DNA of 64,000 bases from Bdellovibrionales bacterium (lineage in GTDB: Bacteria > Bdellovibrionota > Bdellovibrionia > Bdellovibrionales > Bdellovibrionaceae): the NCBI GenBank assembly GCA_005793345.1, contig SXSU01000084.1:1-64000 (forward strand), given 5' to 3'. Each line of letters starts with the position of its first letter. Positions within the stretch are counted from its first letter, which is position 1. Of this stretch, positions 1-64,000 are shown one piece after another. The notes under the pieces were generated by a model. That model searched no databases. It saw nothing but the letters and a program-made list of their open reading frames with translations, and was not told the DNA's origin. The translations under genes were made by a program, and so were the position numbers.

Positions 1-46
1 ATGTCTCGCATATAATCGCGAAGCGATCAGACTTAATCATTAGCAG
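1..46 (-). repeat. Composite hairpin repeat, truncated by window edge
   Basis: Inner part and one outer arm of the dispersed hairpin repeat found throughout the window (see the entry at 68). It carries the apical ATCGC/GCGAT stem and the variant arm with TCTCGCAT instead of TCTGAT. It lies in tandem with the next copy, separated by a purine-rich A/G tract at about 47-67. Confidence 0.8.
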
Positions 47-67
47 AGGAAAAAGAAAAAAAAGAAA

Positions 68-127
68 AACTGCTTATGATTATGTCTGATATAATCGCGA
101 AGCGATCAGACTTAATCATTAGCAGTT
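68..127 (-). repeat. Composite hairpin repeat overlapping the mazG stop
   Basis: Near-perfect palindrome whose arms start AACTGCTTATGATTA and end TAATCATTAGCAGTT. It is a full stem of the dispersed family. In the forward orientation the structure is: outer arm of about 16 bp, a fixed A.A mismatch, GTCTG, apical stem ATYGC with loop TTC and GCRAT, a 5-nt bulge (TATAT or TGTAT), CAGAC, and the second outer arm. The outer arm supplies the last Cys codon and the TAA stop of mazG. The stem could act as a transcription terminator for mazG. Confidence 0.9.
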
Positions 128-946
128 TTTGATTTCTTTCCATAATTCTTCTTTTTCCAAGAGCGATAATTCTTCAAAATTTAAATTTCTAGAATTGGCA
201 AGTTGAACCATTTTGAAATATCTTTTTTCAAATTTATTATTTGCTTTTCTTAAAGATGTTTCAGGATCAAAGTTAAGGTGACGTGCCATTTGAGCAATGG
301 CAAAAAGCAAGTCACCCAACTCTTCTTCTTGTCGTTCTTTAGATTCATTATAGGTAATTGTTTCTTCAAGTTCCATACATTCTTCTTTAATTTTAGCAAA
401 CAAGTCATGTAAATTTTCCCAATCAAAACCAGACTTTTTACTTTTGTTACCAATTTTTAATGCTCTTTGTAGAGCAGGGAGATGAGTTGGAATATCAAAG
501 TTGTTTGTATTTTTAGTTGCAGGTCTATTATTGGCATTAGAAATTTGTTTTTCTTGTTTCTTTATTACAGCCCAATTTTTTAAAACTTCTTCTGACGTAG
601 ATGCTATTTCATTTCCAAACACATGGGGATGACGGCGTATCATTTTTTCAGATAGGTTGGCGATAACATCATAAATATTGAAATTATTTTTTTCAGAAGC
701 AAGTTGAGAATGGAGTAAAACTTGAAAAAGAACATCCCCAAGTTCTTCTTTCATTTCATGATGTTTCTCTTTATTTTCTATTGTATCAATAAATTCATAA
801 ACTTCTTCAATAGCAAAAGGAACTAAACTTTCATGTGTTTGTTCTTTATCCCAAGGGCATCCATTTGGACCACGTAAACGAGCTATGATTTCTTTTAGGA
901 CCTCAAAATTTTTTAAATCAAGTTGTGATAAATCAGATATATTCAT
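119..946 (-). CDS. mazG: MazG nucleoside triphosphate pyrophosphohydrolase
   Basis: Hydrolyses NTPs/dNTPs to the monophosphate and pyrophosphate in the cytoplasm, a house-cleaning role. The protein has two tandem MazG domains. The first has GPNGCPWDKEQTHESL followed by the metal-binding helices EEVYE and EELGD. The second contains KSGFDWEN and EEELGDLLFAIAQ, as in the E. coli-type two-domain protein (about 260 residues; 275 here). The start chosen is the ATG at 946, because an AAGGAG lies 10 nt upstream. The frame stays open to an ATG at 970, but that start has no ribosome site. The last codon and stop lie inside a hairpin repeat. It is divergent from the 7TM-HD gene. Family assignment is very secure. 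Confidence 0.95.
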   Translation of the reverse strand: MNISDLSQLDLKNFEVLKEIIARLRGPNGCPWDKEQTHESLVPFAIEEVYEFIDTIENKEKHHEMKEELGDVLFQVLLHSQLASEKNNFNIYDVIANLSEKMIRRHPHVFGNEIASTSEEVLKNWAVIKKQEKQISNANNRPATKNTNNFDIPTHLPALQRALKIGNKSKKSGFDWENLHDLFAKIKEECMELEETITYNESKERQEEELGDLLFAIAQMARHLNFDPETSLRKANNKFEKRYFKMVQLANSRNLNFEELSLLEKEELWKEIKNC

Positions 947-1132
947 AAAAGGGTTTCTCCTTTGGTACAAAGGTCAATATTATGCAATTACGTCGATTGA
1001 ATCTATTTTAATGTCAGTCCTTAAGTCAAATTCATATTGCATGGGAAGAGTTAAAAGATCTTTTGGTAAGTTATACTAGTAAAAAAACTAGGTCGAGATT
1101 GTTTTCTATAATCATTATGTTAGAATGGGAGC

Positions 1133-3514
1133 GTGCCTAAGTTTAATTTAAATAAAAATATAAATAATACCCGTCAAGGTTATGAAAATAGTCGAAAAGA
1201 ATTTTCAGATTGGGTTAATCGTTTAGGGTGGGAAAAAACACTCTGGGGTTCTTTACTTTTAAAACTTGAAGAAAGCATTCGATTACAACGTTTGGTTTTT
1301 GCTTTTTCATTTTCACTTTTGCTTTCATTTTTAATATTGTTTGAATGGCAAATTCCTCTGGATTTTAAAATTGGTGAAAATGCTAAAATTACAATTCACT
1401 CCCCACTGAGTTTTCAAATGATTGACGAGGTGAGTACAGAATTAAAACGCCAAGATATGGAATCAAAAATAACTCCAGTTCTTGATTATGATTTAACATT
1501 ATATGATAAATTTAGTACTAAAATTATAAAAGCATTTAGAGAATCCCGCGTTTTACAAAGGGACTTAATTACAAAATCAGTCAAATTAAAAAATAAAATA
1601 GATTTAAGAAAAAATTTTGAAGAAATTCTTGAATCAAAAATAAATGATTCTTTATTTTTCTGGCTAATCAAAAATCAATTTTCAGTCCAAATTGAAACTC
1701 AACTATTAAAGACTTTAGAAGAGTGGATGCAAAATAAAGTTATATCAAGTGAAGATTATGATAAGTTTGCAAATTATAAAACAGTTTCAGTACGTGTGTT
1801 AAATCAATTTGGAAGGGAATTTGTTTTAGATAAATCTGAATTATTATCAGTTAAGTTTGAAAATGGCAGAGTTATTTTTAACAAAGAAGTCAGTGTTGTC
1901 AGTAACGAAGGAACTGAAGAAAAAGATAATTTAATAATGTTAGCTCAACAGATTTTAAAGCCTAATATTTTTTACAATGATGAAGAAACTGCTTTACGAC
2001 GGAAAAATGCAAGAACTGATGTTGAACCTATAGTAATGTCTATTAAAAAAAATCAAAATATTCTCAATGAGGGCAGTGTTGTTCAACCCATTCATATGGC
2101 TCTATTTCATTTTATTGATAAAATGCAAAATGATTCAAGACCGAAGGGGTTGTTTTTAATAATTAGCATTTTATTTACAATAGTAATATTAGTAGCACAT
2201 TCTTTCTTTAAACGATATTCTGCAAATTCGTTATCTTTAAACAGTAAAGATTATTTAGTCATTTCATTTATTTTATTCTCAGAAGTATTTATAACTAAAT
2301 TATTTCTATTTGTTACTGAGAATTCGTTATTAGTTCGATTTGGCAATGTTCTCCCAAATCACTTTTTTTTATTTTTTTCACCCCTGGCAGCAGGATCAAT
2401 ACTTGTAGCACTATTGATACCAATTGGCGAAGTTGTTTTTATTTTTACACTAGTTTTAAGTATTGTTGTTGCGCTTATGTCACAACTTAGTTTTCCACTT
2501 GCATTTGTTGTTTGTGTTGGCGGATTAGCAGCAGCAAGAGGTGTACAAAATTGCAAAGCTCGAAATGATATATATTGGGCTGGAATGAGATCAGGTCTTG
2601 TTATGTCGTTATCTATGTTTTGTTTATTTGCTTTTGATCATCCATTTTCGCCTTCATTTCTTAGAGAGAGTTTATGGATGATGTTTGCTGGATTTTCGTC
2701 AGGAATTCTATCTTCCATGTGGGCAACAATTTTTATTCCTTTGCTGGAAGCATTATTTAATTATACAACCGATGTAAAATTATTGGAGTTAAGTAATTTA
2801 AATCATCCTTTATTAAAAGAAATGTTAATAAAAGCTCCTGGAACTTATCATCACTCAATGATGGTCGGTTCAATGGTTGAAGCTGCTTCTGAAGAAATTG
2901 GTGCAAACCCATTACTTGGCAAAGTTTTATGTTACTATCATGATATTGGAAAAATGGCACATCCAAATTATTTTATCGAAAATCAAAAACAAGGTGTAAA
3001 CCCTCATGATAGCATTTCTCCTTATATGAGTAAGACCCTTTTAATTGCACATGTAAAAGATGGGGTTGAGATGGGTTTAAAATATAAATTAGGTAAACCA
3101 ATTATTGACGGCATGATTCAACATCATGGAACAACAGTTATAAGTTATTTTTATAATAAAGCACTTGAGCAAACTAATAATGATCATCAATCCGTGAACG
3201 AAGAAGAATTTAGATATCCTGGGCCAAAACCACAATTTCGTGAAGTTGCCTTATGTATGTTAGCTGATAGTATCGAAGCAGCAGCACGAACACTTGATGA
3301 GCCAACTCCTGCACGTTTACAAAATATAGTTCGAAATGTTATACAAAGAAAATTTTTAGATGGGCAGCTCGATGAATGCCAATTGACTCTTAAAGATTTA
3401 ACTAAAGTTGAAGCTGCATTTGTAAGAATCTTACTTGGAATTTATCATCAAAGAATTGATTATCCGAGATCAACAATTACAAAAGAAGCTAACTCAATAG
3501 CAAAAATTAATTAA
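1133..3514 (+). CDS. 7TM-HD membrane phosphohydrolase, PgpH/YqfF type
   Basis: Inner-membrane protein of the 7TM receptor with intracellular HD hydrolase family (PgpH, a cyclic di-AMP phosphodiesterase in Firmicutes). Seen in order: a membrane anchor near residues 55-75, an extracytoplasmic domain to about residue 330, a run of seven hydrophobic segments (about 340-545), then an HD domain. The HD domain has HHSMMVGSMVEAASEEIGA, the metal motif YYHDIGKM and the late QHHGTT and ADSIEAAART motifs. At 793 residues it fits the family. Start is GTG at 1133, the first usable start after the in-frame stop at 1121; its GGGAG is unusually close. Known family members degrade c-di-AMP, but no diadenylate cyclase is visible here, so the substrate is inferred. 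Confidence 0.9.
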   Translation: MPKFNLNKNINNTRQGYENSRKEFSDWVNRLGWEKTLWGSLLLKLEESIRLQRLVFAFSFSLLLSFLILFEWQIPLDFKIGENAKITIHSPLSFQMIDEVSTELKRQDMESKITPVLDYDLTLYDKFSTKIIKAFRESRVLQRDLITKSVKLKNKIDLRKNFEEILESKINDSLFFWLIKNQFSVQIETQLLKTLEEWMQNKVISSEDYDKFANYKTVSVRVLNQFGREFVLDKSELLSVKFENGRVIFNKEVSVVSNEGTEEKDNLIMLAQQILKPNIFYNDEETALRRKNARTDVEPIVMSIKKNQNILNEGSVVQPIHMALFHFIDKMQNDSRPKGLFLIISILFTIVILVAHSFFKRYSANSLSLNSKDYLVISFILFSEVFITKLFLFVTENSLLVRFGNVLPNHFFLFFSPLAAGSILVALLIPIGEVVFIFTLVLSIVVALMSQLSFPLAFVVCVGGLAAARGVQNCKARNDIYWAGMRSGLVMSLSMFCLFAFDHPFSPSFLRESLWMMFAGFSSGILSSMWATIFIPLLEALFNYTTDVKLLELSNLNHPLLKEMLIKAPGTYHHSMMVGSMVEAASEEIGANPLLGKVLCYYHDIGKMAHPNYFIENQKQGVNPHDSISPYMSKTLLIAHVKDGVEMGLKYKLGKPIIDGMIQHHGTTVISYFYNKALEQTNNDHQSVNEEEFRYPGPKPQFREVALCMLADSIEAAARTLDEPTPARLQNIVRNVIQRKFLDGQLDECQLTLKDLTKVEAAFVRILLGIYHQRIDYPRSTITKEANSIAKIN

Positions 3515-3580
3515 TAACAGCTAATAATTAAGCCTGATTGCTCCGCAATTATATCAGACATAATCATAAGCTATTATTTT
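3514..3580 (+). repeat. Composite hairpin repeat at the pgpH-type gene end
   Basis: Full stem with the ATTGC-TCC-GCAAT apex, starting on the last base of the 7TM-HD stop codon and followed by TTTTCCAGTTTGTTTG. It lacks the second, GGGGCGATT-type hairpin. Its position suggests transcription termination for the upstream gene. Confidence 0.85.
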
Positions 3581-3758
3581 CCAGTTTGTTTGTAAACCCT
3601 TTTGGTATACATATTTAAGTCTTTCCGTTTGACCATTTATATATTAGATGAGATTTTCTTGGGCAAATCTAAGCCTGAGTCCTTATATTTTTAATATATT
3701 TATAATTATGGGTATTTATTTTCTTGTTTAATAACTTACCTAACATGAATGGAGTTTT

Positions 3759-4457
3759 ATGACAAAAAAGAGCTTTGTTAAAATAAATGTGTTAATCATT
3801 GTAACTATTTTTAATTCGTTAAATTTGTTTGGCACAGATTTTAAAAGTTTTGAAAATACAATTGAACCTAGTATGTCAGAGATTATTCCTATTGAAAATC
3901 AAGCAGGGAAAGATAATTTAGAAATTAAATTTGTCGCAATAAATGGACCCAATATATCGGAATTTACAGAAGGTAAGGAAAAAGTAATTCAGTTATTGAA
4001 TAAAATTTCTGAGTTTAATTTGATACTTAAAACAAAAGTTATTGAAATAAATATTTCACCAAGTGAAATGAATGGTGGTTATGTTTTTATTGAGAATAAG
4101 AAATACTATATTTCAATCACAGCAACTGATGAGATGATTGAAGGCATACTTTTAAATTTATTTGACGTTAAAAAAATTATTTTTAATTTAACATATAGAC
4201 CTATTAATAATGCATCTTATGAGGTCTTTAATTTTGGAGTTCAAAAAGTAGAAAAAGTTCTAAATAAGTTTGCAATTAATAAAATAAATTTAGATCTGCC
4301 ATTGAATTTAAATGTGAAAATCTCACCACATGATATGCAAGGTGGCAGTATTTTTTCTAATTCTGAAGGGTCGCTCTCTGAGGAAATAGTGTATGTTTAT
4401 GCAAATGCAACTGAAGATAAAATTGAGAGATTTTTTATAAAATATGCTAAAAACTAG
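3759..4457 (+). CDS. Secreted protein with two copies of an SPxxMxGG domain (twin 1)
   Basis: Not a family I recognise. The N-terminus (MTKKSFVKINVLIIVTIF) is a signal peptide. The mature part consists of two diverged copies of one domain of about 90 residues, at about 48-138 and 142-232. Each copy has a GK/GV-x-KV helix, a strand, then the motif SPSEMNGG (copy 1) or SPHDMQGG (copy 2). Each copy ends in an acidic segment, TDEMIEG or TEDKIER. The next gene, 8 nt downstream, has the same architecture, so the pair arose by gene duplication after an internal domain duplication. An exported, possibly calcium- or ligand-binding role is only a guess. Confidence 0.85.
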   Translation: MTKKSFVKINVLIIVTIFNSLNLFGTDFKSFENTIEPSMSEIIPIENQAGKDNLEIKFVAINGPNISEFTEGKEKVIQLLNKISEFNLILKTKVIEINISPSEMNGGYVFIENKKYYISITATDEMIEGILLNLFDVKKIIFNLTYRPINNASYEVFNFGVQKVEKVLNKFAINKINLDLPLNLNVKISPHDMQGGSIFSNSEGSLSEEIVYVYANATEDKIERFFIKYAKN

Positions 4458-4465
4458 GAGTTAAT

Positions 4466-5167
4466 ATGAGGCTTATTAGCAATTCGGGTCATTATTTTAA
4501 AATTTTATTGTTATCATTCTTAATGGTACTTGTGATTTCAAATAAATCTTACTCAAATTCAAATGATTTAAATATGAGTACAAATAATAGAGACCATTTT
4601 GTTGAAAACCATGAAGGTAATATAGTTGATCTTACTGTGAGCTATTTTGGACATAATAATCCAACAATAGAAGAATTAATAAAAGGTAAAAATAAAGTTT
4701 CAAAAATAATTAGAAAAATTATTGATGCCAATGTTATTGAGTTTAAACTTAATAAGATTGAAGTAGGTATTGCCCCTAGGGATATGAAGGGTGGAAATGT
4801 TACGACTGATGATAACAAAGTTCTTTATGTTGCAGTTGAAACGCCTGAAGATGAATTGGAAGGTGAGCTTTTAAATTATTTTACCTTTAATGCACAGCTT
4901 AGTTCTCTTTGGATTTTTGCTCGTGAAGAACAAGATATGATGTCTACGAGTGAAGAATTTAATACTGGATTAAATCTTGTTAAAAATGTTATTCTTAAAT
5001 ATTCAACAAATAATATAAATCTTCGTTTTCCTATAGCGTACAAAATATCGATTTGTAAATTTGGAATGACTGGGGGACTTATTGTTGAAAAAAATAATGT
5101 TTTATTTCTTTCGTATTTTGCTGAAGAAAAAGATTTAGAACGTTTTTTTATGAAATACTCAAGATAG
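4466..5167 (+). CDS. Secreted protein with two copies of an SPxxMxGG domain (twin 2)
   Basis: Paralogue of the preceding gene, with near-equal length (233 residues) and the same two-domain layout after a signal peptide (hydrophobic FKILLLSFLMVLVIS). The repeat motif reads APRDMKGG in the first copy and CKFGMTGG in the second, so the second copy has decayed most. The start ATG follows an AGGAG that overlaps the stop region of twin 1, so the two are almost certainly co-transcribed and co-translated. The gene converges on the GLUG lipoprotein with only 10 nt between stops and no obvious intrinsic terminator. Function unknown. Confidence 0.85.
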   Translation: MRLISNSGHYFKILLLSFLMVLVISNKSYSNSNDLNMSTNNRDHFVENHEGNIVDLTVSYFGHNNPTIEELIKGKNKVSKIIRKIIDANVIEFKLNKIEVGIAPRDMKGGNVTTDDNKVLYVAVETPEDELEGELLNYFTFNAQLSSLWIFAREEQDMMSTSEEFNTGLNLVKNVILKYSTNNINLRFPIAYKISICKFGMTGGLIVEKNNVLFLSYFAEEKDLERFFMKYSR

Positions 5168-5177
5168 TTTAGATTGA

Positions 5178-8100
5178 TTACTTCAAAGTTGGATATCCAG
5201 AATTTAATGTTCCTGTGATAATCCAATAATTTGTAAAGTCCCATCCAATGGATTCAAATGTATTTTGATTTTTTAAATTAATGGAAGGTTGGGACGAAAT
5301 TTTGTTGGTATTATTTAAATTACCAGATGAGATATCAAACAAAGTCGGATTTAAACTTTGATCCCAAAAATTAGCAGTTAACTGAGTTGAAGATAAATTT
5401 TCATCAACTCCTATAAATCCACCTTTAAAATTTCCAGAGCAAGAATTAGTTCCCGCATAATATGTATTTTCAATTTTTAAATTATTGGTGTTTGATATCT
5501 TGCCTATTACTCCACCTGAGATATTTCCTGAACCAATTAAGTTCATCATAGAGTATGAGTTTTTTATAGTATTGACAATTAGTGTTGAAGTTCCAGATGT
5601 GGAATAGTAACCAACTAGTCCACCAACGATCTGATTGGTATTATTAATTATTCCTTCAGAAAAAGATTTTTCAATTAATAATTCTGAATCTTGATTGACA
5701 GTTCCAATTAATCCACCAATATTTTCGCCTCCTCCTCCCAAAGATCCACTTGTAATATATGAATTACTAATTTTATTTTGAACAGTAGAATTTAGATCTC
5801 TTTCAGTTATTCCAACCAATCCACCTAAATTATTTTGTATGGATTCAATTTGCAAATATCCAAAAATACTTGTTACAGCTGAATTTGTAATTTCACTAGA
5901 AATCATTTTTCCAACAAGACCACCTACATTTTGATTTCCAGAAATTGGTCCACCACTGAGAGATGTAAAATTTAAATTATCTAATTTCGCATTACTTGCA
6001 GTTGCAATAACTCCCCCAATATTTGTTCCTGTGCCAACAACTGAACCATTAAAAGTAGAATTACTTGCAATTGGATTTTCTAAACCAGTGATTAAGTTAG
6101 TTCCTTTAAAATATGATAAAACTCCTCCAATATCACTTCCTCCTTGAATAAGATAACTTGCATGAAGATCATTAAAAGAATAAGCTGAATAGCATATGCC
6201 ACCAATTTTATTACCACCATTTACAGATCCAAAAAATTGGACATTGTTTAAATCAAAACAATGTGTTCCAATACCTCCACCATATTCTCCTTCAACAAAA
6301 ATTGTAGCATTAACGCGAACACCTTGATAACTATAATTACCGTAACTTGTACCATTAATTGCAGCCACATAATTTCTTCCACGCACAGTTAAATTGTCAA
6401 AAGTAATATTTTTTATTTTCGTTTCATTAAATTTTAAACCTTCAATAGTAATGACTGGGTAAGCTAGATTAAAAATATTATTGTATGGTGAACCTATAAT
6501 AAAACCTACATTATCTACACCACTTTGATTTATATTTAAATTTTTAATTTGTAAATAGTTGTTGCCACCATCTAAACTCCCTCGAAAGCTTCCCCAGGGT
6601 ATAAATACATTTGAAATTTGTGTCATATCAATATTATTTTTTAACTTATAGTTTTTTGATAATAGAACTGCATTTTGAGAGATTAAATTTAGATCATCAG
6701 GATGATCAATTAAATAGGGGTCATCTAGAGTGCCAATACCATTTCCAACTCCAAATACACTATCTAGAACTGGGTCAAAATTAATCCAAGCCAGTTCAGG
6801 ATATCCAGAAACTGAATCTTGCTTCCAGTAATCATGAAGTACATTGTACTGAGAATCCGATACTCCCCAAAAAGACCAATGGTTGTCGTTGCTACTTTTT
6901 GAAAAGACCGTGGAAGGATTTTTTAATTCTGCTGTAGTTAATCCAAGCAAAAGATGAGATGCGGTATTGCAATTTGCATTACTAAATGAGCCGCATAGAT
7001 TTGTTTCACCACTAAACTCTAAATCCCAATAAGACTTATTGATAATTGGACTAACTATACTAGATGAAAATCCAATCAATCCCCCATGAGACGCAATTGG
7101 AGCATCAAAAATTTGTGGTATTGATAGTGAGTAAAGAATTTGTGTTCCACTAAATGTTACACCTACAAGACCTCCTGCATTTTGTAGGGTTGGGTTTCCA
7201 GAGAGAGTCCCTTCATACTTAGACAAAACAATAAATCCACCTACATCATAACCAACTAATCCACCAACACTAGCATTACCATATATTCGTGTTGTACTTT
7301 TTGCTTGATTAGTAAATGCAAAAGATGTTCTTCCTGATATTCCTCCAATATACCAGTGGCCCACGAGCGTACCGCTTGAAATCACAGATTCAAGTTGAGG
7401 GTAATCTCCATCACCTAAAATTCCACCAATTCGATCATATGCTTCAATGACTCCATTAAAACTGGATTTTTCAATCAGGATTATCGACTGCGCCCCGCCG
7501 ACGATTCCTCCAAAATGGCCCCCGCTATTGGTAGAAAAACTTGAAATCTTTCCATCAAACTTGCAATCGCTTAAAAGTATTGGATAAGGAAAAGTACCTG
7601 CTCTGTGACCAAGAATTCCACCAACATTTCCAAATCCTTTTAAGGTAGCCGATGATGTTGAATTCAGAATGTATTGTTGTTTACTATTTAAGCCAGAGTA
7701 AAAAACCAATTGACCAATAATTCCTCCAACATATGATCCTGATGTTAAAATATTTACACTTGTCCCTACAGTAATTTTATATAAACCTACAGAACCTTTT
7801 CCTATAATTACTCCAACTGTATTACAGTCACCAAGAATTTGGATGTTGTCTGCTTCAATTTCTTCTATTTTAGAATCGCTTTGACTATTACCAACTAAAG
7901 ATCCGATATTGTTTCCTACGTCACAGTTTATTAAAAAATTATTTAATTTAATTTTATTTATTTTGGCATTACTTATAACTCCAAAAATTCCGACATTATC
8001 TTTATTAGTTATGGGTGTCCAACTCCAGTTTTTTATTGAATAATTATTTCCTTGAAAGGTCCCAGTAAAAGGATCAGACGGAGTTCCAATAGGTGTAAAA

Positions 8101-8762
8101 TCAGAAATTGAACTCATATCAATATCACTTTCTAATTTAAACACACTTGCTAAATATGGAGTTGAAGTTGATAGGCCTAATTCTCGTAGCTGTAAACCTG
8201 AACAAATTACGTATGGATTTTGTAAACTACCATCTCCCTTTAAAGTAAAATTAGAACTTGTTATTAAATCTGCACAAGTGAACAATGTTGTAAAAGTTAT
8301 TTCATCACTATCTAAAATAATTTCATTGTCGAAGTGTGCTTGTATAACTAAAAAATAATTTGTTTCTGGTTTTAAGTTAACTAATTCAAATTCAGATTGA
8401 AAAATTGGAGTTGTTTCAATGTTTGTATAATTGCCAGAAGTTAATCCATATTTCAAAGTATAATATAGAGGACTTGATTCATTTGCCCAACTCAAGTTTG
8501 CAGAAATAGTATGAGGTGTAATTTGTATTTGAGTTGTTTTTTTAGGACTAATAATTTGAGGAGCTTGAGGAGTTTGAGGAGCTTGAGGAGTTTGAGGAGC
8601 TTGAGGAGTTTGAGGAGCTTGAGGAGTTTGATCTTGCGTTGTTTCGGTTTTTTTAGAATCTAAATCTTCAATCTTTAGAAAAAAATAGCATCCACTATTT
8701 AAAAATAAAGGAATAATAAAAAAAATAATAGTAATGAGCTTGCTACTCAATGTAATATTCAT
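5178..8762 (-). CDS. Large surface lipoprotein with FN3 domain and GLUG beta-helix repeats
   Basis: Predicted outer-membrane lipoprotein of 1194 residues. The signal peptide ends in a lipobox LNSGC (Cys25). It is followed by a Pro-Gln-Ala-Thr spacer (residues about 45-70) encoded by an 18-bp tandem repeat. One fibronectin type III-like domain follows (about 75-160, ending ETNYFLVIQAHFD). The remainder is a long right-handed beta-helix with many GLUG motifs such as GGILGHR, GGLVGYD and GGLIGTV. Two blocks begin with the same G-x-G-x2-PYxI ... NNIDMTQIS signature, near residues 170 and 670, so the helix domain was duplicated. GLUG proteins are often adhesins; a role in attachment is inferred. 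No clear ribosome site precedes the ATG. Confidence 0.9.
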   Translation of the reverse strand: MNITLSSKLITIIFFIIPLFLNSGCYFFLKIEDLDSKKTETTQDQTPQAPQTPQAPQTPQAPQTPQAPQIISPKKTTQIQITPHTISANLSWANESSPLYYTLKYGLTSGNYTNIETTPIFQSEFELVNLKPETNYFLVIQAHFDNEIILDSDEITFTTLFTCADLITSSNFTLKGDGSLQNPYVICSGLQLRELGLSTSTPYLASVFKLESDIDMSSISDFTPIGTPSDPFTGTFQGNNYSIKNWSWTPITNKDNVGIFGVISNAKINKIKLNNFLINCDVGNNIGSLVGNSQSDSKIEEIEADNIQILGDCNTVGVIIGKGSVGLYKITVGTSVNILTSGSYVGGIIGQLVFYSGLNSKQQYILNSTSSATLKGFGNVGGILGHRAGTFPYPILLSDCKFDGKISSFSTNSGGHFGGIVGGAQSIILIEKSSFNGVIEAYDRIGGILGDGDYPQLESVISSGTLVGHWYIGGISGRTSFAFTNQAKSTTRIYGNASVGGLVGYDVGGFIVLSKYEGTLSGNPTLQNAGGLVGVTFSGTQILYSLSIPQIFDAPIASHGGLIGFSSSIVSPIINKSYWDLEFSGETNLCGSFSNANCNTASHLLLGLTTAELKNPSTVFSKSSNDNHWSFWGVSDSQYNVLHDYWKQDSVSGYPELAWINFDPVLDSVFGVGNGIGTLDDPYLIDHPDDLNLISQNAVLLSKNYKLKNNIDMTQISNVFIPWGSFRGSLDGGNNYLQIKNLNINQSGVDNVGFIIGSPYNNIFNLAYPVITIEGLKFNETKIKNITFDNLTVRGRNYVAAINGTSYGNYSYQGVRVNATIFVEGEYGGGIGTHCFDLNNVQFFGSVNGGNKIGGICYSAYSFNDLHASYLIQGGSDIGGVLSYFKGTNLITGLENPIASNSTFNGSVVGTGTNIGGVIATASNAKLDNLNFTSLSGGPISGNQNVGGLVGKMISSEITNSAVTSIFGYLQIESIQNNLGGLVGITERDLNSTVQNKISNSYITSGSLGGGGENIGGLIGTVNQDSELLIEKSFSEGIINNTNQIVGGLVGYYSTSGTSTLIVNTIKNSYSMMNLIGSGNISGGVIGKISNTNNLKIENTYYAGTNSCSGNFKGGFIGVDENLSSTQLTANFWDQSLNPTLFDISSGNLNNTNKISSQPSINLKNQNTFESIGWDFTNYWIITGTLNSGYPTLK
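8555..8630 (-). repeat. 18-bp tandem repeat encoding a PQAPQT linker
   Basis: About 4.2 exact copies of an 18-bp unit (TTTGAGGAGCTTGAGGAG on the plus strand) inside the GLUG lipoprotein gene. It encodes a repeated Pro-Gln-Ala-Pro-Gln-Thr spacer just after the lipidated Cys. The unit length is a multiple of three, so slippage would change stalk length without breaking the frame. Confidence 0.95.
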
Positions 8763-8916
8763 ATGTTATATATTTATCGGCTTTATAATTTTTTACTGAA
8801 ATTAAAAATTAACTTTCCAGCGATTCCTTATGAAACATTTAATACGAATATGATTCAAAATGAGATTGAAACGGAAAATATTTTTTAAGATTTTACTATA
8901 CCCTTTAAAAACGGTA

Positions 8917-10470
8917 TTACTTTGAACCACTTTTTACACCATAAAACAAATAGTCAATTTGTCGATTAGTAGTGCCGCTTGGGCGAATGACCTTTCGAGT
9001 TTCTGCAGACTTCAAAATCATTTTAGCGGTGGGTTTTGAAATTTTCATTTCATTAGAAAATTGAGTAACATTAAATCTTTTTGAACCCCATTTTTGTTTA
9101 AAAACTTTTAACAAAAATTGATCGTAATGAACAAAAAGTTGAATTGGTCTTTTTATACAGATAGTGTTGTCAGATGAAAATAATAAATTACCATTCTTCA
9201 GTTGAATTCTAGGCTCATAAAATAAAAATTTTAACTCTATATTAAGACGCTTAACCATATTTCTGACTCTACTAGGTGAGGTAAACGGATTGAAGTACTC
9301 ATTAGAATATAAAACAGAAAATAATTCTCCAATTTTTGGAGGCTTATAAATATCTTTTGTGATTTCATTTAATATAGTCCAAAAGTTTTTATTGCAGGTC
9401 AATTTAGAAGATAAATTCATCATATCTAGATTAACTTCATTATTTAAATTCGTTAGAGAAAAATTTCCATCTTCTTTTGAATCATAATTAATGTTTGCAA
9501 TATTTGTAGGATTATAAATAATATTCTCGATTTTATTATTAAATTTTTTCATTACATCAATATCTAAAGGATAATTTTGCATGAGAATATTTTTATATCC
9601 TCTGTTCGAACTTCCCCAGTAGACTTTTCTCATTAATTCATAATTTTTTGTCAGTCTTGCTAAATGAAAATCACAGTCTCTAATTGTTTCATAGTGATTT
9701 ATTCTAGAGGCCTCATTTCTAACAAAAATAAGACCACTTTGAGCTTTAATACTATCTGGATTTTTATGTAAATTTAGTATTGCTAGCCATTTTTCAACAA
9801 AAATTCGATAGCGGTAGGCTCTATCCTTTAATAATGTTTGTGCGCACTGTAGATGGTATTCAGCTTCAGTAAAAGCCAATTTGAAATAGTAGAGTTGTCC
9901 TATAAGTTCATGACTATTTCCTAATAGAAGATGATGTTCATTTTCGATTAGATTTTTTTGTAATTTATTAAAGAGTTTAATTGCATCATGTTCTAAACGA
10001 AGTCCAACATAAACTGATAACAAATTAATTTCACCAACAAGTCTTTGGTAATTGGTTAATTCTGGAGAATGAATATACTTTTTTAAATAAGGTAAGGCTT
10101 TTTTATATTCCCATCGACCTAAATGTAAAAAAGCTTTTGTCAACCAACTGGGATGAAAATCTGAAATTTGATTTAAATAGTGTTCAGCTTCATTAAAAGA
10201 GCCTATCCAAATCAGGGAAGTCGCATAAGTATTTATCTCTAAAAATGTTGGAGTAATATTTGATAATTGATTTTGAACTTTGATAATAGGATAGAGAATT
10301 CTCATCGCCAAGACGTAGGAATTATTTCGATTTGAAAAATTGGCTAATCTAACTAAGTACTCTCGCTTTGGTTTACTTTGAAGCAACAAATGAATTAATT
10401 GTAAGGCTTGAGAACGAATTCCGGTCTGAGTTAGTTTTTCAATTTGAATAAGATTGTTTTCAACATTCAT
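8917..10470 (-). CDS. TPR protein with C-terminal winged-helix domains, putative regulator (paralogue 1)
   Basis: Cytoplasmic protein of 517 residues without a signal peptide. Residues about 1-300 are a series of helical TPR-like repeats (for example GSFNEAEHYLNQI and LAFTEAEYHLQCAQTLLK). The C-terminal third has two DNA-binding-like segments. One is an OmpR/SARP-like stretch around SPSRVRNMVKRLNIEL, followed by a beta-wing. The other is a terminal helix-turn-helix around NEMKISKPTAKMILKSAETR. A protein of 512 residues at 42150 has the same architecture and aligns throughout, so the two are paralogues. AGGA lies 7 nt before the ATG. The gene diverges from the ThiF-like gene, which it might control. 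The regulator role is inferred from domains. Confidence 0.75.
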   Translation of the reverse strand: MNVENNLIQIEKLTQTGIRSQALQLIHLLLQSKPKREYLVRLANFSNRNNSYVLAMRILYPIIKVQNQLSNITPTFLEINTYATSLIWIGSFNEAEHYLNQISDFHPSWLTKAFLHLGRWEYKKALPYLKKYIHSPELTNYQRLVGEINLLSVYVGLRLEHDAIKLFNKLQKNLIENEHHLLLGNSHELIGQLYYFKLAFTEAEYHLQCAQTLLKDRAYRYRIFVEKWLAILNLHKNPDSIKAQSGLIFVRNEASRINHYETIRDCDFHLARLTKNYELMRKVYWGSSNRGYKNILMQNYPLDIDVMKKFNNKIENIIYNPTNIANINYDSKEDGNFSLTNLNNEVNLDMMNLSSKLTCNKNFWTILNEITKDIYKPPKIGELFSVLYSNEYFNPFTSPSRVRNMVKRLNIELKFLFYEPRIQLKNGNLLFSSDNTICIKRPIQLFVHYDQFLLKVFKQKWGSKRFNVTQFSNEMKISKPTAKMILKSAETRKVIRPSGTTNRQIDYLFYGVKSGSK

Positions 10471-10767
10471 ATAAAGGTCCTGTTATTTTAATTTTAACAT
10501 ATCGATTATAAAAGTCTCTCAAAAAATTCTGGTGATAAAATCTTATAACTGTTTCGATTAAATCTGACATATTCCCAAGTTATTTTTTGAATCTCACACC
10601 TAGGTAGGAAGTTTATCAATTTGAAACAATTGTAATAAGGTACTAATATTATGAATAAATTAAAATAAATGGATGATTATTTGTTACAATACATTTTCAT
10701 AAACTCAACATATTATTAAATACATGGAAACGAATTAAGTTTTAAGAAATAAATAATAGGAGGAATT
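10471..10767. other. Divergent intergenic region between TPR regulator and ThiF-like gene
   Basis: AT-rich 297-bp gap holding both promoters. No hairpin repeat, RNA gene or small ORF with a ribosome site was seen. An AGGAGG-type site ends it just before the ThiF-like ATG. Confidence 0.5.
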
Positions 10768-11676
10768 ATGACATCATTTAAATATGAAACAGCTTTTCAA
10801 AGAAACATTGGTTGGGTTACGACAAAAGAGCAAAGTGAAATTAGCAAAAAAAGAATTGCTATTGGAGGACTTGGAGGAGTGGGAGGAAGTTATCTGATCA
10901 CTTTATCAAGACTAGGATTTGCTAAATTTAATATCTCTGATTTGGATAGTTTTGATCTGTCAAATTTTAATCGTCAATATGGAGCAAGTTTAAAGACTAT
11001 AGGTGAGTCAAAAATTTCAGTCATGGAAAAGCATATCCATGATATTAATCCAAATGCTGAATTAAATATTTTTCCAGAAGGCATCAATAAACTTAATTAT
11101 ATAGAATTTCTAAAAGGTGCAGATCTTTACTTAGATAGTCTAGATCTTTATGCGACTCCATTAAGAAAATTAATATTTGATTATTGCTACAACAATAATA
11201 TACCAATAGTGACAGCCGCGCCAATTGGAATGACGACATCTCTTTTGATATTTACATCAAAAGGAATGAGTCCTCGTGAGTATTTTGGTTGGAAGGACGA
11301 AGAGAGTGTGGAACAACATATTATAAGATTTCTTGTAGGAGTGAGTCCAAGGATGAAGGCTATTGGAGATTTAATTCAAGAAGACGGACTGCAAATTGCA
11401 AATAAGAAATTACCCTCTTTGGCATTGGGTATAGAAATGAGTGCTGCAGTTGCATGTTCTGCTGTCTTAAAAATTTTGTTAAATAGAGGTGAAATTAAAG
11501 TTGCTCCATACACTTGCCATTTTGATGCTTTCAATAACGAGCAATACTTTACATATAGACCCTTTGGAGCAAGAAACCCTTTAACCAAACTTGTTAGAAG
11601 TATTTTTGAAAAAAGATTTTTAACATCACAACGGTTAATCGAAAAAAATATATATTCAAATAATAGTTGTTTATAA
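10768..11676 (+). CDS. ThiF/HesA-family E1-like adenylyltransferase
   Basis: E1-like enzymes adenylate the C-terminus of a ubiquitin-like protein or a peptide. Residues 31-42 contain the nucleotide-binding loop GGLGGVGGSYL. SDLDSFDLSNFNRQYGA then matches the D-x-D...N-x-N-R-Q signature of ThiF/MoeB/E1, and YLDSLD follows. The CxxC zinc pairs of MoeB/ThiF and an evident catalytic Cys are missing. The segment FLVGVSPRM and the C-terminal YRPFGARNPLTKLVR resemble a group of stand-alone proteobacterial ThiF-like proteins of unknown function. No ThiS/MoaD-like partner, thiazole synthase or peptidase of a CBASS-like system is next to it. RBS AGGAGG lies 6 nt before the ATG. A hairpin repeat follows. 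Confidence 0.85.
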   Translation: MTSFKYETAFQRNIGWVTTKEQSEISKKRIAIGGLGGVGGSYLITLSRLGFAKFNISDLDSFDLSNFNRQYGASLKTIGESKISVMEKHIHDINPNAELNIFPEGINKLNYIEFLKGADLYLDSLDLYATPLRKLIFDYCYNNNIPIVTAAPIGMTTSLLIFTSKGMSPREYFGWKDEESVEQHIIRFLVGVSPRMKAIGDLIQEDGLQIANKKLPSLALGIEMSAAVACSAVLKILLNRGEIKVAPYTCHFDAFNNEQYFTYRPFGARNPLTKLVRSIFEKRFLTSQRLIEKNIYSNNSCL

Positions 11677-11730
11677 TTACGTTTGATCGCTAGATCGATC
11701 TATTGTTTCACACAGAAACATAAGTTGGAT

Positions 11731-11845
11731 TTTCATAATACGGAGTGATTGAAAGTCGCCCCCAACAAACAGGAAAATAACGGCGCATGATTTTGTCTCG
11801 CATACAATCGCGATGCGATCAGACTTAATCATGAGCAGTTATTTG
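11731..11845 (-). repeat. Composite hairpin repeat with tail hairpin
   Basis: Reverse-oriented full copy. The left end is the tail module (ATACGGAGTGATTGAAAG then TCGCCCCCAACAAAC), followed by the main stem with the GCGATGCGAT apex and the TCTCGCAT variant arm. It lies between the ThiF-like gene end and the next lipoprotein gene. Confidence 0.85.
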
Positions 11846-11937
11846 AAAACCTAAATTTTTGTTTGTATTCTCAAAACAAGACAATAAAGAAAAATAAATT
11901 TTTAATTAAACAAGAAAATGTGTTACTATATATTAAG

Positions 11938-14274
11938 ATGAATAATTTTAATTTATTACACAGAAAAATATTTAAAGTAGTGAGTAAAGTAATCATTGTT
12001 TTTGGCTTTTTACTTCTTATTTTGTTGTTTCAAAATTGTGGAAAGGGTTTTAATCTTGACTCACAAGTTTCGTTTAGTTCCTTAGAAGGTCTTCAAAGAG
12101 AAAACTCTGGAAATGGAAGTGGGTATGAAGGCAAACCAGATGAAATTTATAATCGTTATACACCTAATTTTTATTGCGAAGCGAAACCCTCTCCTATAGA
12201 ATACTTAAAAATACAAGATGATGTAATATCAATTTTTTCTAACAGATTTAACAAATGTAATCGGTTAATTGATCAATCTAGCAAAAAAGATTTAAAGTAT
12301 TCACCTTTTCAGAGTGAATTTGTTGTGATTAAAAATAGTTTGTTTACAAAACAATTTGGAAAAGCTAACGAAATTCCAACTCAACTAGCTGAAGCACTTT
12401 GTCGTGATGATTTTCAAAATCCATCAATTGAGATTATTACTCATTATGATTATTCTAAAAAATTAGCTTTAGCCCGAATATATTCAACTCCAAAAAATCT
12501 TATTGAATTTGAAACTAGTCGACTTATAAGCATTGACCAAGTTACATATGGTTCTAGCAATTTGAAGTTTAAAATTGATTTTACTACCAAAGATGAAAAT
12601 GGAATGTTTAAAGGAGAAATTGAAAATTCTCTAGCAATTAAAGATACCAGTTCCAAGAACTTAACTTGTGTGATTGGAGGTTCATTAGATGTTTCACTTT
12701 GGAATTTACAAAAAATATCAGATTATCAAACTTCTGTTTTTTTCACTAATAAAACAACAGGCGATTTGTTTTTTGTAAATTCAATCGGATCTACAAATTT
12801 TCATCTTTATCAACAAACAGTAGAGCAAAGTTTTTCTTTTTTAAGGGATGGTGTTAAAAACTTATTTAATGATTTAAATAAAACAGTATTTGGGGAAGAT
12901 AAGATTGTTGTTCCCTTTATGATGGGCTCTTTAACCGATGATATACAAATGATGCATTTAAATCATGTTGATAAATCTATTTCTTCAAAAGAAGGATATC
13001 AAACCCTTCATTTATTTAATAGTAAAAATTTTTCTTATATTTCAAGGAATGATTTTCCTTTTAAAGGTGATTTTCAATTTGATAGTCAAGGGTTCTTATA
13101 TCTTAATATTGTAAATAATGTAATAGATAGTTGCTGTAAAGTTAATACTGAGTTAATGGCTTTTGATGCAAAATTTCAATACTTAAAAACTATATTTTCA
13201 ACTAATGAATATTTTAATTTTAAATTATTAAAAGAAAAAAATAAACTACTGATATCTCCGTCTATTTTTTTTGAAGACGCAAATAATAGATTGATTATAT
13301 ATGATATCAACACAGGTGAATCAAAAAATCTTAATGTAAAGTTAGCATCAAATGAAAAATGTTTAATGAGGGCAACATTTTTTGAACCTCTCGAAAATGA
13401 AACTAAAGTTTTAGTATATGCTGAGTGCAATAGCGTAACAAAAATATTTATGATTGATTTAGAATCGGGAATTGGGACTCAAATTTCAAATGGTGGTGAA
13501 TTCGTAAGTTGGATTTCATCAAATCGGAAATATTTTATGCTAGATAAAATAGACAAACCAGACTTGAGATTGACTGATTTTTGGAATTTTGCTTCTGCTA
13601 ATACAAAAAAACTATTCAATTCAGCTGATTTAACTTACGATCCAATAAATGCAGATACTTGTCTTTACAATTTTCATAGTTATCAAATAAGAATTCCTCC
13701 AACTACGAATTTATTTGAACCGTTAAATTGCAGTTGGAAAATGGAAATTTTAAATAATAAATTATTTGCGATTTCTGGTGATAGTGGGAATTCATTTCCA
13801 ATTCGTTTAGACTTGGAAACGAAAGTGAGTGAAAAGATATGTACAAATATTAAAGAAAAATTTAGATATTTTATAAATCCAAAAGATGGAAAATCGATAT
13901 ATGCACTTACCTATGATGAAAAATTAAAGATTTATCATGTTTATGATATTAATGTTGACTCCAATGAATGTAGCTTAATTAATCAGTTTCAAAGTGAAAA
14001 CCCGTATGGTAGTCCTTACGGTATAAAATCGACAGAAGTCGGATTTTCAATTTATTTTCCAATTCCAAATACTAAATTATCAGAACTTTTATTTATTCCA
14101 GTTGATGGCAGACCTCCAATAAAAGTTAATGGAAAGCAAGATGGAAGTTACTCAATTGATGTTATTCCAAAATTGAATCGGTTGTATTTTGTGTCAAAAG
14201 AAATTGATAAAGAAAAGACGATTTCAACACCTAGCACGAGTTCATTTTTATATATGATAGATTTATCTCATTAG
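11938..14274 (+). CDS. Large lipoprotein with predicted beta-propeller-like region, unknown function
   Basis: The ATG at 11938 gives a short basic N-terminus, a hydrophobic segment and a lipobox LLFQNCGKGF. This is the FQNCG style of signal common in Bdellovibrio lipoproteins. An upstream TTG at 11863 is in frame but would put about 25 extra residues before the signal. The 778-residue chain has repeated short blades with D-x-x-T-G/N motifs (for example RLIIYDINTGESKNLN and KIFMIDLESGIGTQISNG). This suggests a WD40/TolB-like propeller in the middle and C-terminal parts, with paired cysteines. Predicted to sit in the outer or inner membrane leaflet facing the periplasm. No catalytic motif was recognised. 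It is flanked by a hairpin repeat upstream. Confidence 0.8.
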   Translation: MNNFNLLHRKIFKVVSKVIIVFGFLLLILLFQNCGKGFNLDSQVSFSSLEGLQRENSGNGSGYEGKPDEIYNRYTPNFYCEAKPSPIEYLKIQDDVISIFSNRFNKCNRLIDQSSKKDLKYSPFQSEFVVIKNSLFTKQFGKANEIPTQLAEALCRDDFQNPSIEIITHYDYSKKLALARIYSTPKNLIEFETSRLISIDQVTYGSSNLKFKIDFTTKDENGMFKGEIENSLAIKDTSSKNLTCVIGGSLDVSLWNLQKISDYQTSVFFTNKTTGDLFFVNSIGSTNFHLYQQTVEQSFSFLRDGVKNLFNDLNKTVFGEDKIVVPFMMGSLTDDIQMMHLNHVDKSISSKEGYQTLHLFNSKNFSYISRNDFPFKGDFQFDSQGFLYLNIVNNVIDSCCKVNTELMAFDAKFQYLKTIFSTNEYFNFKLLKEKNKLLISPSIFFEDANNRLIIYDINTGESKNLNVKLASNEKCLMRATFFEPLENETKVLVYAECNSVTKIFMIDLESGIGTQISNGGEFVSWISSNRKYFMLDKIDKPDLRLTDFWNFASANTKKLFNSADLTYDPINADTCLYNFHSYQIRIPPTTNLFEPLNCSWKMEILNNKLFAISGDSGNSFPIRLDLETKVSEKICTNIKEKFRYFINPKDGKSIYALTYDEKLKIYHVYDINVDSNECSLINQFQSENPYGSPYGIKSTEVGFSIYFPIPNTKLSELLFIPVDGRPPIKVNGKQDGSYSIDVIPKLNRLYFVSKEIDKEKTISTPSTSSFLYMIDLSH

Positions 14275-14363
14275 TTAGGTCGAAAAAATAAAGTTGAGTA
14301 AATTTATAAATGATTGAAATGAAATGTCTTTTGAGTCATGTGACTTTTATCGCTTGTATGTAT

Positions 14364-14387
14364 AAAACTCTACAGTTTTTTAATTCT
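14364..14387. promoter_or_regulatory. 24-bp inverted-repeat motif, copy 1
   Basis: The core AAAACTCTACAGTTTT is an inverted repeat (AAAACT, 4-bp spacer, AGTTTT), extended by TTAATTCT. An identical 24-bp block lies at 58545-58568. Both are 85-125 bp before the start codon of a secreted-protein gene, with related flanks (GTGAC upstream, TTACGTTA downstream). It may be a shared operator or promoter element. Confidence 0.55.
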
Positions 14388-14510
14388 TAAAATTACGTTA
14401 AAGTTAACCCCAAATGTACTATTTAATGATTAATAGGGATGGAAGATTTACCTTCCCTTTAATTATTTGCATCAGTTTGAAAGTTAAAGATAGTTTAAAT
14501 GAGGAAATTG

Positions 14511-15455
14511 ATGAAACTTAAATTATATATTATTTTAATATTTGTATTAAATAAGAATATTTCGTTTTCAAATGAATCTAAGTTTACACCTTTAAATCTA
14601 AATACAGAATATGTGCCTGTACATGTACAATCTTTTTTTCTTCATAAATCAACACAATTAGTTCGAGAGATAAGAGAGAATTGTAAGATTGATCAGATAG
14701 GAAATATAAACTTAATTGATCTTTTAGAAAAAACAAAAAAAATTAGTTGGAGGTTAAATTCTAATGGAAATCAATTAATTACTGCAGGAGATTTTTCAAG
14801 AGATTGGGCTGTTACACAAGCTAATTTAGTTACGATTAATGAGGCAATCGATTTAGAATCTTCATACAGTTGGTTGAGAAGTAAAATGGTACCTTATATT
14901 TCTTTTCATGAGCTTGCACGAGCTGTTGGATTAAGTTCGTATGATGAAAATTATGAACTGACTTTAGCTTTTATTTGGCTCAGTAGCCACTGTGAAGATT
15001 ATGATATGATTGAAAAATATATTCCTAAATTGCAAATTGCACTAGGTGGTGGTGGTAATGGAAGTGATTCAGAAGGAGGTTCGACTACGACAAATGGAGG
15101 AGGAAGCGATGTCGCGTTTTCTGCAAAATTCATTATGTTAAGTATTGCTACTTTATGGGGGGAGAATGACAAGTCTCCTGATGATACAATTCCTGAGCTT
15201 AAATTATTTAAATCTAAAAAAGAGTATTTAAAAAAAATAATTGAAGCAAGAGTTGAATCGTCCTCTCAATTACAGTCTGAGCAAATATCTATTAAATATG
15301 ATAATCAAGGAATAAAATATTACTTAATTTCAGATAAATCTTTTCTCAATGAAGGTGTGAATAAAAATATAAATTCAGCGCATTTAAATATTGTACTACC
15401 ATTGATAAAATATATTTCAGAGGATCAAAATGAAACCCCACGAAATACTGACTAA
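14511..15455 (+). CDS. Secreted protein of unknown function paired with a DUF4423 regulator
   Basis: The start chosen is the ATG at 14511, with GAGGA 5 nt upstream; an in-frame ATG at 14499 has no such site. Signal peptide MKLKLYIILIFVLNKNISFS, then a mature domain of about 170 residues. It includes SWRLNSNGNQLITAGDFSRD and an FHELARAVGL helix. A Gly/Ser/Thr-rich linker follows (about residues 180-205), then a C-terminal helical segment. The His-Glu pair is not HExxH, so a protease call is not supported. The last 26 bp overlap the start of the downstream DUF4423 gene in another frame, so the two form one transcript. Its upstream region carries the 24-bp motif shared with 58545. Confidence 0.8.
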   Translation: MKLKLYIILIFVLNKNISFSNESKFTPLNLNTEYVPVHVQSFFLHKSTQLVREIRENCKIDQIGNINLIDLLEKTKKISWRLNSNGNQLITAGDFSRDWAVTQANLVTINEAIDLESSYSWLRSKMVPYISFHELARAVGLSSYDENYELTLAFIWLSSHCEDYDMIEKYIPKLQIALGGGGNGSDSEGGSTTTNGGGSDVAFSAKFIMLSIATLWGENDKSPDDTIPELKLFKSKKEYLKKIIEARVESSSQLQSEQISIKYDNQGIKYYLISDKSFLNEGVNKNINSAHLNIVLPLIKYISEDQNETPRNTD

Positions 15456-16257
15456 ATTTCTTTTAAAAAAACAAGAGCATAATAATCATTTTTCATTGAG
15501 ATATTTAGCAAAACAACTCAAAATAAGTCCGTCTTATATTTCATTTATTTTTAATGGAAAAAAACCAATACCTCCTTCAAGAATTAGTTCAATTTGCTCA
15601 AAATTAGAAATGGATCCACTAAGTATTTCAATGTTGTTAAAATCAATTGCAGTTTCTAAAATATCAAAAAATAGCTCTTACTTGCAGTCAAATTTATTCT
15701 ATTTTGAAAATGAAATTAAACCTTATGAAGCTGATTTAACTCGATTTAATAATACTCATTATGTATCAGATAAAGATGTTCAGCTTTGGAGCAAATGGTA
15801 TTTCATTGCACTACTTGATTTAACAACTTGTCAAAATTTTAAATCAGACATTGGATGGATCGCTAAAAAGTTAAATTTAAAAAAAATAGAAGTAACGGAA
15901 GCAATTTCATTTTTACTTCAGAAGGGGTATTTAGTTGAAAAGAATGGACAATTAAAAAAGAAAAATAAGCATCTTAGATATTCAATAAAACAATCAAATT
16001 CAATAATAAGAAGTTTTCATTCTCAGTTTATGAAAAAAGCAATTGAACTCATGAATAATAATCAATCTGAAATTGATATGGCTAAGAGATTAATAAATGG
16101 TACAACATTAGCTGTAAATCCAGATAAAATTCATGAAGCGAAAAAAAAATTAGAAATTGCAATAAACGAAATAACTAAAATTTTAACTGATGGTAATTGT
16201 ACAGAGGTATATCAAATTGGAATTCAATTATTTCCCTTAACTATTTTACAAGATTAA
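15430..16257 (+). CDS. TIGR02147/DUF4423 family transcriptional regulator
   Basis: Cytoplasmic 275-residue protein. Residues about 1-60 form a Cro/C1-type helix-turn-helix (FSLRYLAKQLKISPSYISFI). Residues about 110-275 match the DUF4423 layout: LWSKWYFIALLDL, a second winged helix around WIAKKLNLKKIEVTEAISFL, then VEKNGQ and a terminal strand YQIGIQLFPLT. This family is abundant in Fibrobacteres and Bdellovibrionota and is usually encoded beside secreted or lipoprotein genes, as here. The start overlaps the preceding coding sequence by 26 bp, implying translational coupling. It probably regulates its own operon; the 24-bp inverted repeat upstream of the operon is a candidate target, which is an inference. 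Confidence 0.85.
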   Translation: MKPHEILTKFLLKKQEHNNHFSLRYLAKQLKISPSYISFIFNGKKPIPPSRISSICSKLEMDPLSISMLLKSIAVSKISKNSSYLQSNLFYFENEIKPYEADLTRFNNTHYVSDKDVQLWSKWYFIALLDLTTCQNFKSDIGWIAKKLNLKKIEVTEAISFLLQKGYLVEKNGQLKKKNKHLRYSIKQSNSIIRSFHSQFMKKAIELMNNNQSEIDMAKRLINGTTLAVNPDKIHEAKKKLEIAINEITKILTDGNCTEVYQIGIQLFPLTILQD

Positions 16258-16259
16258 TT

Positions 16260-16287
16260 CTGAGACGGCTTTATTAGCACGTCTCAG
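16260..16287. terminator. Short hairpin after the DUF4423 gene
   Basis: Perfect 8-bp stem CTGAGACG / CGTCTCAG with a 12-nt loop, 3 nt after the regulator stop codon. No T-run follows on either side, so termination by the intrinsic mechanism is uncertain. Confidence 0.35.
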
Positions 16288-16348
16288 TTGAAATATCTAA
16301 TTATTATTAATTGATTGGATATAATAAAATAATTTATTAGAAAATTTC

Positions 16349-17026
16349 TTATTGTGTAATTGATAAAAGAATAACTTCTGATTTAAATTTACCAACTTGG
16401 TTATTTAAAATTCCAGATTTTATAGTTATTTCTTTTAACATAAGACTGTCCAGATTTGATATTTCTTTAAGCCAAACTTCAATTGAGTCACCGGATTTTA
16501 CTGGTTCTAATTTATAGTCTAATCCTGCGCTTGTGAATGTTTCAAAAATATGACTTGAATTAAATTTACCAGCTGGCACAGTAATTTCTTCATAAGTAAC
16601 AACTTGCTCTGAAGTTGCAAATTCTTTTTCATCTATTGAATCGTCACAAAATTGAGCTTTACTAAAATCTACAATTTTTTCTGTAGTTTTTGCTTCAGGA
16701 AAGAATTGAGTGATTATAATTTTAGAAGAAATCTTTTCGTTAGAAGCATTTAAAATTTCTGCAGTGCTTTCTTCTCTTTTTAATTCGATGACTCCGTTTT
16801 CAGATTCAAATGTCTCAATATTCTGATATTTTGTTTTTTCGCCAATTTTCACATTACTTAAAATCTCAGCCCATATATCATCGCAATTATATTCATTATC
16901 TGTAGCATTATTCACTTTACTAAATTTTGTTCTCATTTCAAGCGAAGCATTCGCACTAGAATCAAATGTGTTAAAAATTAAAAAAAATGAAAACATAAGT
17001 AAACCTAAAAATCTTGTACTCTTCAT
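16349..17026 (-). CDS. Secreted protein of unknown function
   Basis: 225 residues from the ATG at 17026, which has AAAGGA about 8 nt upstream and begins a clear signal peptide (MKSTRFLGLLMFSFFLIFN, cut after ANA). The frame stays open up to 17191, but that extension has no ribosome site and reads like non-coding sequence. The mature protein is mostly beta strand, with VPAGKFNSSHIFET and DSIEVWLKEI. That pattern resembles the TapB/DUF3108 group of periplasmic proteins, where a V-PAG-F-C/S-H turn is typical, but this is weak. Predicted periplasmic. It converges on the DUF4423 gene. Confidence 0.75.
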   Translation of the reverse strand: MKSTRFLGLLMFSFFLIFNTFDSSANASLEMRTKFSKVNNATDNEYNCDDIWAEILSNVKIGEKTKYQNIETFESENGVIELKREESTAEILNASNEKISSKIIITQFFPEAKTTEKIVDFSKAQFCDDSIDEKEFATSEQVVTYEEITVPAGKFNSSHIFETFTSAGLDYKLEPVKSGDSIEVWLKEISNLDSLMLKEITIKSGILNNQVGKFKSEVILLSITQ

Positions 17027-17358
17027 TGTCTTTCCTTTCAAAAGGATTTCATAATTGAAATCTGGGCAAACTCTTCCATGAGGATTTTGTAATTGCAATA
17101 CATTACAAAATGTTAAAACTAAAATATGATTACCTTTTAGGTATACACTATAATAAAATATTCCTATATGAGTTGTATAAAAAAATGACACTCGTGTATT
17201 ATTTTTCTTAGTTTATAATATTTTTTATGATTTTTGTTTCAAGGTATCATTTTATACAAAAAAGAGTTATACTCAGCGCAACAATAAATTCTTTAGTCCA
17301 ATAAAGTAGACAGCAAAATCTGCAAATGGGTTAAAGATTAAAAATTAGGAGAATTAAA
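17027..17358. other. Intergenic region, divergent promoters
   Basis: 332 bp between two divergent secreted-protein genes. It is AT-rich. No repeat copy, RNA gene or credible small ORF was seen. Confidence 0.5.
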
Positions 17359-17829
17359 ATGAAAAAAATTATAAGTAGTGCTGTATTGTTATTAGTTTTT
17401 CAAAGTTCAATGGGTTTTGCGAAATTAGAATGTGATAAAATGAATGATTTAGTTCTTACGTGTTCAAAATTACAATCCCCAGCTAAGCTAACTCTTTCTG
17501 ATAGAAAAATAGATTACACATATACTGAAGATAGTTATTTTGAAAAAAAGGGAAAATTTATTGTTTGTAAAGGTAAAGAGTTCTCAGGAAACCAAGGGCC
17601 TGTAACAATAAAATTTTCAAATATTAATTTTCCTATGGAAATAGAAGCACAAGGTGATAGTTTATTTGGCGAATTTAGTTCAGGAGTTGAAGAAGAAATT
17701 AAAAGTTTTTTAGTTAATTTTGAACCAAGCGATGCTAGAGATCCGTTAAACTTAAAGAAGCAAAAATATATACGTTTTAGTAAGAGTGATGAAGATGGGA
17801 CCAAAGAAGCTCTATATAAATGTGAATAA
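17359..17829 (+). CDS. Small secreted protein of unknown function
   Basis: 156 residues. The signal peptide is MKKIISSAVLLLVFQSSMGFA, cut before KLECD. The ATG is preceded by TAGGAG at 9 nt. The mature part has four cysteines, at about positions 25, 35, 70 and 155 (EC, TC, VCKG, YKCE), which would allow two disulfides, and is otherwise beta-rich. No known motif. It stands 120 bp upstream of another small secreted protein on the same strand, and the two may be one unit. Confidence 0.8.
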   Translation: MKKIISSAVLLLVFQSSMGFAKLECDKMNDLVLTCSKLQSPAKLTLSDRKIDYTYTEDSYFEKKGKFIVCKGKEFSGNQGPVTIKFSNINFPMEIEAQGDSLFGEFSSGVEEEIKSFLVNFEPSDARDPLNLKKQKYIRFSKSDEDGTKEALYKCE

Positions 17830-17949
17830 GATTTCAAAACCTGATTATATTTTAGTTTATTACTTTAGTTTGGATTTTAAAATATTAAGTTGAACAAAAG
17901 TTAATATTAAATAAACTGAAATAACAAATTAACAACTAATGGAGGTTAA

Positions 17950-18528
17950 ATGAGATCAATATTTTTTATAATTTTATCTACAATGATAGGTTTTTCTGCT
18001 CACTCTATGAAATTTATTAAGGATAAAAATGGAGTTGTAAAGTTTTTACCATCAACTCAAAATAGTTTCAAAGCACTTTCTGTAAAAACGAAAGTAAATA
18101 AGAATAAATATAAAATAACAGCAGACGTAATGTATTTGAAATTAACTGATGATGTTGAACAGTTTCCAACATCAATATGTACTATACAAGGTGAAATTTC
18201 TTATGTAGATCTAGATAAAGATATTAACAGTGACTCTGAAATATTAACATGTAATGGGGTATTGAATAATAAAAATGTAACTGTTGAATTACAACCTTCA
18301 GTTGCTCATTACAAAAATGGTAAAAAAGTAATTCAATCTTTTTACCATTACTTATTAGTTAAAGATAGTGAAACTCAAGCTATTATTGGTAGTCGAGATT
18401 CACAAAGTCAATCTGACTTAGTGAGCGGAAGTCCAATAGGCGTGATGGATAAATCATCTTTAATAAATTTAAATGATGATGAGACAGAGTTTGTGATGTC
18501 AGTGATTAATTTTAAAAAAAATAAGTAA
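17950..18528 (+). CDS. Small secreted protein of unknown function
   Basis: 192 residues with signal peptide MRSIFFIILSTMIGFSAHS. GGAGG lies 6 nt before the ATG. The mature chain is beta-rich, with a Cys pair (ICTIQGE and LTCNGV) and a central SFYHYLLVKDSE segment. No recognisable family. It ends 14 bp before the Imm11-like gene, so the two are probably co-transcribed. If the neighbour is an immunity protein, this exported protein is a candidate partner, but nothing in it looks like a known toxin. Confidence 0.8.
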   Translation: MRSIFFIILSTMIGFSAHSMKFIKDKNGVVKFLPSTQNSFKALSVKTKVNKNKYKITADVMYLKLTDDVEQFPTSICTIQGEISYVDLDKDINSDSEILTCNGVLNNKNVTVELQPSVAHYKNGKKVIQSFYHYLLVKDSETQAIIGSRDSQSQSDLVSGSPIGVMDKSSLINLNDDETEFVMSVINFKKNK

Positions 18529-18542
18529 AATTGTATTTTTTA

Positions 18543-19139
18543 ATGAAGAGCCTTGAACAAGATAATAAAGATTTATATTTTATGATGGAATCGCAATCTC
18601 CATCAAATGGGTTTAAGGCTCTTCTATACTCAATAAATGATGACCCCTATCGAAGTTGGTGCTCAGGAAAATCATTAATTCCGAAACCTCAATCACCTAT
18701 CCAATTGTCTGCCAAAATGAGACCAGGAAGTATTCTTGTTGATTATTGGAAAGTTCCAGTTCCAATTATTTCAAAAAAAATTCAAAAAGTAATAAATGAT
18801 TTAAATATTCAAAATATAGAATATTTCCAAGTAGAAATTTTAAATAGTTTAACGCACGAGAAAAATTGTGATTATGTTGCGTTTAATTTGTTGAATAATG
18901 AGTGTGCCTTGGATTTAAATAAGTCTAAATACAAAAGTTATAAACATTTAGGTTTTGGGGTTGAAGGGTCTGATTTTTCTTCTATTGTATTTAAAAGCAA
19001 TTTTAAACCAGCTTCACTCATTTTTCGATTGCAAGAGGTCTCAAATGCAATTGTAGTCCATGAATCACTTAAGAATTCATTGGAAAAAAGTGGTGATTCT
19101 TCTTTAACTTTTATTGAACCAAAAAACTGGTGTGGTTAA
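18543..19139 (+). CDS. Imm11 (DUF1629)-like protein, putative immunity protein
   Basis: 198 residues from the ATG at 18543; an in-frame TTG at 18531 is possible and neither start has a clear ribosome site. No signal peptide, so it is cytoplasmic. The chain follows the Imm11/DUF1629 pattern: VPIISKKIQKVINDLNIQNI, then a strand ending YFQVEI, then NLLNNECALDLNKSKY. It closes with a C-terminal LIFRLQEVSNAIVVHESLKN and L-FIEP. Imm11 proteins are immunity proteins of polymorphic toxin systems, but many are orphans. No toxin domain is visible next to it. The assignment is pattern-based and moderately firm. Confidence 0.65.
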   Translation: MKSLEQDNKDLYFMMESQSPSNGFKALLYSINDDPYRSWCSGKSLIPKPQSPIQLSAKMRPGSILVDYWKVPVPIISKKIQKVINDLNIQNIEYFQVEILNSLTHEKNCDYVAFNLLNNECALDLNKSKYKSYKHLGFGVEGSDFSSIVFKSNFKPASLIFRLQEVSNAIVVHESLKNSLEKSGDSSLTFIEPKNWCG

Positions 19140-19175
19140 TTGTAAAATATTTATTGAATTTGCGGGGAGTTAATT

Positions 19176-19445
19176 TTGGCTTTTATTGTAACAGAAAAAT
19201 GTAATAAGTGTGAACCTAGATTTTGCATAAAAGTTTGTCCAACTGATGCGTTTTATGAAGTTAAGGATATCTTGGTTATCCATCCTGATGAGTGCATTGA
19301 ATGTACACTTTGTGAGCCTGAATGTCCTGAAGGTGCAATTTTTGCGGATAATGAACTTCCTAATGAATATCTTAAATTTATTGAATATAATTTTGAAAAA
19401 TCCCAAATTGGAATACATATTCAAAGGAATAAAAGTGAAAGTTGA
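19176..19445 (+). CDS. fdxA: 7Fe ferredoxin (3Fe-4S / 4Fe-4S), FdxA type
   Basis: Small cytoplasmic electron carrier. The TTG start at 19176 is supported by GGGGAG about 6 nt upstream. Cysteines at residues 9, 17, 21, 40, 43, 46 and 50 give the Azotobacter FdI-type pattern. C9, C17 and C50 would hold a 3Fe-4S cluster, and C21, C40, C43 and C46 a 4Fe-4S cluster. The signature DECIECTLCEPECPEGAIF and the tail IEYNFEKSQ fit FdxA closely. At 89 residues it is slightly shorter than the usual 105-115. The redox partner is not evident from the neighbours. Confidence 0.93.
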   Translation: MAFIVTEKCNKCEPRFCIKVCPTDAFYEVKDILVIHPDECIECTLCEPECPEGAIFADNELPNEYLKFIEYNFEKSQIGIHIQRNKSES

Positions 19446-19454
19446 ATAAACTAA

Positions 19455-19515
19455 AAACAACTATTCGTAATTATGTCTGATGCAATTGCGAAGCAATTAG
19501 AATTCATAATACGAG
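19455..19515 (-). repeat. Degenerate composite hairpin repeat
   Basis: Retains AATTATGTCTGATGCAATTG, the apex ATTGC-GAA-GCAAT and one weakened arm (ATTCATAATACGAG). It follows the ferredoxin stop. Confidence 0.65.
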
Positions 19516-19569
19516 AGATAGAATTTAAATTTTGCTTTACAATGGCTAATTTATTATTAAAAATAAATT

Positions 19570-21006
19570 ATGATTAAAAAAATTAAATTTATTATTTTTA
19601 TTATACTTGTTATTTATCAGAAAATTTTGATTGCAAATGATTCGAATCTTTTTTCTGATTCAGTTTTTATATCTAAATCTGTTAGTCGAAATTTAACAAC
19701 ACAAAATACTTATTTTGATAAATTTGAAAAACCAATTGTTCCCAATTTAGTTGGAATCCAAGATTTTTTATATCAAATTATTAAGCGCGAGGGGCTAAAG
19801 GGTGAACCAGCTTTTTTCTTTTTAAAAGCTGTATGTGAATTGAATACCATTAATACTTTGAATTACAAATATGAAATTTATAACCAACTTGATAATTATG
19901 AATTAAGTCATGAACAAAAGGTTTCTCTTCAAGAAATTATTTTTAATTATGGAATGGATTCTATTGCAAAAAGTCTTTCATTTAAAGTTAAAAGTAATAA
20001 TACACCTGTAGATTTAATAAATAATGTTATCAATACTATTGAAAAATTACCTGTTTTTACTCCCAATAAAGCTAAATCAATTGAAGCTATTACTTTTTTA
20101 AAGTCTATATTATTTTTTGGTATTGATGATTCAAACAATGGCTCTGAAGACAATGAATATGAGAACGGAACTAATTGTTACAATAATGATCCTGAGTGTA
20201 TTCATTCTTCAAATGAGGGGTTAATAAATTATATTTCAGATCAATTAATTCGTGATGAAGTTTTTCTTAAAAATAGTATAAATTTTTACTTATTAGCATA
20301 CCAGCGACAAATAAATAACCGTGTTAGTGAAGATGACTTAGTTTTTTCTAAAGAGTTCAAAGATAATATGCTTTGGAATGATGTAATGTCGAAAGTTAAT
20401 AATAATCCTTTCCAGGCTTTACGAGTTATTAGTGTATTTTTTCATGATGAGTGCTGTAATTCTTTATATGCAAAGTCTGAGCTAAATCCTGTCTTAGAAT
20501 TATTAAATAATTTGTTTGAAAATTTTTATTTTGGCTACTTTGCACCTGGGTCTCTTGCGGGATTAGAGTCAAATAAATATTATCAATTTAAATTTAGTAA
20601 TTTAAAAAAGAGGTACAAAAAAATATTAAATGAAGATACAGAATTTTATTATAATAACTATCATTTTTTTGGAGGTGTATTCATTGCGAATGAGTTACTA
20701 AGAAAAAATTATTCAAATATAAATGGGTTAAATTTTCCAATTTTTATAAATGAAGTTTTAGGTTATTATTATAAAAAAGTCACAATGGATGTTTGGATGG
20801 ATGAAGATGTTAAGTATCTTTGGAAAAATATTGTTCACGAAAACCCTTACATAATTCCAGTTAAGCCTCTGACCTGGAGTTTTAATAGATTTAAAAAGGC
20901 TTCTCTAAGGCTTGAAATGTTGACAACTAGAATTTTATTTACAGCAGAACAACACTATAATGGTGCAAAATTTGTTTTTGATATTTATAAAAAAAATACA
21001 AATTAA
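19570..21006 (+). CDS. Secreted protein of unknown function
   Basis: 478 residues starting with a signal peptide (MIKKIKFIIFIILVIYQKIL, cleavage near ANDS). The mature protein is helix-rich. An acidic Asn/Gly/Glu segment near residues 190-215 (DSNNGSEDNEYENGTNCY) separates two halves, and several Cys residues are present. No family recognised and no catalytic motif seen. No good ribosome site precedes the ATG. The stop codon is directly followed by a pair of hairpin repeats that probably terminate this gene and its convergent neighbour. Confidence 0.8.
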   Translation: MIKKIKFIIFIILVIYQKILIANDSNLFSDSVFISKSVSRNLTTQNTYFDKFEKPIVPNLVGIQDFLYQIIKREGLKGEPAFFFLKAVCELNTINTLNYKYEIYNQLDNYELSHEQKVSLQEIIFNYGMDSIAKSLSFKVKSNNTPVDLINNVINTIEKLPVFTPNKAKSIEAITFLKSILFFGIDDSNNGSEDNEYENGTNCYNNDPECIHSSNEGLINYISDQLIRDEVFLKNSINFYLLAYQRQINNRVSEDDLVFSKEFKDNMLWNDVMSKVNNNPFQALRVISVFFHDECCNSLYAKSELNPVLELLNNLFENFYFGYFAPGSLAGLESNKYYQFKFSNLKKRYKKILNEDTEFYYNNYHFFGGVFIANELLRKNYSNINGLNFPIFINEVLGYYYKKVTMDVWMDEDVKYLWKNIVHENPYIIPVKPLTWSFNRFKKASLRLEMLTTRILFTAEQHYNGAKFVFDIYKKNTN

Positions 21007-21145
21007 AATAACGGCTCATGATTAAGTCTGATCGCTTCGCGATTATATCAGACATAATCATGCGCCGTTATTTTCTTGTTTGTTGGGGGCGATTTTCAAT
21101 CACCCCGAATTATTAAAACCCAAACTAAAGTTTGCATTTTAATAA
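21005..21145 (+). repeat. Composite hairpin repeat, complete three-hairpin form
   Basis: Most complete copy. The main stem (21005-21074) has an ATCGC-TTC-GCGAT apex. A second hairpin of GGGGGCGATTTT / AATCACCCC type follows at 21085-21107. A third inverted repeat at 21108-21146 is centred on CAAACTAAAGTTTG with arms ATTATTAAAA / TTTTAATAAT. It lies between convergent genes and in tandem with the next copy. Confidence 0.9.
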
Positions 21146-21250
21146 TAACTGCTCATGATTAAGTCTGATCGCTTCGCGATTTTACGAGACAAAATCCTGT
21201 GCCGTTATTTTTTTTGTTTGTTGGGGGCGATTTTTAAAACACTCCATATT
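21146..21250 (+). repeat. Composite hairpin repeat, tandem second copy
   Basis: Second unit directly after the complete copy. The main stem has the CGAGAC variant in the right arm, so it no longer pairs fully with GTCTGAT in the left arm, and is followed by TTGTTTGTTGGGGGCGATTT. It overlaps the last bases of the convergent gene's stop. Confidence 0.85.
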
Positions 21251-21755
21251 AGTTATCTTCACTATATTCTAAAATAAAATTACTTTCATCGGCATGAATT
21301 TTTAATTTATTTGCAGTAGAGTTGTATTCAAAAAAAGGATGCTTAGATTCTAAATCATTATTGGGTTCAAATTGTTTAAATAAGGTAGCGGCTCTTTCAT
21401 TTGTCCAATGGAGGTGAGTAGTTTTATTAATGAAATTAATATCTGTATCAGAATCTTTTGTAATCATAATTGTCCCATTAAATTTTCCAGCTCCACGATC
21501 AGCTACAATTATTGATAAAGCATCACCAGCCAATATTTTTTTACCTTTACCCATAATTGAATTTTCTGGTGGATTATTGATTGAATTAAATAACCTTCGA
21601 CCATCATCATCTCCCTGGGGATCTAGTGGATAGCCAGACTGAAGGTTAATCATTACTCGATCACCAGTCATGGTAAAATAAGAATTTGTTTTCGCAAACA
21701 AATTTAATGTAGTTAAAGTAAGTAAACTAAAATAAACTAGATTTAAAGTTTTCAT
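21249..21755 (-). CDS. Secreted protein of unknown function
   Basis: 168 residues with signal peptide MKTLNLVYFSLLTLTTLNLFA. The mature protein is small and beta-rich, without cysteines. Notable segments are GDRVMINLQSGYPLDPQGDD, GKKILAGDALSIIVADRGAGK and a C-terminal KLKIHADESNFILEYSED. No family recognised. The gene converges on the 478-residue protein, with the repeat pair between them. A remnant of the repeat tail lies upstream. Confidence 0.75.
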   Translation of the reverse strand: MKTLNLVYFSLLTLTTLNLFAKTNSYFTMTGDRVMINLQSGYPLDPQGDDDGRRLFNSINNPPENSIMGKGKKILAGDALSIIVADRGAGKFNGTIMITKDSDTDINFINKTTHLHWTNERAATLFKQFEPNNDLESKHPFFEYNSTANKLKIHADESNFILEYSEDN

Positions 21756-21793
21756 TTCAAAATTATCAACAATTCAAATAATAAAATCAAGGT

Positions 21794-21818
21794 CATAATA
21801 CGGGGTGTTTGACGATTA
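21794..21818 (-). repeat. Remnant of a repeat tail module
   Basis: ATACGGGGTGTTTGACGATT resembles the reversed tail hairpin (ATACGGGGTGATTGAAAATC) of the composite repeats; the main stem is missing. Confidence 0.4.
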
Positions 21819-21865
21819 CCGTAGAATAATTGGATCAAGTTTAATTAAATAAAGAATTTTTAAAA

Positions 21866-22846
21866 CTAAATATTAAAAATCGTTCGAATTGTTTGATTGT
21901 CAAAATAGTCTTTTAAAGTTTGGTAAGTAGATTGAGGTTGGAAGTTATTTGAACGTAAAAAATCAAGAGTTTTAAAAAAGTCTACAAAATTATTAATACT
22001 CATTTTATTATTGATTACAAAAATATTTTTATTTTTTTTCCATGGTCCTTGCAAGTTTTGCAATTGGTTTTCATCAGCTAAGATATAATAGTTTTTTTGT
22101 ACCCAATTAATAAGTTCCAATTCGGAATACAAATTTGAGTTTAAGCCAGCGATCACGAATATCCCAATTTTATTTTTAATTGTTTTGGGAGTTAGATAAA
22201 AATAAATTTGATTTAAATAATTTTTAAAATTTGATCTCCAAATATTTTTTTGATTTAGCTTAAAGTTTCCCCATCCTTGAATAAAAAAAGTATACTTTGC
22301 TGAATGAGAAACTTCACTTTCAAAAATTTTATTGGCTTCTAAAAGCTTTAAAAAGTAATAGTTTTGATCCACCTGCCACTTGCTAAGCTCTAATGGTATA
22401 AGGATTTGATTTTCATTTCCATTTTCATTTTCATTTGCATCAACATAATTAGATTGCTGGATTAAACATTGATTTTGATTTTCGTTTTGATTTAAATTAA
22501 GACTTGAGTTCAAAAATGTAGAACTTTCTGTCCATGAAATAAGTGGAAAAGATTTTAAAATTGATTTGAGTATCTGAACTTGGTATTTTTCTTTCTTTGT
22601 TTTATTAGGCGTATTAATAAAATGAACTTTTTCTATTTCATGGAAAATTAATACTGGTAATATTTTAAAAATACTCAATGTGTTTTCTAAATTAATAAAT
22701 TGTAAAATTTCAATTTTATCATCAGTGAAATTAAATGATGAATTAGTAGCTATAAAAATTTTGAGTTGGAATGAATCTTTAGTTAAATGAATAAGTTTTT
22801 CAACTTCAGAGTTCCAATTTAGAGTAATGATGGCTAGCTTCTTCAT
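21866..22846 (-). CDS. Unrecognised cytoplasmic protein with low-complexity Asn-Glu insert
   Basis: 326 residues, no signal peptide. The start MKKLAIITLNWNSE recalls a Rossmann-type first strand, but no nucleotide or sugar-binding motif is clear. Residues about 115-150 contain two Asn/Gln/Glu-rich runs (LNQNENQNQ and NENENGNENQ) encoded by a TTTTCA-type hexamer repeat at about 22405-22440. C-terminal half: FFIQGWGNFKLNQKN, FVIAGLNSNLYSELELINWV and a final FFKTLDFLRSNNFQPQ. A weak resemblance to glycosyltransferase family 9-like folds is a guess. It lies downstream of mutT, separated by a hairpin repeat. Confidence 0.7.
   Translation of the reverse strand: MKKLAIITLNWNSEVEKLIHLTKDSFQLKIFIATNSSFNFTDDKIEILQFINLENTLSIFKILPVLIFHEIEKVHFINTPNKTKKEKYQVQILKSILKSFPLISWTESSTFLNSSLNLNQNENQNQCLIQQSNYVDANENENGNENQILIPLELSKWQVDQNYYFLKLLEANKIFESEVSHSAKYTFFIQGWGNFKLNQKNIWRSNFKNYLNQIYFYLTPKTIKNKIGIFVIAGLNSNLYSELELINWVQKNYYILADENQLQNLQGPWKKNKNIFVINNKMSINNFVDFFKTLDFLRSNNFQPQSTYQTLKDYFDNQTIRTIFNI
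22405..22440 (-). repeat. Hexamer microsatellite coding Asn/Glu-rich insert
   Basis: TTTTCA-type imperfect tandem repeat (TTTCCATTTTCATTTTCATT) that encodes NENENGNENQ inside the 21866 gene. The 3-nt periodicity keeps the frame. Confidence 0.7.
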
Positions 22847-22886
22847 TTATTCTTGACCTCTTCATCATCATTTATTCATTTTATAG

Positions 22887-22960
22887 AAATAACTGCTCAT
22901 GATTAAGTCTGATTGCTTCGCGATTTTATGCGAGACAAATTCATGCGCCGTTATTTTCAT
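22887..22960 (+). repeat. Composite hairpin repeat, main stem only
   Basis: Stem with an ATTGC/GCGAT apex (one G.T pair) and the GCGAGAC variant arm ending GCGCCGTTATTTTC. It lies just past the mutT stop, between mutT and the next gene on the same strand. Confidence 0.85.
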
Positions 22961-22969
22961 TTAAAAGTA

Positions 22970-23386
22970 TTAACTTAAAATATTTAATATTCGATCCAAG
23001 GCTTTTCGATTAGCTTCAGGAATTGTTCGACTTCTCAATTCTTCAGGATAGATCCATTCAAGACTATGATGATGAATATTTTTGGGTTCACCTTTCCAGT
23101 AAGAAACTTCATAATATAAAATGACAATTCCAACATCTTCGTAAGAATGAGTAATCGCTAATTTCAATTCTCCAATTTCAGCTTCTATATCTAACTCTTC
23201 TTTGAGCTCACGGGCTAAGGCATATTCAGGCGATTCACCAAGTTCAATTTTACCACCTGGAAACTCCCATTGGCCCGCCAAACTGTGGTTTTCTGGGCGC
23301 TGACCAACCAAAATTTGTTTTCCTCTTTTGAGAAGCCCAGCAACAACGGGAATCCATAGTTTTTTATTTTTATGTACTATTGCCAT
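22970..23386 (-). CDS. mutT: MutT-type Nudix hydrolase (8-oxo-dGTP diphosphatase)
   Basis: Sanitises the nucleotide pool by hydrolysing oxidised dGTP to the monophosphate. 138 residues. The Nudix box GX5EX7REUXEEXGU is present as GGKIELGESPEYALARELKE followed by ELDI, near residues 44-66. The upstream QWEFPGG and the C-terminal LEWIYPEELRSRTIPEANRK are typical of MutT. The start overlaps the last 10 bp of pyrD on the same strand, so it is translationally coupled as the third gene of a gdh-pyrD-mutT unit. A hairpin repeat follows its stop and may terminate the operon. Confidence 0.92.
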   Translation of the reverse strand: MAIVHKNKKLWIPVVAGLLKRGKQILVGQRPENHSLAGQWEFPGGKIELGESPEYALARELKEELDIEAEIGELKLAITHSYEDVGIVILYYEVSYWKGEPKNIHHHSLEWIYPEELRSRTIPEANRKALDRILNILS

Positions 23387-24453
23387 TGGTAATTTGCTGC
23401 TTTCTTAAAGAAAAAAGGTCCATCAAAAATTAATGCAGAATAGGTTTCTACTAGATCTGCTCCTTGATTGAGACGCCATTGCACTTCATTCAAGTCAGTT
23501 ACACCACCTACCGAAACAATTAAAAAATGTTTATTTTTATTCTCATCTCCTCGAACATGGCTAACTGTTTTAATTAAAAAATCACGAGATATCTTTTTTA
23601 AGGGTTCACCTGATATGCCACCTTCTTCAGTTGAAAAAGGTAAATCAATGGGGCGTTGTAGGGTAGTATTTGTTAAAACAACTCCGTCTGCTCCATCATT
23701 CAAGCAAACATCTAATATATTTTTTAGTTCATGTTCATTGAGATCTGGACTTAATTTTAAAAGTAATTTTTTTTCAAAACCAGCTGTTTGACGAACAGAT
23801 TTTAATAATTCACTGACAGACTCTTTAGTTTGTAGGTCTCGAAGTCCCTTGGTGTTAGGACTAGAGATATTGATTACAAAAATATTAGCTAATTTTACTT
23901 TGGCTAATTCCCGCACACAATAAATATAATCATGAATTGCATCTTCATTTTTAGTATCGCGATTTTTTCCGATATTTATAAAAAGAGGAAAATTAATTTT
24001 TCCTTCTAACGAATTTAGATTATCTTTTAAAGCTTGAATACCTAAATTTGGAAAACCCATCTTATTCCAGAGTGCTTTTTGTAAATTATCTCTTCCAATT
24101 ATTATCCCAGGGTTTGCAGATTGTGGCTTTGGTGTGACTGTTCCCACCTCCATAAAACCAGCACCAAGATTTTCCCAGTGAATGAGTTGCGAACCTTCTT
24201 TATCAACTCCTCCTGCTACACCAAGGGGATTTTTAAACAATATATTTTGCCACTGCAAACTTTTCCAAACTGGAGTTACTTGTTGTTTTGAGTGTCCATA
24301 GGCCCACTTTCCAAATTGAGCGGCAATTGGCAATGCAACTGCTGCTAATTTGTGTGCAAAAGGGGCTGGTAAAAACAACCACGGTTTTTTAAGTGTCGAG
24401 CAAAATAAAATTGCCGAAGATGATAAAGAAGAGTTCGTTGGTTTTGAAATCAT
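23377..24453 (-). CDS. pyrD: Dihydroorotate dehydrogenase (quinone), class 2
   Basis: Oxidises dihydroorotate to orotate in pyrimidine synthesis, passing electrons to quinone at the inner membrane. 358 residues. An N-terminal membrane-association helix region of about 70 residues precedes the barrel, which marks class 2. Motifs: NPLGVAGGVDKEG, MEVGTVTPKPQ, FVINISSPNTKGLRDLQ with the catalytic Ser, KLSPDL, LTNTT and a phosphate loop SVGGV...YSALIFDGP. The ATG overlaps the gdh stop (ATGA, 4 bp) and its own 3' end overlaps mutT, giving a tightly packed operon. Confidence 0.95.
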   Translation of the reverse strand: MISKPTNSSLSSSAILFCSTLKKPWLFLPAPFAHKLAAVALPIAAQFGKWAYGHSKQQVTPVWKSLQWQNILFKNPLGVAGGVDKEGSQLIHWENLGAGFMEVGTVTPKPQSANPGIIIGRDNLQKALWNKMGFPNLGIQALKDNLNSLEGKINFPLFINIGKNRDTKNEDAIHDYIYCVRELAKVKLANIFVINISSPNTKGLRDLQTKESVSELLKSVRQTAGFEKKLLLKLSPDLNEHELKNILDVCLNDGADGVVLTNTTLQRPIDLPFSTEEGGISGEPLKKISRDFLIKTVSHVRGDENKNKHFLIVSVGGVTDLNEVQWRLNQGADLVETYSALIFDGPFFFKKAANYQWQ

Positions 24454-25733
24454 CGAGGATATAATCCTCTTAGCAACATTGCTTTTTCTAATCTTTTAAC
24501 CGCAACACCCATAGCTGCAGAACGCATATCGACTTTTTTTTCTTTAGCTGTGTCCCAAGTTGTATTGAATGCTTTTGTGATAATTGATTTTAATTTTCCA
24601 TTGATATCATCTTCTTCCCAGAAAAAAGACATTATATCTTGAACCCATTCAAAGTAAGATACAATAACACCACCACCATTGGCAATAATATCAGGAACAA
24701 TAAATACTCCACGATCATGCAATAATTTTGTGGCATCAATTGTTACAGGTCCATTAGCTCCTTCAACAATCATTTTAGCACCAACTGAAGCTGCGTTTTT
24801 TACATCGATAACGCCCTCAAGTGCACAGGGTAATAATGCATCTAATGGCATTGTTATAAGTTCATTATTTTGAATATCCTTTGCGCCTTTAAAGCCTCGA
24901 AGTGTTTTATTTTGTTTGAAGTGTTCGATTAAGGAAGGAATATTTAAACCATCACCATTAAAGCAACCTCCATCAAGATCAGTTACGGCAACAACTTTTG
25001 CTCCACGTTCAAAAGCATAAAGTGCGGCATGGGAACCAACATTCCCAAATCCTTGAATTCCTAATGAAGAGCCTTTAATAGTTTTACCTTGGACTTCAAA
25101 AGCACGTTCTGTGATGTACACAACACCAAGTCCTGTAGCTCCTGTACGACCTAGCGAACCCCCAATTTCAATTGGTTTTCCAGTGACAACTCCAGGTTGT
25201 GTGAATCCCCCTTGCTCTTGTGAATATGTATCCATTAACCATGCCATTGTTTGCGGATCAGTTCCAACATCTGGAGCTGGAATATCTTTAGCAGGTCCTA
25301 TAAATTGTGAAATTTCTGAAGTGTATCTACGAGTTAAATTTTGTTTTTCTGTGCGGGATAATTTAGTAGGGTCAACAGTCACACCCCCTTTTGCTCCTCC
25401 ATAGGGAAGACCTAATACTGAGTTTTTAAAAGTCATTAAAGCTGCAAGGCCAACAACCTCTGAGAGGTCCACTTTTTGATGATAACGAATACCACCTTTA
25501 TAAGGCCCAAGAGTTGTATTGTATTGCACTCTATAACCTGTAAAAACTTGAACAGACTGATCATCCATCCGAACGGGTACACTCACCACAATACATCGGC
25601 GCGGAGATTTTAGTCGCGCAAGAATATTGGGATCGATCTTCATTAAAGTTCCAGCTTCATCAATTGCTTGCAAAGCATTTTGAAAAAGCGGACCCTTTAA
25701 ATGTTCTGGTGTATTATCTAAATTATAACTCAT
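24450..25733 (-). CDS. gdhA: Glutamate dehydrogenase (Glu/Leu/Phe/Val dehydrogenase family)
   Basis: Catalyses reversible oxidative deamination of glutamate to 2-oxoglutarate with NAD(P). 427 residues, a hexameric-type length. Residues about 90-125 contain LPYGGAKGGVTVDP with the catalytic Lys, followed by KDIPAPDVGTD. The Rossmann loop is GFGNVGSHAA, and the acid after the next strand (VAVTDLDGG) is Asp, which favours NAD. The C-terminal PDIIANGGGVIVSYFEW is also typical. AAGGA lies about 10 nt before the ATG. First gene of an overlapping unit with pyrD and mutT. Divergent from the heptose kinase gene. Confidence 0.94.
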   Translation of the reverse strand: MSYNLDNTPEHLKGPLFQNALQAIDEAGTLMKIDPNILARLKSPRRCIVVSVPVRMDDQSVQVFTGYRVQYNTTLGPYKGGIRYHQKVDLSEVVGLAALMTFKNSVLGLPYGGAKGGVTVDPTKLSRTEKQNLTRRYTSEISQFIGPAKDIPAPDVGTDPQTMAWLMDTYSQEQGGFTQPGVVTGKPIEIGGSLGRTGATGLGVVYITERAFEVQGKTIKGSSLGIQGFGNVGSHAALYAFERGAKVVAVTDLDGGCFNGDGLNIPSLIEHFKQNKTLRGFKGAKDIQNNELITMPLDALLPCALEGVIDVKNAASVGAKMIVEGANGPVTIDATKLLHDRGVFIVPDIIANGGGVIVSYFEWVQDIMSFFWEEDDINGKLKSIITKAFNTTWDTAKEKKVDMRSAAMGVAVKRLEKAMLLRGLYPR

Positions 25734-25839
25734 GTTAAAATATCCTTTGCAAAAGGTTGATATTTATAATTAAAAAGTAAAGAGACCTATTTGTCGAGAA
25801 AAGTTTTCTAACGCATGTTCGATGGAGTATAAAATTTGT

Positions 25840-26862
25840 ATGGCAAAAAAAACAGCAACTAATGATTTGAAAAACAAAATTATCAAACAACTTCCCTCTC
25901 TAGAAAATAAACGTGTGATGATTATTGGTGATATTGGTTTGGATGAATATGTGATGGGTCAGGTGCGTCGAATTTCTCCGGAAGCGCCAGTGCCAGTACT
26001 TGATGTTGAAGCTGAAGATTCACGCTTGGGATTATCTGGAAACGTAGCGCAAAATATTTCAAGCCTTGGAGGGTATCCCATATTAATTTCGGTAGTAGGG
26101 CAAGACAGTGGCGCTGAAAGTTTACGTCAACTTTTAAAACTTAATAAGGTAGAAAGTGATTTTTTAGTCGTTGATCAAAATCGTCCCACAACACGAAAAA
26201 CAAGGATCATGGCTCAGCACCATCATTTGGTGAGAGTCGATTATGAATTGAGACACTTCTTGGATGAGGTGGTAGCAACAAAAGTGATTGCTCAAGTACA
26301 AAATGCTATGGAACAAACTGATATTGTTATATTACAAGACTATGCAAAGGGAGTGATTGGTCGCAAGATAATCGAAAATGTAATACAAATTGCTCACTCA
26401 AAAAATAAAAAAGTATTGATGGATCCCCATCGTACTAACCCAGCATCTATTTATGAGGGAGTAGATTTAATTAAACCAAATTTTGATGAATCACTCTCCT
26501 TAGTTGGAATGACTTACGAAGATTTTAAGCTTCATAAAAAAAGCATAAAAGAAGTGGGTGAGCTTTTAAGAGCAAAAGTAAAATCAGAATACGTCATTCT
26601 AACACAAGGTAAAGAGGGAATGAGTATTTTTTCTAACAACGAAGAAATTCAAGTTCCTACCTATGCACGACAAGTTTTTGATGTGACAGGAGCTGGCGAT
26701 ACAGTCATTGCAGCTATCTCATTAGGTATGGCAGCGGGGTGGAGCATTGAAGAATCCTGTGTCTTAGCAAATTTTGCAGCAGGAGTCGTGGTTGGCAAAG
26801 TGGGCTGTGTCCCCTGTGGAATAACTGAATTGCAAGACTACATTCATTCTTTTGATGAATAA
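25840..26862 (+). CDS. hldA: D-glycero-beta-D-manno-heptose-7-phosphate kinase (PfkB family)
   Basis: Phosphorylates heptose 7-phosphate at C1 in ADP-heptose synthesis for lipopolysaccharide. 340 residues from the ATG at 25840; an ATG at 25822 is in frame, but GGAG lies between the two and favours the later start. Motifs: IIGDIGLDEYVMGQVRRISP, EAPVPVLDVE, GLSGNVAQNI, DYAKGVIG and the PfkB nucleotide/catalytic motif DVTGAGDTVIA. The C-terminal cytidylyltransferase domain of E. coli HldE is absent, so a separate HldC-type enzyme is expected elsewhere. An O-antigen-ligase-like gene and a yejM-like remnant follow within 6 kb. Confidence 0.92.
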   Translation: MAKKTATNDLKNKIIKQLPSLENKRVMIIGDIGLDEYVMGQVRRISPEAPVPVLDVEAEDSRLGLSGNVAQNISSLGGYPILISVVGQDSGAESLRQLLKLNKVESDFLVVDQNRPTTRKTRIMAQHHHLVRVDYELRHFLDEVVATKVIAQVQNAMEQTDIVILQDYAKGVIGRKIIENVIQIAHSKNKKVLMDPHRTNPASIYEGVDLIKPNFDESLSLVGMTYEDFKLHKKSIKEVGELLRAKVKSEYVILTQGKEGMSIFSNNEEIQVPTYARQVFDVTGAGDTVIAAISLGMAAGWSIEESCVLANFAAGVVVGKVGCVPCGITELQDYIHSFDE

Positions 26863-26867
26863 TTAAA

Positions 26868-28094
26868 CTACAATAAGTTTACTGTGAATTTACCTAGCCA
26901 CTCTTTTGAGTCAGTAGAGATTTTTAGTTCATAGCTTTGGTCTGCGTAAGTTCTTTTTAATTGGATTCTTATTTTTTGTGATTTATTTAGTAAAAAATTT
27001 CCAGCATAAACTTGATCTACTTTGGTTTCATTAACTAATATCAATTGGATTGGTTTTTCAAAAACTTCTTGTTGTTTGTCATCAAAAATTCGAACGGTTG
27101 TTCGATCATCAGTAATACTCATATCAATATCAGTTGGTGGATCGTCAGCAGGTGTTTTTATTTTCAAAATTACAATTTTACTTGGTGTAATTTTAAAAAC
27201 AGGATCAAGTAGTCCAACATTTTGATTTATAGAAGTTGCAAGAATTTCTTTTAATTCTATTGGAGTAGTAAAGAAGCCATCTTGAATTTTAGCTGGAGCA
27301 AGTGTCTGACGTATATTTATTATTTGTGGAGTCAAAAAATTATTATAATTTAAATTTTCAAATTTTAAATTGAGTTTTACTAACATAGCAAAATGAAGTG
27401 CATCGCTTGTTCCAGGAATGTCTAGGGCAAATACATGCTCAGTATTATTCCAATGCCCAAGAAAATTAATTTCTAATCGATCCCAATTTAAATTTCCAAT
27501 TTGAGCATAATATTGCTCTTCACTAGGGTAGGTTTTTACTAATTTTTCAATAGATCTTCGAATAGAATAATGATTGAGATTGCCGAAATATCCTTCAGGT
27601 AATTGGTTGAAGGCAATGGTTTTAAAGGCTACTTTAAATTCATTTTTTAAATAATTTAAAACTGAATCTTGAAAAGAGTTTAAGTCGCCACTAGCCCATT
27701 GTTGAATTCTGTATTTTATCCAAAGTACTTTTTTATTAAACTGTGAATCAACATTGCGATTCATATTATAAACTTCGTCTATAAGTTGTAGATTTTTACT
27801 TTTCAAAAGTGTGTTAGCAGCCTTTAGAATGAAGCTCTCACTCAGATATTCATTTCTAAGTGCTAAAGCTTTATTTATATTTCTTAATTGGCCTAGAATG
27901 CCTTTTTTAGTAATTTTATTAACTGTTAAATTTGGAAGATTTAAAATTTTTGAATTAAGATTTTGTTCAAGTTGTTTTTGATCATAAAATTTAAGTTCTT
28001 GATTTATATTTGGCTCAAAAGCTGATGATGCAAATCCAGAATCACTTAAATTAAATATTACAAAAACAATCACTAGACTTGATATTATAGGCAT
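26868..28094 (-). CDS. Exported protein of unknown function
   Basis: 408 residues counted from the ATG at 28094, which begins a hydrophobic signal MPIISSLVIVFVIFNLSDSG. The frame is open up to 28196 and a GTG preceded by GAGGTGAT would add about 13 residues (KFKFKK-rich), so the true start is uncertain. The first 200 residues are helical and TPR-like. The C-terminal half is beta-rich, with DDPPTDIDMSITDDRTTVRI and RIQLKRTYADQSYELKIS. No known family. It converges on the heptose kinase with 5 bp between stops. Confidence 0.75.
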   Translation of the reverse strand: MPIISSLVIVFVIFNLSDSGFASSAFEPNINQELKFYDQKQLEQNLNSKILNLPNLTVNKITKKGILGQLRNINKALALRNEYLSESFILKAANTLLKSKNLQLIDEVYNMNRNVDSQFNKKVLWIKYRIQQWASGDLNSFQDSVLNYLKNEFKVAFKTIAFNQLPEGYFGNLNHYSIRRSIEKLVKTYPSEEQYYAQIGNLNWDRLEINFLGHWNNTEHVFALDIPGTSDALHFAMLVKLNLKFENLNYNNFLTPQIINIRQTLAPAKIQDGFFTTPIELKEILATSINQNVGLLDPVFKITPSKIVILKIKTPADDPPTDIDMSITDDRTTVRIFDDKQQEVFEKPIQLILVNETKVDQVYAGNFLLNKSQKIRIQLKRTYADQSYELKISTDSKEWLGKFTVNLL

Positions 28095-28367
28095 TTTTTT
28101 GAATTTAAATTTGAACTGGTATAATAACACGATCACCTCAGAGTCGACTTTAAGTTTATATTTGTCTAATCTTATGTTTATGACTAAAGTTAACATAGAC
28201 CATGAATAATTTCCACTGTAGTGATATAGACAGGGAATGACAATTTTTGCGCCATTTTAATACGTAGTTTAACAAAAAAATGAATTAAAATTTAAAAAGA
28301 TCCTCCCTTGGGCTCTAAAGCTGTGTTATGACCAACTAAAATTTTTTAACTAATTATTAGGGAATCC

Positions 28368-29462
28368 ATGGAAAATTTAGAAGTATCATCACCTTTAATA
28401 GCCATCTCACCATTGGTTTTATCTTCAAAAATAAAACAAAATTTCTTTGGTTTAACATTGAGTGATTTGGAAAATATTTTACAGGGAATGGGTAAAGAAA
28501 AATTCAGGGCTCAGCAATTGTTTAAATGGGTCTATGAAAAACGTACTTTTGATTTTTCACAAATGTCAAATTTAGCAAAAAACTTTCGGGATGAACTTCC
28601 ACTTTTTATAGATTTATCTCTTCCAAAAGTTATAAAACATTTAAAAAGTGTTGATGGAACTCAAAAGTTTTTATTTGATGTAGGTGATGGTGAATCTGTT
28701 GAGTCTGTTTTGATTCCTTCAGATGATCGCTTAACTCTTTGTATATCTAGTGAAGTGGGTTGCAATATGGCTTGTAAATTTTGTTTTACAGCCAAACAAA
28801 AATTAAAAAAGAGGTTAACTGCCGCCGATATTGTTGGTCAATTTTTGCAAGTGAGTTTATTACTAAATCCTGATCAACGAATTTCAAATATAGTTTTTAT
28901 GGGTATGGGAGAACCATTAGATAACCCTGATGAAGTCTTTAAAGCCATTGAAATATTGCATAGTGATTGGGGTATGAACGTATCTCGAAAAAAAATCACA
29001 GTATCAACCTCTGGATTAGTGCCAGAAATGTGGCGAGTGGCCCATGCAAAAGTAAGATTAGCTGTGAGCTTGAATGGCTACAATGATGAAGTTCGTTCGC
29101 AAGTTATGCCAATAAATAAAAAGTACCCATTAAAAGACCTATTAGCGGCTTGTCGAGAATATTATAAAGAAACAAAAGAAAAAATAACTTTTGAATATGT
29201 ATTATTGCAGGGAATAACAGATTCAATAGAAGCGGCTCGGGCTCTTCACAAGTTAACACGATCAATACCTTGCAAAATTAATATTATTCCCTTTAATGAG
29301 CATCCAGACAGTGGATTTCATCGACCTTCAGATGAAACAGTTAAAGCATTTCAGCAGGAACTAACATTTTTAGGATCGCAAGTGCTATTAAGAAAAACCA
29401 TGGGCAGAGATATCTTTGCAGCTTGTGGTCAATTGAATGCAACTTATAAGAAAAAAAATTAG
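28368..29462 (+). CDS. rlmN: 23S rRNA (adenine-C2)-methyltransferase RlmN
   Basis: Radical SAM enzyme that methylates C2 of A2503 in 23S rRNA and A37 in some tRNAs. 364 residues. N-terminal accessory domain with GMGKEKFRAQQLFKWVYEKR. The radical SAM cluster motif is CNMACKFC, around residues 139-146. FMGMGEPLDN and KKITVSTSGLVPEM follow. The second methyl-accepting Cys is expected in the C-terminal FAACGQL, which is present; the first catalytic Cys is expected near the end as well. The start ATG follows TTAGGG at a short distance. It stands alone between convergent and downstream membrane genes. Confidence 0.95.
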   Translation: MENLEVSSPLIAISPLVLSSKIKQNFFGLTLSDLENILQGMGKEKFRAQQLFKWVYEKRTFDFSQMSNLAKNFRDELPLFIDLSLPKVIKHLKSVDGTQKFLFDVGDGESVESVLIPSDDRLTLCISSEVGCNMACKFCFTAKQKLKKRLTAADIVGQFLQVSLLLNPDQRISNIVFMGMGEPLDNPDEVFKAIEILHSDWGMNVSRKKITVSTSGLVPEMWRVAHAKVRLAVSLNGYNDEVRSQVMPINKKYPLKDLLAACREYYKETKEKITFEYVLLQGITDSIEAARALHKLTRSIPCKINIIPFNEHPDSGFHRPSDETVKAFQQELTFLGSQVLLRKTMGRDIFAACGQLNATYKKKN

Positions 29463-29490
29463 AACTTAATTTTTGCATTTCATAAACTTC

Positions 29491-29520
29491 TTTACATTAA
29501 CAAACTTGCTTAAGTATAAA
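29491..29520 (+). promoter_or_regulatory. Possible sigma-70 promoter of the O-antigen-ligase-like gene
   Basis: TTTACA (29491-29496) and TATAAA (29515-29520) with 18-bp spacing. The predicted transcript start would be almost at the ATG at 29529, which has no ribosome site, so a leaderless or nearly leaderless mRNA is possible. Read by eye only. Confidence 0.3.
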
Positions 29521-29528
29521 TAAAGAAT

Positions 29529-30824
29529 ATGATTTATATTCTTTATTTATACTTTTTAGGATTGCTTTCATCTATCAGCATAATGGATGGTTTTCATACA
29601 ATATTTATTTTTAGTTTTAATTTTTATTTTTTTAAAATTAAATATTTTAATTCACAAAAAGAAATGAGTTTGATTCGTTTTCCTCATGAATTAAAAGTTC
29701 TTCTAAAATTATTATTATTTTGGGCACTTTGGATAATAGTTTGCTATTTTGTGAATGAAGTTTCTCATCCTTTTAAAGCTAGCTTTGATAATTTGCGGTG
29801 GATATTGTTTATTCCGGCCTGTTATTTTGTTTCTGCAATTGTGATTTCAAATTACAGATCATTAATATTAAAAGATAATCAGAAAAAATCTTTTTTATTT
29901 TTAATTATTTTAACTCCCATTATATTATTAAGTTTATATTCAATCTCTGTTTCTATAATGGGTATCAATTGGTTACTTCCAGATAGAACTGCGAGCTTAC
30001 ACCCTTTATCCACAATTAGTGGTGGAGCAAGAGCCTCTGGATTTTTTGATAATCCAATGACTTTTGCCCATAGCTTTGGAGTATGGATCTGTTTGTTGTG
30101 GGGAGTTGCTCTTGTTTATTCTTCAAAAATTAAAAGTTATTCTCAAAAAATATTTATTTATTTTGTATTCACTGTATTTAGCTCTGCAATTGCTTTTCTT
30201 CTTACTTTTACAAGGGGAGCATGGCTTTCAGTGGCAATTGGGGTACTGTTTATAACTTTTATTTATCATCGAAAGTTAGGGCAAATAATTAGCCTACTTG
30301 TGACTTTAGGAATAAGTGGACTATTAATTTTAAGTACAGCATTTCGAGAAAGAATTTTTGATATTTTTAAATTTCAAGATTCACAAAGTGAACGATTAAC
30401 TTTGTGGAAGGCCAATTGGTTAATTATAAAAGAACATCCTCTTTTTGGAGTTGGTCATGGTCAAAATTATTATTATCTTGATCAATATTATCAAAAAATG
30501 GGCGTTCCTTTTGGATTTTTTAAAAGCCATGCCCATAATCAGTTCATACAATTTGCAGCGGGATCAGGTATAGTTGGTTTGATATTTTATTTAGTTTTTA
30601 TTATGTTTTTATTTAAAACAGCAATTAAATATTACCGAGAAACTTCTATTTATAATCAACCATTTTTAAAAGCTATTGCATTAGGGACTATTGCTGTCAT
30701 TATTCATTTATTTTTCGGTGGTTTATTTGAGTCTAATTTTGAAGACGCAGAAACGTTACATAATATTTGTTTTTCAATAGGTTTTCTTTTTGCTCTTAAC
30801 AATTCCAAAAATATAAAAATATAA
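29529..30824 (+). CDS. O-antigen ligase family (Wzy/WaaL-like) membrane protein
   Basis: Integral inner-membrane protein of 431 residues with about ten hydrophobic segments. The Wzy_C-type signature is seen in the central part: TFTRGAWLSVAIGVLF, then a large periplasmic loop with ERLTLWKANWLIIKEHPLFG, GVGHGQNYYY and KSHAHNQFIQFAAGSGIVGL. These proteins either ligate O-antigen to lipid A-core or polymerise O-units; sequence alone does not separate the two roles. The downstream yejM-like remnant and the upstream heptose kinase suggest an envelope-biogenesis neighbourhood. Confidence 0.85.
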   Translation: MIYILYLYFLGLLSSISIMDGFHTIFIFSFNFYFFKIKYFNSQKEMSLIRFPHELKVLLKLLLFWALWIIVCYFVNEVSHPFKASFDNLRWILFIPACYFVSAIVISNYRSLILKDNQKKSFLFLIILTPIILLSLYSISVSIMGINWLLPDRTASLHPLSTISGGARASGFFDNPMTFAHSFGVWICLLWGVALVYSSKIKSYSQKIFIYFVFTVFSSAIAFLLTFTRGAWLSVAIGVLFITFIYHRKLGQIISLLVTLGISGLLILSTAFRERIFDIFKFQDSQSERLTLWKANWLIIKEHPLFGVGHGQNYYYLDQYYQKMGVPFGFFKSHAHNQFIQFAAGSGIVGLIFYLVFIMFLFKTAIKYYRETSIYNQPFLKAIALGTIAVIIHLFFGGLFESNFEDAETLHNICFSIGFLFALNNSKNIKI

Positions 30825-30841
30825 TTATTATTAATATTATT

Positions 30842-31315
30842 ATGAAGAAATTCGAAAAATATCTTGAACATACCAAGTGGTTTCTTAATTATTTTGTACT
30901 TACTGTTGTTAGTCTTTTTTTGATATCTCCATTTTATTTTTATTTTTCTAAAAATTTTCCACAAACCTATTTATCTTTTTTATTTATAATATTTTATACA
31001 ATAGGACATTTTGGGTTAATGGGATTATTACTTTTTTTGCCAATTTTAATCTTAAGTTTTTTATTTCAATTTAAAAATCTAAATAGATTTGTATTGCCAG
31101 TTATTATCTCAATACTGGAATTACTACTGATAATTGATGCAAAGATATTTTCGATTTATAAGTTTCATATAAATGGATTGGTTATTAATTATTTAGTTCA
31201 TGGTAATGGACAAATTATAAGTTTTCATAATTCCCAGTGGATGTTAATAATACTCATCTGCTTGGGACAGACAAGAGCCTGCTCTTATCCATTACTTTCG
31301 AAACCAAAATTATAA
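30842..31315 (+). pseudogene. YejM/PbgA-like protein, N-terminal membrane fragment
   Basis: N-terminal part of a YejM/PbgA-type (DUF3413 plus sulfatase-fold) inner-membrane protein. Four to five hydrophobic segments are present. LLIIDAKIFSIYKFHINGLV and IISFHNSQWMLIILI correspond to the region around TM5 of E. coli YejM. After about 31257 the frame reads a short unrelated tail (LGQTRACSYPLLSKPKL) and stops. The matching sulfatase-fold sequence resumes in another frame at about 31257. The linker and the first half of the sulfatase-fold domain are missing, an estimated 150-180 residues. An internal deletion plus frame change is the simplest reading, so this and the next entry are one broken gene. 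An assembly error could also do it. Confidence 0.7.
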
Positions 31316-31340
31316 TTTCGGAATTTATTCAAGTGCTCCA

Positions 31341-32153
31341 TTGACTATGCCAGAATTTGATCAAACTGTTTTTTCACAAATTCCAAATTTAAGATTAAAG
31401 TCAAATGCCCAATCAGCTTCACAACGTGATCAAGAAATAACTGATGAATGGCTAAAATTTACAAGAGTAAATAAAAAAAATAAATTTTTTGGCTTTTTAT
31501 TTTATGATTCAGTTCACAATTATGATGTGCCAGCTGGGTATCCAATAAAATTTGAACCCTATTTAGATGTCATAAATTATTTTTTATTAAATAATGAATA
31601 TGATCCGACTGCCTTTTTTAATCGTTATAAAACAAGTTTAAATTATGTCGACAGTTTAATTAAAAATGTGATTGAAGATCTTAAACAAAATAGACTCTTA
31701 GATAAAACTATTATACTCATTACTAGCGACCATGGAGAAGAGTTTAATGATAATAAGCAAAATTATTGGGGTCATAATTCTAATTTTAGCAAAGCTCAGA
31801 CTCAAGTTCCACTAATCATTCACTGGCCAAATTCAATCAGGAAAGATTTAAATTACAGTCACCGAACTTCACATTATGATATTTCAGCAACGCTATTATC
31901 TGAACTAGCAAGTTGTAGCGGAGAGGAAATATTAAAATTATCGACTGGCAAAAACTTATTTTCGAAACAGCCCTCTAAATATATTATTCAAGGTACCAGT
32001 GGGAATTGGGCATTATTAACTGATTCACAAATATTGAGAATTAATCCAAGTGGAAAATTCGAAGTTCTAGATTTAAAGTATCATTCAATAGAAAATGAAA
32101 ACTTCAATTTTGATGAAGTAATAAATGAACTTAAAGTATTAGATGAATTTTAG
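31341..32153 (+). pseudogene. YejM/PbgA-like protein, C-terminal sulfatase-fold fragment
   Basis: C-terminal half of the same broken gene. The frame is coding from about 31257 (PALIHYFRNQNYNFGIYSSA) although the first ATG is at 31341. It contains FDQTVFSQIPNLRLKS, the late sulfatase-fold motif LITSDHGEEFND, GHNSNFSKAQTQVPLIIHWP and HYDISATLLSELA, all matching the C-terminal part of YejM. In E. coli YejM/PbgA binds cardiolipin or LPS and controls LpxC turnover. As separated here, the domain has no signal or membrane anchor. It could still be translated as a soluble fragment, but a conserved function is unlikely. Confidence 0.75.
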
Positions 32154-32425
32154 ATGGTTTTCATGCAAGCAATCTGTATAGGAAGCTCCACTTGTTTGAA
32201 TGTAGACGAAGTTACATCTTAAACCTGATTAGGATGTTATTTTTGCGTTAAGATAATGCTAAAATGTGTAAACTAATCAATAAATTAAAGTCATAATTAA
32301 TATTTTATGACAAAAATTGTTATTAGTTACTGTGTTTTAATAAATAAAGATAAATCAATTAAATTTAAATAAACATGATATGATTATATATATTAAATAT
32401 TACTTAAATGGTTTTATTATTATCT

Positions 32426-33202
32426 ATGAAAAAATATAGGGTTACTGTTTTATTTTTCGTTTTATTATTTTCTTTTGCAAAGGCGGAAGATGATTCATAT
32501 TTAGAACTCCCATTTCCTGAATTAGATGTTGCAGATTCATTGTGTGAATCTAATAAGGGTCATTGCAATGACTTTGGTGTTAATATTTCATTCACAGTTT
32601 CTAATTTAGAAGATCTTAATATTGGACTTCAAACGAATATTGATAGTATAGCTTTTCAGTATAAGTACTTTTCAGAGATGGATATTTTTAATGAAGATGC
32701 TATTCAATATGCTGAAAATAATGTAGCAAAATTATTATTACCACTCTTGGATAAAATTAAATATTATACATCCATTAACTTTAAACCAACTTCAGTTCAA
32801 TTAAAAATAACAGCTCGACTTCAAAATATACTAGGGCAAATATTAACTTTAAATTTAAGGTCAAGTTTTCGTGAATTTATATTTAAGGACTTTAGTTTTG
32901 ATGATTTATATAAATGTAATGTCACTCAGTTTTTAAAAAATCAAAAAATTATAGATAAGATCAAAAGAAAAACACATAATAAAATTAATTACCTTCAAAT
33001 AAATACACAATCATTTGATATAGGTAATTGCAATAGTATATCAATACGTTGGATAAATAATTTCGTCAATTTTAAATTACAGAGTATAACAGTACAATAC
33101 CCTTTTGATAATGTGAACCATTATTTATCTAAAGCTGAATGTATAAAATTATACACAGAACTTGATTTCCCAGTAGATAAAAGCATTTGCTCATTTAAAT
33201 AA
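32426..33202 (+). CDS. Secreted protein of unknown function
   Basis: 258 residues from the ATG at 32426, which begins the signal peptide MKKYRVTVLFFVLLFSFAKA; an ATG six codons upstream (32408) is also in frame and neither has a ribosome site. The mature part has an acidic start, two Cys near residue 40 and three more toward the C-terminus. It is mixed alpha/beta with FKDFSFDDLYKCNVTQFLKN. No recognised domain. Its stop lies beside a hairpin repeat shared with the convergent GH79 gene. Confidence 0.75.
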   Translation: MKKYRVTVLFFVLLFSFAKAEDDSYLELPFPELDVADSLCESNKGHCNDFGVNISFTVSNLEDLNIGLQTNIDSIAFQYKYFSEMDIFNEDAIQYAENNVAKLLLPLLDKIKYYTSINFKPTSVQLKITARLQNILGQILTLNLRSSFREFIFKDFSFDDLYKCNVTQFLKNQKIIDKIKRKTHNKINYLQINTQSFDIGNCNSISIRWINNFVNFKLQSITVQYPFDNVNHYLSKAECIKLYTELDFPVDKSICSFK

Positions 33203-33265
33203 CTGCTCATGCTTAAGTCTGATTGCTCCGCAATTGTATCAGACATAATCACGAGCAGTTATTTC
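33197..33265 (+). repeat. Composite hairpin repeat between convergent genes
   Basis: Main stem with an ATTGC-TCC-GCAAT apex and outer arms AACTGCTCATG / CACGAGCAGTT, with no tail modules. It overlaps the last codons of the upstream gene. Confidence 0.85.
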
Positions 33266-33348
33266 TTACTACTAATAGATTTGATACTAATGGTTTCTAA
33301 TCTTTTTGCTAAGTTAAAGTTTATTTTGATTTTTATCATCACCAACAT

Positions 33349-34995
33349 TTAATTTTCACATAAATTAAATTTTTCAGGATCTACTTTAAATGATAAAAAT
33401 GCCATATTAAAAGGTTTTATGGTAATGGATTTTTTAAGAAGATAAGTATTTTTCAATGGTATCATTGAAGGTAAATTTCCACTCTCATCAACGACTAATA
33501 TTTTATTATTTAACTTTATCGTTTGAGATAAAACATTAGTTCCATCAGTTGTAAGCATCCATTCATTCCAACTGGCACTAGTTAAATTTGAATTTAAAAT
33601 CTTTTCAGGTAAAATAAAATCAAAATCTTTATTTATTGATAAATTAATTAATAAAAAGCTCACACTTGATTTTTCATAATATGGAGAAGATTTTGGAGTG
33701 CAATGAGCATAAATTCTTGCTTCGCCAGGATTATGTAAATCTAAACCTTCGACTTTTAGTACTTTTTCACCCATTAGTTGCTTCCAAAGTATAGAACTAA
33801 AATAATCAGCTGTAGGTTTAAGATCAGCTTCGTTTAAGAGTCCATAGTCTGATCCGACTAAGCTTTGTCGAATAACAACTTTACTATCAAATAAAGCAAC
33901 AGATCCCAAATGATCCATCCACCATAAGCTATTTAAATATGTATTAGAGAGTCCTTTTTGCCCTCCACATTGAGCGGGGCCTGATTCACCAAGCCAAAGA
34001 TTTGCTTTAGGGCGATTATTATCCCGATCAGTTTTTACTTTATTAGCCCATTTTCTGACTTCATCATAGGTTGATAAATCATAAAAATTTTGTTCTGTTG
34101 CAGCGACAAGTTGCGGACAGCGATCCGACTGTGTAGGATAATAATGCCAAGTCACCAGATCAACTGGGAAATCATAAAGTTTAGATTGTTCTAAAAATCC
34201 ACTAAAAATTAAAGGGATAATTTCGGGGGCGACGATTGATGTATAATCTGATAAAACTGGTATATTTTCTCCCGCCAATGGCCAAAATGCGCTGGCTGGC
34301 CCAGCTAATGATTCATCATTTTTATATTTATTTAATGTTGAATGAGCTAAGTGATAATCATTTGCATAAGCAAGAGGAGTTGGTTGTTCAAGTAAACCAT
34401 ATCGTAACCACCAAGCATTTACTTCGTTTCCAAATTCCCAAATAATTTTTGGATCATTTCTTTTTTTTGTGAAGTTTAAAAGTTCAATAAAATTCTGATT
34501 ATTCCAGTTTTTACTTTCATCTCGTGAACTTGGTCCAGCATTAATGGTAAACATTAAAGATCCATTTATTTCTTTTACAAAGTACTGCAGATTTTCCCAG
34601 TCTTTAATTTCGAGACTTGATTTAAAATTTTTAGAGATCAATTGATCGTGGTTAAGATATTTTTTATCATTGGATTTAAAAACATTGTAATAAATTTCAT
34701 CAGCATCAGAACCTCCAATTCGCAAATATGATGGTCCTAGGTTTTTAGTCAATTTTATAAGTTTTTTATTTGTTAAATCCAATTTATGGAATTTTTGAGA
34801 AGCTTCCTCATCAGATTCTGAATCATCTTTCCAAAAATTAATTCCAAGTAAATAAGCAGAGTCGATTGCAAATGATAAATATTTAGAATCAACTTGACCT
34901 GCAAGTGTTTTAGAATTTAATTCAAGATTTATAGTTTTAGCACTTAATAATTGATTTATAAAAACAATGCTTAAAACAAATGAAATTATTTTCAT
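33349..34995 (-). CDS. Secreted heparanase-like glycoside hydrolase (GH79)
   Basis: 548 residues with signal peptide MKIISFVLSIVFINQLLSA. The (beta/alpha)8 domain follows the heparanase/endo-beta-glucuronidase pattern. It has YLRIGGSDAD, the acid/base motif IIWEFGNEVNAWW, LVTWHYYPTQ and the nucleophile motif LWLGESGPAQCGGQKGLS. NSLWWMDHLGSVALF and VVIRQSLVGSDYGLL follow, and then the C-terminal beta-sandwich with ARIYAHCT. Both catalytic Glu are in place. The substrate is likely a glucuronic-acid-containing glycan, but could be another uronide. It lies 39 bp downstream of a GH1 gene on the same strand, so the two glycosidases are probably one operon. Exported to the periplasm or outside. Confidence 0.9.
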   Translation of the reverse strand: MKIISFVLSIVFINQLLSAKTINLELNSKTLAGQVDSKYLSFAIDSAYLLGINFWKDDSESDEEASQKFHKLDLTNKKLIKLTKNLGPSYLRIGGSDADEIYYNVFKSNDKKYLNHDQLISKNFKSSLEIKDWENLQYFVKEINGSLMFTINAGPSSRDESKNWNNQNFIELLNFTKKRNDPKIIWEFGNEVNAWWLRYGLLEQPTPLAYANDYHLAHSTLNKYKNDESLAGPASAFWPLAGENIPVLSDYTSIVAPEIIPLIFSGFLEQSKLYDFPVDLVTWHYYPTQSDRCPQLVAATEQNFYDLSTYDEVRKWANKVKTDRDNNRPKANLWLGESGPAQCGGQKGLSNTYLNSLWWMDHLGSVALFDSKVVIRQSLVGSDYGLLNEADLKPTADYFSSILWKQLMGEKVLKVEGLDLHNPGEARIYAHCTPKSSPYYEKSSVSFLLINLSINKDFDFILPEKILNSNLTSASWNEWMLTTDGTNVLSQTIKLNNKILVVDESGNLPSMIPLKNTYLLKKSITIKPFNMAFLSFKVDPEKFNLCEN

Positions 34996-35034
34996 ATTTT
35001 GCTCCTTTTTTTACTCTGAAACACTTATTCGTAA

Positions 35035-36789
35035 TTATTTTTCAAATGAGTTATTCTTAGAAACTTGTGAGAAAAACACACCTGAGTTTCGAAGTGTTCG
35101 TTTGTAGTTATTCTTTAAATCAACTGAATATAATCCAAATTGAGGATAGTAACCTGAATTCCATTCAAAATTATCAAGTAAGCTCCAGTAACAAAATCCT
35201 TCTATATTAACACCTTCATCAATTGCTTTATTCATGTTTTGTAAGTGTTCCTTTAAAAATAAAATTCTTTTAGAATCCGTCGAGTCTGCTATTCCACTTT
35301 CAGAAATAATTATTGCAAGTTTTCTATTTCCAAAATTTTGAATTCGATTGTCTAGAGATTTTAATATTTTATAAAACCCTTCAGGATAAATTTCCCAACC
35401 CATTTCAGTAATTTTATCATTGATTTTCGCATCAGGAGTTACAATAAGTGAAATTGGCGCTAAGGGATCAAAATTAATATTTACACGATCACGAGAATAA
35501 TAATTTAATCCAAGAAAATCTTGTGTACCTTTTAAAATTGTGTCTTCATAATTTATAGTTTGAAGAAAGTGAGGAACTGGAATTCCTAAATCTGATAAAT
35601 ATTTTGTATTTAAAGATAATTTTCCAGTTTCAATGGCATCGATAAACATCCAGTTCCAAACATAATCAATAAAAAAAGAAACAGAATCCGCAATTAATCT
35701 TTTGGCGAAAAACATATTATCAAGCGGTTCAAATACTCTTAAATGATGAGCAATACCAACGCGAATGTTATTTTGATTATATTTTTTATGGGAGGCCAAA
35801 AAATGTAATTCGCGATAGGAGAGCGCATGAGCTCTAAGTAAATTCTTAAGTGCAATTGTAAATTTTGAAGATTCTTTTAGCCCAGGAGGAAGCACTCCTG
35901 CAATATAACCTGCACTCAAGTGAACCATAGGTTCATTGAATGTGTACCAAACGGGGATATAAATATTTTGTTTTGCAAATTCCTTATATATTTTTTTAGT
36001 AAATTTTCGAAAATATTGTGGTGATTTATAACTTTCCCATCCACCTTCTTGTCGTAACCATTGCGGCATCGTAAAATGAAATAGAGTTACGTGTGGTTCA
36101 ATGCCAGAATCTTTCAATAATTTTACCTCATTAATGTAGTGTTGAATAGCAGATTCATCATAAACACCTTTTTGTGGTTCAACTTTTGCCCACTCAATTG
36201 AAAATCGATACCATTGAACATTTAAAGATTTTATTAGTTTTACATCTTCTTTAAGTCTATTCCAATGATCAACGGCTGCTCCAGAGTATTCACATATATA
36301 AAAAGATTCTTCATCTCCACCAACTTCATGTTTATTTTTCATATTATTTTGTGAGGTATTTACACTTCCTGAACTCTCCTGTCCAAATTCTATAAAATTG
36401 CTAACTAAACTATTGTCTTTTTTCTTTTTCTCAACAGGAAAAAGAATTGTATTTTTACGAAGGGGATCAGGATCACTATTTTTTTTAATTATGGAGCAAT
36501 TAATTGGTTCCGATGCAAAAGCTCCAGAACTATTTTTTAATATTTCATTAGCAAGTGGGTTTTCAACAATATTTTTAGAAATAACTCTGTGGGGCTTGCT
36601 AATCTCCCAGTGATAGTGATCACTATTTATATTATTTCCTTCGATTTGATGGGCAGCCGTTGCAACACACCATTTAAAATTATTAGGAAAGTTTATAGTT
36701 TCACTTTTAGAAACAGTAGAAAATAAAAAAATTATTATAAGATTATAAAGAAAAACAAATTTTAAAATTATTTTAGATCTAAAATTCAT
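35035..36789 (-). CDS. Secreted GH1 beta-glycosidase with an N-terminal insertion
   Basis: 584 residues from the ATG at 36789, which has GGGAG 10 nt upstream; an in-frame TTG at 36813 is less likely. Signal peptide (LKFVFLYNLIIIFLFST). GH1 motifs in order: FKWCVATAAHQIEG, WYRFSIEWAKVEP, FHFTMPQWL, WYTFNEPMVHLSAGY with the acid/base Glu, LNYYSRDRV, IIISESGIADSTDS with the nucleophile, and YWSLLDNFEWNSGY. An insertion of about 90 residues, rich in Ser, Asn and Lys, lies between HWEISKPHRV and the DHWNRLKEDV helix, a loop that is short in typical members. Export is unusual, since many GH1 enzymes are cytoplasmic. First gene of the GH1-GH79 pair. Confidence 0.93.
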   Translation of the reverse strand: MNFRSKIILKFVFLYNLIIIFLFSTVSKSETINFPNNFKWCVATAAHQIEGNNINSDHYHWEISKPHRVISKNIVENPLANEILKNSSGAFASEPINCSIIKKNSDPDPLRKNTILFPVEKKKKDNSLVSNFIEFGQESSGSVNTSQNNMKNKHEVGGDEESFYICEYSGAAVDHWNRLKEDVKLIKSLNVQWYRFSIEWAKVEPQKGVYDESAIQHYINEVKLLKDSGIEPHVTLFHFTMPQWLRQEGGWESYKSPQYFRKFTKKIYKEFAKQNIYIPVWYTFNEPMVHLSAGYIAGVLPPGLKESSKFTIALKNLLRAHALSYRELHFLASHKKYNQNNIRVGIAHHLRVFEPLDNMFFAKRLIADSVSFFIDYVWNWMFIDAIETGKLSLNTKYLSDLGIPVPHFLQTINYEDTILKGTQDFLGLNYYSRDRVNINFDPLAPISLIVTPDAKINDKITEMGWEIYPEGFYKILKSLDNRIQNFGNRKLAIIISESGIADSTDSKRILFLKEHLQNMNKAIDEGVNIEGFCYWSLLDNFEWNSGYYPQFGLYSVDLKNNYKRTLRNSGVFFSQVSKNNSFEK

Positions 36790-37069
36790 GATATATCTGC
36801 TCCCAATAGTCAAAAAGAATCAATTTTCTGCAATGAGAGTAATATACTATATAATGAGTCAACTTTTTCATTAACGAGATATATTTAAACAATCTTAACT
36901 TAAAATTAACATCAAAATGTAATTTTGTGAAGGTGTAAAATAGATGGCCATAATTATTAAATCATTTTAAAATTAAGATTCTATTAATATAATTAACAAT
37001 ACTTTAATAAATCTTTAGTTTATCTCATTTTTAATATGTGCTTTCATAGTTTCAAATTTTGGAGGCCAA

Positions 37070-38377
37070 ATGAATTTACTACTGAGTTCTTTTTCTTTAT
37101 CAATTTTAATTTTCTTTATAAGTATTTTTTCAACGAAAGAAGCTTTAGCACTTCCATTAATGAATGAATTTGCAATTTTGCAAGGGGCAACTTCTCAAAC
37201 AGAAACTCAAATAGCAGTGTTGAGATACCGTGAATCATCTCTCAATTATTTTTACTCATCTGAGAATAATAAAAAAGTTAAAATTAACACTGTGATAACA
37301 AAAAGTCGTGTATTTTCAAATTGGGTAATAGATCACTTATATATCAAAAAATTAAGTTCAAATTCAAATTATTCATTATTTATAGAAACTGTTTCAGGAA
37401 TAAGATTAGATACTCGAGAATTTTCAACACTTAATTTAAATAAACAAAGCATGAAGATTGCAATTGCTTCATGTATGTCTGATGCATTTCTTCTTCATCA
37501 AAAAAGAATTTGGACTAACTTAGTAAATGAAAAACCTGATCTTATTTTCTTTGTAGGTGATAATGTTTATGCAAGTATTCAGGATCCAGTGACCCCAGAT
37601 CAAATATGGAATCGATATGTTCAAACACGATCTTTACTTGAAATCTTTTATTCAAAAAAATTAATCCCTATTTTTGCAACATGGGATGATCATGATTTTG
37701 GTCAAAACGATGGAGATAAAACATATAAATATGTAAAAGATGCCAAGGTTATATTTGAAGATTTTTTTCCTCGAGATGTTATACCGGGTTTACTTGAGAA
37801 AGGAGAAGGAGTTGGGCAACTTTTAACATTAAATAACCAAAATTTTATTTTTATGGATGATAGAACTTTTCGTGACAAACCTCAGGGAAAATCCATGTGG
37901 GGAATGAATCAAGAAGAATGGCTCAAAAATGTATTACTTAAATCTAATAATAAAGAAAAAAATATTTTTAAAAATTGGATTATTAATGGATCTCAAATAT
38001 TTGGTAAATATGGTCCAAGTGAATCTTTAGAAAAAGATTTTCCTCAACATTTTAATCGATTGAATCTATTATTAAAATCTATTTATACTCCTACATTATT
38101 TATAAGTGGTGATATTCATGCTAGTGAACTAATTTATATTTCAAATGATTTTTTTAATCAAAAAACAATTGAGATAACTTCAAGTTCGATGCATTCAATT
38201 CATCATCCAAAAGGTTCATTATTAAGTAACCCTCGCCGTCTAGCAGGTTATGATGGTGATAATTTTGTACTTATTGAATTTGATCCTCAACTTAACAATT
38301 CGCCATTACAAATAAAAAGTATTAATTCATTTAATGAAGTAACTTTTACTTCTTTATTTACAATTGAGCTACTATGA
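37070..38377 (+). CDS. Secreted PhoD-like metallophosphatase
   Basis: 435 residues with signal peptide (LLLSSFSLSILIFFISIFS, cut near ALA). GGAGG lies 5 nt before the ATG. PhoD-like core motifs: IASCMS, DLIFFVGDNVYA, PIFATWDDHDFGQNDGD, FIFMDDRTFRD, NWIINGSQIFG and the late metal motif FISGDIHASELIY. An N-terminal strand-rich region (about 30-120) corresponds to the PhoD N-domain. Expected to be a periplasmic or extracellular phosphodiesterase/phosphomonoesterase using Fe/Ca. It is divergent from the GH1-GH79 operon, giving a block of three secreted hydrolases. A hairpin repeat follows its stop. Confidence 0.9.
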   Translation: MNLLLSSFSLSILIFFISIFSTKEALALPLMNEFAILQGATSQTETQIAVLRYRESSLNYFYSSENNKKVKINTVITKSRVFSNWVIDHLYIKKLSSNSNYSLFIETVSGIRLDTREFSTLNLNKQSMKIAIASCMSDAFLLHQKRIWTNLVNEKPDLIFFVGDNVYASIQDPVTPDQIWNRYVQTRSLLEIFYSKKLIPIFATWDDHDFGQNDGDKTYKYVKDAKVIFEDFFPRDVIPGLLEKGEGVGQLLTLNNQNFIFMDDRTFRDKPQGKSMWGMNQEEWLKNVLLKSNNKEKNIFKNWIINGSQIFGKYGPSESLEKDFPQHFNRLNLLLKSIYTPTLFISGDIHASELIYISNDFFNQKTIEITSSSMHSIHHPKGSLLSNPRRLAGYDGDNFVLIEFDPQLNNSPLQIKSINSFNEVTFTSLFTIELL

Positions 38378-38400
38378 AAAATTAAATGAAAATTTGGGAT

Positions 38401-38510
38401 TTCATAATATGGGGTGATTGAAAATCGAACCTAATAAACAATAAAATAATAGCTCACGAATATGTCAGATTTAATCGCGAAGAGATTAGACTAAATCATG
38501 AGCTGCTAAA
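38401..38510 (-). repeat. Composite hairpin repeat, reverse copy with tail
   Basis: Tail module (ATAATATGGGGTGATTGAAA) then a main stem with apex ATCGC-GAA-GAGAT, one apical pair broken. It lies between the phosphatase and GNAT genes. Confidence 0.8.
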
Positions 38511-38553
38511 TCAATTTTTGTGATATAAGTGCAGTTTTTAAAAGGAGTATTTC

Positions 38554-39150
38554 ATGATAAATCCAATAAAAAAATATAAAACAGAAAATAAGCGTGATAT
38601 TTTAAATTTTATTACAATGAGATTTGCGACACATAAAGATGATTTACTTTTAGGAAACTTTTTAATTCAAGTTTTTGACGAAAAACAAAAAGAAAAAATA
38701 CCTTCTTACTCAGATAGCGATGAGAGATTGCGAGATTTATTAAATGTCAGTGAACGAAGAAGAGAAGGAGTCGTATTAATATATGAATTGGGGCATGAAA
38801 TTGTAGCAACCTTTTCATTGATTCACCCTCAATCATCGATAAATGATTCGTGGTTACCGAATAGTGCAATGCTAAGATGTGTGGCGGTAGGTAAAGATTT
38901 TCAAGGGATTCAAATTACAAAATATATTCTTGAAGAAGTAGAAAATCTAAGTCTGCAATATAATGCAGATTATACTTGTCTCCATGTCTTTGAAATGGCA
39001 CCACAAGTTGGTAATGTTTATGAACGAAATGGATTTATTCGAGATAAAAGAGGTGATACAATTTCAAATGGAAAAAGCATATTAGGTTTTTCTCGAGAAG
39101 TCCCAAAAGAATCTAATTTAATGCCGATTTACCAGGCTAATTTACAATAG
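38554..39150 (+). CDS. GNAT-family N-acetyltransferase
   Basis: 198 residues, cytoplasmic. AAAGGAG lies 8 nt before the ATG. The GNAT core is visible as a beta-strand pair around VVLIYELGHEIVATFSLI. The acetyl-CoA region LRCVAVGKDFQGIQITKYIL follows, which lacks the classical Q/RxxGxG/A but is similar. The C-terminal YERNGFIRDKRGD (Tyr near the thiol) completes it. The substrate is unknown. It is followed 23 bp later by an EamA transporter gene on the same strand, so they are probably co-transcribed. Confidence 0.8.
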   Translation: MINPIKKYKTENKRDILNFITMRFATHKDDLLLGNFLIQVFDEKQKEKIPSYSDSDERLRDLLNVSERRREGVVLIYELGHEIVATFSLIHPQSSINDSWLPNSAMLRCVAVGKDFQGIQITKYILEEVENLSLQYNADYTCLHVFEMAPQVGNVYERNGFIRDKRGDTISNGKSILGFSREVPKESNLMPIYQANLQ

Positions 39151-39173
39151 AATTGATATGAGATAATTTTAAT

Positions 39174-40121
39174 ATGGGTATTATACTTACTATAGCTTCT
39201 TCAATCACATTAATGTTTGCTGGCCTTTGTTATAGTTACGTATTTAAAAAAGAGGCAACCATTAGTCCAAATTTTGTAGCTTTTTTCAGAATTATATTAA
39301 GTTTTATTCCACCTTTGATTTTATTTTTCAAAACTAAATCATTTTCTACTTTGTTTGGAATCGAAAGACGATTTTTATTTTTATGGGGAATCTCAGGTTC
39401 TATAACTGTGACAACATATTTTATTTCAAGCAAAGCTATTGGAATTGGAATGACTCAATTTTTGTCTTCAATCCAATCAGTAATAATAATAATAGGAAGT
39501 CCTTTTGTTTTAAATATTAAGTTCAAATGGTCTAGTTTAATTGGAGTGATTTTTAGTGTTGTAGGATTGCTTGTTATATTATTACCTGAAATGATAGATA
39601 ATTTAAACTTTGCAACAACGGTTGGTAAAATTAGTAAAAATTCTATTGATTTTAATTTAATTTTAATCGGATTAGTTTCTGGTATATTTTCTGGAGTTGC
39701 CTATTTATTTATGGCAAAAGCAAGAATCTCTAACCGCTTTGAAGTGATTACTTTATATTGGGCAATTCCAAGTTTTTTTGCACAGCTAATTTTTTTTGGA
39801 GGAACTAAAATATTTTCACAAATCAAAATTTATGATTATTCTACTAATATTTGGTTTTTAATTTTTTTAGGAGGTATATTGACTCTTCTATCTCAGATAT
39901 TTTTAAGTGAAGCTTATAGATATGGTAAAGTAATTTTCGCAACATTTTTTTATTTTATTGGATCATTAATAAATGTTACTTTTGAAATTTATCAAGGCCA
40001 AATAATATTAACCCATGCTTTAAAATTTGGGATATTATTAATATTATTTGGCTCCGTTTTTATTCCTCTTTTTTTTCATTTTTATAATCAAAAATTCAGA
40101 TTTCATACTAAAGTTGTCTGA
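39174..40121 (+). CDS. EamA/DMT-family transporter
   Basis: 315 residues with ten hydrophobic segments in two halves, as expected for two EamA repeats. The repeats end near LIGVIFSVVGLLVILLPE and KFGILLILFGSVFIPLFFHF. FFRIILSFIPPL and TYFISSKAIGIGMTQFL are typical first-repeat segments. Inner membrane. The substrate of these exporters/permeases cannot be read from sequence. It converges on the OmpA-like gene with about 50 bp between stops. Confidence 0.85.
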   Translation: MGIILTIASSITLMFAGLCYSYVFKKEATISPNFVAFFRIILSFIPPLILFFKTKSFSTLFGIERRFLFLWGISGSITVTTYFISSKAIGIGMTQFLSSIQSVIIIIGSPFVLNIKFKWSSLIGVIFSVVGLLVILLPEMIDNLNFATTVGKISKNSIDFNLILIGLVSGIFSGVAYLFMAKARISNRFEVITLYWAIPSFFAQLIFFGGTKIFSQIKIYDYSTNIWFLIFLGGILTLLSQIFLSEAYRYGKVIFATFFYFIGSLINVTFEIYQGQIILTHALKFGILLILFGSVFIPLFFHFYNQKFRFHTKVV

Positions 40122-40170
40122 ATAGATTTATATCGTCCTTTACTATTGAGATACTCATTCTGTTGAAGTA

Positions 40171-41781
40171 TTATTGGACTTCATCTTTAAATAAATTTAT
40201 GACAACCCGGCGATTTCTTTGACGACCTGCTTTTGTTTTATTAGTCGCAATGGGATCTTTTTCTCCTCTGCCATAAATTCTAATTTTCAAAGGATCAATA
40301 CCATGAGTATAGAAATATTTTCGAACGGTTTTTGCTCTTTTCATACTTAAAATGAAATTGAATTCATCTGATCCAATTGAATCTGTGTGTCCAATAATTT
40401 GAACCGCTTTATATTTTTTCTTTTTTAGATTTTTAATTATTTTATCGAGTACAGCAAATGCAGGTTTCGCTAAATTGAATTTTCCAAAATCAAAAAGGAC
40501 ATCTTCTAAGACAAAAGTCTCTTGAGGTTTAACTGGATTTATAAAAGGAGAAACTTTTACTTCACAACCAAAACGATCAACAATTTGTCCAAGTGGTGAG
40601 TCTGGGCATTTGTCATAGGCATCGGGTACGCCATCCTGATCATTATCTTGTTCCATTTCTCCAGTGATATCTACAATTAGGCTTTTATCATTTTGTAAGG
40701 CTTCATACTCTGAAGGCCTAATGGGAGTGATCGGTTCGGAGGGATTATAACTAGATATAGGATCATTAGCATCTTGTGATCCAAATGTTTCTGGAACCTC
40801 AATCGCTTTGGGGGGAGATGTTTTTTTAGTAAAGTCTAAATAAAAATTATATCCAACAAATAATCTATAATCTGCACTTATGCCAGGTTGATTAAGACCA
40901 ATGGTCGCACCAAAAGTAAAAAACTGTCTTTGACCTACTTGAGTTTTTACTGCACCAAGTATTTCCTGAGTTGCAATATCATTTGGTGATTTATAAAATG
41001 AATTCGATCCTCTTGATGAGGCAAGGCTTGAACCATAAAACTCACCGATAAATCTTTTTTTTCCATCATCACTAATAGGAGTGCCGTAAGCCATGGAGTA
41101 AATAATTTGATCACTTACTGGAACAAGTGCAGGATTTGATGGTGTTGATCCAGCTTTACGAAATCGATATCCTCCATTAATACCAAAAGTATTTTTAGCA
41201 ACAGTTGCACGGCTCCATGCAAATTCAAGATCAGTTACAGGAGGTGGGTTGTGTCCAGTTAAAGGATCATTTTGAACATTTGGAATATTATATGATGTGA
41301 GAAGAGAGTAATCACCAGACTCTTTAGAGCTTAAAAAATTCCATTTTCCATAATACTTTGAAGAATTCAGACCTTTTGTTACAGTAATAGTTCGATCCTG
41401 ATTGCTATCTGCTTTTTGCATCAAAACAAACGGAAATGCGACTCCGATTTGAATGTTTGGACTAAGACCATAAGCAAGCCCAGCCTGTAGACCCATCGAT
41501 TGATCTTTATGATTTAATTTTTTTTGATCTTCAATTGGTAGGCTATAAACAAATTGCGAGTTTCTTGCATAATCAAGAAAAAGACTCACACCTAATATTC
41601 CAGGTTTGATGGTCTTACCTGAGTGTACTGTTATGAAGCCGAGTTGATCACCAGTAGGATTAAAACTCTGAGTATCTAATCCAACAACATTTCCATATGT
41701 TAAATTAGAATTAATAATAAGTGTTAGAAAAATGAATTTTGTTATATTTTGGATGCCATTAACTTTAAATTTATTTCTCAC
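40171..41781 (-). CDS. OmpA-family outer-membrane protein with barrel, calcium-type repeat and peptidoglycan-binding domain
   Basis: 536 residues from a GTG start with GAGGAG about 8 nt upstream. Signal peptide near MRNKFKVNGIQNITKFIFLT (cut after TYG). Residues about 30-330 are an outer-membrane barrel with alternating strands (for example MGLQAGLAYGLSPNIQIGVA). A thrombospondin type 3-like Ca repeat (DNDQDGVPDAYDKCPDSP) lies near 377. The OmpA C-terminal domain follows (about 424-536), with the peptidoglycan-binding motif IIGHTDSIGSDEFN, LSMKRAKTV and RQRNRRVVINLF. It would link the outer membrane to the peptidoglycan. A porin function of the barrel is an inference. Confidence 0.92.
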   Translation of the reverse strand: MRNKFKVNGIQNITKFIFLTLIINSNLTYGNVVGLDTQSFNPTGDQLGFITVHSGKTIKPGILGVSLFLDYARNSQFVYSLPIEDQKKLNHKDQSMGLQAGLAYGLSPNIQIGVAFPFVLMQKADSNQDRTITVTKGLNSSKYYGKWNFLSSKESGDYSLLTSYNIPNVQNDPLTGHNPPPVTDLEFAWSRATVAKNTFGINGGYRFRKAGSTPSNPALVPVSDQIIYSMAYGTPISDDGKKRFIGEFYGSSLASSRGSNSFYKSPNDIATQEILGAVKTQVGQRQFFTFGATIGLNQPGISADYRLFVGYNFYLDFTKKTSPPKAIEVPETFGSQDANDPISSYNPSEPITPIRPSEYEALQNDKSLIVDITGEMEQDNDQDGVPDAYDKCPDSPLGQIVDRFGCEVKVSPFINPVKPQETFVLEDVLFDFGKFNLAKPAFAVLDKIIKNLKKKKYKAVQIIGHTDSIGSDEFNFILSMKRAKTVRKYFYTHGIDPLKIRIYGRGEKDPIATNKTKAGRQRNRRVVINLFKDEVQ

Positions 41782-42149
41782 AAAAAATTCTCCTCAAATT
41801 GCAAGGTATAAAAATAGAAGCTGCAAAATATGGACCTAACTTATTTTATGTCTCATAATGATTCATTAGTGCAAAACTTCTTAAATCAATTAATAATCAG
41901 TTAATAAATGCTAATGCATAGTGTGGTTACGTGGTTACAGTAAGAAGACATGAGACATAATCATGAACTGCAATTTTACTATTGAAAGAGAATGGGGGAT
42001 TAACAATCACTCCAATTTATAAAAATATTAATTTAATCTAAATTCAAAAATAATGTTTAAAATTTGTTCAGGTGTATAAATACAGGAGTATAAATATTTT
42101 TTCTAATTATGGAACTGTTAATTTTTTTGATTTTATTTTACTAATTAAA
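41782..42149. other. Intergenic region with a decayed repeat
   Basis: 368 bp between the OmpA-like gene start and the second TPR/winged-helix gene stop. It holds a degenerate hairpin repeat (about 41946-42013) and the OmpA-like promoter. No ORF with a ribosome site and no RNA gene were seen. Confidence 0.5.
41946..42013 (+). repeat. Degenerate half copy of the composite repeat
   Basis: Keeps the right arm GAGACATAATCATGAACTGC and a tail resembling GGGGGATTAACAATCACTCC. The left arm is lost. Confidence 0.5.
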
Positions 42150-43688
42150 TTAAGGTAGATTCACAGAGTAGACAAATTCTCCTTTTTGCTTTTTTTCTTT
42201 AAATTTAATTAAGTTTTTTTCAATCCACATTGAAATTATTTTGCTTCGTATTGTTCTTGATTTAATTTTGTAAAAATGATCAATTTCTGAGGAGCAAAAT
42301 TCTTTTTTAGTTTCTAGAAATAAAGGATGTTTTGTAACTACATCAACAGAAATATTCTTATTATTTTTAATTGTAAGAATATTATTTTTAAGAAGTAACT
42401 TAAACTTTCCAAGTTTTCGAATTCTAAAAATTAATGACTTTAATCTTTTTTCAATTTCAAAGTAAGAGTAAAATTCATTTGGCCATAGTAATTCACTGGC
42501 CCTAGAAAGCGGTAATCCAATTTCACCAGCAAGTATTATCCAACCTATTAATTCTAACTCTTTAGTTAAAAACCAACATTGTTTTTCTTGGTTGTGATCA
42601 TAGTATTCTTGTGAATGAATAAAAATTGTGTATTTAGGTTTAGGGACCTTAAATAATGATTTGTGATAATAATCTAAATCTAAACTTCTTATTTTAGCTT
42701 GATCTTCGATTTTAGTGTGAATATTATTTTGAGTTTCATCAATATTAGATTTAATTAATAAATTAGTATATTCAATCAAACCAGGGTAATTTAAAAGTTT
42801 TAATAACTGATAGAAATCATTATTACAAACTGATTTTATTCGTAAGTAATCAAGTTTTACTTCAGGGCGCACAGTAAGTTTAAACAAAATCTTTTCGGCT
42901 ATTGCAAATGTAGATTTTGATTTTTTAAATTGATTGAGTTTATGATAAACATATCCAAGCCATTTATAATGGAAAAATGAATCCAATGATATTTCATTCG
43001 ATATTATATATTCTTTTGCTTTTAGAATTTCTTCTAACGCCTCATTAAATTTATTTTCATGACAATAAAGCTCAGCACGAGCTTGGTGACAGATTCCAAT
43101 TAGCAATTTAGAATTTTGTGGATCTAAAATTGCAACCTTTAATTCTTCGAATACATGATTAAAAGTCTTATGTGCATCGTTAAATTTGCCTAAATATGTT
43201 TTTAAGTCACCAATAGTTATTTTAATTAAAATATTTTGGTTAACTGACAGTTGATTTGATTTTATTTTATATTCATCGAGAATAGCTTCATAATTAGAAA
43301 GAGCAGATTTATATTGGCCATTTGCAAAAAGTATATCTGAAATAATTTTTTTTTCATCAAGCGAATTTTCTTTAAAAAGTGAAGTCAAGTGAAGAGCATA
43401 ATTTTTATATCCCAGTAACGATAAAAACCTTGCACTCCAAAAAACACGAATTCCTCTAATGTCTCTCGTTGAATAAATATTAGTATCACTAATATTTTTA
43501 AAATCACAAAAAGTTAAACCTTGTTTAAATAAAGAAAGCCTTCTATATCCCTCACAGACATGTTTAAATAATGTACTGTCGATCCAAATTTTTGCTTTAT
43601 TTCTTTTGATTAAATTTAAAAAAGAATATTTATTTCTTTTTTGTATAGATTCTTCTAATTTATTTAATAATGAAGTATTGACTCTCAT
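42150..43688 (-). CDS. TPR protein with C-terminal winged-helix domains, putative regulator (paralogue 2)
   Basis: 512 residues, no signal peptide. Same design as the 8917 gene: helical TPR-like repeats to about residue 300 (GQYKSALSNYEAIL, GKFNDAHKTFNHVFEEL). A SARP/OmpR-like winged region follows, around LPLSRASELLWPNE and EIEKRLKSLIFRIRKLGKF. The terminal helix-turn-helix-like segment is HFYKIKSRTIRSKIISMWIE. Sequence identity to the paralogue is low but the alignment runs throughout. Divergent from a small secreted protein plus DUF4105 pair, which is the nearest candidate for control. The regulator role is inferred from the C-terminal domains. Confidence 0.7.
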   Translation of the reverse strand: MRVNTSLLNKLEESIQKRNKYSFLNLIKRNKAKIWIDSTLFKHVCEGYRRLSLFKQGLTFCDFKNISDTNIYSTRDIRGIRVFWSARFLSLLGYKNYALHLTSLFKENSLDEKKIISDILFANGQYKSALSNYEAILDEYKIKSNQLSVNQNILIKITIGDLKTYLGKFNDAHKTFNHVFEELKVAILDPQNSKLLIGICHQARAELYCHENKFNEALEEILKAKEYIISNEISLDSFFHYKWLGYVYHKLNQFKKSKSTFAIAEKILFKLTVRPEVKLDYLRIKSVCNNDFYQLLKLLNYPGLIEYTNLLIKSNIDETQNNIHTKIEDQAKIRSLDLDYYHKSLFKVPKPKYTIFIHSQEYYDHNQEKQCWFLTKELELIGWIILAGEIGLPLSRASELLWPNEFYSYFEIEKRLKSLIFRIRKLGKFKLLLKNNILTIKNNKNISVDVVTKHPLFLETKKEFCSSEIDHFYKIKSRTIRSKIISMWIEKNLIKFKEKKQKGEFVYSVNLP

Positions 43689-44000
43689 TTTTATAGTTTC
43701 AATCTCATAGGATTATTTGTCAAATTCTGAATAAACTTAATATTAAATCGAATTTGCCTTCAAAAAAAATATTACAATCCTAATAACAAAAAATGGCAAT
43801 TGTGTTTTTTACTCAATTAAGCAAGTAATATTATATAAATAGATTGATTAGTTAAAAACTAAAAGTTTAGATTTATTTTTATTTTCCATTAAAATCAATT
43901 AGAAATATGCGTCCATAATTTCTAACCTATATTATTCGCTCTTTGCATTTATTATATATCCACAAGAACTGAAAACCAATAACCATTTCCTGGAGGAAAT
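43689..44000. other. Intergenic region upstream of small secreted protein
   Basis: 312 bp, very AT-rich, between divergent genes. No repeat copy or RNA gene was seen; it ends in a strong CCTGGAGGAAAT ribosome site for the 44001 gene. Confidence 0.5.
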
Positions 44001-44357
44001 ATGAAAAATAAATCTTTATTTTCCGCAATTATATTAACTTTAGTTGCTCAACAAACTTTTGCTGTTGGATTAGCTCTTCGAGAAGTATCAGCAGTTACAC
44101 TTTTACCAACTGTTTCAGTAGTAGGAAGTTCTGCAAGTTCTAAATTATCAACTTTAGTTAATGAAACCAATGCTCAATTAGCTAAAAGTGATGCAGTTGA
44201 ATATAAAATGGCACAAGCAGAGGGATTAAATCCACGGGTTGAAGATTATGCAAAGTTATCTTCAGTCATGAGAGATGCAAGCTATAAAGCTCAAGAACAG
44301 AATGTAGAGCTAAATCAAGATGAAGTTATTGATTATATTGCATCAATAGAAAATTAA
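44001..44357 (+). CDS. Small secreted protein of unknown function
   Basis: 118 residues with signal peptide MKNKSLFSAIILTLVAQQTF (cut after AVG or TFA). GGAGG lies 5 nt before the ATG, the best ribosome site in this stretch, suggesting good expression. The mature part has a hydrophobic Val/Ser-rich strand (TLLPTVSVVGSSASS), then acidic helices that end DEVIDYIASIEN. No known family. It lies 66 bp upstream of the DUF4105 gene and may be its partner. Confidence 0.8.
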   Translation: MKNKSLFSAIILTLVAQQTFAVGLALREVSAVTLLPTVSVVGSSASSKLSTLVNETNAQLAKSDAVEYKMAQAEGLNPRVEDYAKLSSVMRDASYKAQEQNVELNQDEVIDYIASIEN

Positions 44358-44423
44358 TCAAAAAAATTGGGGTGAAATTAAAATCACTCTAAACAAACTG
44401 TAAAATTAATATTGGAGAATAAA

Positions 44424-46427
44424 GTGAATAAAATCTTAATTATAATAAATTTAGTTTTATCGCAATTATTATTCAATAATATAATATATGCTCAATCTAA
44501 TCAACTCGATTTACAGCAGATTATAATTTTAAAAAAAAATATTAATTTAATCAATTCAGATTTAAATTTATTATTACCAAGAATAATCTCTAAGAAAGTT
44601 AATTTCTTAGAGATTATGCAATATAAAAGAAACAGTCATAAATTTGACCAGAAAATAATATATGAACTAATTAAGGATTACAATTCTCCATTTAATGAGA
44701 TTAATTCATATCAAGATGTTGATAAGACTTTTTATCTCAATGAGTCTAGTAAAATAATTTTAAGTTATTTTATTAAGATTATAATAACTGAATATGATCA
44801 GTTAAATTATATTTCTCAACCTTATTATAATCTACATAAAAGGTGTTACGATACTTCTGTATTAGGTCACCAAAATTTTGAATCCCAGTGTTTAATGTTA
44901 CAAAAAATAAAAACGTCAGTGAGCGATTTACCAGAATTTGCAATTTTGTCGGGTTGGCCACAACGAGGATTTATCATTCAAGAACAGAAATATGTTAATC
45001 AATTGACTGCGATGTTCAATTATTCACCGACTCAAAGTCTTCAAGATACATTCTCAGAATTTATATTAAATCCAAAATTTAAATGTGAATTTAAGTCACT
45101 TTATCGATTTTATAGTTTTATTTTTGGTGAGCAAGAATCATTTGTTAGTAAAAATGAAAAATGTGAAATTTCAACACGTGTGCTGGTATCTGAACCCGAT
45201 GAGGAATTAAAAGAAAAACGTAGTGACAAAATGGATACTGTAAATTCAGTTTTACCTTTTCATTGGGAAGATTTAGATTTCAATAAATTATATCAAATTC
45301 ATTATTTATATGCTGGACAGGGCGAAGAGAAAATGAGTCGATTTGGACATGCCATGCTACGTTTGGTATTTTGTGCTCCCTACAGAACAAAAAAAGATGA
45401 AGAGTGTCTTAAAGATATAACTTACCATAAAGTAATTAGTTTTCGAGCGACTGTTAAAAATTTTAATATTGATATTCTAGATGGAATTCTTGGTACATAT
45501 GATTCACAACTTTTTATTTTACCATTAGTTTCAATATTAAAAGAGTATAATGAAATTGAGTTGCGTGAAATATTTAGTTTTCCTTTAAAACTAAAAACAC
45601 AAGAATTAAAATATCTTTTAGATGAAACACTTTATTTGCATTGGCAGTATAAAGGAAAATATTATTTTTTTAGTCAAAACTGTGCTGTAGAAACTTTAAA
45701 TTTAATTCAAAGGGCATTATTTTATAAACCATTGGTAATTAGTAAGAATACAATTCGGCCAGACTCTTTAATTGATTATCTTTTGCAAATGAAATTGATT
45801 GAGAATTCAGAATTAAATAGAACTAAAACTGCAGAATTTAATTCATTATATTTTCCTTCAAATAAAATTCATTACGAAAAAGTCTTTTCAAGATTAAATT
45901 TAGTTTTAAAAGAAAAAATTGATTTTGAAGATTACATTAAATTAAACCCGTATAATCGATTAAAATTATTTAAAGGTATAAACATAAGTAATGATACAAA
46001 TAATACAAATGATAATATTGATTCATTAAAAAATATTAAACTTATTCTAATAGGAAACTTGAGTGAATCTCAAAAATTATCCTTCCAAAATATTGAGTAT
46101 TTTATTCATAAAAAAAATATACAAGAAATCTATAAAAAAGGATTTTCTATTTTAATAGAAAACTATAAAAATCAAAAGTTAAAATATATTACACCACAAG
46201 AATCAGAATTTATCTTTGAATCAATATCTTTACCTCAATCTGCGCTTGAGGTGAGTAAAACGAATATTAACCAAATTAAATTTAATATGTCGCAGTCCCA
46301 AATTATTACTCTCTCAACTCATTTTGAAGATGAGCTAAGAAGGGCAGTGAGTGAAGACTATCCAGATTTAGTTAAAGAATTTGATTTTAATCATCAAAAA
46401 AAAATTCCAGATCAACATCAGCATTAG
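44424..46427 (+). CDS. DUF4105 (Lnb N-terminal periplasmic domain-like) protein
   Basis: 667 residues from a GTG at 44424, with TTGGAG 6 nt upstream; an in-frame TTG at 44412 overlaps that site and is rejected. Signal peptide VNKILIIINLVLSQLLF. The DUF4105 core is at about residues 285-440: LYAGQGEEKMSRFGHAMLRL, ISFRATVKNF, LFILPLVSILKEYNEIELRE and YYFFSQNCAVETLNLI. The conserved Gly-His and Asn-Cys pair make a papain-like (NlpC-related) fold plausible. The family occurs in Bdellovibrionota and Bacteroidetes and includes lacto-N-biosidase-associated domains. Enzyme activity is unproven. Predicted periplasmic. Confidence 0.85.
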   Translation: MNKILIIINLVLSQLLFNNIIYAQSNQLDLQQIIILKKNINLINSDLNLLLPRIISKKVNFLEIMQYKRNSHKFDQKIIYELIKDYNSPFNEINSYQDVDKTFYLNESSKIILSYFIKIIITEYDQLNYISQPYYNLHKRCYDTSVLGHQNFESQCLMLQKIKTSVSDLPEFAILSGWPQRGFIIQEQKYVNQLTAMFNYSPTQSLQDTFSEFILNPKFKCEFKSLYRFYSFIFGEQESFVSKNEKCEISTRVLVSEPDEELKEKRSDKMDTVNSVLPFHWEDLDFNKLYQIHYLYAGQGEEKMSRFGHAMLRLVFCAPYRTKKDEECLKDITYHKVISFRATVKNFNIDILDGILGTYDSQLFILPLVSILKEYNEIELREIFSFPLKLKTQELKYLLDETLYLHWQYKGKYYFFSQNCAVETLNLIQRALFYKPLVISKNTIRPDSLIDYLLQMKLIENSELNRTKTAEFNSLYFPSNKIHYEKVFSRLNLVLKEKIDFEDYIKLNPYNRLKLFKGINISNDTNNTNDNIDSLKNIKLILIGNLSESQKLSFQNIEYFIHKKNIQEIYKKGFSILIENYKNQKLKYITPQESEFIFESISLPQSALEVSKTNINQIKFNMSQSQIITLSTHFEDELRRAVSEDYPDLVKEFDFNHQKKIPDQHQH

Positions 46428-46526
46428 CATCACAATAAACCCAAGTTGGATGCAATAAAGATTGAATTATTATTTAGATCGTATTACCTATAACTTCGAA
46501 TATTTATTTGGGTATAATATTAAAAT

Positions 46527-47594
46527 ATGGTTAATTATAAAATCAAAAGAGAAGTGCTGAATTCAAATATAAATTTTCCTGTTTGTTTAGCTCCCATGGT
46601 TGGTCTTTCCCATGTGGCTTTACGAACTGCCATTCGCAGATATCTCCCAAGTGATGCATTGACTATTTGGCCAACTGAGATGTTGAGCAGTCGAAGGTTA
46701 CCACACGAACAATTGAATCGCAGTCCAGAAGTTTTTTTTTCTGATACTGATTTAAAACAAGGACTCGTTCCACAAATTCTTGGAAATAATGAACATGAGA
46801 TAGCTCTTTCTGTAGCTAAATTAAAAAGTTGGGGGGCTCAAGCCATTGATATTAACATGGGGTGTCCTGTAGCTAAGGCTCTTCGACATAATTATGGCGT
46901 TTCACTCATGGGAGACATTCAATATGCTAAATCCATTGTTGAAATGACTGTTCGAAATACTGATTTACCCGTTTCAGTTAAATTAAGAGCTGGGCTTCAA
47001 AATGATCCTAATTTTTTATTAGACTTTGTTCACTCTTTAGAATCGGCTGGAGCCAGTTGGATTTGTCTACATCCAAGATTAGCTCATCAAAAGCGAAGGG
47101 GATATGCTGATTGGTCTCAGATTAAATTTGTAAGAGAAAATTTAAAAATTCCAGTAATAGGTAACGGTGATATTCAAATTGCACAAGATGTATTAGCAAT
47201 GATAGAGCAAACAGATTGTGATATGGTTATGATAGGTCGAGCTTTGACTGTACGTCCTTGGATCTTATGGCAAGTTGGAAAGCAATTTGGTTTTAGTAAT
47301 CCTATACATTTTTCTGAAAACCAGAATCCACCAAAAAATTCTATTGAAGAGGGGTATGAGTGTGGACGTCATTTACTTTTTACACTTGAACAATTTAAAA
47401 TATATTTTAATGAAAATATAGGAATTCGCAAATTTCAATTTTTATTAAAAAATGCATGCCCTTGGTTAGAATTTGGTCATACTTTACAATCTATGGCAAG
47501 TCGGGCTAAAAATTATAGTGAAATGCAAGTTGCTTTAGAATCTTTTTTTTCAAGGGAGCAGTCCATGTCCCATTATACAGATTTGCGATATTAA
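46527..47594 (+). CDS. dus: tRNA-dihydrouridine synthase
   Basis: Flavin enzyme that reduces specific uridines in the tRNA D-loop. 355 residues. TIM-barrel motifs: VCLAPMVGLSHVALRTAIRR, QILGNNEHEIA, DINMGCPVAK with the catalytic Cys, RHNYGVSLMGD, PVSVKLRAGL, LHPRLAHQKRRGYADW, IPVIGNGDI and MVMIGRALTVRPWI. The C-terminal helical domain is FKIYFNENIGIRKFQFLLKN. Subclass (DusA, B or C) cannot be assigned with confidence; HPRLAHQKRRGYADW is closest to DusB/C-like proteins. A full hairpin repeat follows the stop. Confidence 0.92.
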   Translation: MVNYKIKREVLNSNINFPVCLAPMVGLSHVALRTAIRRYLPSDALTIWPTEMLSSRRLPHEQLNRSPEVFFSDTDLKQGLVPQILGNNEHEIALSVAKLKSWGAQAIDINMGCPVAKALRHNYGVSLMGDIQYAKSIVEMTVRNTDLPVSVKLRAGLQNDPNFLLDFVHSLESAGASWICLHPRLAHQKRRGYADWSQIKFVRENLKIPVIGNGDIQIAQDVLAMIEQTDCDMVMIGRALTVRPWILWQVGKQFGFSNPIHFSENQNPPKNSIEEGYECGRHLLFTLEQFKIYFNENIGIRKFQFLLKNACPWLEFGHTLQSMASRAKNYSEMQVALESFFSREQSMSHYTDLRY

Positions 47595-47627
47595 TATTTT
47601 AGGTAACTACTAGTGAATATTGCTGAT

Positions 47628-47769
47628 ATAACTGCTCATGATTAAGTCTGATCGCTGGCGCAATTGTATCAGACATAATCACGAGCTGTTATTTTCCTGT
47701 TTGTTTGGGGCGATTTTCAATCACCCCGTATTATGAAAATCCAAACTAAAGTTTGTATTTTCATAATAA
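47628..47769 (+). repeat. Composite hairpin repeat, complete three-hairpin form
   Basis: Main stem with a changed apex (ATCGC-TGGC-GCAAT), the GGGGCGATTTTCAATCACCCC hairpin, and a third inverted repeat at about 47731-47768 (ATTATGAAAA / TTTTCATAAT around CAAACTAAAGTTTG). It lies between dus and the lipocalin gene. Confidence 0.9.
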
Positions 47770-47819
47770 CTTAAATGCTGTTCGGACTTAATCTTTTAAT
47801 TTTTTAATAGGAGTTTAAA

Positions 47820-48395
47820 ATGCGTTCACGATATTTTGTTTTAGGAATCCTTTTGTTTTTATTTAATACAAAATGTTTTGCAGACACATCTGTTGAAACA
47901 GTACCATATGTTGATTTAAATAAATATATTGGTAAGTGGTATGAAATAGCTTCTATTCCACAATATTTTCAACGGGATTGTGTTGCTAACACAACAGCAG
48001 AATATACAATATTAGAGGATGGTTTAGTTAAAGTTATTAACTCGTGCGACACTCAGTCTGGAGAAAGAAAACAAGCTGAGGGCAGAGCAAAAAATGAAGA
48101 TTTAAATACAAACTCAAAGTTAAAAGTAACATTTGTGAAATTTTTTGATTGGATATTCTTATTCGGTGGAAACTATTGGATTATTGATTTAGATTCTGAA
48201 TACAGGTTTGCAGTAGTTGGGGATCCATCTCGCAAGTATTCATGGATTTTAAGTCGAACCCCTGAGCTTTCATCTGAAACTCTTAACTTGATAAAAGAAA
48301 ACCTTAAAAAACAAGGATATGATACTTGTCTTTTACTTACTTCGATTCAAGAAAATGGTAATTTTAAAGAACGTAAAAGATTGTGCGATCTTTAA
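47820..48395 (+). CDS. blc: Lipocalin (Blc-like)
   Basis: 191 residues with signal peptide MRSRYFVLGILLFLFN (cut near CFADT). Lipocalin motifs: GKWYEIASIPQYFQ near residue 38 (the conserved GxW), YTILEDGLVKVINSC, KVTFVKFF, GGNYWIIDLD and the C-terminal WILSRTPEL with the conserved R, then helix LNLIKENLKKQGYD. E. coli Blc is an outer-membrane lipoprotein that binds fatty acids or lysophospholipids. Here the signal lacks a standard lipobox, so a soluble periplasmic form is likely. TAGGAG lies 7 nt before the ATG. Confidence 0.92.
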   Translation: MRSRYFVLGILLFLFNTKCFADTSVETVPYVDLNKYIGKWYEIASIPQYFQRDCVANTTAEYTILEDGLVKVINSCDTQSGERKQAEGRAKNEDLNTNSKLKVTFVKFFDWIFLFGGNYWIIDLDSEYRFAVVGDPSRKYSWILSRTPELSSETLNLIKENLKKQGYDTCLLLTSIQENGNFKERKRLCDL

Positions 48396-48431
48396 TTCAA
48401 TTAATAAAAATTGAATTATAAGCAAATTATA

Positions 48432-48468
48432 AAAAATTAAGGGCATTTTTTGTTGCCCTTAATTTTTT
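48432..48468. terminator. Bidirectional intrinsic terminator
   Basis: Perfect 15-bp stem AAAAAATTAAGGGCA / TGCCCTTAATTTTTT with an 8-nt loop, followed by T-rich sequence on the plus strand and preceded by an A-run on the minus strand. It lies between the convergent lipocalin and rpsT genes and can serve both. Confidence 0.85.
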
Positions 48469-48508
48469 AAATTTAAAAATATTCTCTTTATATTTAAGAA
48501 AAACACTG

Positions 48509-48563
48509 TACTTGATCATTTCTCATTTAATTGCGAAGGGAAATGACTTAATCATGATCAATT
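48509..48563 (-). repeat. Degenerate composite hairpin repeat at the rpsT end
   Basis: Keeps TGACTTAATCATGATCA and TTAATTGCGAAGGGAAAT; arms are shortened and diverged (CTTGATCATTTCTC). It directly follows the rpsT stop. Confidence 0.6.
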
Positions 48564-48828
48564 ACTTAGTTAGCAAATGAACTTTAGCAGATAAATTTGA
48601 TTTCTTGCGAGAAGCATGATTTTTTGAAACCACTTTATTTTTTGCTGCTTTATCAACAAAGCTTGTGAATTTTTTTAACAATTCTTGTGCAAGTGTAAGA
48701 TCTTTTAATGAAATAGCCTTAACAAGCTTTTTTTCAGCAGTTTTAACAACACTTTTTCTTTTGTTGTTTACAATATTACGACGAATTGATTGACGTGCTC
48801 TTTTTGCGGCTGACTTATGATTTGCCAA
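48562..48828 (-). CDS. rpsT: 30S ribosomal protein S20
   Basis: 88 residues. The N-terminus ANHKSAAKRARQSIRRN and KNKVVSKNHASRKKSNL are diagnostic. The start is TTG at 48828, with GGAGG 7 nt upstream. E. coli rpsT also begins with UUG, where it matters for translational autocontrol by S20, so the same control is plausible here. Divergent from murJ. A decayed hairpin repeat and a strong bidirectional terminator follow it. Confidence 0.97.
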   Translation of the reverse strand: MANHKSAAKRARQSIRRNIVNNKRKSVVKTAEKKLVKAISLKDLTLAQELLKKFTSFVDKAAKNKVVSKNHASRKKSNLSAKVHLLTK

Positions 48829-48915
48829 GTGAAAACCTCCGGATTATCCTAATTTATATTTTTAATCTTTATTTAAAATAATATTATTACTATCATTTTA
48901 TTAATAAGGATTAAT

Positions 48916-48944
48916 TTGATAGCACACACATTTTAGAACTGCAA
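48916..48944 (-). promoter_or_regulatory. rpsT: Possible rpsT promoter
   Basis: On the minus strand TTGCAG and TATCAA are spaced by 17 bp, about 85 bp upstream of the rpsT start, leaving a leader that could carry S20 autoregulation. An 18-bp palindrome GCAAGAAAGAATTCTTGC (48941-48958) overlaps the -35 side. Confidence 0.4.
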
Positions 48945-48975
48945 GAAAGAATTCTTGCTTAAAAGTGGAGTAATT

Positions 48976-50676
48976 TTGAATATTATTGATAAAAGGGATG
49001 AAACCACAAAAAAAACTGAACTTGAATTAGATCAACTTCAAGTAGAAAATAAAAAAAACGTGATATTTTATGCACTTAGTATGGCTCTTGGAACCATGAG
49101 TAGTAGGGTTTTAGGTTTACTACGAGATGTTGCCAGTGCTGCTCTTTTTGACCGAACAATCACTGATGCTTGGACCGCGGCCTTTAGGTTACCAAATTTA
49201 TTTCGTCGACTTTTGGGTGAAGGATCACTTTCCATAAGTTTTATACCAGTTTTTATTGAAGCAAAGCTTGAGGATACGAAAAATAATGGAACTACCCATA
49301 GGGCGCAAAATTTAGTGAATGGATTCTATACAATATTACTTGGTATCTTAATTATTTTAACTACCTTAGGCGTAATTTTTACTGAGGATGTTTTAAAGGT
49401 TTTGTTGGAACAAGAGTATATTCAAAATACTGCAAAATTTGCATTAACAGTTCGAATGGCTCGTATCATGTTTAGTTTTATATTTTTTATGAGCAACTTC
49501 GCTTATTTTATGGGTATTCTAAATGCTTTGGGTGAGTATTCACTTCCTGCAATGGCCCCATTATTTTTTAACGTGGCAATGATTATTTCTACAATTTTAC
49601 CTCAAAGTTGGTTTCCTAAAAGCGGAGATGGTATTGCCTGGGGAGTCCTTATAGGTGGTTTTTGGCAAATGGCTGTTTTGATTCCAAGGCTTAAACAAAA
49701 AAATTACTTTCCCAAATTAAGTTCCAATTTTTTAAATAGCGATGTCAAACGTGTCTTTAAAAGTATGGCACCTGGGTTGTTAGGAACGGGGCTTTTACAA
49801 CTAACAACAATCATAAACACTCGCTTTGGTAGTCAATTAGGTGAGGGTGTACTGTCCTATATCTTTTGGGCTGATCGATTATTAGAACTACCCTTATCGT
49901 TAGTATCAGTAAGTCTAGGTACGGCATTATTGCCAACACTTTCGGAAATGTGGTCTCAAGGAAAAAAAGAAAAGATGCTTGAAACTTCAAATCACTATTT
50001 GCGTTTAAATCTTTTTTTATGTTTACCTGCAGCCATGGGGTTATATATTCTTGCTGAACCTCTGGTTGAAGTTATGTTTCGCCGTGGCAAATTTAACTTA
50101 CAGGACATGCAAATAACAGCAAGTATTGTGCAGATATATTCATTAATACTTTTAGCCTCAAGTTTAGTACGTGTTTTAGTACCCATTTATTTTGCCATGA
50201 AAAATACTAAGTGGCCTTCAATTGTGAGTGGTATTTGTTTGTTAATTCATTTTTTCTTAGCGCCTTTTTTAATGCTTCACTGGGGAGTTCGAGGGTTGGT
50301 TTTATCATCATTTGTATCAGCTTTGATTAATTTTATTTTATTAGCTATCCCATTGGGATTTTGGGTGGGTTCTTACGGGTGGACAACTTTATTAAAATGT
50401 TTAATCAAAAATGGAGCATCAACAATTGTTATGGGTATGGTGATTTTATTTTTTGTGAACCATGTTTATAATCCTTATCATGAGATATCTTGGATTGTTA
50501 GAACTTCAATTTTGTTAGGGATAATAATCTTAGGGACTCTTGTATTTGCATCAAGTAGTTACTTTATAAAATCAGAAGAGTTTTTAAGTGCTAGTCATTC
50601 AATAGGCGGTAAGTTTAAAAATAAATTAAAAAGAAAATCAATAAGTAAAGGAAATAATAATGGTCTCAAAAAATAA
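48976..50676 (+). CDS. murJ: Lipid II flippase MurJ
   Basis: Moves lipid II across the inner membrane for peptidoglycan synthesis. 566 residues from the TTG at 48976, which has GGAG 5 nt upstream; an earlier TTG at 48955 is in frame without support. Motifs of the MviN/MurJ family: MALGTMSSRVLGLLRDVASA, DAWTAAFRLPNLFRRLLGEG, SISFIPVF, FADRLLELPLSL-type segment (ADRLLELPLSLVSVSLGTAL) and VRVLVPIYFAMKN. About 14 hydrophobic segments. The key Arg residues of the N-terminal helix (R near the GLLRD motif) are present. The last 17 bp overlap the SRPBCC gene start. Confidence 0.95.
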   Translation: MNIIDKRDETTKKTELELDQLQVENKKNVIFYALSMALGTMSSRVLGLLRDVASAALFDRTITDAWTAAFRLPNLFRRLLGEGSLSISFIPVFIEAKLEDTKNNGTTHRAQNLVNGFYTILLGILIILTTLGVIFTEDVLKVLLEQEYIQNTAKFALTVRMARIMFSFIFFMSNFAYFMGILNALGEYSLPAMAPLFFNVAMIISTILPQSWFPKSGDGIAWGVLIGGFWQMAVLIPRLKQKNYFPKLSSNFLNSDVKRVFKSMAPGLLGTGLLQLTTIINTRFGSQLGEGVLSYIFWADRLLELPLSLVSVSLGTALLPTLSEMWSQGKKEKMLETSNHYLRLNLFLCLPAAMGLYILAEPLVEVMFRRGKFNLQDMQITASIVQIYSLILLASSLVRVLVPIYFAMKNTKWPSIVSGICLLIHFFLAPFLMLHWGVRGLVLSSFVSALINFILLAIPLGFWVGSYGWTTLLKCLIKNGASTIVMGMVILFFVNHVYNPYHEISWIVRTSILLGIIILGTLVFASSSYFIKSEEFLSASHSIGGKFKNKLKRKSISKGNNNGLKK

Positions 50677-51613
50677 ATCCAATGAAATTAAAATTACGAG
50701 AATTTATGATGCTCCTTTGAAAGTTGTATGGGAGGCGTGGACTGATACAAAACAAGTTGCAAAATGGTGGGGCCCTCGGGGATTTACATTAACTACTCAC
50801 AGTAAAGATTTACGTGTGGGTGGGACTTGGAATTATACAATGCATGGACCAGATGGAACTAATTATCCGAATATTACCAAATATTACGAAGTTGAAACCT
50901 ATAAAAAGTTAGTTTACGACCATGGTGGAAATGCAGATCAACCACCTTTATTTCGAGTCACCGTTATGTTTAGTCAATTAAATGACAAAACAAAAATGGA
51001 TATGACTATGACATTTTCTTCACCTGAGGTGGCAGCAGAATCTCGAAAATTTATTAAAGCTGCTGGTGGAAATGCAACTTGGGATAGATTGGCTGAATAT
51101 GTTGAAAAAGAAAAGAGCAACAAAGATATTTTTGTAATTAATAGAACCTTTGGAGTTCCAATTAAAACAATGTTTAAATTGTGGACGGATCCAAAACATT
51201 TTTCTCAATGGTTGCCTCCCACAGGGATGCAAATGCAATTTTTAGAAGCTGATATAAGACCAGGTGGAAAAACTAAATATGTTATGACTGGTGAAAATAT
51301 AAAAATGTATGGTCGCGCTGAATATTTGAAAATTGAAAGTCCAAATTTGATTGTCTACACACAACAGTTTTGTGATGAAAAAGATAATATAAGTCGACAT
51401 CCATTTGCACCATTGTGGCCTGAGACCTTGCTAACAACTGTAACTTTAAAAGAAGAAAGTCTTAATGAAACTCTTGTTACAGTGACTTGGGAAGTTTATG
51501 GTCACTGTTCACCAGAGGAGCTTGCTGAATTTGTGAAAGCGAAAGCTGGTATGACGATTGGGTGGACAGGTTCGTTTGATAAACTTGATGACTATTTAGA
51601 GAAAAATATTTGA
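50660..51613 (+). CDS. Tandem SRPBCC (AHSA1-like) double-domain protein
   Basis: 317 residues, cytoplasmic, made of two SRPBCC/AHSA1 domains. Domain 1 (about 8-150) has RIYDAPLKVVWEAWTDTKQV and AKWWGPRGFTL; domain 2 (about 158-317) has RTFGVPIKTMFKLWTDPKHF and SQWLPPTGMQM. Both end in the usual long helix (WDRLAEYVEK and FDKLDDYLEK). Single-domain relatives of about 150 residues are common; a head-to-tail fusion is less so. These START-like cavities bind hydrophobic ligands or Hsp90-like partners; the function here is unknown. AAAGGAA lies 7 nt before the ATG, and the 17-bp overlap with murJ suggests coupling. Confidence 0.88.
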   Translation: MVSKNKSNEIKITRIYDAPLKVVWEAWTDTKQVAKWWGPRGFTLTTHSKDLRVGGTWNYTMHGPDGTNYPNITKYYEVETYKKLVYDHGGNADQPPLFRVTVMFSQLNDKTKMDMTMTFSSPEVAAESRKFIKAAGGNATWDRLAEYVEKEKSNKDIFVINRTFGVPIKTMFKLWTDPKHFSQWLPPTGMQMQFLEADIRPGGKTKYVMTGENIKMYGRAEYLKIESPNLIVYTQQFCDEKDNISRHPFAPLWPETLLTTVTLKEESLNETLVTVTWEVYGHCSPEELAEFVKAKAGMTIGWTGSFDKLDDYLEKNI

Positions 51614-51749
51614 ATAAATGTAATTGAGATAATTTTTTAATTTTTTCACATTAGATTAAAAAATTACCTCTTATTCTAAAGAGTTTCAAAAACTATCTAT
51701 TCCAGAAGCGATTTGGCAATCAAAGGGTGTAAAGGAATGTTTTATCGAT

Positions 51750-52061
51750 TTGATTAGTCCTCATTCTCCGGATAATTTTCCAAGCACATGCGCAAATAAA
51801 AAGTATTTTATTCCTTTGCATTTGGATATGAGTGTTTATGATCCTAAAATGAAGGGAATTGAATTTGTTAGCCTTATCCCTGGTTGGCCAGATATTTTTC
51901 TTAAACAAGCTTTTGAAAATGGAGCTACAATTTATCTTTCTCAAGTCAATAATGAATCTGATTTTCAATTTTCAAAAAATCATGCATTTTTTGGAATTAT
52001 GACTGATCGAATAGATATTATTGCTCCTATGTTTCAAAAGACGATCAGCAAATTTAAATAA
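51750..52061 (+). CDS. Small protein of unknown function, start unclear (possibly 5'-truncated)
   Basis: Unrecognised protein of at least 103 residues. The coding frame appears to begin earlier, since codons from 51660 onward read as protein (EFQKLSIPEAIWQSKG). No ATG, GTG or TTG with a ribosome site exists there; the first TTG in frame is at 51750. Conserved-looking segments are KKYFIPLHLDMSVYDPKMKG, FVSLIPGWPDIFLKQ and MTDRIDIIAPMFQ. Either an unusual start such as ATT at 51663 is used or the 5' end has been lost. It lies between the double SRPBCC gene and the convergent MFS gene. Confidence 0.5.
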   Translation: MISPHSPDNFPSTCANKKYFIPLHLDMSVYDPKMKGIEFVSLIPGWPDIFLKQAFENGATIYLSQVNNESDFQFSKNHAFFGIMTDRIDIIAPMFQKTISKFK

Positions 52062-52075
52062 AAAATGAATTAAAA

Positions 52076-53308
52076 TTAAGTTTCAATGTAATCTAAATTT
52101 TTATTGAAAGTTTCGGATAAATTTGCAAGTGAAATTAATGCAAGAAAAATACAAATGAAGCCAATTGCTAAGGCAGAATTGAGTTGACCAAATTTATCCT
52201 TTAATGAAAGAAAAACTAATGTTAATGGTATTACAATACCTCTTACGAGATTTGGAATACTGGTGGTTATTGTTGCTCTAATATTAGTTCCAAATTGCTC
52301 AGAAATCATTGTTACAAAGAGAGTCCAGTAACCATTAGCTATTCCTAATAAAAAGCAAATAAAGTAAAATAATAAATCACTGGATTGCTTCGGGATAAAA
52401 AAATAAGAAGATATAAATAAAGCACTTAAAATAATAAAAATAAAAATTCCCTTTTTTCGACTTTGAAGTATCTGACTAAATAAACTTGCAAGAGGATCTC
52501 CGATCATCGATCCTAAATAGCTCCAAAAAATAGCTTTAGAGTTTAAGACCGGTGTTAATATTCCGAGTTCTTTTGCAAATTCAGATGAAAAATAAATCAG
52601 TAACCCTGAAATATACCAAATTGGTACACCAACTAATATACATAATACGAATTTAGATAATCTTTTTAAGTTTAAAATAGTACTGAAAATTGAAACATTA
52701 TTCTTTTGAATTTTCTTTTTGTAATGTAAAAATAATTCTGATTCATTAACTTTAATTCGTGCAACTAATAATAAAAGACCAAGTATTCCTCCTACAATAT
52801 ATGAATTGTTCCATGAAATAAAACTTCCAAGTAGGGCAGCACATATTGCTCCAAGAAACCCAAATATACCAATTATAGCGGACCCAATACTTCGTTTAGT
52901 GATTGGTAATTGCTCGGAAACTAAAGTCACTGCCACTCCTAACTCACCAGCAAGACCAAAACCAGAAATAAATCTTAAAATTGTATAAACTGGAATAGTG
53001 GTAACAAATCCATTTGCAAGATTGGCTATTGAATAAATAAAAATAGATCCATAAAGCACTTTTGTTCGACCAATTCGATCTGCTAAATATCCCCAAACTA
53101 AACCACCTAATAATAAACCAGCCATTTGCCAGTTTAAAAGTTGTATGCCTACTTGAATCATTTCGGAATCTTGAACCCCTAAACTGTGTAAACTTGAAAC
53201 TCTAACAATACCAAAAAGTACTAAGTCAAAAACATCAACAAAATATCCTAAAGATGAAATAATAACGGCCTTATTAAAAATAATTTTTCGAAAAGTGATT
53301 TTATCCAT
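52076..53308 (-). CDS. MFS transporter
   Basis: Inner-membrane permease of 410 residues with twelve hydrophobic segments. The MFS loop 2-3 signature GYLADRIGRTKVLYG and the second, weaker one in the other half are present. GELGVAVTLVSEQLP is reminiscent of metabolite:H+ symporters (SP/MHS branch). The substrate is unknown. Divergent from a LysR regulator, the usual layout for a transporter controlled by its neighbour, with a hairpin repeat in between. The convergent small ORF 51750-52061 ends 14 bp away. Confidence 0.88.
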   Translation of the reverse strand: MDKITFRKIIFNKAVIISSLGYFVDVFDLVLFGIVRVSSLHSLGVQDSEMIQVGIQLLNWQMAGLLLGGLVWGYLADRIGRTKVLYGSIFIYSIANLANGFVTTIPVYTILRFISGFGLAGELGVAVTLVSEQLPITKRSIGSAIIGIFGFLGAICAALLGSFISWNNSYIVGGILGLLLLVARIKVNESELFLHYKKKIQKNNVSIFSTILNLKRLSKFVLCILVGVPIWYISGLLIYFSSEFAKELGILTPVLNSKAIFWSYLGSMIGDPLASLFSQILQSRKKGIFIFIILSALFISSYFFIPKQSSDLLFYFICFLLGIANGYWTLFVTMISEQFGTNIRATITTSIPNLVRGIVIPLTLVFLSLKDKFGQLNSALAIGFICIFLALISLANLSETFNKNLDYIET

Positions 53309-53351
53309 AGTTCAATTCCTATACTTATTAAATCTAAAATTTGTGTTGTCA

Positions 53352-53461
53352 TAAATAACTGCTAATGATTAAGTCTGAGCAGCTTGCGCTGATTATATCA
53401 GACATAATCATAAGCAGTTATTTTCTTGTTTGTTGGGGGCGATTTTCAATCACTCCGTATT
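53352..53461 (+). repeat. Composite hairpin repeat in a divergent promoter region
   Basis: Main stem whose apex is replaced by AGCAGCTTGCGCT, but still self-pairs (AGC/GCT), followed by the TTGTTTGTTGGGGGCGATTT tail. It is one of the few copies upstream of two genes rather than after one. Confidence 0.85.
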
Positions 53462-53568
53462 TACTGCATAATTAATATTATTTATATAATGTGTAAAACG
53501 CATTTATTTTATATTAGCATGCATTTTAGTTATGGATGTAATTTAACAGTTGCGATATACATTTAAAA

Positions 53569-54513
53569 ATGAAAAAAACAAAAATTAACGTTAAAGATCA
53601 TCTTGAAAAAATATATTCATTTTCAATGATTGTAAAAAGTGGTTCAATTACTGAAGCTGCAAGAAGGATTAATATCAGTCAAGCAGCACTATCTAGATCA
53701 ATGTTAACATTAGAAGAGGCAGTTTCTAGTAAACTCTTTATTCGAAATAGAAGTGGAGTTCAACTTACAGAAGCCGGTAAAATTTTATACGAATTTAGTA
53801 AAAAATTGATCTCGGATGTGAATGCAGTCGAGTTAAATCTAGATGATAAATCTCAATCTGATTGTATAAAACTAAGGGTTGGTACCCATGAGGCTCTTGC
53901 AATTTATTTTTGGCCTTCATTTTTAGAACAATTTAAAAAATTACATCCAGAAATAATAATTTCACTTATGAGCGGTCGAATTCATTATCTTGCTCAAGGT
54001 CTTCAAAATAGAGATTTTAATTTAATATTAACAGTAGAGCCAATGGAGCATCCCCAATTTAAAATTTTCCCTCTATTTGAAAATTCTTTTAGATTCTACA
54101 AAGGTCCAAAAAAGTTAACATCAAGTCATTTTTTACTAAGAAAAAATGAGCTTACTTTAAGAGAATTAAATCAACTACCTATTTTAACCGATATAAATGC
54201 CCATCTTTCGCAATCACAATCAGTTTCAAGATTTTTATTACAAATGGGTCTGACACTTGATAATCTATTTGAGTTAAATAGTTTTGAGGCGGCTATAAGA
54301 TTAGCTTCTAATGGGTTGGGTATTGCAATACTACCAGAATTAATTGGAGAAGATGCTGTTAATAGATTTGGTCTGCAAAGATTATCAATTAATGGGTTTT
54401 CTAATAAATCATTTGGACTTCATAAAGTTTGCGCAACAATTTTAAAGCAAGAAGAAGATTTTTCTTTTCCTGTTTATAAATTACTAAATTCTTTAACAAC
54501 AATTAATAAATAG
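53569..54513 (+). CDS. LysR-family transcriptional regulator
   Basis: 314 residues. The N-terminal winged helix-turn-helix is FSMIVKSGSITEAARRINIS followed by QAALSRSMLTLEEAV and LFIRNRSGVQLTEAG. The C-terminal effector domain of about 200 residues begins LRVGTHEALAIYFW and includes SNGLGIAILPELIG. LTTRs bind a small-molecule effector and usually control the divergently transcribed gene, here the MFS transporter. The inducer is unknown. No clear ribosome site precedes the ATG. A degenerate repeat follows its stop. Confidence 0.92.
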   Translation: MKKTKINVKDHLEKIYSFSMIVKSGSITEAARRINISQAALSRSMLTLEEAVSSKLFIRNRSGVQLTEAGKILYEFSKKLISDVNAVELNLDDKSQSDCIKLRVGTHEALAIYFWPSFLEQFKKLHPEIIISLMSGRIHYLAQGLQNRDFNLILTVEPMEHPQFKIFPLFENSFRFYKGPKKLTSSHFLLRKNELTLRELNQLPILTDINAHLSQSQSVSRFLLQMGLTLDNLFELNSFEAAIRLASNGLGIAILPELIGEDAVNRFGLQRLSINGFSNKSFGLHKVCATILKQEEDFSFPVYKLLNSLTTINK

Positions 54514-54537
54514 ATCTATAGTGTTAGCAAAATAGTT

Positions 54538-54602
54538 AGACATGATTTAGTTTGAACGGTTGTTTATTTATATCAGAGATAATCAAGATCAGTTATTTTT
54601 TT
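54538..54602 (+). repeat. Degenerate composite hairpin repeat between convergent genes
   Basis: Keeps ATATCAGAGATAATC and AGATCAGTTATTTTT of the right arm; the left arm (GACATGATTTAGTTTGAACG) is diverged. Confidence 0.55.
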
Positions 54603-55408
54603 CTAAGTGAATTATATAAAAATAAGCAGACTAATAATAAAATACCTTCAAGAAGTAAAATTCCAAACAAATTTAAAAATAAATTATTACATCCCAAAGT
54701 ATTATTAAAAAAATTACTCACAAATGGGCCTAATCCTAAGTTTAAATCTATTTGTATTTTTGCTTGAGCAAACAATAAAGTTGATATCAAAATTGGAATA
54801 ATTTTTTGATATAAGGATTTAAATTGATCTTTAACTCGATTAATTTTATTATTTGGCAGATGGTTCTTTTGTTTTATTATTTTTTTAAAACCTAACATTT
54901 TTAGTTTTGGAAATCCAAACTCATCTATTTTACTAAATTTTAGGAGGTCAGATATAATTTCAGTAGGTAAACTTGATGAATCTTTGTTTGACTGATCCCA
55001 TTTATAATTTAGAGGATCACCAATTTCAAAACTTCGATTTTTAGACTGGTTATCATTAAAAAATACTCTTTTACGAATTCCATTTTGAATAATACTAAAA
55101 CCATATATACCTAATCCTTGATGGATACAAATAGCTATTATTTGTGAAGTTGGGTAATTATGTATGATTGCGAGTTCCATTTTACTTGGCGCAATTTCAA
55201 ACATTGAGGCCGCCAACTCCCAGGAGTTTATAACAATTTTATTTTCAAAATTACCAATATAAATCGAATCATATTCTGGATTGATTGTTTCGCTATATTC
55301 ATTTTGAACAAGATCCGACCAATCATTATCAAAGCCAAGAGATTTTAAGTCTTTAAGTTCAATTGGAGTTTCGCTATTTATAAAAATGCTTGCTAGTTTA
55401 AATCCCAA
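54593..55408 (-). CDS. Unrecognised protein with C-terminal membrane segments
   Basis: 271 residues from a TTG start at 55408 with GAGG 5 nt upstream. Soluble N-terminal domain (about 1-150) with ELAIIHNYPTSQIIAICIHQ and YGFSIIQNGIRKRVFF, similar in style to DUF6461-like or SMI1-like small domains but not assignable. Two hydrophobic helices follow near the C-terminus (IIPILISTLLFAQA and LNLFGILLLEGILLLVCLFL), so it is probably membrane-anchored. Repeat copies lie on both sides. It is convergent with the LysR gene. Confidence 0.7.
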   Translation of the reverse strand: MGFKLASIFINSETPIELKDLKSLGFDNDWSDLVQNEYSETINPEYDSIYIGNFENKIVINSWELAASMFEIAPSKMELAIIHNYPTSQIIAICIHQGLGIYGFSIIQNGIRKRVFFNDNQSKNRSFEIGDPLNYKWDQSNKDSSSLPTEIISDLLKFSKIDEFGFPKLKMLGFKKIIKQKNHLPNNKINRVKDQFKSLYQKIIPILISTLLFAQAKIQIDLNLGLGPFVSNFFNNTLGCNNLFLNLFGILLLEGILLLVCLFLYNSLRKK

Positions 55409-55431
55409 GATAACCTCTGATGAGTTGAAAA

Positions 55432-55535
55432 TTCGGGGTGATTAAAAAATCGTCCTCAATAAACAAGAAAATAACTGCTCTCGATGATGTCTGAAATAAT
55501 TGCGTAAACAATCAGATTAAATAATTGCAGTTGAG
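55432..55535 (-). repeat. Composite hairpin repeat, reverse copy with tail
   Basis: Tail (ATTCGGGGTGATTAAAAAAT, then TCGTCCTCAATAAAC) followed by a main stem with a diverged apex ATTGCGTAAACAAT. It lies upstream of the 54593 gene. Confidence 0.75.
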
Positions 55536-55698
55536 TCAACATATATACTCGCTGCAGTTCTTTTCAATAGAGCTTTTTGCTTGAGCTTCGTCGCTATGCC
55601 TTAATTAATAATAATATCTCACGTTTAAAAACTCAATTTACGACTGAAACGACTATTGCTAATGACAGATCCCATTTCTTTATTTATAAATTATTAAA

Positions 55699-55929
55699 AT
55701 GAATAAACCAGAAAAAAATAAGAATGCTTCGAATATTGTAGTACGAGATTTTGTGAAAACATTATTGTTTCCAATGTTGGTAAATAAAGCTTTTATGTTA
55801 TACTTTGGATTAAATTATTCTAGCAATCCAGGACAAGGTTATGGTTATGGTTTAGTATTAACTGTAGTAGTATTATTTACGACCATTGGTGTATTTTTAT
55901 GGAAATATAAAGATATAGAGGATCCCTAA
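55699..55929 (+). CDS. Small membrane protein of unknown function
   Basis: 76 residues with two hydrophobic segments (LLFPMLVNKAFMLYFGLN and YGLVLTVVVLFTTIGVFLWK). The loop between them contains Ser-Asn-Pro-Gly-Gln-Gly-Tyr-Gly. No recognised family. Its stop TAA overlaps the next ATG by one base (TAATG), so the two small membrane proteins are translationally coupled and may act together. Confidence 0.7.
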   Translation: MNKPEKNKNASNIVVRDFVKTLLFPMLVNKAFMLYFGLNYSSNPGQGYGYGLVLTVVVLFTTIGVFLWKYKDIEDP

Positions 55930-56165
55930 TGACTACTCGTGAAATCGTTATCGAAATTATAGGTTGGATTTCAACATTAACTTTTTTGTTTTCAATTATT
56001 ATTCCCCAGCGGGTAAAATTACATCAATGGGGAATGTTTACTGCTATTACAACAGGAATATATAGCTATGAACATGGGGCAACTGCAATTTGGGTAAAAT
56101 GGTTAATTGCTTTTTTCTTTCATGGTTTTATGTGCTATAAAATTTCAAAAGTTGAAAATAAATAA
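55929..56165 (+). CDS. Small membrane protein, CBU_0592/SemiSWEET-like pattern
   Basis: 78 residues with three hydrophobic segments. The start EIIGWISTLTFLFSIIIPQR and the later YSYEHGATAIWVKWLIAFFF follow the pattern of small CBU_0592-like or SemiSWEET-like proteins, in which the first helix carries IGW/Y and a PQ-type turn. The match is by eye and moderate. Translationally coupled to the preceding small membrane protein. Confidence 0.65.
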   Translation: MTTREIVIEIIGWISTLTFLFSIIIPQRVKLHQWGMFTAITTGIYSYEHGATAIWVKWLIAFFFHGFMCYKISKVENK

Positions 56166-56167
56166 TT

Positions 56168-56302
56168 TTATAATTCTAATTTTTCATATAAGTATATATA
56201 TCTTAAAGCAGGGTTAAAAGAAGATATTTCAATATTTCCTTTCGATTTATGACCACCAGTTTTTTGTTCAAAAAAAATACAGGGTTTATCTAAAGAATTC
56301 AT
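56168..56302 (-). CDS. Possible small protein (44 residues)
   Basis: ORF from an ATG at 56302 to a TAA at 56168, in the only gap of about 300 bp on this side. Its codon usage looks protein-like (PCIFFEQKTGGHKSKGNIEI), but no ribosome site was seen before the ATG. It may be a remnant of a longer gene or chance. The rest of the gap (56303-56475) holds nothing recognisable. Confidence 0.3.
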   Translation of the reverse strand: MNSLDKPCIFFEQKTGGHKSKGNIEISSFNPALRYIYLYEKLEL

Positions 56303-56475
56303 TTTATGAGTTTTAAAATCGAAAAAATGAGTATAAGAAAAAGATCAATAATTTGTTTATATATTTTTTTAATTAACATTTTTTGCGATGTATTCTCATT
56401 ATGATACTTCATTGTTCAGTTATTTCAATTTAAAATAAAAAATATCGGCATAGTTTTTGAAGTGAAATATTGTAT

Positions 56476-57339
56476 ATGAAAAAAAATATTATACATACAA
56501 ATTTGAAAAATCTAATTTTAAAAAAATCTAAATTTAATTTTAGTTTAACAATTATTTTTCTTACCTTATCAAGTTATGCAGGTAAGGAGGTTGCTTCAAC
56601 TCCTGTGATTGTAGATGGATTTCATAAATTAACACAATACCAACTGAATTCGATAACAAACAATTCATTTAAAACAAATGATTTTATTGAAAAACTTACA
56701 GAAATAGAATCAACAACTGATGAATCTATAAAAGATATAGATTTAGGACTTTGGCCAGCTGAATGTGCAAAAAAAGATCAAATAAAAATTTCAACTGAAA
56801 TTGATGACAGTGGTGAGGAAATTTTAGTAGGAAACAAAAGTGAAGAAACAAAAAAAGTAAAAGTACAAATTTTAATTTCTGAAAAGTGTTTTGAATCCAA
56901 TGATTTTTCAAAAACGCCAGCTAATCCAAAACGAGTTAACATAAAATCAAAAGTTGTGAGAGAAGTAATTAAATCCTTAAATATTAAGGATCAGGATAAG
57001 AATAAAGAAAAAGTATTTGTATTTACTCACTACAATACTGTTTTAGATTTAAATTACGTAAATTCAAATTTTGGAAAAGGTGATTCCTCTGCTTCCGACG
57101 TCAATCATGACATAGAAAGGGAGCCACAATCACAATCAGTTTTAAATTTAACAAATAATAAACCAAGTTACCCTGATGAAAAAAGAGCCTTAAATTTTCG
57201 ATTAGTAGGCGCTGACTCAATGGGGCAAAATCTAAGCGATGATCCTAGTTTTGGAATTAATGATGTTCCAGTATTAAAAAAAATTGGAGCAACAGTTGAA
57301 GTAAATTTGCCGTTTGGCGATTCTTCATCAAATAAGTGA
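56476..57339 (+). CDS. Secreted protein of unknown function
   Basis: 287 residues from the ATG at 56476; a TTG two codons earlier is less likely. Signal peptide with a long basic N-region (KKNIIHTNLKNLILKKSKFN, then FSLTIIFLTLSSYAG). The mature protein is acidic and Lys/Asp/Ser-rich, with two Cys (PAECAKKDQ, ISEKCFESND) and a possible strand VFVFTHYNTVLDLNYV. The last part, VPVLKKIGATVEVNLPFGD, is beta-like. No known family. It precedes srkA on the same strand by about 90 bp. Confidence 0.75.
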   Translation: MKKNIIHTNLKNLILKKSKFNFSLTIIFLTLSSYAGKEVASTPVIVDGFHKLTQYQLNSITNNSFKTNDFIEKLTEIESTTDESIKDIDLGLWPAECAKKDQIKISTEIDDSGEEILVGNKSEETKKVKVQILISEKCFESNDFSKTPANPKRVNIKSKVVREVIKSLNIKDQDKNKEKVFVFTHYNTVLDLNYVNSNFGKGDSSASDVNHDIEREPQSQSVLNLTNNKPSYPDEKRALNFRLVGADSMGQNLSDDPSFGINDVPVLKKIGATVEVNLPFGDSSSNK

Positions 57340-57427
57340 AAAGTTGACCAGTGATGAAATTGTTCGATTGAATGTTTAACTTATAATTGACCTTAGTTAA
57401 TAATTTACTTATTCTGATTGGTTTAAT

Positions 57428-58390
57428 ATGAAATCTTTTTTTGATCTCAAGCCACATGATATTTTAGATTCTGTTGATTCCTTAGGATTACAAACGACTG
57501 CCGAATTGATTCAATTAAATTCTTATGAAAATAGGGTTTTTGATGTGGGTGTTGAACCAAGTCCATTGGTTTTTAATGCAAATCGTATTATTGCAAAATT
57601 TTATCGACCCAATCGTTGGACCTATGAAGCTATTTTAGAGGAACATCAGTTTTTAAAAGAATTAGCTATTGAGGGGATTCCTGCAGTTACCCCAATTGAA
57701 TTTAATAATGGTTCAACAATTAAAAATTGTGATGGAATTTTTATGACAATTTTTCCAAAGGTAAAGGGGAGAATGCCTCAAGAGTTTTTAAAAAATGAAC
57801 TTAAACAAGTGGGTCGCAGACTTGCCCAAATTCATAATATCGGAGAAAGAAGGCACACCAAGCATAGACCTTTTGTTGGAACTGATGGTTATGGTGGATG
57901 GGAATCTCTCAAACGCCTTTCGAATGTCATTGTTCCTGAACTTTGGACTCGATATGAAGACGCTGCCATTGAAATTTTAGAACATGTTGAAGATTCATTG
58001 ATCCATTCACAGCAATTTACAAGGATTCATGGAGACTGTCACAAAGGAAATTTGCTTCATACAGGAGATGAATTCTTCTTTGTTGATTTTGATGACTTGT
58101 GTGTGGGGCCCGCTGTTCAAGATTTTTGGATGCTTATTCCTGGTGAGGACGATCATTCTAAAATTGAAAGAGATGAGCTTATAGAAGGTTATGAAGAACT
58201 TCGAAATTTTAATCATGAGGAGTGGGAGATCGTTCCATTATTAAAAGCTCTAAGAATCATTGGCTATTCAGCATGGATTGCACAACGTTGGGAGGATCCA
58301 TCTTTTCCTAAATTGTTTCCAGATTTTCATTCCTATAAATATTGGGCAATAGAGACAGAATCATTAGAAAAGATTGCCTGGTCGTTATAA
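57428..58390 (+). CDS. srkA: Stress response kinase A (SrkA/YihE)
   Basis: Ser/Thr protein kinase of the APH/phosphotransferase fold, linked in E. coli to survival under envelope and oxidative stress. 320 residues. Motifs: LNSYENRVFDVG (Gly-less nucleotide loop), IIAKFYRPNRWTYEAILEEH with the conserved Lys and Glu, the catalytic loop IHGDCHKGNLL, and the metal motif FFVDFDDLCVGPAVQDFWML. The C-terminal IIGYSAWIAQRWEDP is typical. No ribosome site stronger than TTTAAT precedes the ATG. Confidence 0.94.
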   Translation: MKSFFDLKPHDILDSVDSLGLQTTAELIQLNSYENRVFDVGVEPSPLVFNANRIIAKFYRPNRWTYEAILEEHQFLKELAIEGIPAVTPIEFNNGSTIKNCDGIFMTIFPKVKGRMPQEFLKNELKQVGRRLAQIHNIGERRHTKHRPFVGTDGYGGWESLKRLSNVIVPELWTRYEDAAIEILEHVEDSLIHSQQFTRIHGDCHKGNLLHTGDEFFFVDFDDLCVGPAVQDFWMLIPGEDDHSKIERDELIEGYEELRNFNHEEWEIVPLLKALRIIGYSAWIAQRWEDPSFPKLFPDFHSYKYWAIETESLEKIAWSL

Positions 58391-58544
58391 CTTCTAATTA
58401 AACTTAATAAGTCTAATTGCTTTAATATTAATTCAAGTAGTAACCAAGCATTTGAGGTTAGTAAAAAACTCTAATGAATGTTATCATAACTGATTGAATT
58501 AAAAAATAAATTTTTTTCAAGTGACCTTTTTTGTCAGATTGTAC

Positions 58545-58568
58545 AAAACTCTACAGTTTTTTAATTCT
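58545..58568. promoter_or_regulatory. 24-bp inverted-repeat motif, copy 2
   Basis: Identical to 14364-14387 over 24 bp, core AAAACTCTACAGTTTT, with GTGAC about 24 bp upstream and TTACGTTATACT just after. It lies 86 bp before the secreted-protein gene at 58654. Candidate shared operator. Confidence 0.55.
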
Positions 58569-58653
58569 ATAACTTACGTTATACTCATCCACTCAGATAC
58601 TGTTATTTGGAATCCTATTGTCTTTTAGAATTTAAGTTAATTGTGGAGTTAAA

Positions 58654-60351
58654 ATGAAATTTTTGTATACCTTAGTAAATAAAATAAATTTAAATGTCGA
58701 TTCAGATTATAAAAATAAAAAAGATTTCTTAATTTATATAACTTCATTAACCACCTTATTAACTTGTTCAATTCAATCATTTGCTAAGGTTGATGGGCCC
58801 ACAATACGATATCTGCAAGTTGAAAAAGATGTTCAATCACTGCTTAGTTCAGCTAGTGGAGGAGGTGAACAAATTAAGGTAAAAATCTCACGTTCTATTG
58901 AAACTTGGAGAGCATATGATCCTAAATTGGACCCAGAATCTCCTCTCTTTGATAAAAAACTTTATGAAGAAAATAAAGACGTAATTCCTAAAATTAATCA
59001 AAATTTTTTAATTGTCGGATTTCAGTCTTCTAAAAAGGATCGATCGATTGTTGATAGAATCCCATCTATTAATAATGTAAGATTGAGTTGTGAACTTTAT
59101 GATAAAAATCCAACTGATAATAATGATAAAGCTTCTGAAAACGATGTTGGAGTATCTTCAATATCTGCAGATGATCAGGCAATTAAAGCAGAGAGTACTA
59201 CTCTTAAGTTAGATGAGATTCAGTACAATGTTTTTAGTGAAAAAGAAATTTATGATAATTATAAGGGATATAAATCGTCAATCGTATTAAAATTCATGAG
59301 TGATAAGGATTTATATAAATCAAAAGATGAGAAAGAAGCGATGGAGCAAAGCTTACTTTATTGGGATACACATCAAAATATTCCAACTTATCGATATGTA
59401 GTTACTCCTGTTGATAATCCTGAAAATAAAGAATTTATTGGTGAATCGCAAGAGCAGTCACTTGAAAAATGTAAAACATATTTAGAAACATTTTTATTTG
59501 ATATGCATTCTTATACAAATTATAATGATTATAAAGATCCTATTAGTATTTATATTACTCCCCGTAAATTAAAAAACAATCGAGATTTAGATCTAAAAAT
59601 GCAAGATGAAGCTTATGATTATTTATCTATAAATAATAAAGAAATAACTTCTGTAACTAAATTAAGTTTAGATAATAAAATTAAATATTACACTTTGGAA
59701 TCAACTGGTGTCGACAATAAGCGCCATCAAAATGTACATGTTTCATGTGATGTGGAAAAACGAAGTTCAACAAAAAATGTATTATCACCTGAAATAGATG
59801 ATTTGGGTCGAGTTAATTTTGAATTTACAGATAATACTATTTTAAATGGAGTACCAAAAAAACTCGGCAAATTAAGACAAGTATATACAACAAAAGATGG
59901 AGAAGATAGCTCGCGAATTTTGAATTATTTAGATTATGAGTCAGTTAATGGTTCATCTAAATCTGCAGATAGCTTTGAAACTAAAGTTTTCCAGGTGTAT
60001 AATACAACGGATGATGATAAAGTTGAAGCACTTGGATCAGGCAGTGTTGCAAATCCTGTATCGTTTCCAAATTATATTATAGTTCTAAAATTTAATCGGG
60101 TTAATCGTGAATTTAAGGTTTCTGTTATGAACTTTTCTAAAAATTATTTATGGTTTAAAACATTAAATATAAAAAAAGATTATCCTTCATTGCAGAATTT
60201 ACTGCAGAGTTTTGAAGGACAAGCTTTAATATCACATTTAAAACAAATTATCCAAAATCAGTTTATGTCCGATGAAACAATTTATTTTTCTAAGTGTGAG
60301 GCAAACAAAAAGATTGAAAAAAGTCTCTTTGAAGAATGGCTTGGGCTTTGA
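58654..60351 (+). CDS. Secreted protein of unknown function
   Basis: 565 residues. TGGAG lies 7 nt before the ATG. An N-terminal signal is interrupted by a longer basic stretch (FLYTLVNKINLNVDSDYKNK), then a hydrophobic run FLIYITSLTTLLTCSIQSFA that ends in a cleavage-like site. The mature part is large, acidic and mostly beta, with three Cys and segments such as RYVVTPVDNPENKEFIGESQ and FEFTDNTILNGVPKKL. No family recognised. Its 3' end overlaps the convergent aroKDE gene by 62 bp. It carries the same upstream 24-bp element as the secreted gene at 14511. Confidence 0.8.
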   Translation: MKFLYTLVNKINLNVDSDYKNKKDFLIYITSLTTLLTCSIQSFAKVDGPTIRYLQVEKDVQSLLSSASGGGEQIKVKISRSIETWRAYDPKLDPESPLFDKKLYEENKDVIPKINQNFLIVGFQSSKKDRSIVDRIPSINNVRLSCELYDKNPTDNNDKASENDVGVSSISADDQAIKAESTTLKLDEIQYNVFSEKEIYDNYKGYKSSIVLKFMSDKDLYKSKDEKEAMEQSLLYWDTHQNIPTYRYVVTPVDNPENKEFIGESQEQSLEKCKTYLETFLFDMHSYTNYNDYKDPISIYITPRKLKNNRDLDLKMQDEAYDYLSINNKEITSVTKLSLDNKIKYYTLESTGVDNKRHQNVHVSCDVEKRSSTKNVLSPEIDDLGRVNFEFTDNTILNGVPKKLGKLRQVYTTKDGEDSSRILNYLDYESVNGSSKSADSFETKVFQVYNTTDDDKVEALGSGSVANPVSFPNYIIVLKFNRVNREFKVSVMNFSKNYLWFKTLNIKKDYPSLQNLLQSFEGQALISHLKQIIQNQFMSDETIYFSKCEANKKIEKSLFEEWLGL

Positions 60352-62173
60352 ACATTGATAATCCTGAATAATAACTACATCCTTTAGTTTGGGCTATCCA
60401 TAGCCCATCAGAGTCTTCTTTGTAATTTAAGTCAATCACCATTTTTAATTTCCAATTATTTGGAATTGGAAGTTTGTTGTTTTTATCGACTAAATTTGGA
60501 GCTGCCCATACTAAAATTTCTGGATCAAAATCAATAGATATATTTTTAGTGTCTCTTGGTAAACCAGTTTGAGCAGAATAAAAAATTGCCTTGGGTAATA
60601 AATCATAAAGTAAAGGGAGTGTACCCCCACCACCCCAGACTGCAATCTTTGGTGAAGATAATTTTTCAAGTGGAGCAAATAGGTTTTTTAAACCATCTAT
60701 ATCTGTATTATGACCAAACCAAACACTTGACTCATCTTTTTTACAAATTGTATTAGTTGATTTGTATTTTTTAGCAATATCACTGTTGTTTTCGCCACAG
60801 TAATTAAATGCTTTTAATTTAAGGGGTGAGGTGATAGCTGCAGCCTTTAGGCCTAACTTACTTAATACTTCCATTGCTGTTTCAAATTCATTTTCACTGC
60901 AGTCTATGGCATAAACAGGCCATGGAGCAAAAAAACTTTCTTGCTCTATAGGAGTATGACTGTGTTGTACAGGTGAACCAAGAATTGCGGCAAAGGAAGT
61001 CACAAATTTATCATTTTTAATCCATTGTGATAATGAAGGTTGATCAAGTGCGGAGCCCTCATAACCTTCCTTAAAGAATTGGAGCATCATTTTACCTTTA
61101 GCCATAAGTCTGTACCAATTCCATTTTCCATTTGATGATCGAGGTAAAAAACTTCGCTTTAAAGGCATTTCCTGTTGCCAAAGATGACATGTATACAATT
61201 CTTTGAAATCAATTATTTCGACTGCTAATTTAATATGAAATCCAAGATCTTGAAAGCGTTGTAATTTGTTAAATACAGATTCCAAGTTTTCATCCTTAGC
61301 TCGATCATGACAAGATATTATATTAATTTTATCTTGATTGTATTTGTTAAAAAGTGAAATATCACAATCGACTAAATAATTAATTTGATAATTATTTTTT
61401 ATTAGTTCAACAGGGAATTCAATATCTCCTTTTCTTAGTGAATAAATCATGGAGTATCCATTATTACTCAAATCCTTAAAAATTGTTGGATAATATTTAT
61501 GATCAATTAGATCATCTCGGACTTCTAAAAAATCTAAGCCCCAACTTTTATGTTTATTAACAAAGTAATTCCATTTATTTAAATTTGCATTACCATTCTC
61601 ATTTCCATTTTTGTCATCAAATAAACTTGGCAGAATGGTAAGAATACCTTTGCAATTGTGTATGGTATTAAAAAGTATTTCCTCTTCAGTCGGACAACTT
61701 TGATTTAAGCCTTCGGGAATTAAATATTCATCCCAAAACTTTTCTTTAAACATTTGCGATCTTTTTTGAGCTCTCAATTGAAACTCTTTAATTGGATGTA
61801 GTTCGGGTTCAAGTCTTGGTCTGTCTAAAAAAATTCGTCCCCATTGGTCACTCAAACGTTGAATCCATAAAACTCGATGTTCAGAATTCAAAAGTTCTAA
61901 ATTAAAGCCGCCTCCAACAGAAATAAAACAAAAACTTTTATTATTGCAGTTGTTTTTAATTTCTTGAATGAGCTCTAAAAAGTATTTTTTTTCTAAATCC
62001 CTAAAAAATTTTTCGCCTGATTTTGCAAAAATATCATTAATTTTCAAATTAGATTTTTCTTCAATCCGTTGATCTAAATCATATACAAAACAGTTTTTAC
62101 TTTTATAATTTTTAATCCGATTAAGTAGGGATGTCTTACCGACCCCTCTTTGTCCAACAATAATTGTGATCAT
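60290..62173 (-). CDS. Trifunctional shikimate kinase / 3-dehydroquinate dehydratase (type I) / shikimate dehydrogenase fusion
   Basis: Three consecutive shikimate pathway domains in one 627-residue chain. SK (about 1-170): Walker A GQRGVGKTS, YDLDQRIEE, SVGGGF and LDRPRL. DHQase I (about 175-390): IISCHDRAKDENLESVFNKL with the conserved His, HIKLAVEI with the Schiff-base Lys, and FLPRSSNGKW. A short Asn/Gly/Glu insert (NGNENGNANL) lies near residue 195. SDH (about 395-620): GSPVQHSHTPIEQ, AAITSPLKLKAF with the catalytic Lys, STNTI and HNTDIDGL; the NADP loop is GGGGTLP. The ATG overlaps the aroA stop (ATGA). SK-DHQase-SDH after EPSPS is the domain order of the eukaryotic AROM protein. Activities are inferred from motifs; SDH has HTP rather than the usual HSxSP. 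Confidence 0.9.
   Translation of the reverse strand: MITIIVGQRGVGKTSLLNRIKNYKSKNCFVYDLDQRIEEKSNLKINDIFAKSGEKFFRDLEKKYFLELIQEIKNNCNNKSFCFISVGGGFNLELLNSEHRVLWIQRLSDQWGRIFLDRPRLEPELHPIKEFQLRAQKRSQMFKEKFWDEYLIPEGLNQSCPTEEEILFNTIHNCKGILTILPSLFDDKNGNENGNANLNKWNYFVNKHKSWGLDFLEVRDDLIDHKYYPTIFKDLSNNGYSMIYSLRKGDIEFPVELIKNNYQINYLVDCDISLFNKYNQDKINIISCHDRAKDENLESVFNKLQRFQDLGFHIKLAVEIIDFKELYTCHLWQQEMPLKRSFLPRSSNGKWNWYRLMAKGKMMLQFFKEGYEGSALDQPSLSQWIKNDKFVTSFAAILGSPVQHSHTPIEQESFFAPWPVYAIDCSENEFETAMEVLSKLGLKAAAITSPLKLKAFNYCGENNSDIAKKYKSTNTICKKDESSVWFGHNTDIDGLKNLFAPLEKLSSPKIAVWGGGGTLPLLYDLLPKAIFYSAQTGLPRDTKNISIDFDPEILVWAAPNLVDKNNKLPIPNNWKLKMVIDLNYKEDSDGLWIAQTKGCSYYSGLSMFKAQAILQRDFFQSFCLPHT
61585..61612 (-). 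repeat. Short Asn/Gly/Glu-coding microsatellite
   Basis: Degenerate hexamer tract (ATTACCATTCTCATTTCCAT on the plus strand) that encodes NGNENGNAN inside the DHQase part of the fusion gene. A similar hexamer tract lies in the 21866 gene. Confidence 0.6.
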
Positions 62174-63363
62174 AAAAACTCAGCAGCAATTTTTAAAAAT
62201 TCTGGGAAACTTTTATTTACAGAATGGGTATTTATTATTTGAATCTTATGTCCCAATGATTTCAAAACTGCACCCATCATAACTAATCGATGATCATCTT
62301 TAGCGTCAAGAATTATAGGATTTGTTAAATTAATTTTACTAGGAGGAGTAATATTAATTTTTGCTCCATCTTCAAGAGCTTCGCAGTGTATTCCTAACGG
62401 AGTTAATATTTTAATTACTTCGGCAATTCGATCAGACTCTTTAAATCGCAAGTGGGGAGCACCATAAAAATGGGAGCATCCATTAGCAGAAGAAGCGATA
62501 GCGCATAAAACAGGAAATAAATCTGGCGATTCTTTTAAATTAACTGAAATTGATTTGAGTGATGAAAGTGGTTTTTTTATAACTAAATTTGATCCCATTT
62601 TTTCACATTCCACACCCATGTTTTTTAACAATTCTATAAAAACTAAATCCGGCTGAGAAGAATCAAAAGGAAAACTCTCTAAACATGCAGATCCATCTAT
62701 TGCGGCAAGTGCTGCAACAGCAAATGCTGAACTAAGATCACTTTCTACTTGAAAACTTAAAGTTTCAGGAACTTGATGGGGTTCAATGACTATGATTTTT
62801 TTTTCAAGGTTGACATCTGAATGATAACCAAAAGATTTCATAAGTTTTAATGTTAAATTGAAGTATGATTCAGAGACCATTTCTTGACTTGAAATTTCTA
62901 TTTGAAGTTTTTGTGGTAAATTCCAAGAGCTAAGTACCACTCCACTTAAAAATTGACTGCTATCTTTAGCGCTTACTTTTAGGGGAGTTGATGGAATCTG
63001 CCAACCGCTACTTGTTATTAACATGGCATCTTCAGTAAATGAACTTTCAACTCCTAATTGATTTAAAATTAATTGAAGTTCTTTTTGTGGTCTTTTGAAT
63101 AATCTACTTTTTCCGGTTAACTTGAAAGTTCCTTTCTCACGTGAAACTCTCAATGCTAAAAATCTTAATACCGTTCCAGCTTCACCACAATCAAATTCAG
63201 TTTGATTGTGAATTAAATTAGAAATGGCCGCTTTCATTTTTTGGATGTCGTCACATTCGGCTTCACCTTTAAGCTCAATTGATTTATTAAATGATTTAAT
63301 GATTAGTGCTCGATTAAAACTAGATTTCGATGCAGGAATTACCCCGCGAAATTTGAAACTCAT
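62170..63363 (-). CDS. aroA: 3-phosphoshikimate 1-carboxyvinyltransferase (EPSP synthase)
   Basis: Transfers enolpyruvyl from PEP to shikimate 3-phosphate. 397 residues, slightly short for the family (about 420-430). Motifs: PASKSSFNRALII (the KS-R substrate loop), FDCGEAGTVLRFLALR (usually GNAGT; Glu replaces Asn), the LFKRPQ loop (usually RPM), SAKDSSQFLSGVVLSS, and the PEP loop LRFKESDRIAEV. The C-terminal DDHRLVMMGAVL is typical. The stop overlaps the ATG of the AroK-AroD-AroE fusion by 4 bp, so the two are translated from one message. A triple hairpin repeat lies 15 bp upstream of the start. Confidence 0.93.
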   Translation of the reverse strand: MSFKFRGVIPASKSSFNRALIIKSFNKSIELKGEAECDDIQKMKAAISNLIHNQTEFDCGEAGTVLRFLALRVSREKGTFKLTGKSRLFKRPQKELQLILNQLGVESSFTEDAMLITSSGWQIPSTPLKVSAKDSSQFLSGVVLSSWNLPQKLQIEISSQEMVSESYFNLTLKLMKSFGYHSDVNLEKKIIVIEPHQVPETLSFQVESDLSSAFAVAALAAIDGSACLESFPFDSSQPDLVFIELLKNMGVECEKMGSNLVIKKPLSSLKSISVNLKESPDLFPVLCAIASSANGCSHFYGAPHLRFKESDRIAEVIKILTPLGIHCEALEDGAKINITPPSKINLTNPIILDAKDDHRLVMMGAVLKSLGHKIQIINTHSVNKSFPEFLKIAAEFL

Positions 63364-63377
63364 AAAAATCCTTTTTT

Positions 63378-63672
63378 AAATAACTGCTTATGATTAAGTC
63401 TGATTGCTTCGCAATTGTATCAGACATAATCATAAGCAGTTATACTCTTGTTTGTTGAGGGTGATCTTCAATCACCCCGCTTATGATTAAGTCTGATTGC
63501 TTCGCAATTGTATCAGACATAATCATAAGCAGTTATACTCTTGTTTGTTGAGGGTGATCTTCAATCACCCTGCTTATGATTAAGTCTGATTGCTTCGCAA
63601 TTTTATCAGACATAATCATGTGCCGTTATTTTCTTGTTTATTGGGGGTGATTTTCATTCGCCCCATATTATG
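63378..63672 (+). repeat. Triple tandem array of the composite hairpin repeat
   Basis: Three copies with an exact 93-bp period (units start at 63386, 63479 and 63572). Units 1 and 2 are almost identical, with apex ATTGC-TTC-GCAAT, outer arms GCTTATG / CATAAGC, and the tail TTGTTTGTTGAGGGTGATCT. Unit 3 ends in the more common form GTGCCGTTATTTTCTTG. It lies upstream of aroA and downstream of the PilZ-domain gene on the same strand. Confidence 0.95.
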
Positions 63673-63781
63673 AACAATTATATAATTTTAATTTTAATCC
63701 TATCAACTTGAATTCAGTGTTAAATTAATTATAATTGAAACAAATTTAAAAAGGAACTTCTAAATCTAAACAAAGGTCTAA

Positions 63782-64000
63782 TTATAACTTAAGTCCAAGT
63801 TCAGTATGTAGTTTTCCATTTATAACTAGTTCTTTCGACCAAACAACGATTGTATTAATTTTTACTAAATGGCCATCTATATTTTCTTTTGTAATTTGAA
63901 GCATTTGTTGAGCTGGAATACTTAAGCCACACACAAGGACTTTATATCCTTTCATTGAGCGATCAAGAATTTTTGCAGAAAACCTTTGTTTTGAAGAATC
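63782..64000 (-). CDS. PilZ-domain protein, C-terminal part (runs off the window)
   Basis: The last 72 codons of a gene that continues beyond position 64000. The reading frame (stop TAA at 63782-63784) gives KQRFSAKILDRSMKGYKVLV, with the D-x-S-x-x-G motif of PilZ c-di-GMP-binding domains. It continues with PAQQMLQITKENIDG, VVWSK and the ending ELGLKL, typical of PilZ C-termini. The upstream RxxxR motif, if present, lies mostly outside the window (an Arg is visible at QRF). A c-di-GMP receptor role is inferred. Between it and the repeats (63673-63781) only AT-rich sequence is seen. Confidence 0.7.
   Translation of the reverse strand, partial: DSSKQRFSAKILDRSMKGYKVLVCGLSIPAQQMLQITKENIDGHLVKINTIVVWSKELVINGKLHTELGLKL

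Follow-up and report, generated by a model that had tools for sequence, protein, structure and literature searches.

AROM is the textbook metabolic mega-enzyme of eukaryotes, with five domains that are not in pathway order, and we know of no explanation for this order. The arrangement of its domains (DHQS-EPSPS-SK-DHQase-SDH) and its dimer have been described (PMC6851490). For prokaryotes, a systematic search reported in the CASP15 target paper of the AROM structure group gave bifunctional exceptions, among them the clostridial DHQD-SK protein (CASP15 T1180; PMC10792529). Other fusions of shikimate-pathway enzymes include the plant DQD/SDH (2GPT, 2O7S), the bacterial DHQD/SDH of NCBIfam NF006802, and the bacterial SK-DHQS proteins of NF010556 and NF010627. 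We found no description of a bacterial SK-DHQase-SDH or EPSPS-SK-DHQase-SDH fusion in the open-access literature (subscription journals and database annotations were outside the scope of this search), where the prokaryotic fusions are bifunctional only; the first-pass annotation of the DNA described here was right to call a three-domain fusion unusual for a bacterium.

The window, a 64,000-nucleotide stretch of DNA from a Bdellovibrionales bacterium, contains on its minus strand aroA (62,170-63,363), encoding an EPSP synthase of 397 aa (Pfam EPSP_synthase E 2.6e-50; NCBIfam aroA 2.1e-70), and aroKDE (60,290-62,173), encoding a putative trifunctional SK-DHQase-SDH fusion of 627 aa that is defined by its open reading frame, by Pfam and NCBIfam profiles, and by an AF2 whole-chain model (pLDDT 93.8, pTM 0.92). 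As the first-pass annotation had claimed, the aroA stop overlaps the start of the fusion gene: the junction (TTTTTATGATCAC) contains a 4-nt ATGA (62,170-62,173, minus strand, read directly from the sequence), and the identical overlap is present in 24 relatives. Judging from this arrangement, translation of aroA and aroKDE is probably coupled. The 3′ end of aroKDE overlaps, tail to tail, a convergent ORF on the plus strand (58,654-60,351) by 62 nt (60,290-60,351), according to the ORF list. The aroKDE frame is open and has been kept in more than 60 relatives, in which the key residues are mostly invariant; this conservation is far beyond chance, and the ORF is real.

The two outer domains of AroKDE are recognised by profile libraries. 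The shikimate kinase domain (residues 1-168; 61,670-62,173, minus strand; Pfam SKI E 2.4e-11) has an above-cut-off Pfam/NCBIfam match spanning residues 9-113 and contains all of the features of AroK, i.e. the Walker A motif and the equivalents of Asp34, Arg58, the lid Arg, and Arg136, with K13, D34, R58, and R138 present in 58 of 58 relatives and R118 in 57. The shikimate dehydrogenase domain (residues 393-622; 60,308-60,997, minus strand; Pfam Shikimate_dh_N E 4.8e-8, and NCBIfam aroE), with a Pfam/NCBIfam match over residues 395-518, likewise contains the AroE features (equivalents of Lys65, Asn86, Asp102, and Gln244, and the NADP-binding glycine loop). Its candidate active-site residues are S405/T407, T448, K452, N474, D491, and Q611; K452, N474, D491, and Q611 occur in all 58 relatives, and G515 and G517 in 55-56 of them. 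This domain scores 65 bits as a bacterial aroE and 37 bits as Shik-DH-AROM among the NCBIfam profiles.

The middle of the protein had been read as a type I dehydroquinate dehydratase, an assignment that needed proof because no library model covers it: DHquinase_I (Pfam PF01487) falls below its gathering threshold in AroKDE, and some 220 residues are unmatched by Pfam and NCBIfam models. We assign to residues 172-392 (60,998-61,660, minus strand) a divergent domain of this type on the basis of hhalign, a search of PDB profiles, AF2 and Foldseek, and conservation. An alignment of 60 middle-domain sequences matched a profile of nine genuine AroD proteins with an hhalign E of 1e-5 over 163 columns, pairing (E. 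coli residue second) E217/E46, R219/R48, R247/R82, D269/D114, H289/H143, K315/K170, R355/R213, and Q378/Q236, to which D221/D50 and S374/S232 can be added as further correspondences. When the middle-domain profile was compared with all PDB sequences, the two best matches were DHQases (2ocz, E 2.4e-4; 2egz, E 0.055). The AF2 model of the domain (pLDDT 93) adopts the AroD-type (beta/alpha)8 barrel, and in Foldseek each of its 26 best matches (E from 1.5e-6) is a type I DHQase or a fusion containing one. E217, H289, K315, R355, and Q378 show no variation among the 58 relatives. Sequence and model therefore both identify the middle domain as a real, very divergent type I DHQase, and the failure of PF01487 reflects the sensitivity of the model and not a peculiarity of the structure. 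The presence of SK, type I DHQase, and SDH in one gene, as first annotated, is borne out by profiles, by AlphaFold and Foldseek, and by active-site residues, and the motifs that had been read as functional (Walker A, K315 and H289 of the DHQase, and K452 and the NTD motif, with D491, of the SDH) all hold.

The closest described systems each share part of this architecture. Like plant DQD/SDH and the NF006802 proteins, AroKDE has DHQase followed by SDH, but it carries an additional N-terminal SK and is only about 19% identical to them; against NF006802 it scores 31 bits, compared with a cut-off of 598 bits. The predicted relative placement of DHQase and SDH is similar to that in the plant enzyme (TM 0.67, target-normalised, over ~507 columns). 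The clostridial DHQD-SK protein is also a prokaryotic fusion of SK and type I DHQase, but its domains are in the opposite order and it has no SDH. The SK-DHQS proteins are likewise multifunctional shikimate enzymes led by an SK, but there the partner is DHQS, and AroKDE matches their models weakly and through its SK part only.

The first-pass annotation had called for a search for the same fusion in related genomes. In a set of 59 genomes related to that of the window, the fusion occurs across the family and the order. Of 142 genomes sampled across the phylum Bdellovibrionota, 40 carry a full-length fusion, counted as a match spanning the profile with E < 1e-110. Bdellovibrio bacteriovorus strain kdesi (L047) and Bdellovibrio sp. 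qaytius (L065) are among the named bacteria that have it. Of the apparent carriers outside the phylum, L046 (titled Streptomyces griseus) and L041 (titled Deltaproteobacteria) are misnamed MAGs that match the same-family genomes G019 and G025. Sequences titled Planctomycetota (L057) and Proteobacteria (L079) sit among those of Bdellovibrionota in the KDE tree.

Possession of the fusion and possession of a type II DHQase (aroQ) exclude each other. In the phylum sample aroQ is found in 52 of 142 genomes, none of them among the 40 with the fusion and all among the 102 without it (Fisher 2e-10, a value that is overstated because the counted genomes are related). At least three families (f1; f8, which belongs to the window's order; and f16) show a switch between the fusion and aroQ. 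No type II DHQase was found in 19 further genomes reached via fusion-carrying loci, and the four aroQ genomes in the set of relatives (G009, G042, G048, and G053) all lack a full fusion. Ordinary type I DHQase is, in the phylum sample, confined to family f11, where the fusion is absent. From this exclusivity it follows that the divergent domain very probably supplies the DHQase step, and the pattern, drawn from genome sequences, is the strongest available sign of its function. The window's own genome has a single SDH, inside AroKDE, and single copies of aroB and aroC, which lie on other contigs; Pfam profile searches for a separate or better DHQase, of type I or II, found none in this assembly, which lacks about 17% of the genome. 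A weak second SK-like match (23.7 bits) lies at a contig edge of the same genome (G000:C81:220-555, L166) and may be either an SK that is redundant or a different small P-loop kinase. At three loci without the KDE fusion (L145, L146, and L140, from f8 in the window's order and from f16), an EPSPS of a distinct, Acinetobacter-like clade is found together with aroQ, which suggests replacement of the whole cluster. In G039 and G043, genomes of the window's order with high completeness, the fusion, SK, SDH, and aroQ were all not found; loss of the shikimate pathway is possible there.

The order EPSPS-SK-DHQase-SDH is, as noted at first, that of the last four domains of AROM, and the relatives make the parallel stronger than was seen then. 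Among named loci with enough flanking sequence, 41 of 47 have aroB no more than 300 nt upstream of aroA, 52 of 68 have aroA next to aroKDE, and 47 of 59 have aroC no more than 300 nt after aroKDE. The common arrangement is thus aroB-aroA-aroKDE-aroC, which presents the full AROM order in separate, usually overlapping genes; in the window's genome aroA and aroKDE alone are still together. Moreover, six genomes have aroA and aroKDE joined in one reading frame, which yields a four-domain EPSPS-SK-DHQase-SDH protein (L013/L016, L073/L101, and L080/L141; that of L101 is cut off by the contig end). On the KDE tree these proteins fall into three pairs, apart from one another and each with good support, and three changes are needed, either three gains or fewer gains together with losses. 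No five-domain protein was found among the loci examined, aroB being a separate gene wherever it was seen. An apparent pentafunctional protein at L080 (a 1366-aa frame) was rejected, since the first 340 residues come from sequence that is open by chance, with aroB just upstream in another frame.

Fusions of other kinds also occur among Bdellovibrionota. Another trifunctional architecture, DHQase-SDH-EPSPS (867-912 aa), is encoded in other families (L137:3150-5771, L138:3405-6140, and L142:3167-5767; G138, G183, and G167); the gene that follows encodes SK, and the DHQase part is below the Pfam cut-off. Bifunctional SDH-SK fusions of about 485-500 aa are likewise found in other families (L143:2355-3809 and L140:2358-3860), the L143 cluster being in pathway order (aroB-aroD-aroEK-aroA-aroC), and at L139:2706-4898 a GFO/IDH/MocA oxidoreductase is fused with a shikimate dehydrogenase (730 aa). 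The phylum thus fuses the shikimate pathway repeatedly and in several orders, which makes a chance match with the AROM order more believable. The naive probability of 1 in 120 for a given five-gene order overstates the surprise, because adjacency of D and E is common and several orders could match.

Overall, the best explanation, and in our judgement a very likely one, is that AroKDE is a working trifunctional enzyme whose AROM-like order and fusion are convergent. It is barely credible, and already largely refuted, that assembly errors or frameshifts gave rise to the four-domain proteins or to the fusion as such. Many of the records are MAGs, and such errors do occur: an apparent KDE-AroC fusion at L085 proved to be an artefact of N runs, and long frames at L017 and L051 were chance open frames in GC-rich DNA, with aroA in another frame. 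Against this, complete genomes, those of B. bacteriovorus (L047) and G006 among them, carry the KDE fusion, and each four-domain clade is represented by two different genomes, with the L013 and L016 proteins (968 and 975 aa) 67% identical and carrying all four domains in frame. It is also quite improbable that the middle domain is an inactive, degenerate DHQase retained as a scaffold, leaving the protein effectively bifunctional. Pfam is blind to the domain, and no conserved Glu is present in the alignment of 58 relatives at the equivalent of E86 (E. coli numbering), the partner of the DHQase His, although E86 is a supporting residue outside the catalytic pair. There is also a precedent in Candida albicans Aro1, the DHQase domain of which has active-site substitutions and is dead, with a type II enzyme compensating (PMC9074039). 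In the fusion genomes, however, no such type II enzyme, nor any other DHQase of either type, was found, whereas fusion-less genomes often have aroQ, and the equivalents of the Schiff-base Lys, the general-base His, Glu46, Arg213, and Gln236 are invariant.

The first-pass annotation left it between a bacterial cousin or precursor of AROM and an independent convergence, to be judged by phylogenies of the domains. For AROM we used sequences from PDB alignments (6HQV, 7TBU, and 7U5S), which supplied two fungal AROM proteins. The EPSPS tree unites the Bdellovibrionota in a single clade (100/99) and groups AROM with Streptomyces, plant, and beta- and gamma-proteobacterial EPSPS (96/91); forcing AROM and Bdellovibrionota together costs 25 log-likelihood units and is rejected (AU p 0.0066). 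The DHQS tree also places AROM with other bacteria, apart from Bdellovibrionota (95/94), but here the forced union is not rejected (AU p 0.32). Consistent with the placement in the DHQS tree, Bdellovibrio AroB matches bacterial DHQS in the PDB at 124-99 bits and AROM DHQS at 85-75 bits. AROM (Aro1; 6HQV, 7U5S, and 7TBV) shares with the Bdellovibrionota proteins the EPSPS-SK-DHQase-SDH order and a type I DHQase and, with aroB upstream in relatives, the full five-member order. The bacterial chain differs in lacking DHQS, in having an EPSPS that is usually a separate overlapping gene and lies outside the AROM clade, in its extremely divergent DHQase, and in its predicted domain arrangement; of the five domains of AROM, three are present in AroKDE and at most four in relatives.

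Shared ancestry, in which AROM came from a bacterium with such an operon or both came from one ancient cluster, is consequently unlikely. It would account for the exact B-A-K-D-E order of the operon and the A-K-D-E order of the fused proteins, and the DHQS tree is compatible with it. AROM chains are also the top matches in whole-chain Foldseek and HMMER searches, mainly because they alone hold all of the domains, and the Foldseek superposition is poor (TM 0.27-0.30, rmsd ~19 A): the predicted DHQase-SDH packing is plant-like and unlike that of AROM. The EPSPS result, the weaker match of AroB to AROM, and the other fusion orders within the phylum weigh against it as well. Slightly less probable still is a specific form of this idea, that one ancient bacterial aroB-aroA-aroK-aroD-aroE cluster was ancestral to AROM and to this operon, with Bdellovibrionota keeping the intermediates (operon, three-domain, and four-domain proteins); replacement of the EPSPS of one side at a later time would explain the disagreement of the EPSPS tree. 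Independent convergence, by comparison, fits both the EPSPS tree and the differently ordered shikimate fusions of the same phylum. Taken together, the parts that were tested (EPSPS, the placement of DHQS, and predicted packing) point to convergence, and most likely the fusion is functional, AROM-like, and arose independently of AROM.

As a convergent trifunctional enzyme, AroKDE would catalyse steps 3 (DHQase), 4 (SDH), and 5 (SK) of the shikimate pathway, and would be translated together with the EPSP synthase of step 6 from the overlapping gene pair. Among the genes detected in the bacterium it is the sole DHQase and SDH, and it would be the main SK. In the DHQase barrel, Lys315 would form the Schiff base and His289 would act as the general base. 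The model predicts for the DHQase and SDH domains a packing like that of plant DQD/SDH, with the kinase attached N-terminally, from which dehydroshikimate made at one site may be released near the other and so be channelled. In three clades aroA is joined to aroKDE as well, and an indel spanning the ATGA overlap is the probable cause.

These findings close an annotation gap, in that profile libraries detect no dehydroquinate dehydratase in the genomes that carry the fusion. The Bdellovibrionota show the AROM order at graded stages, as an overlapping operon, as a three-domain fusion, and, in three separate clades, as a four-domain fusion. The presence of these stages in one bacterial phylum allows constraints on assembly to be tested against history as the source of the AROM order, in a lineage that includes the cultivable and genetically tractable predator Bdellovibrio bacteriovorus.
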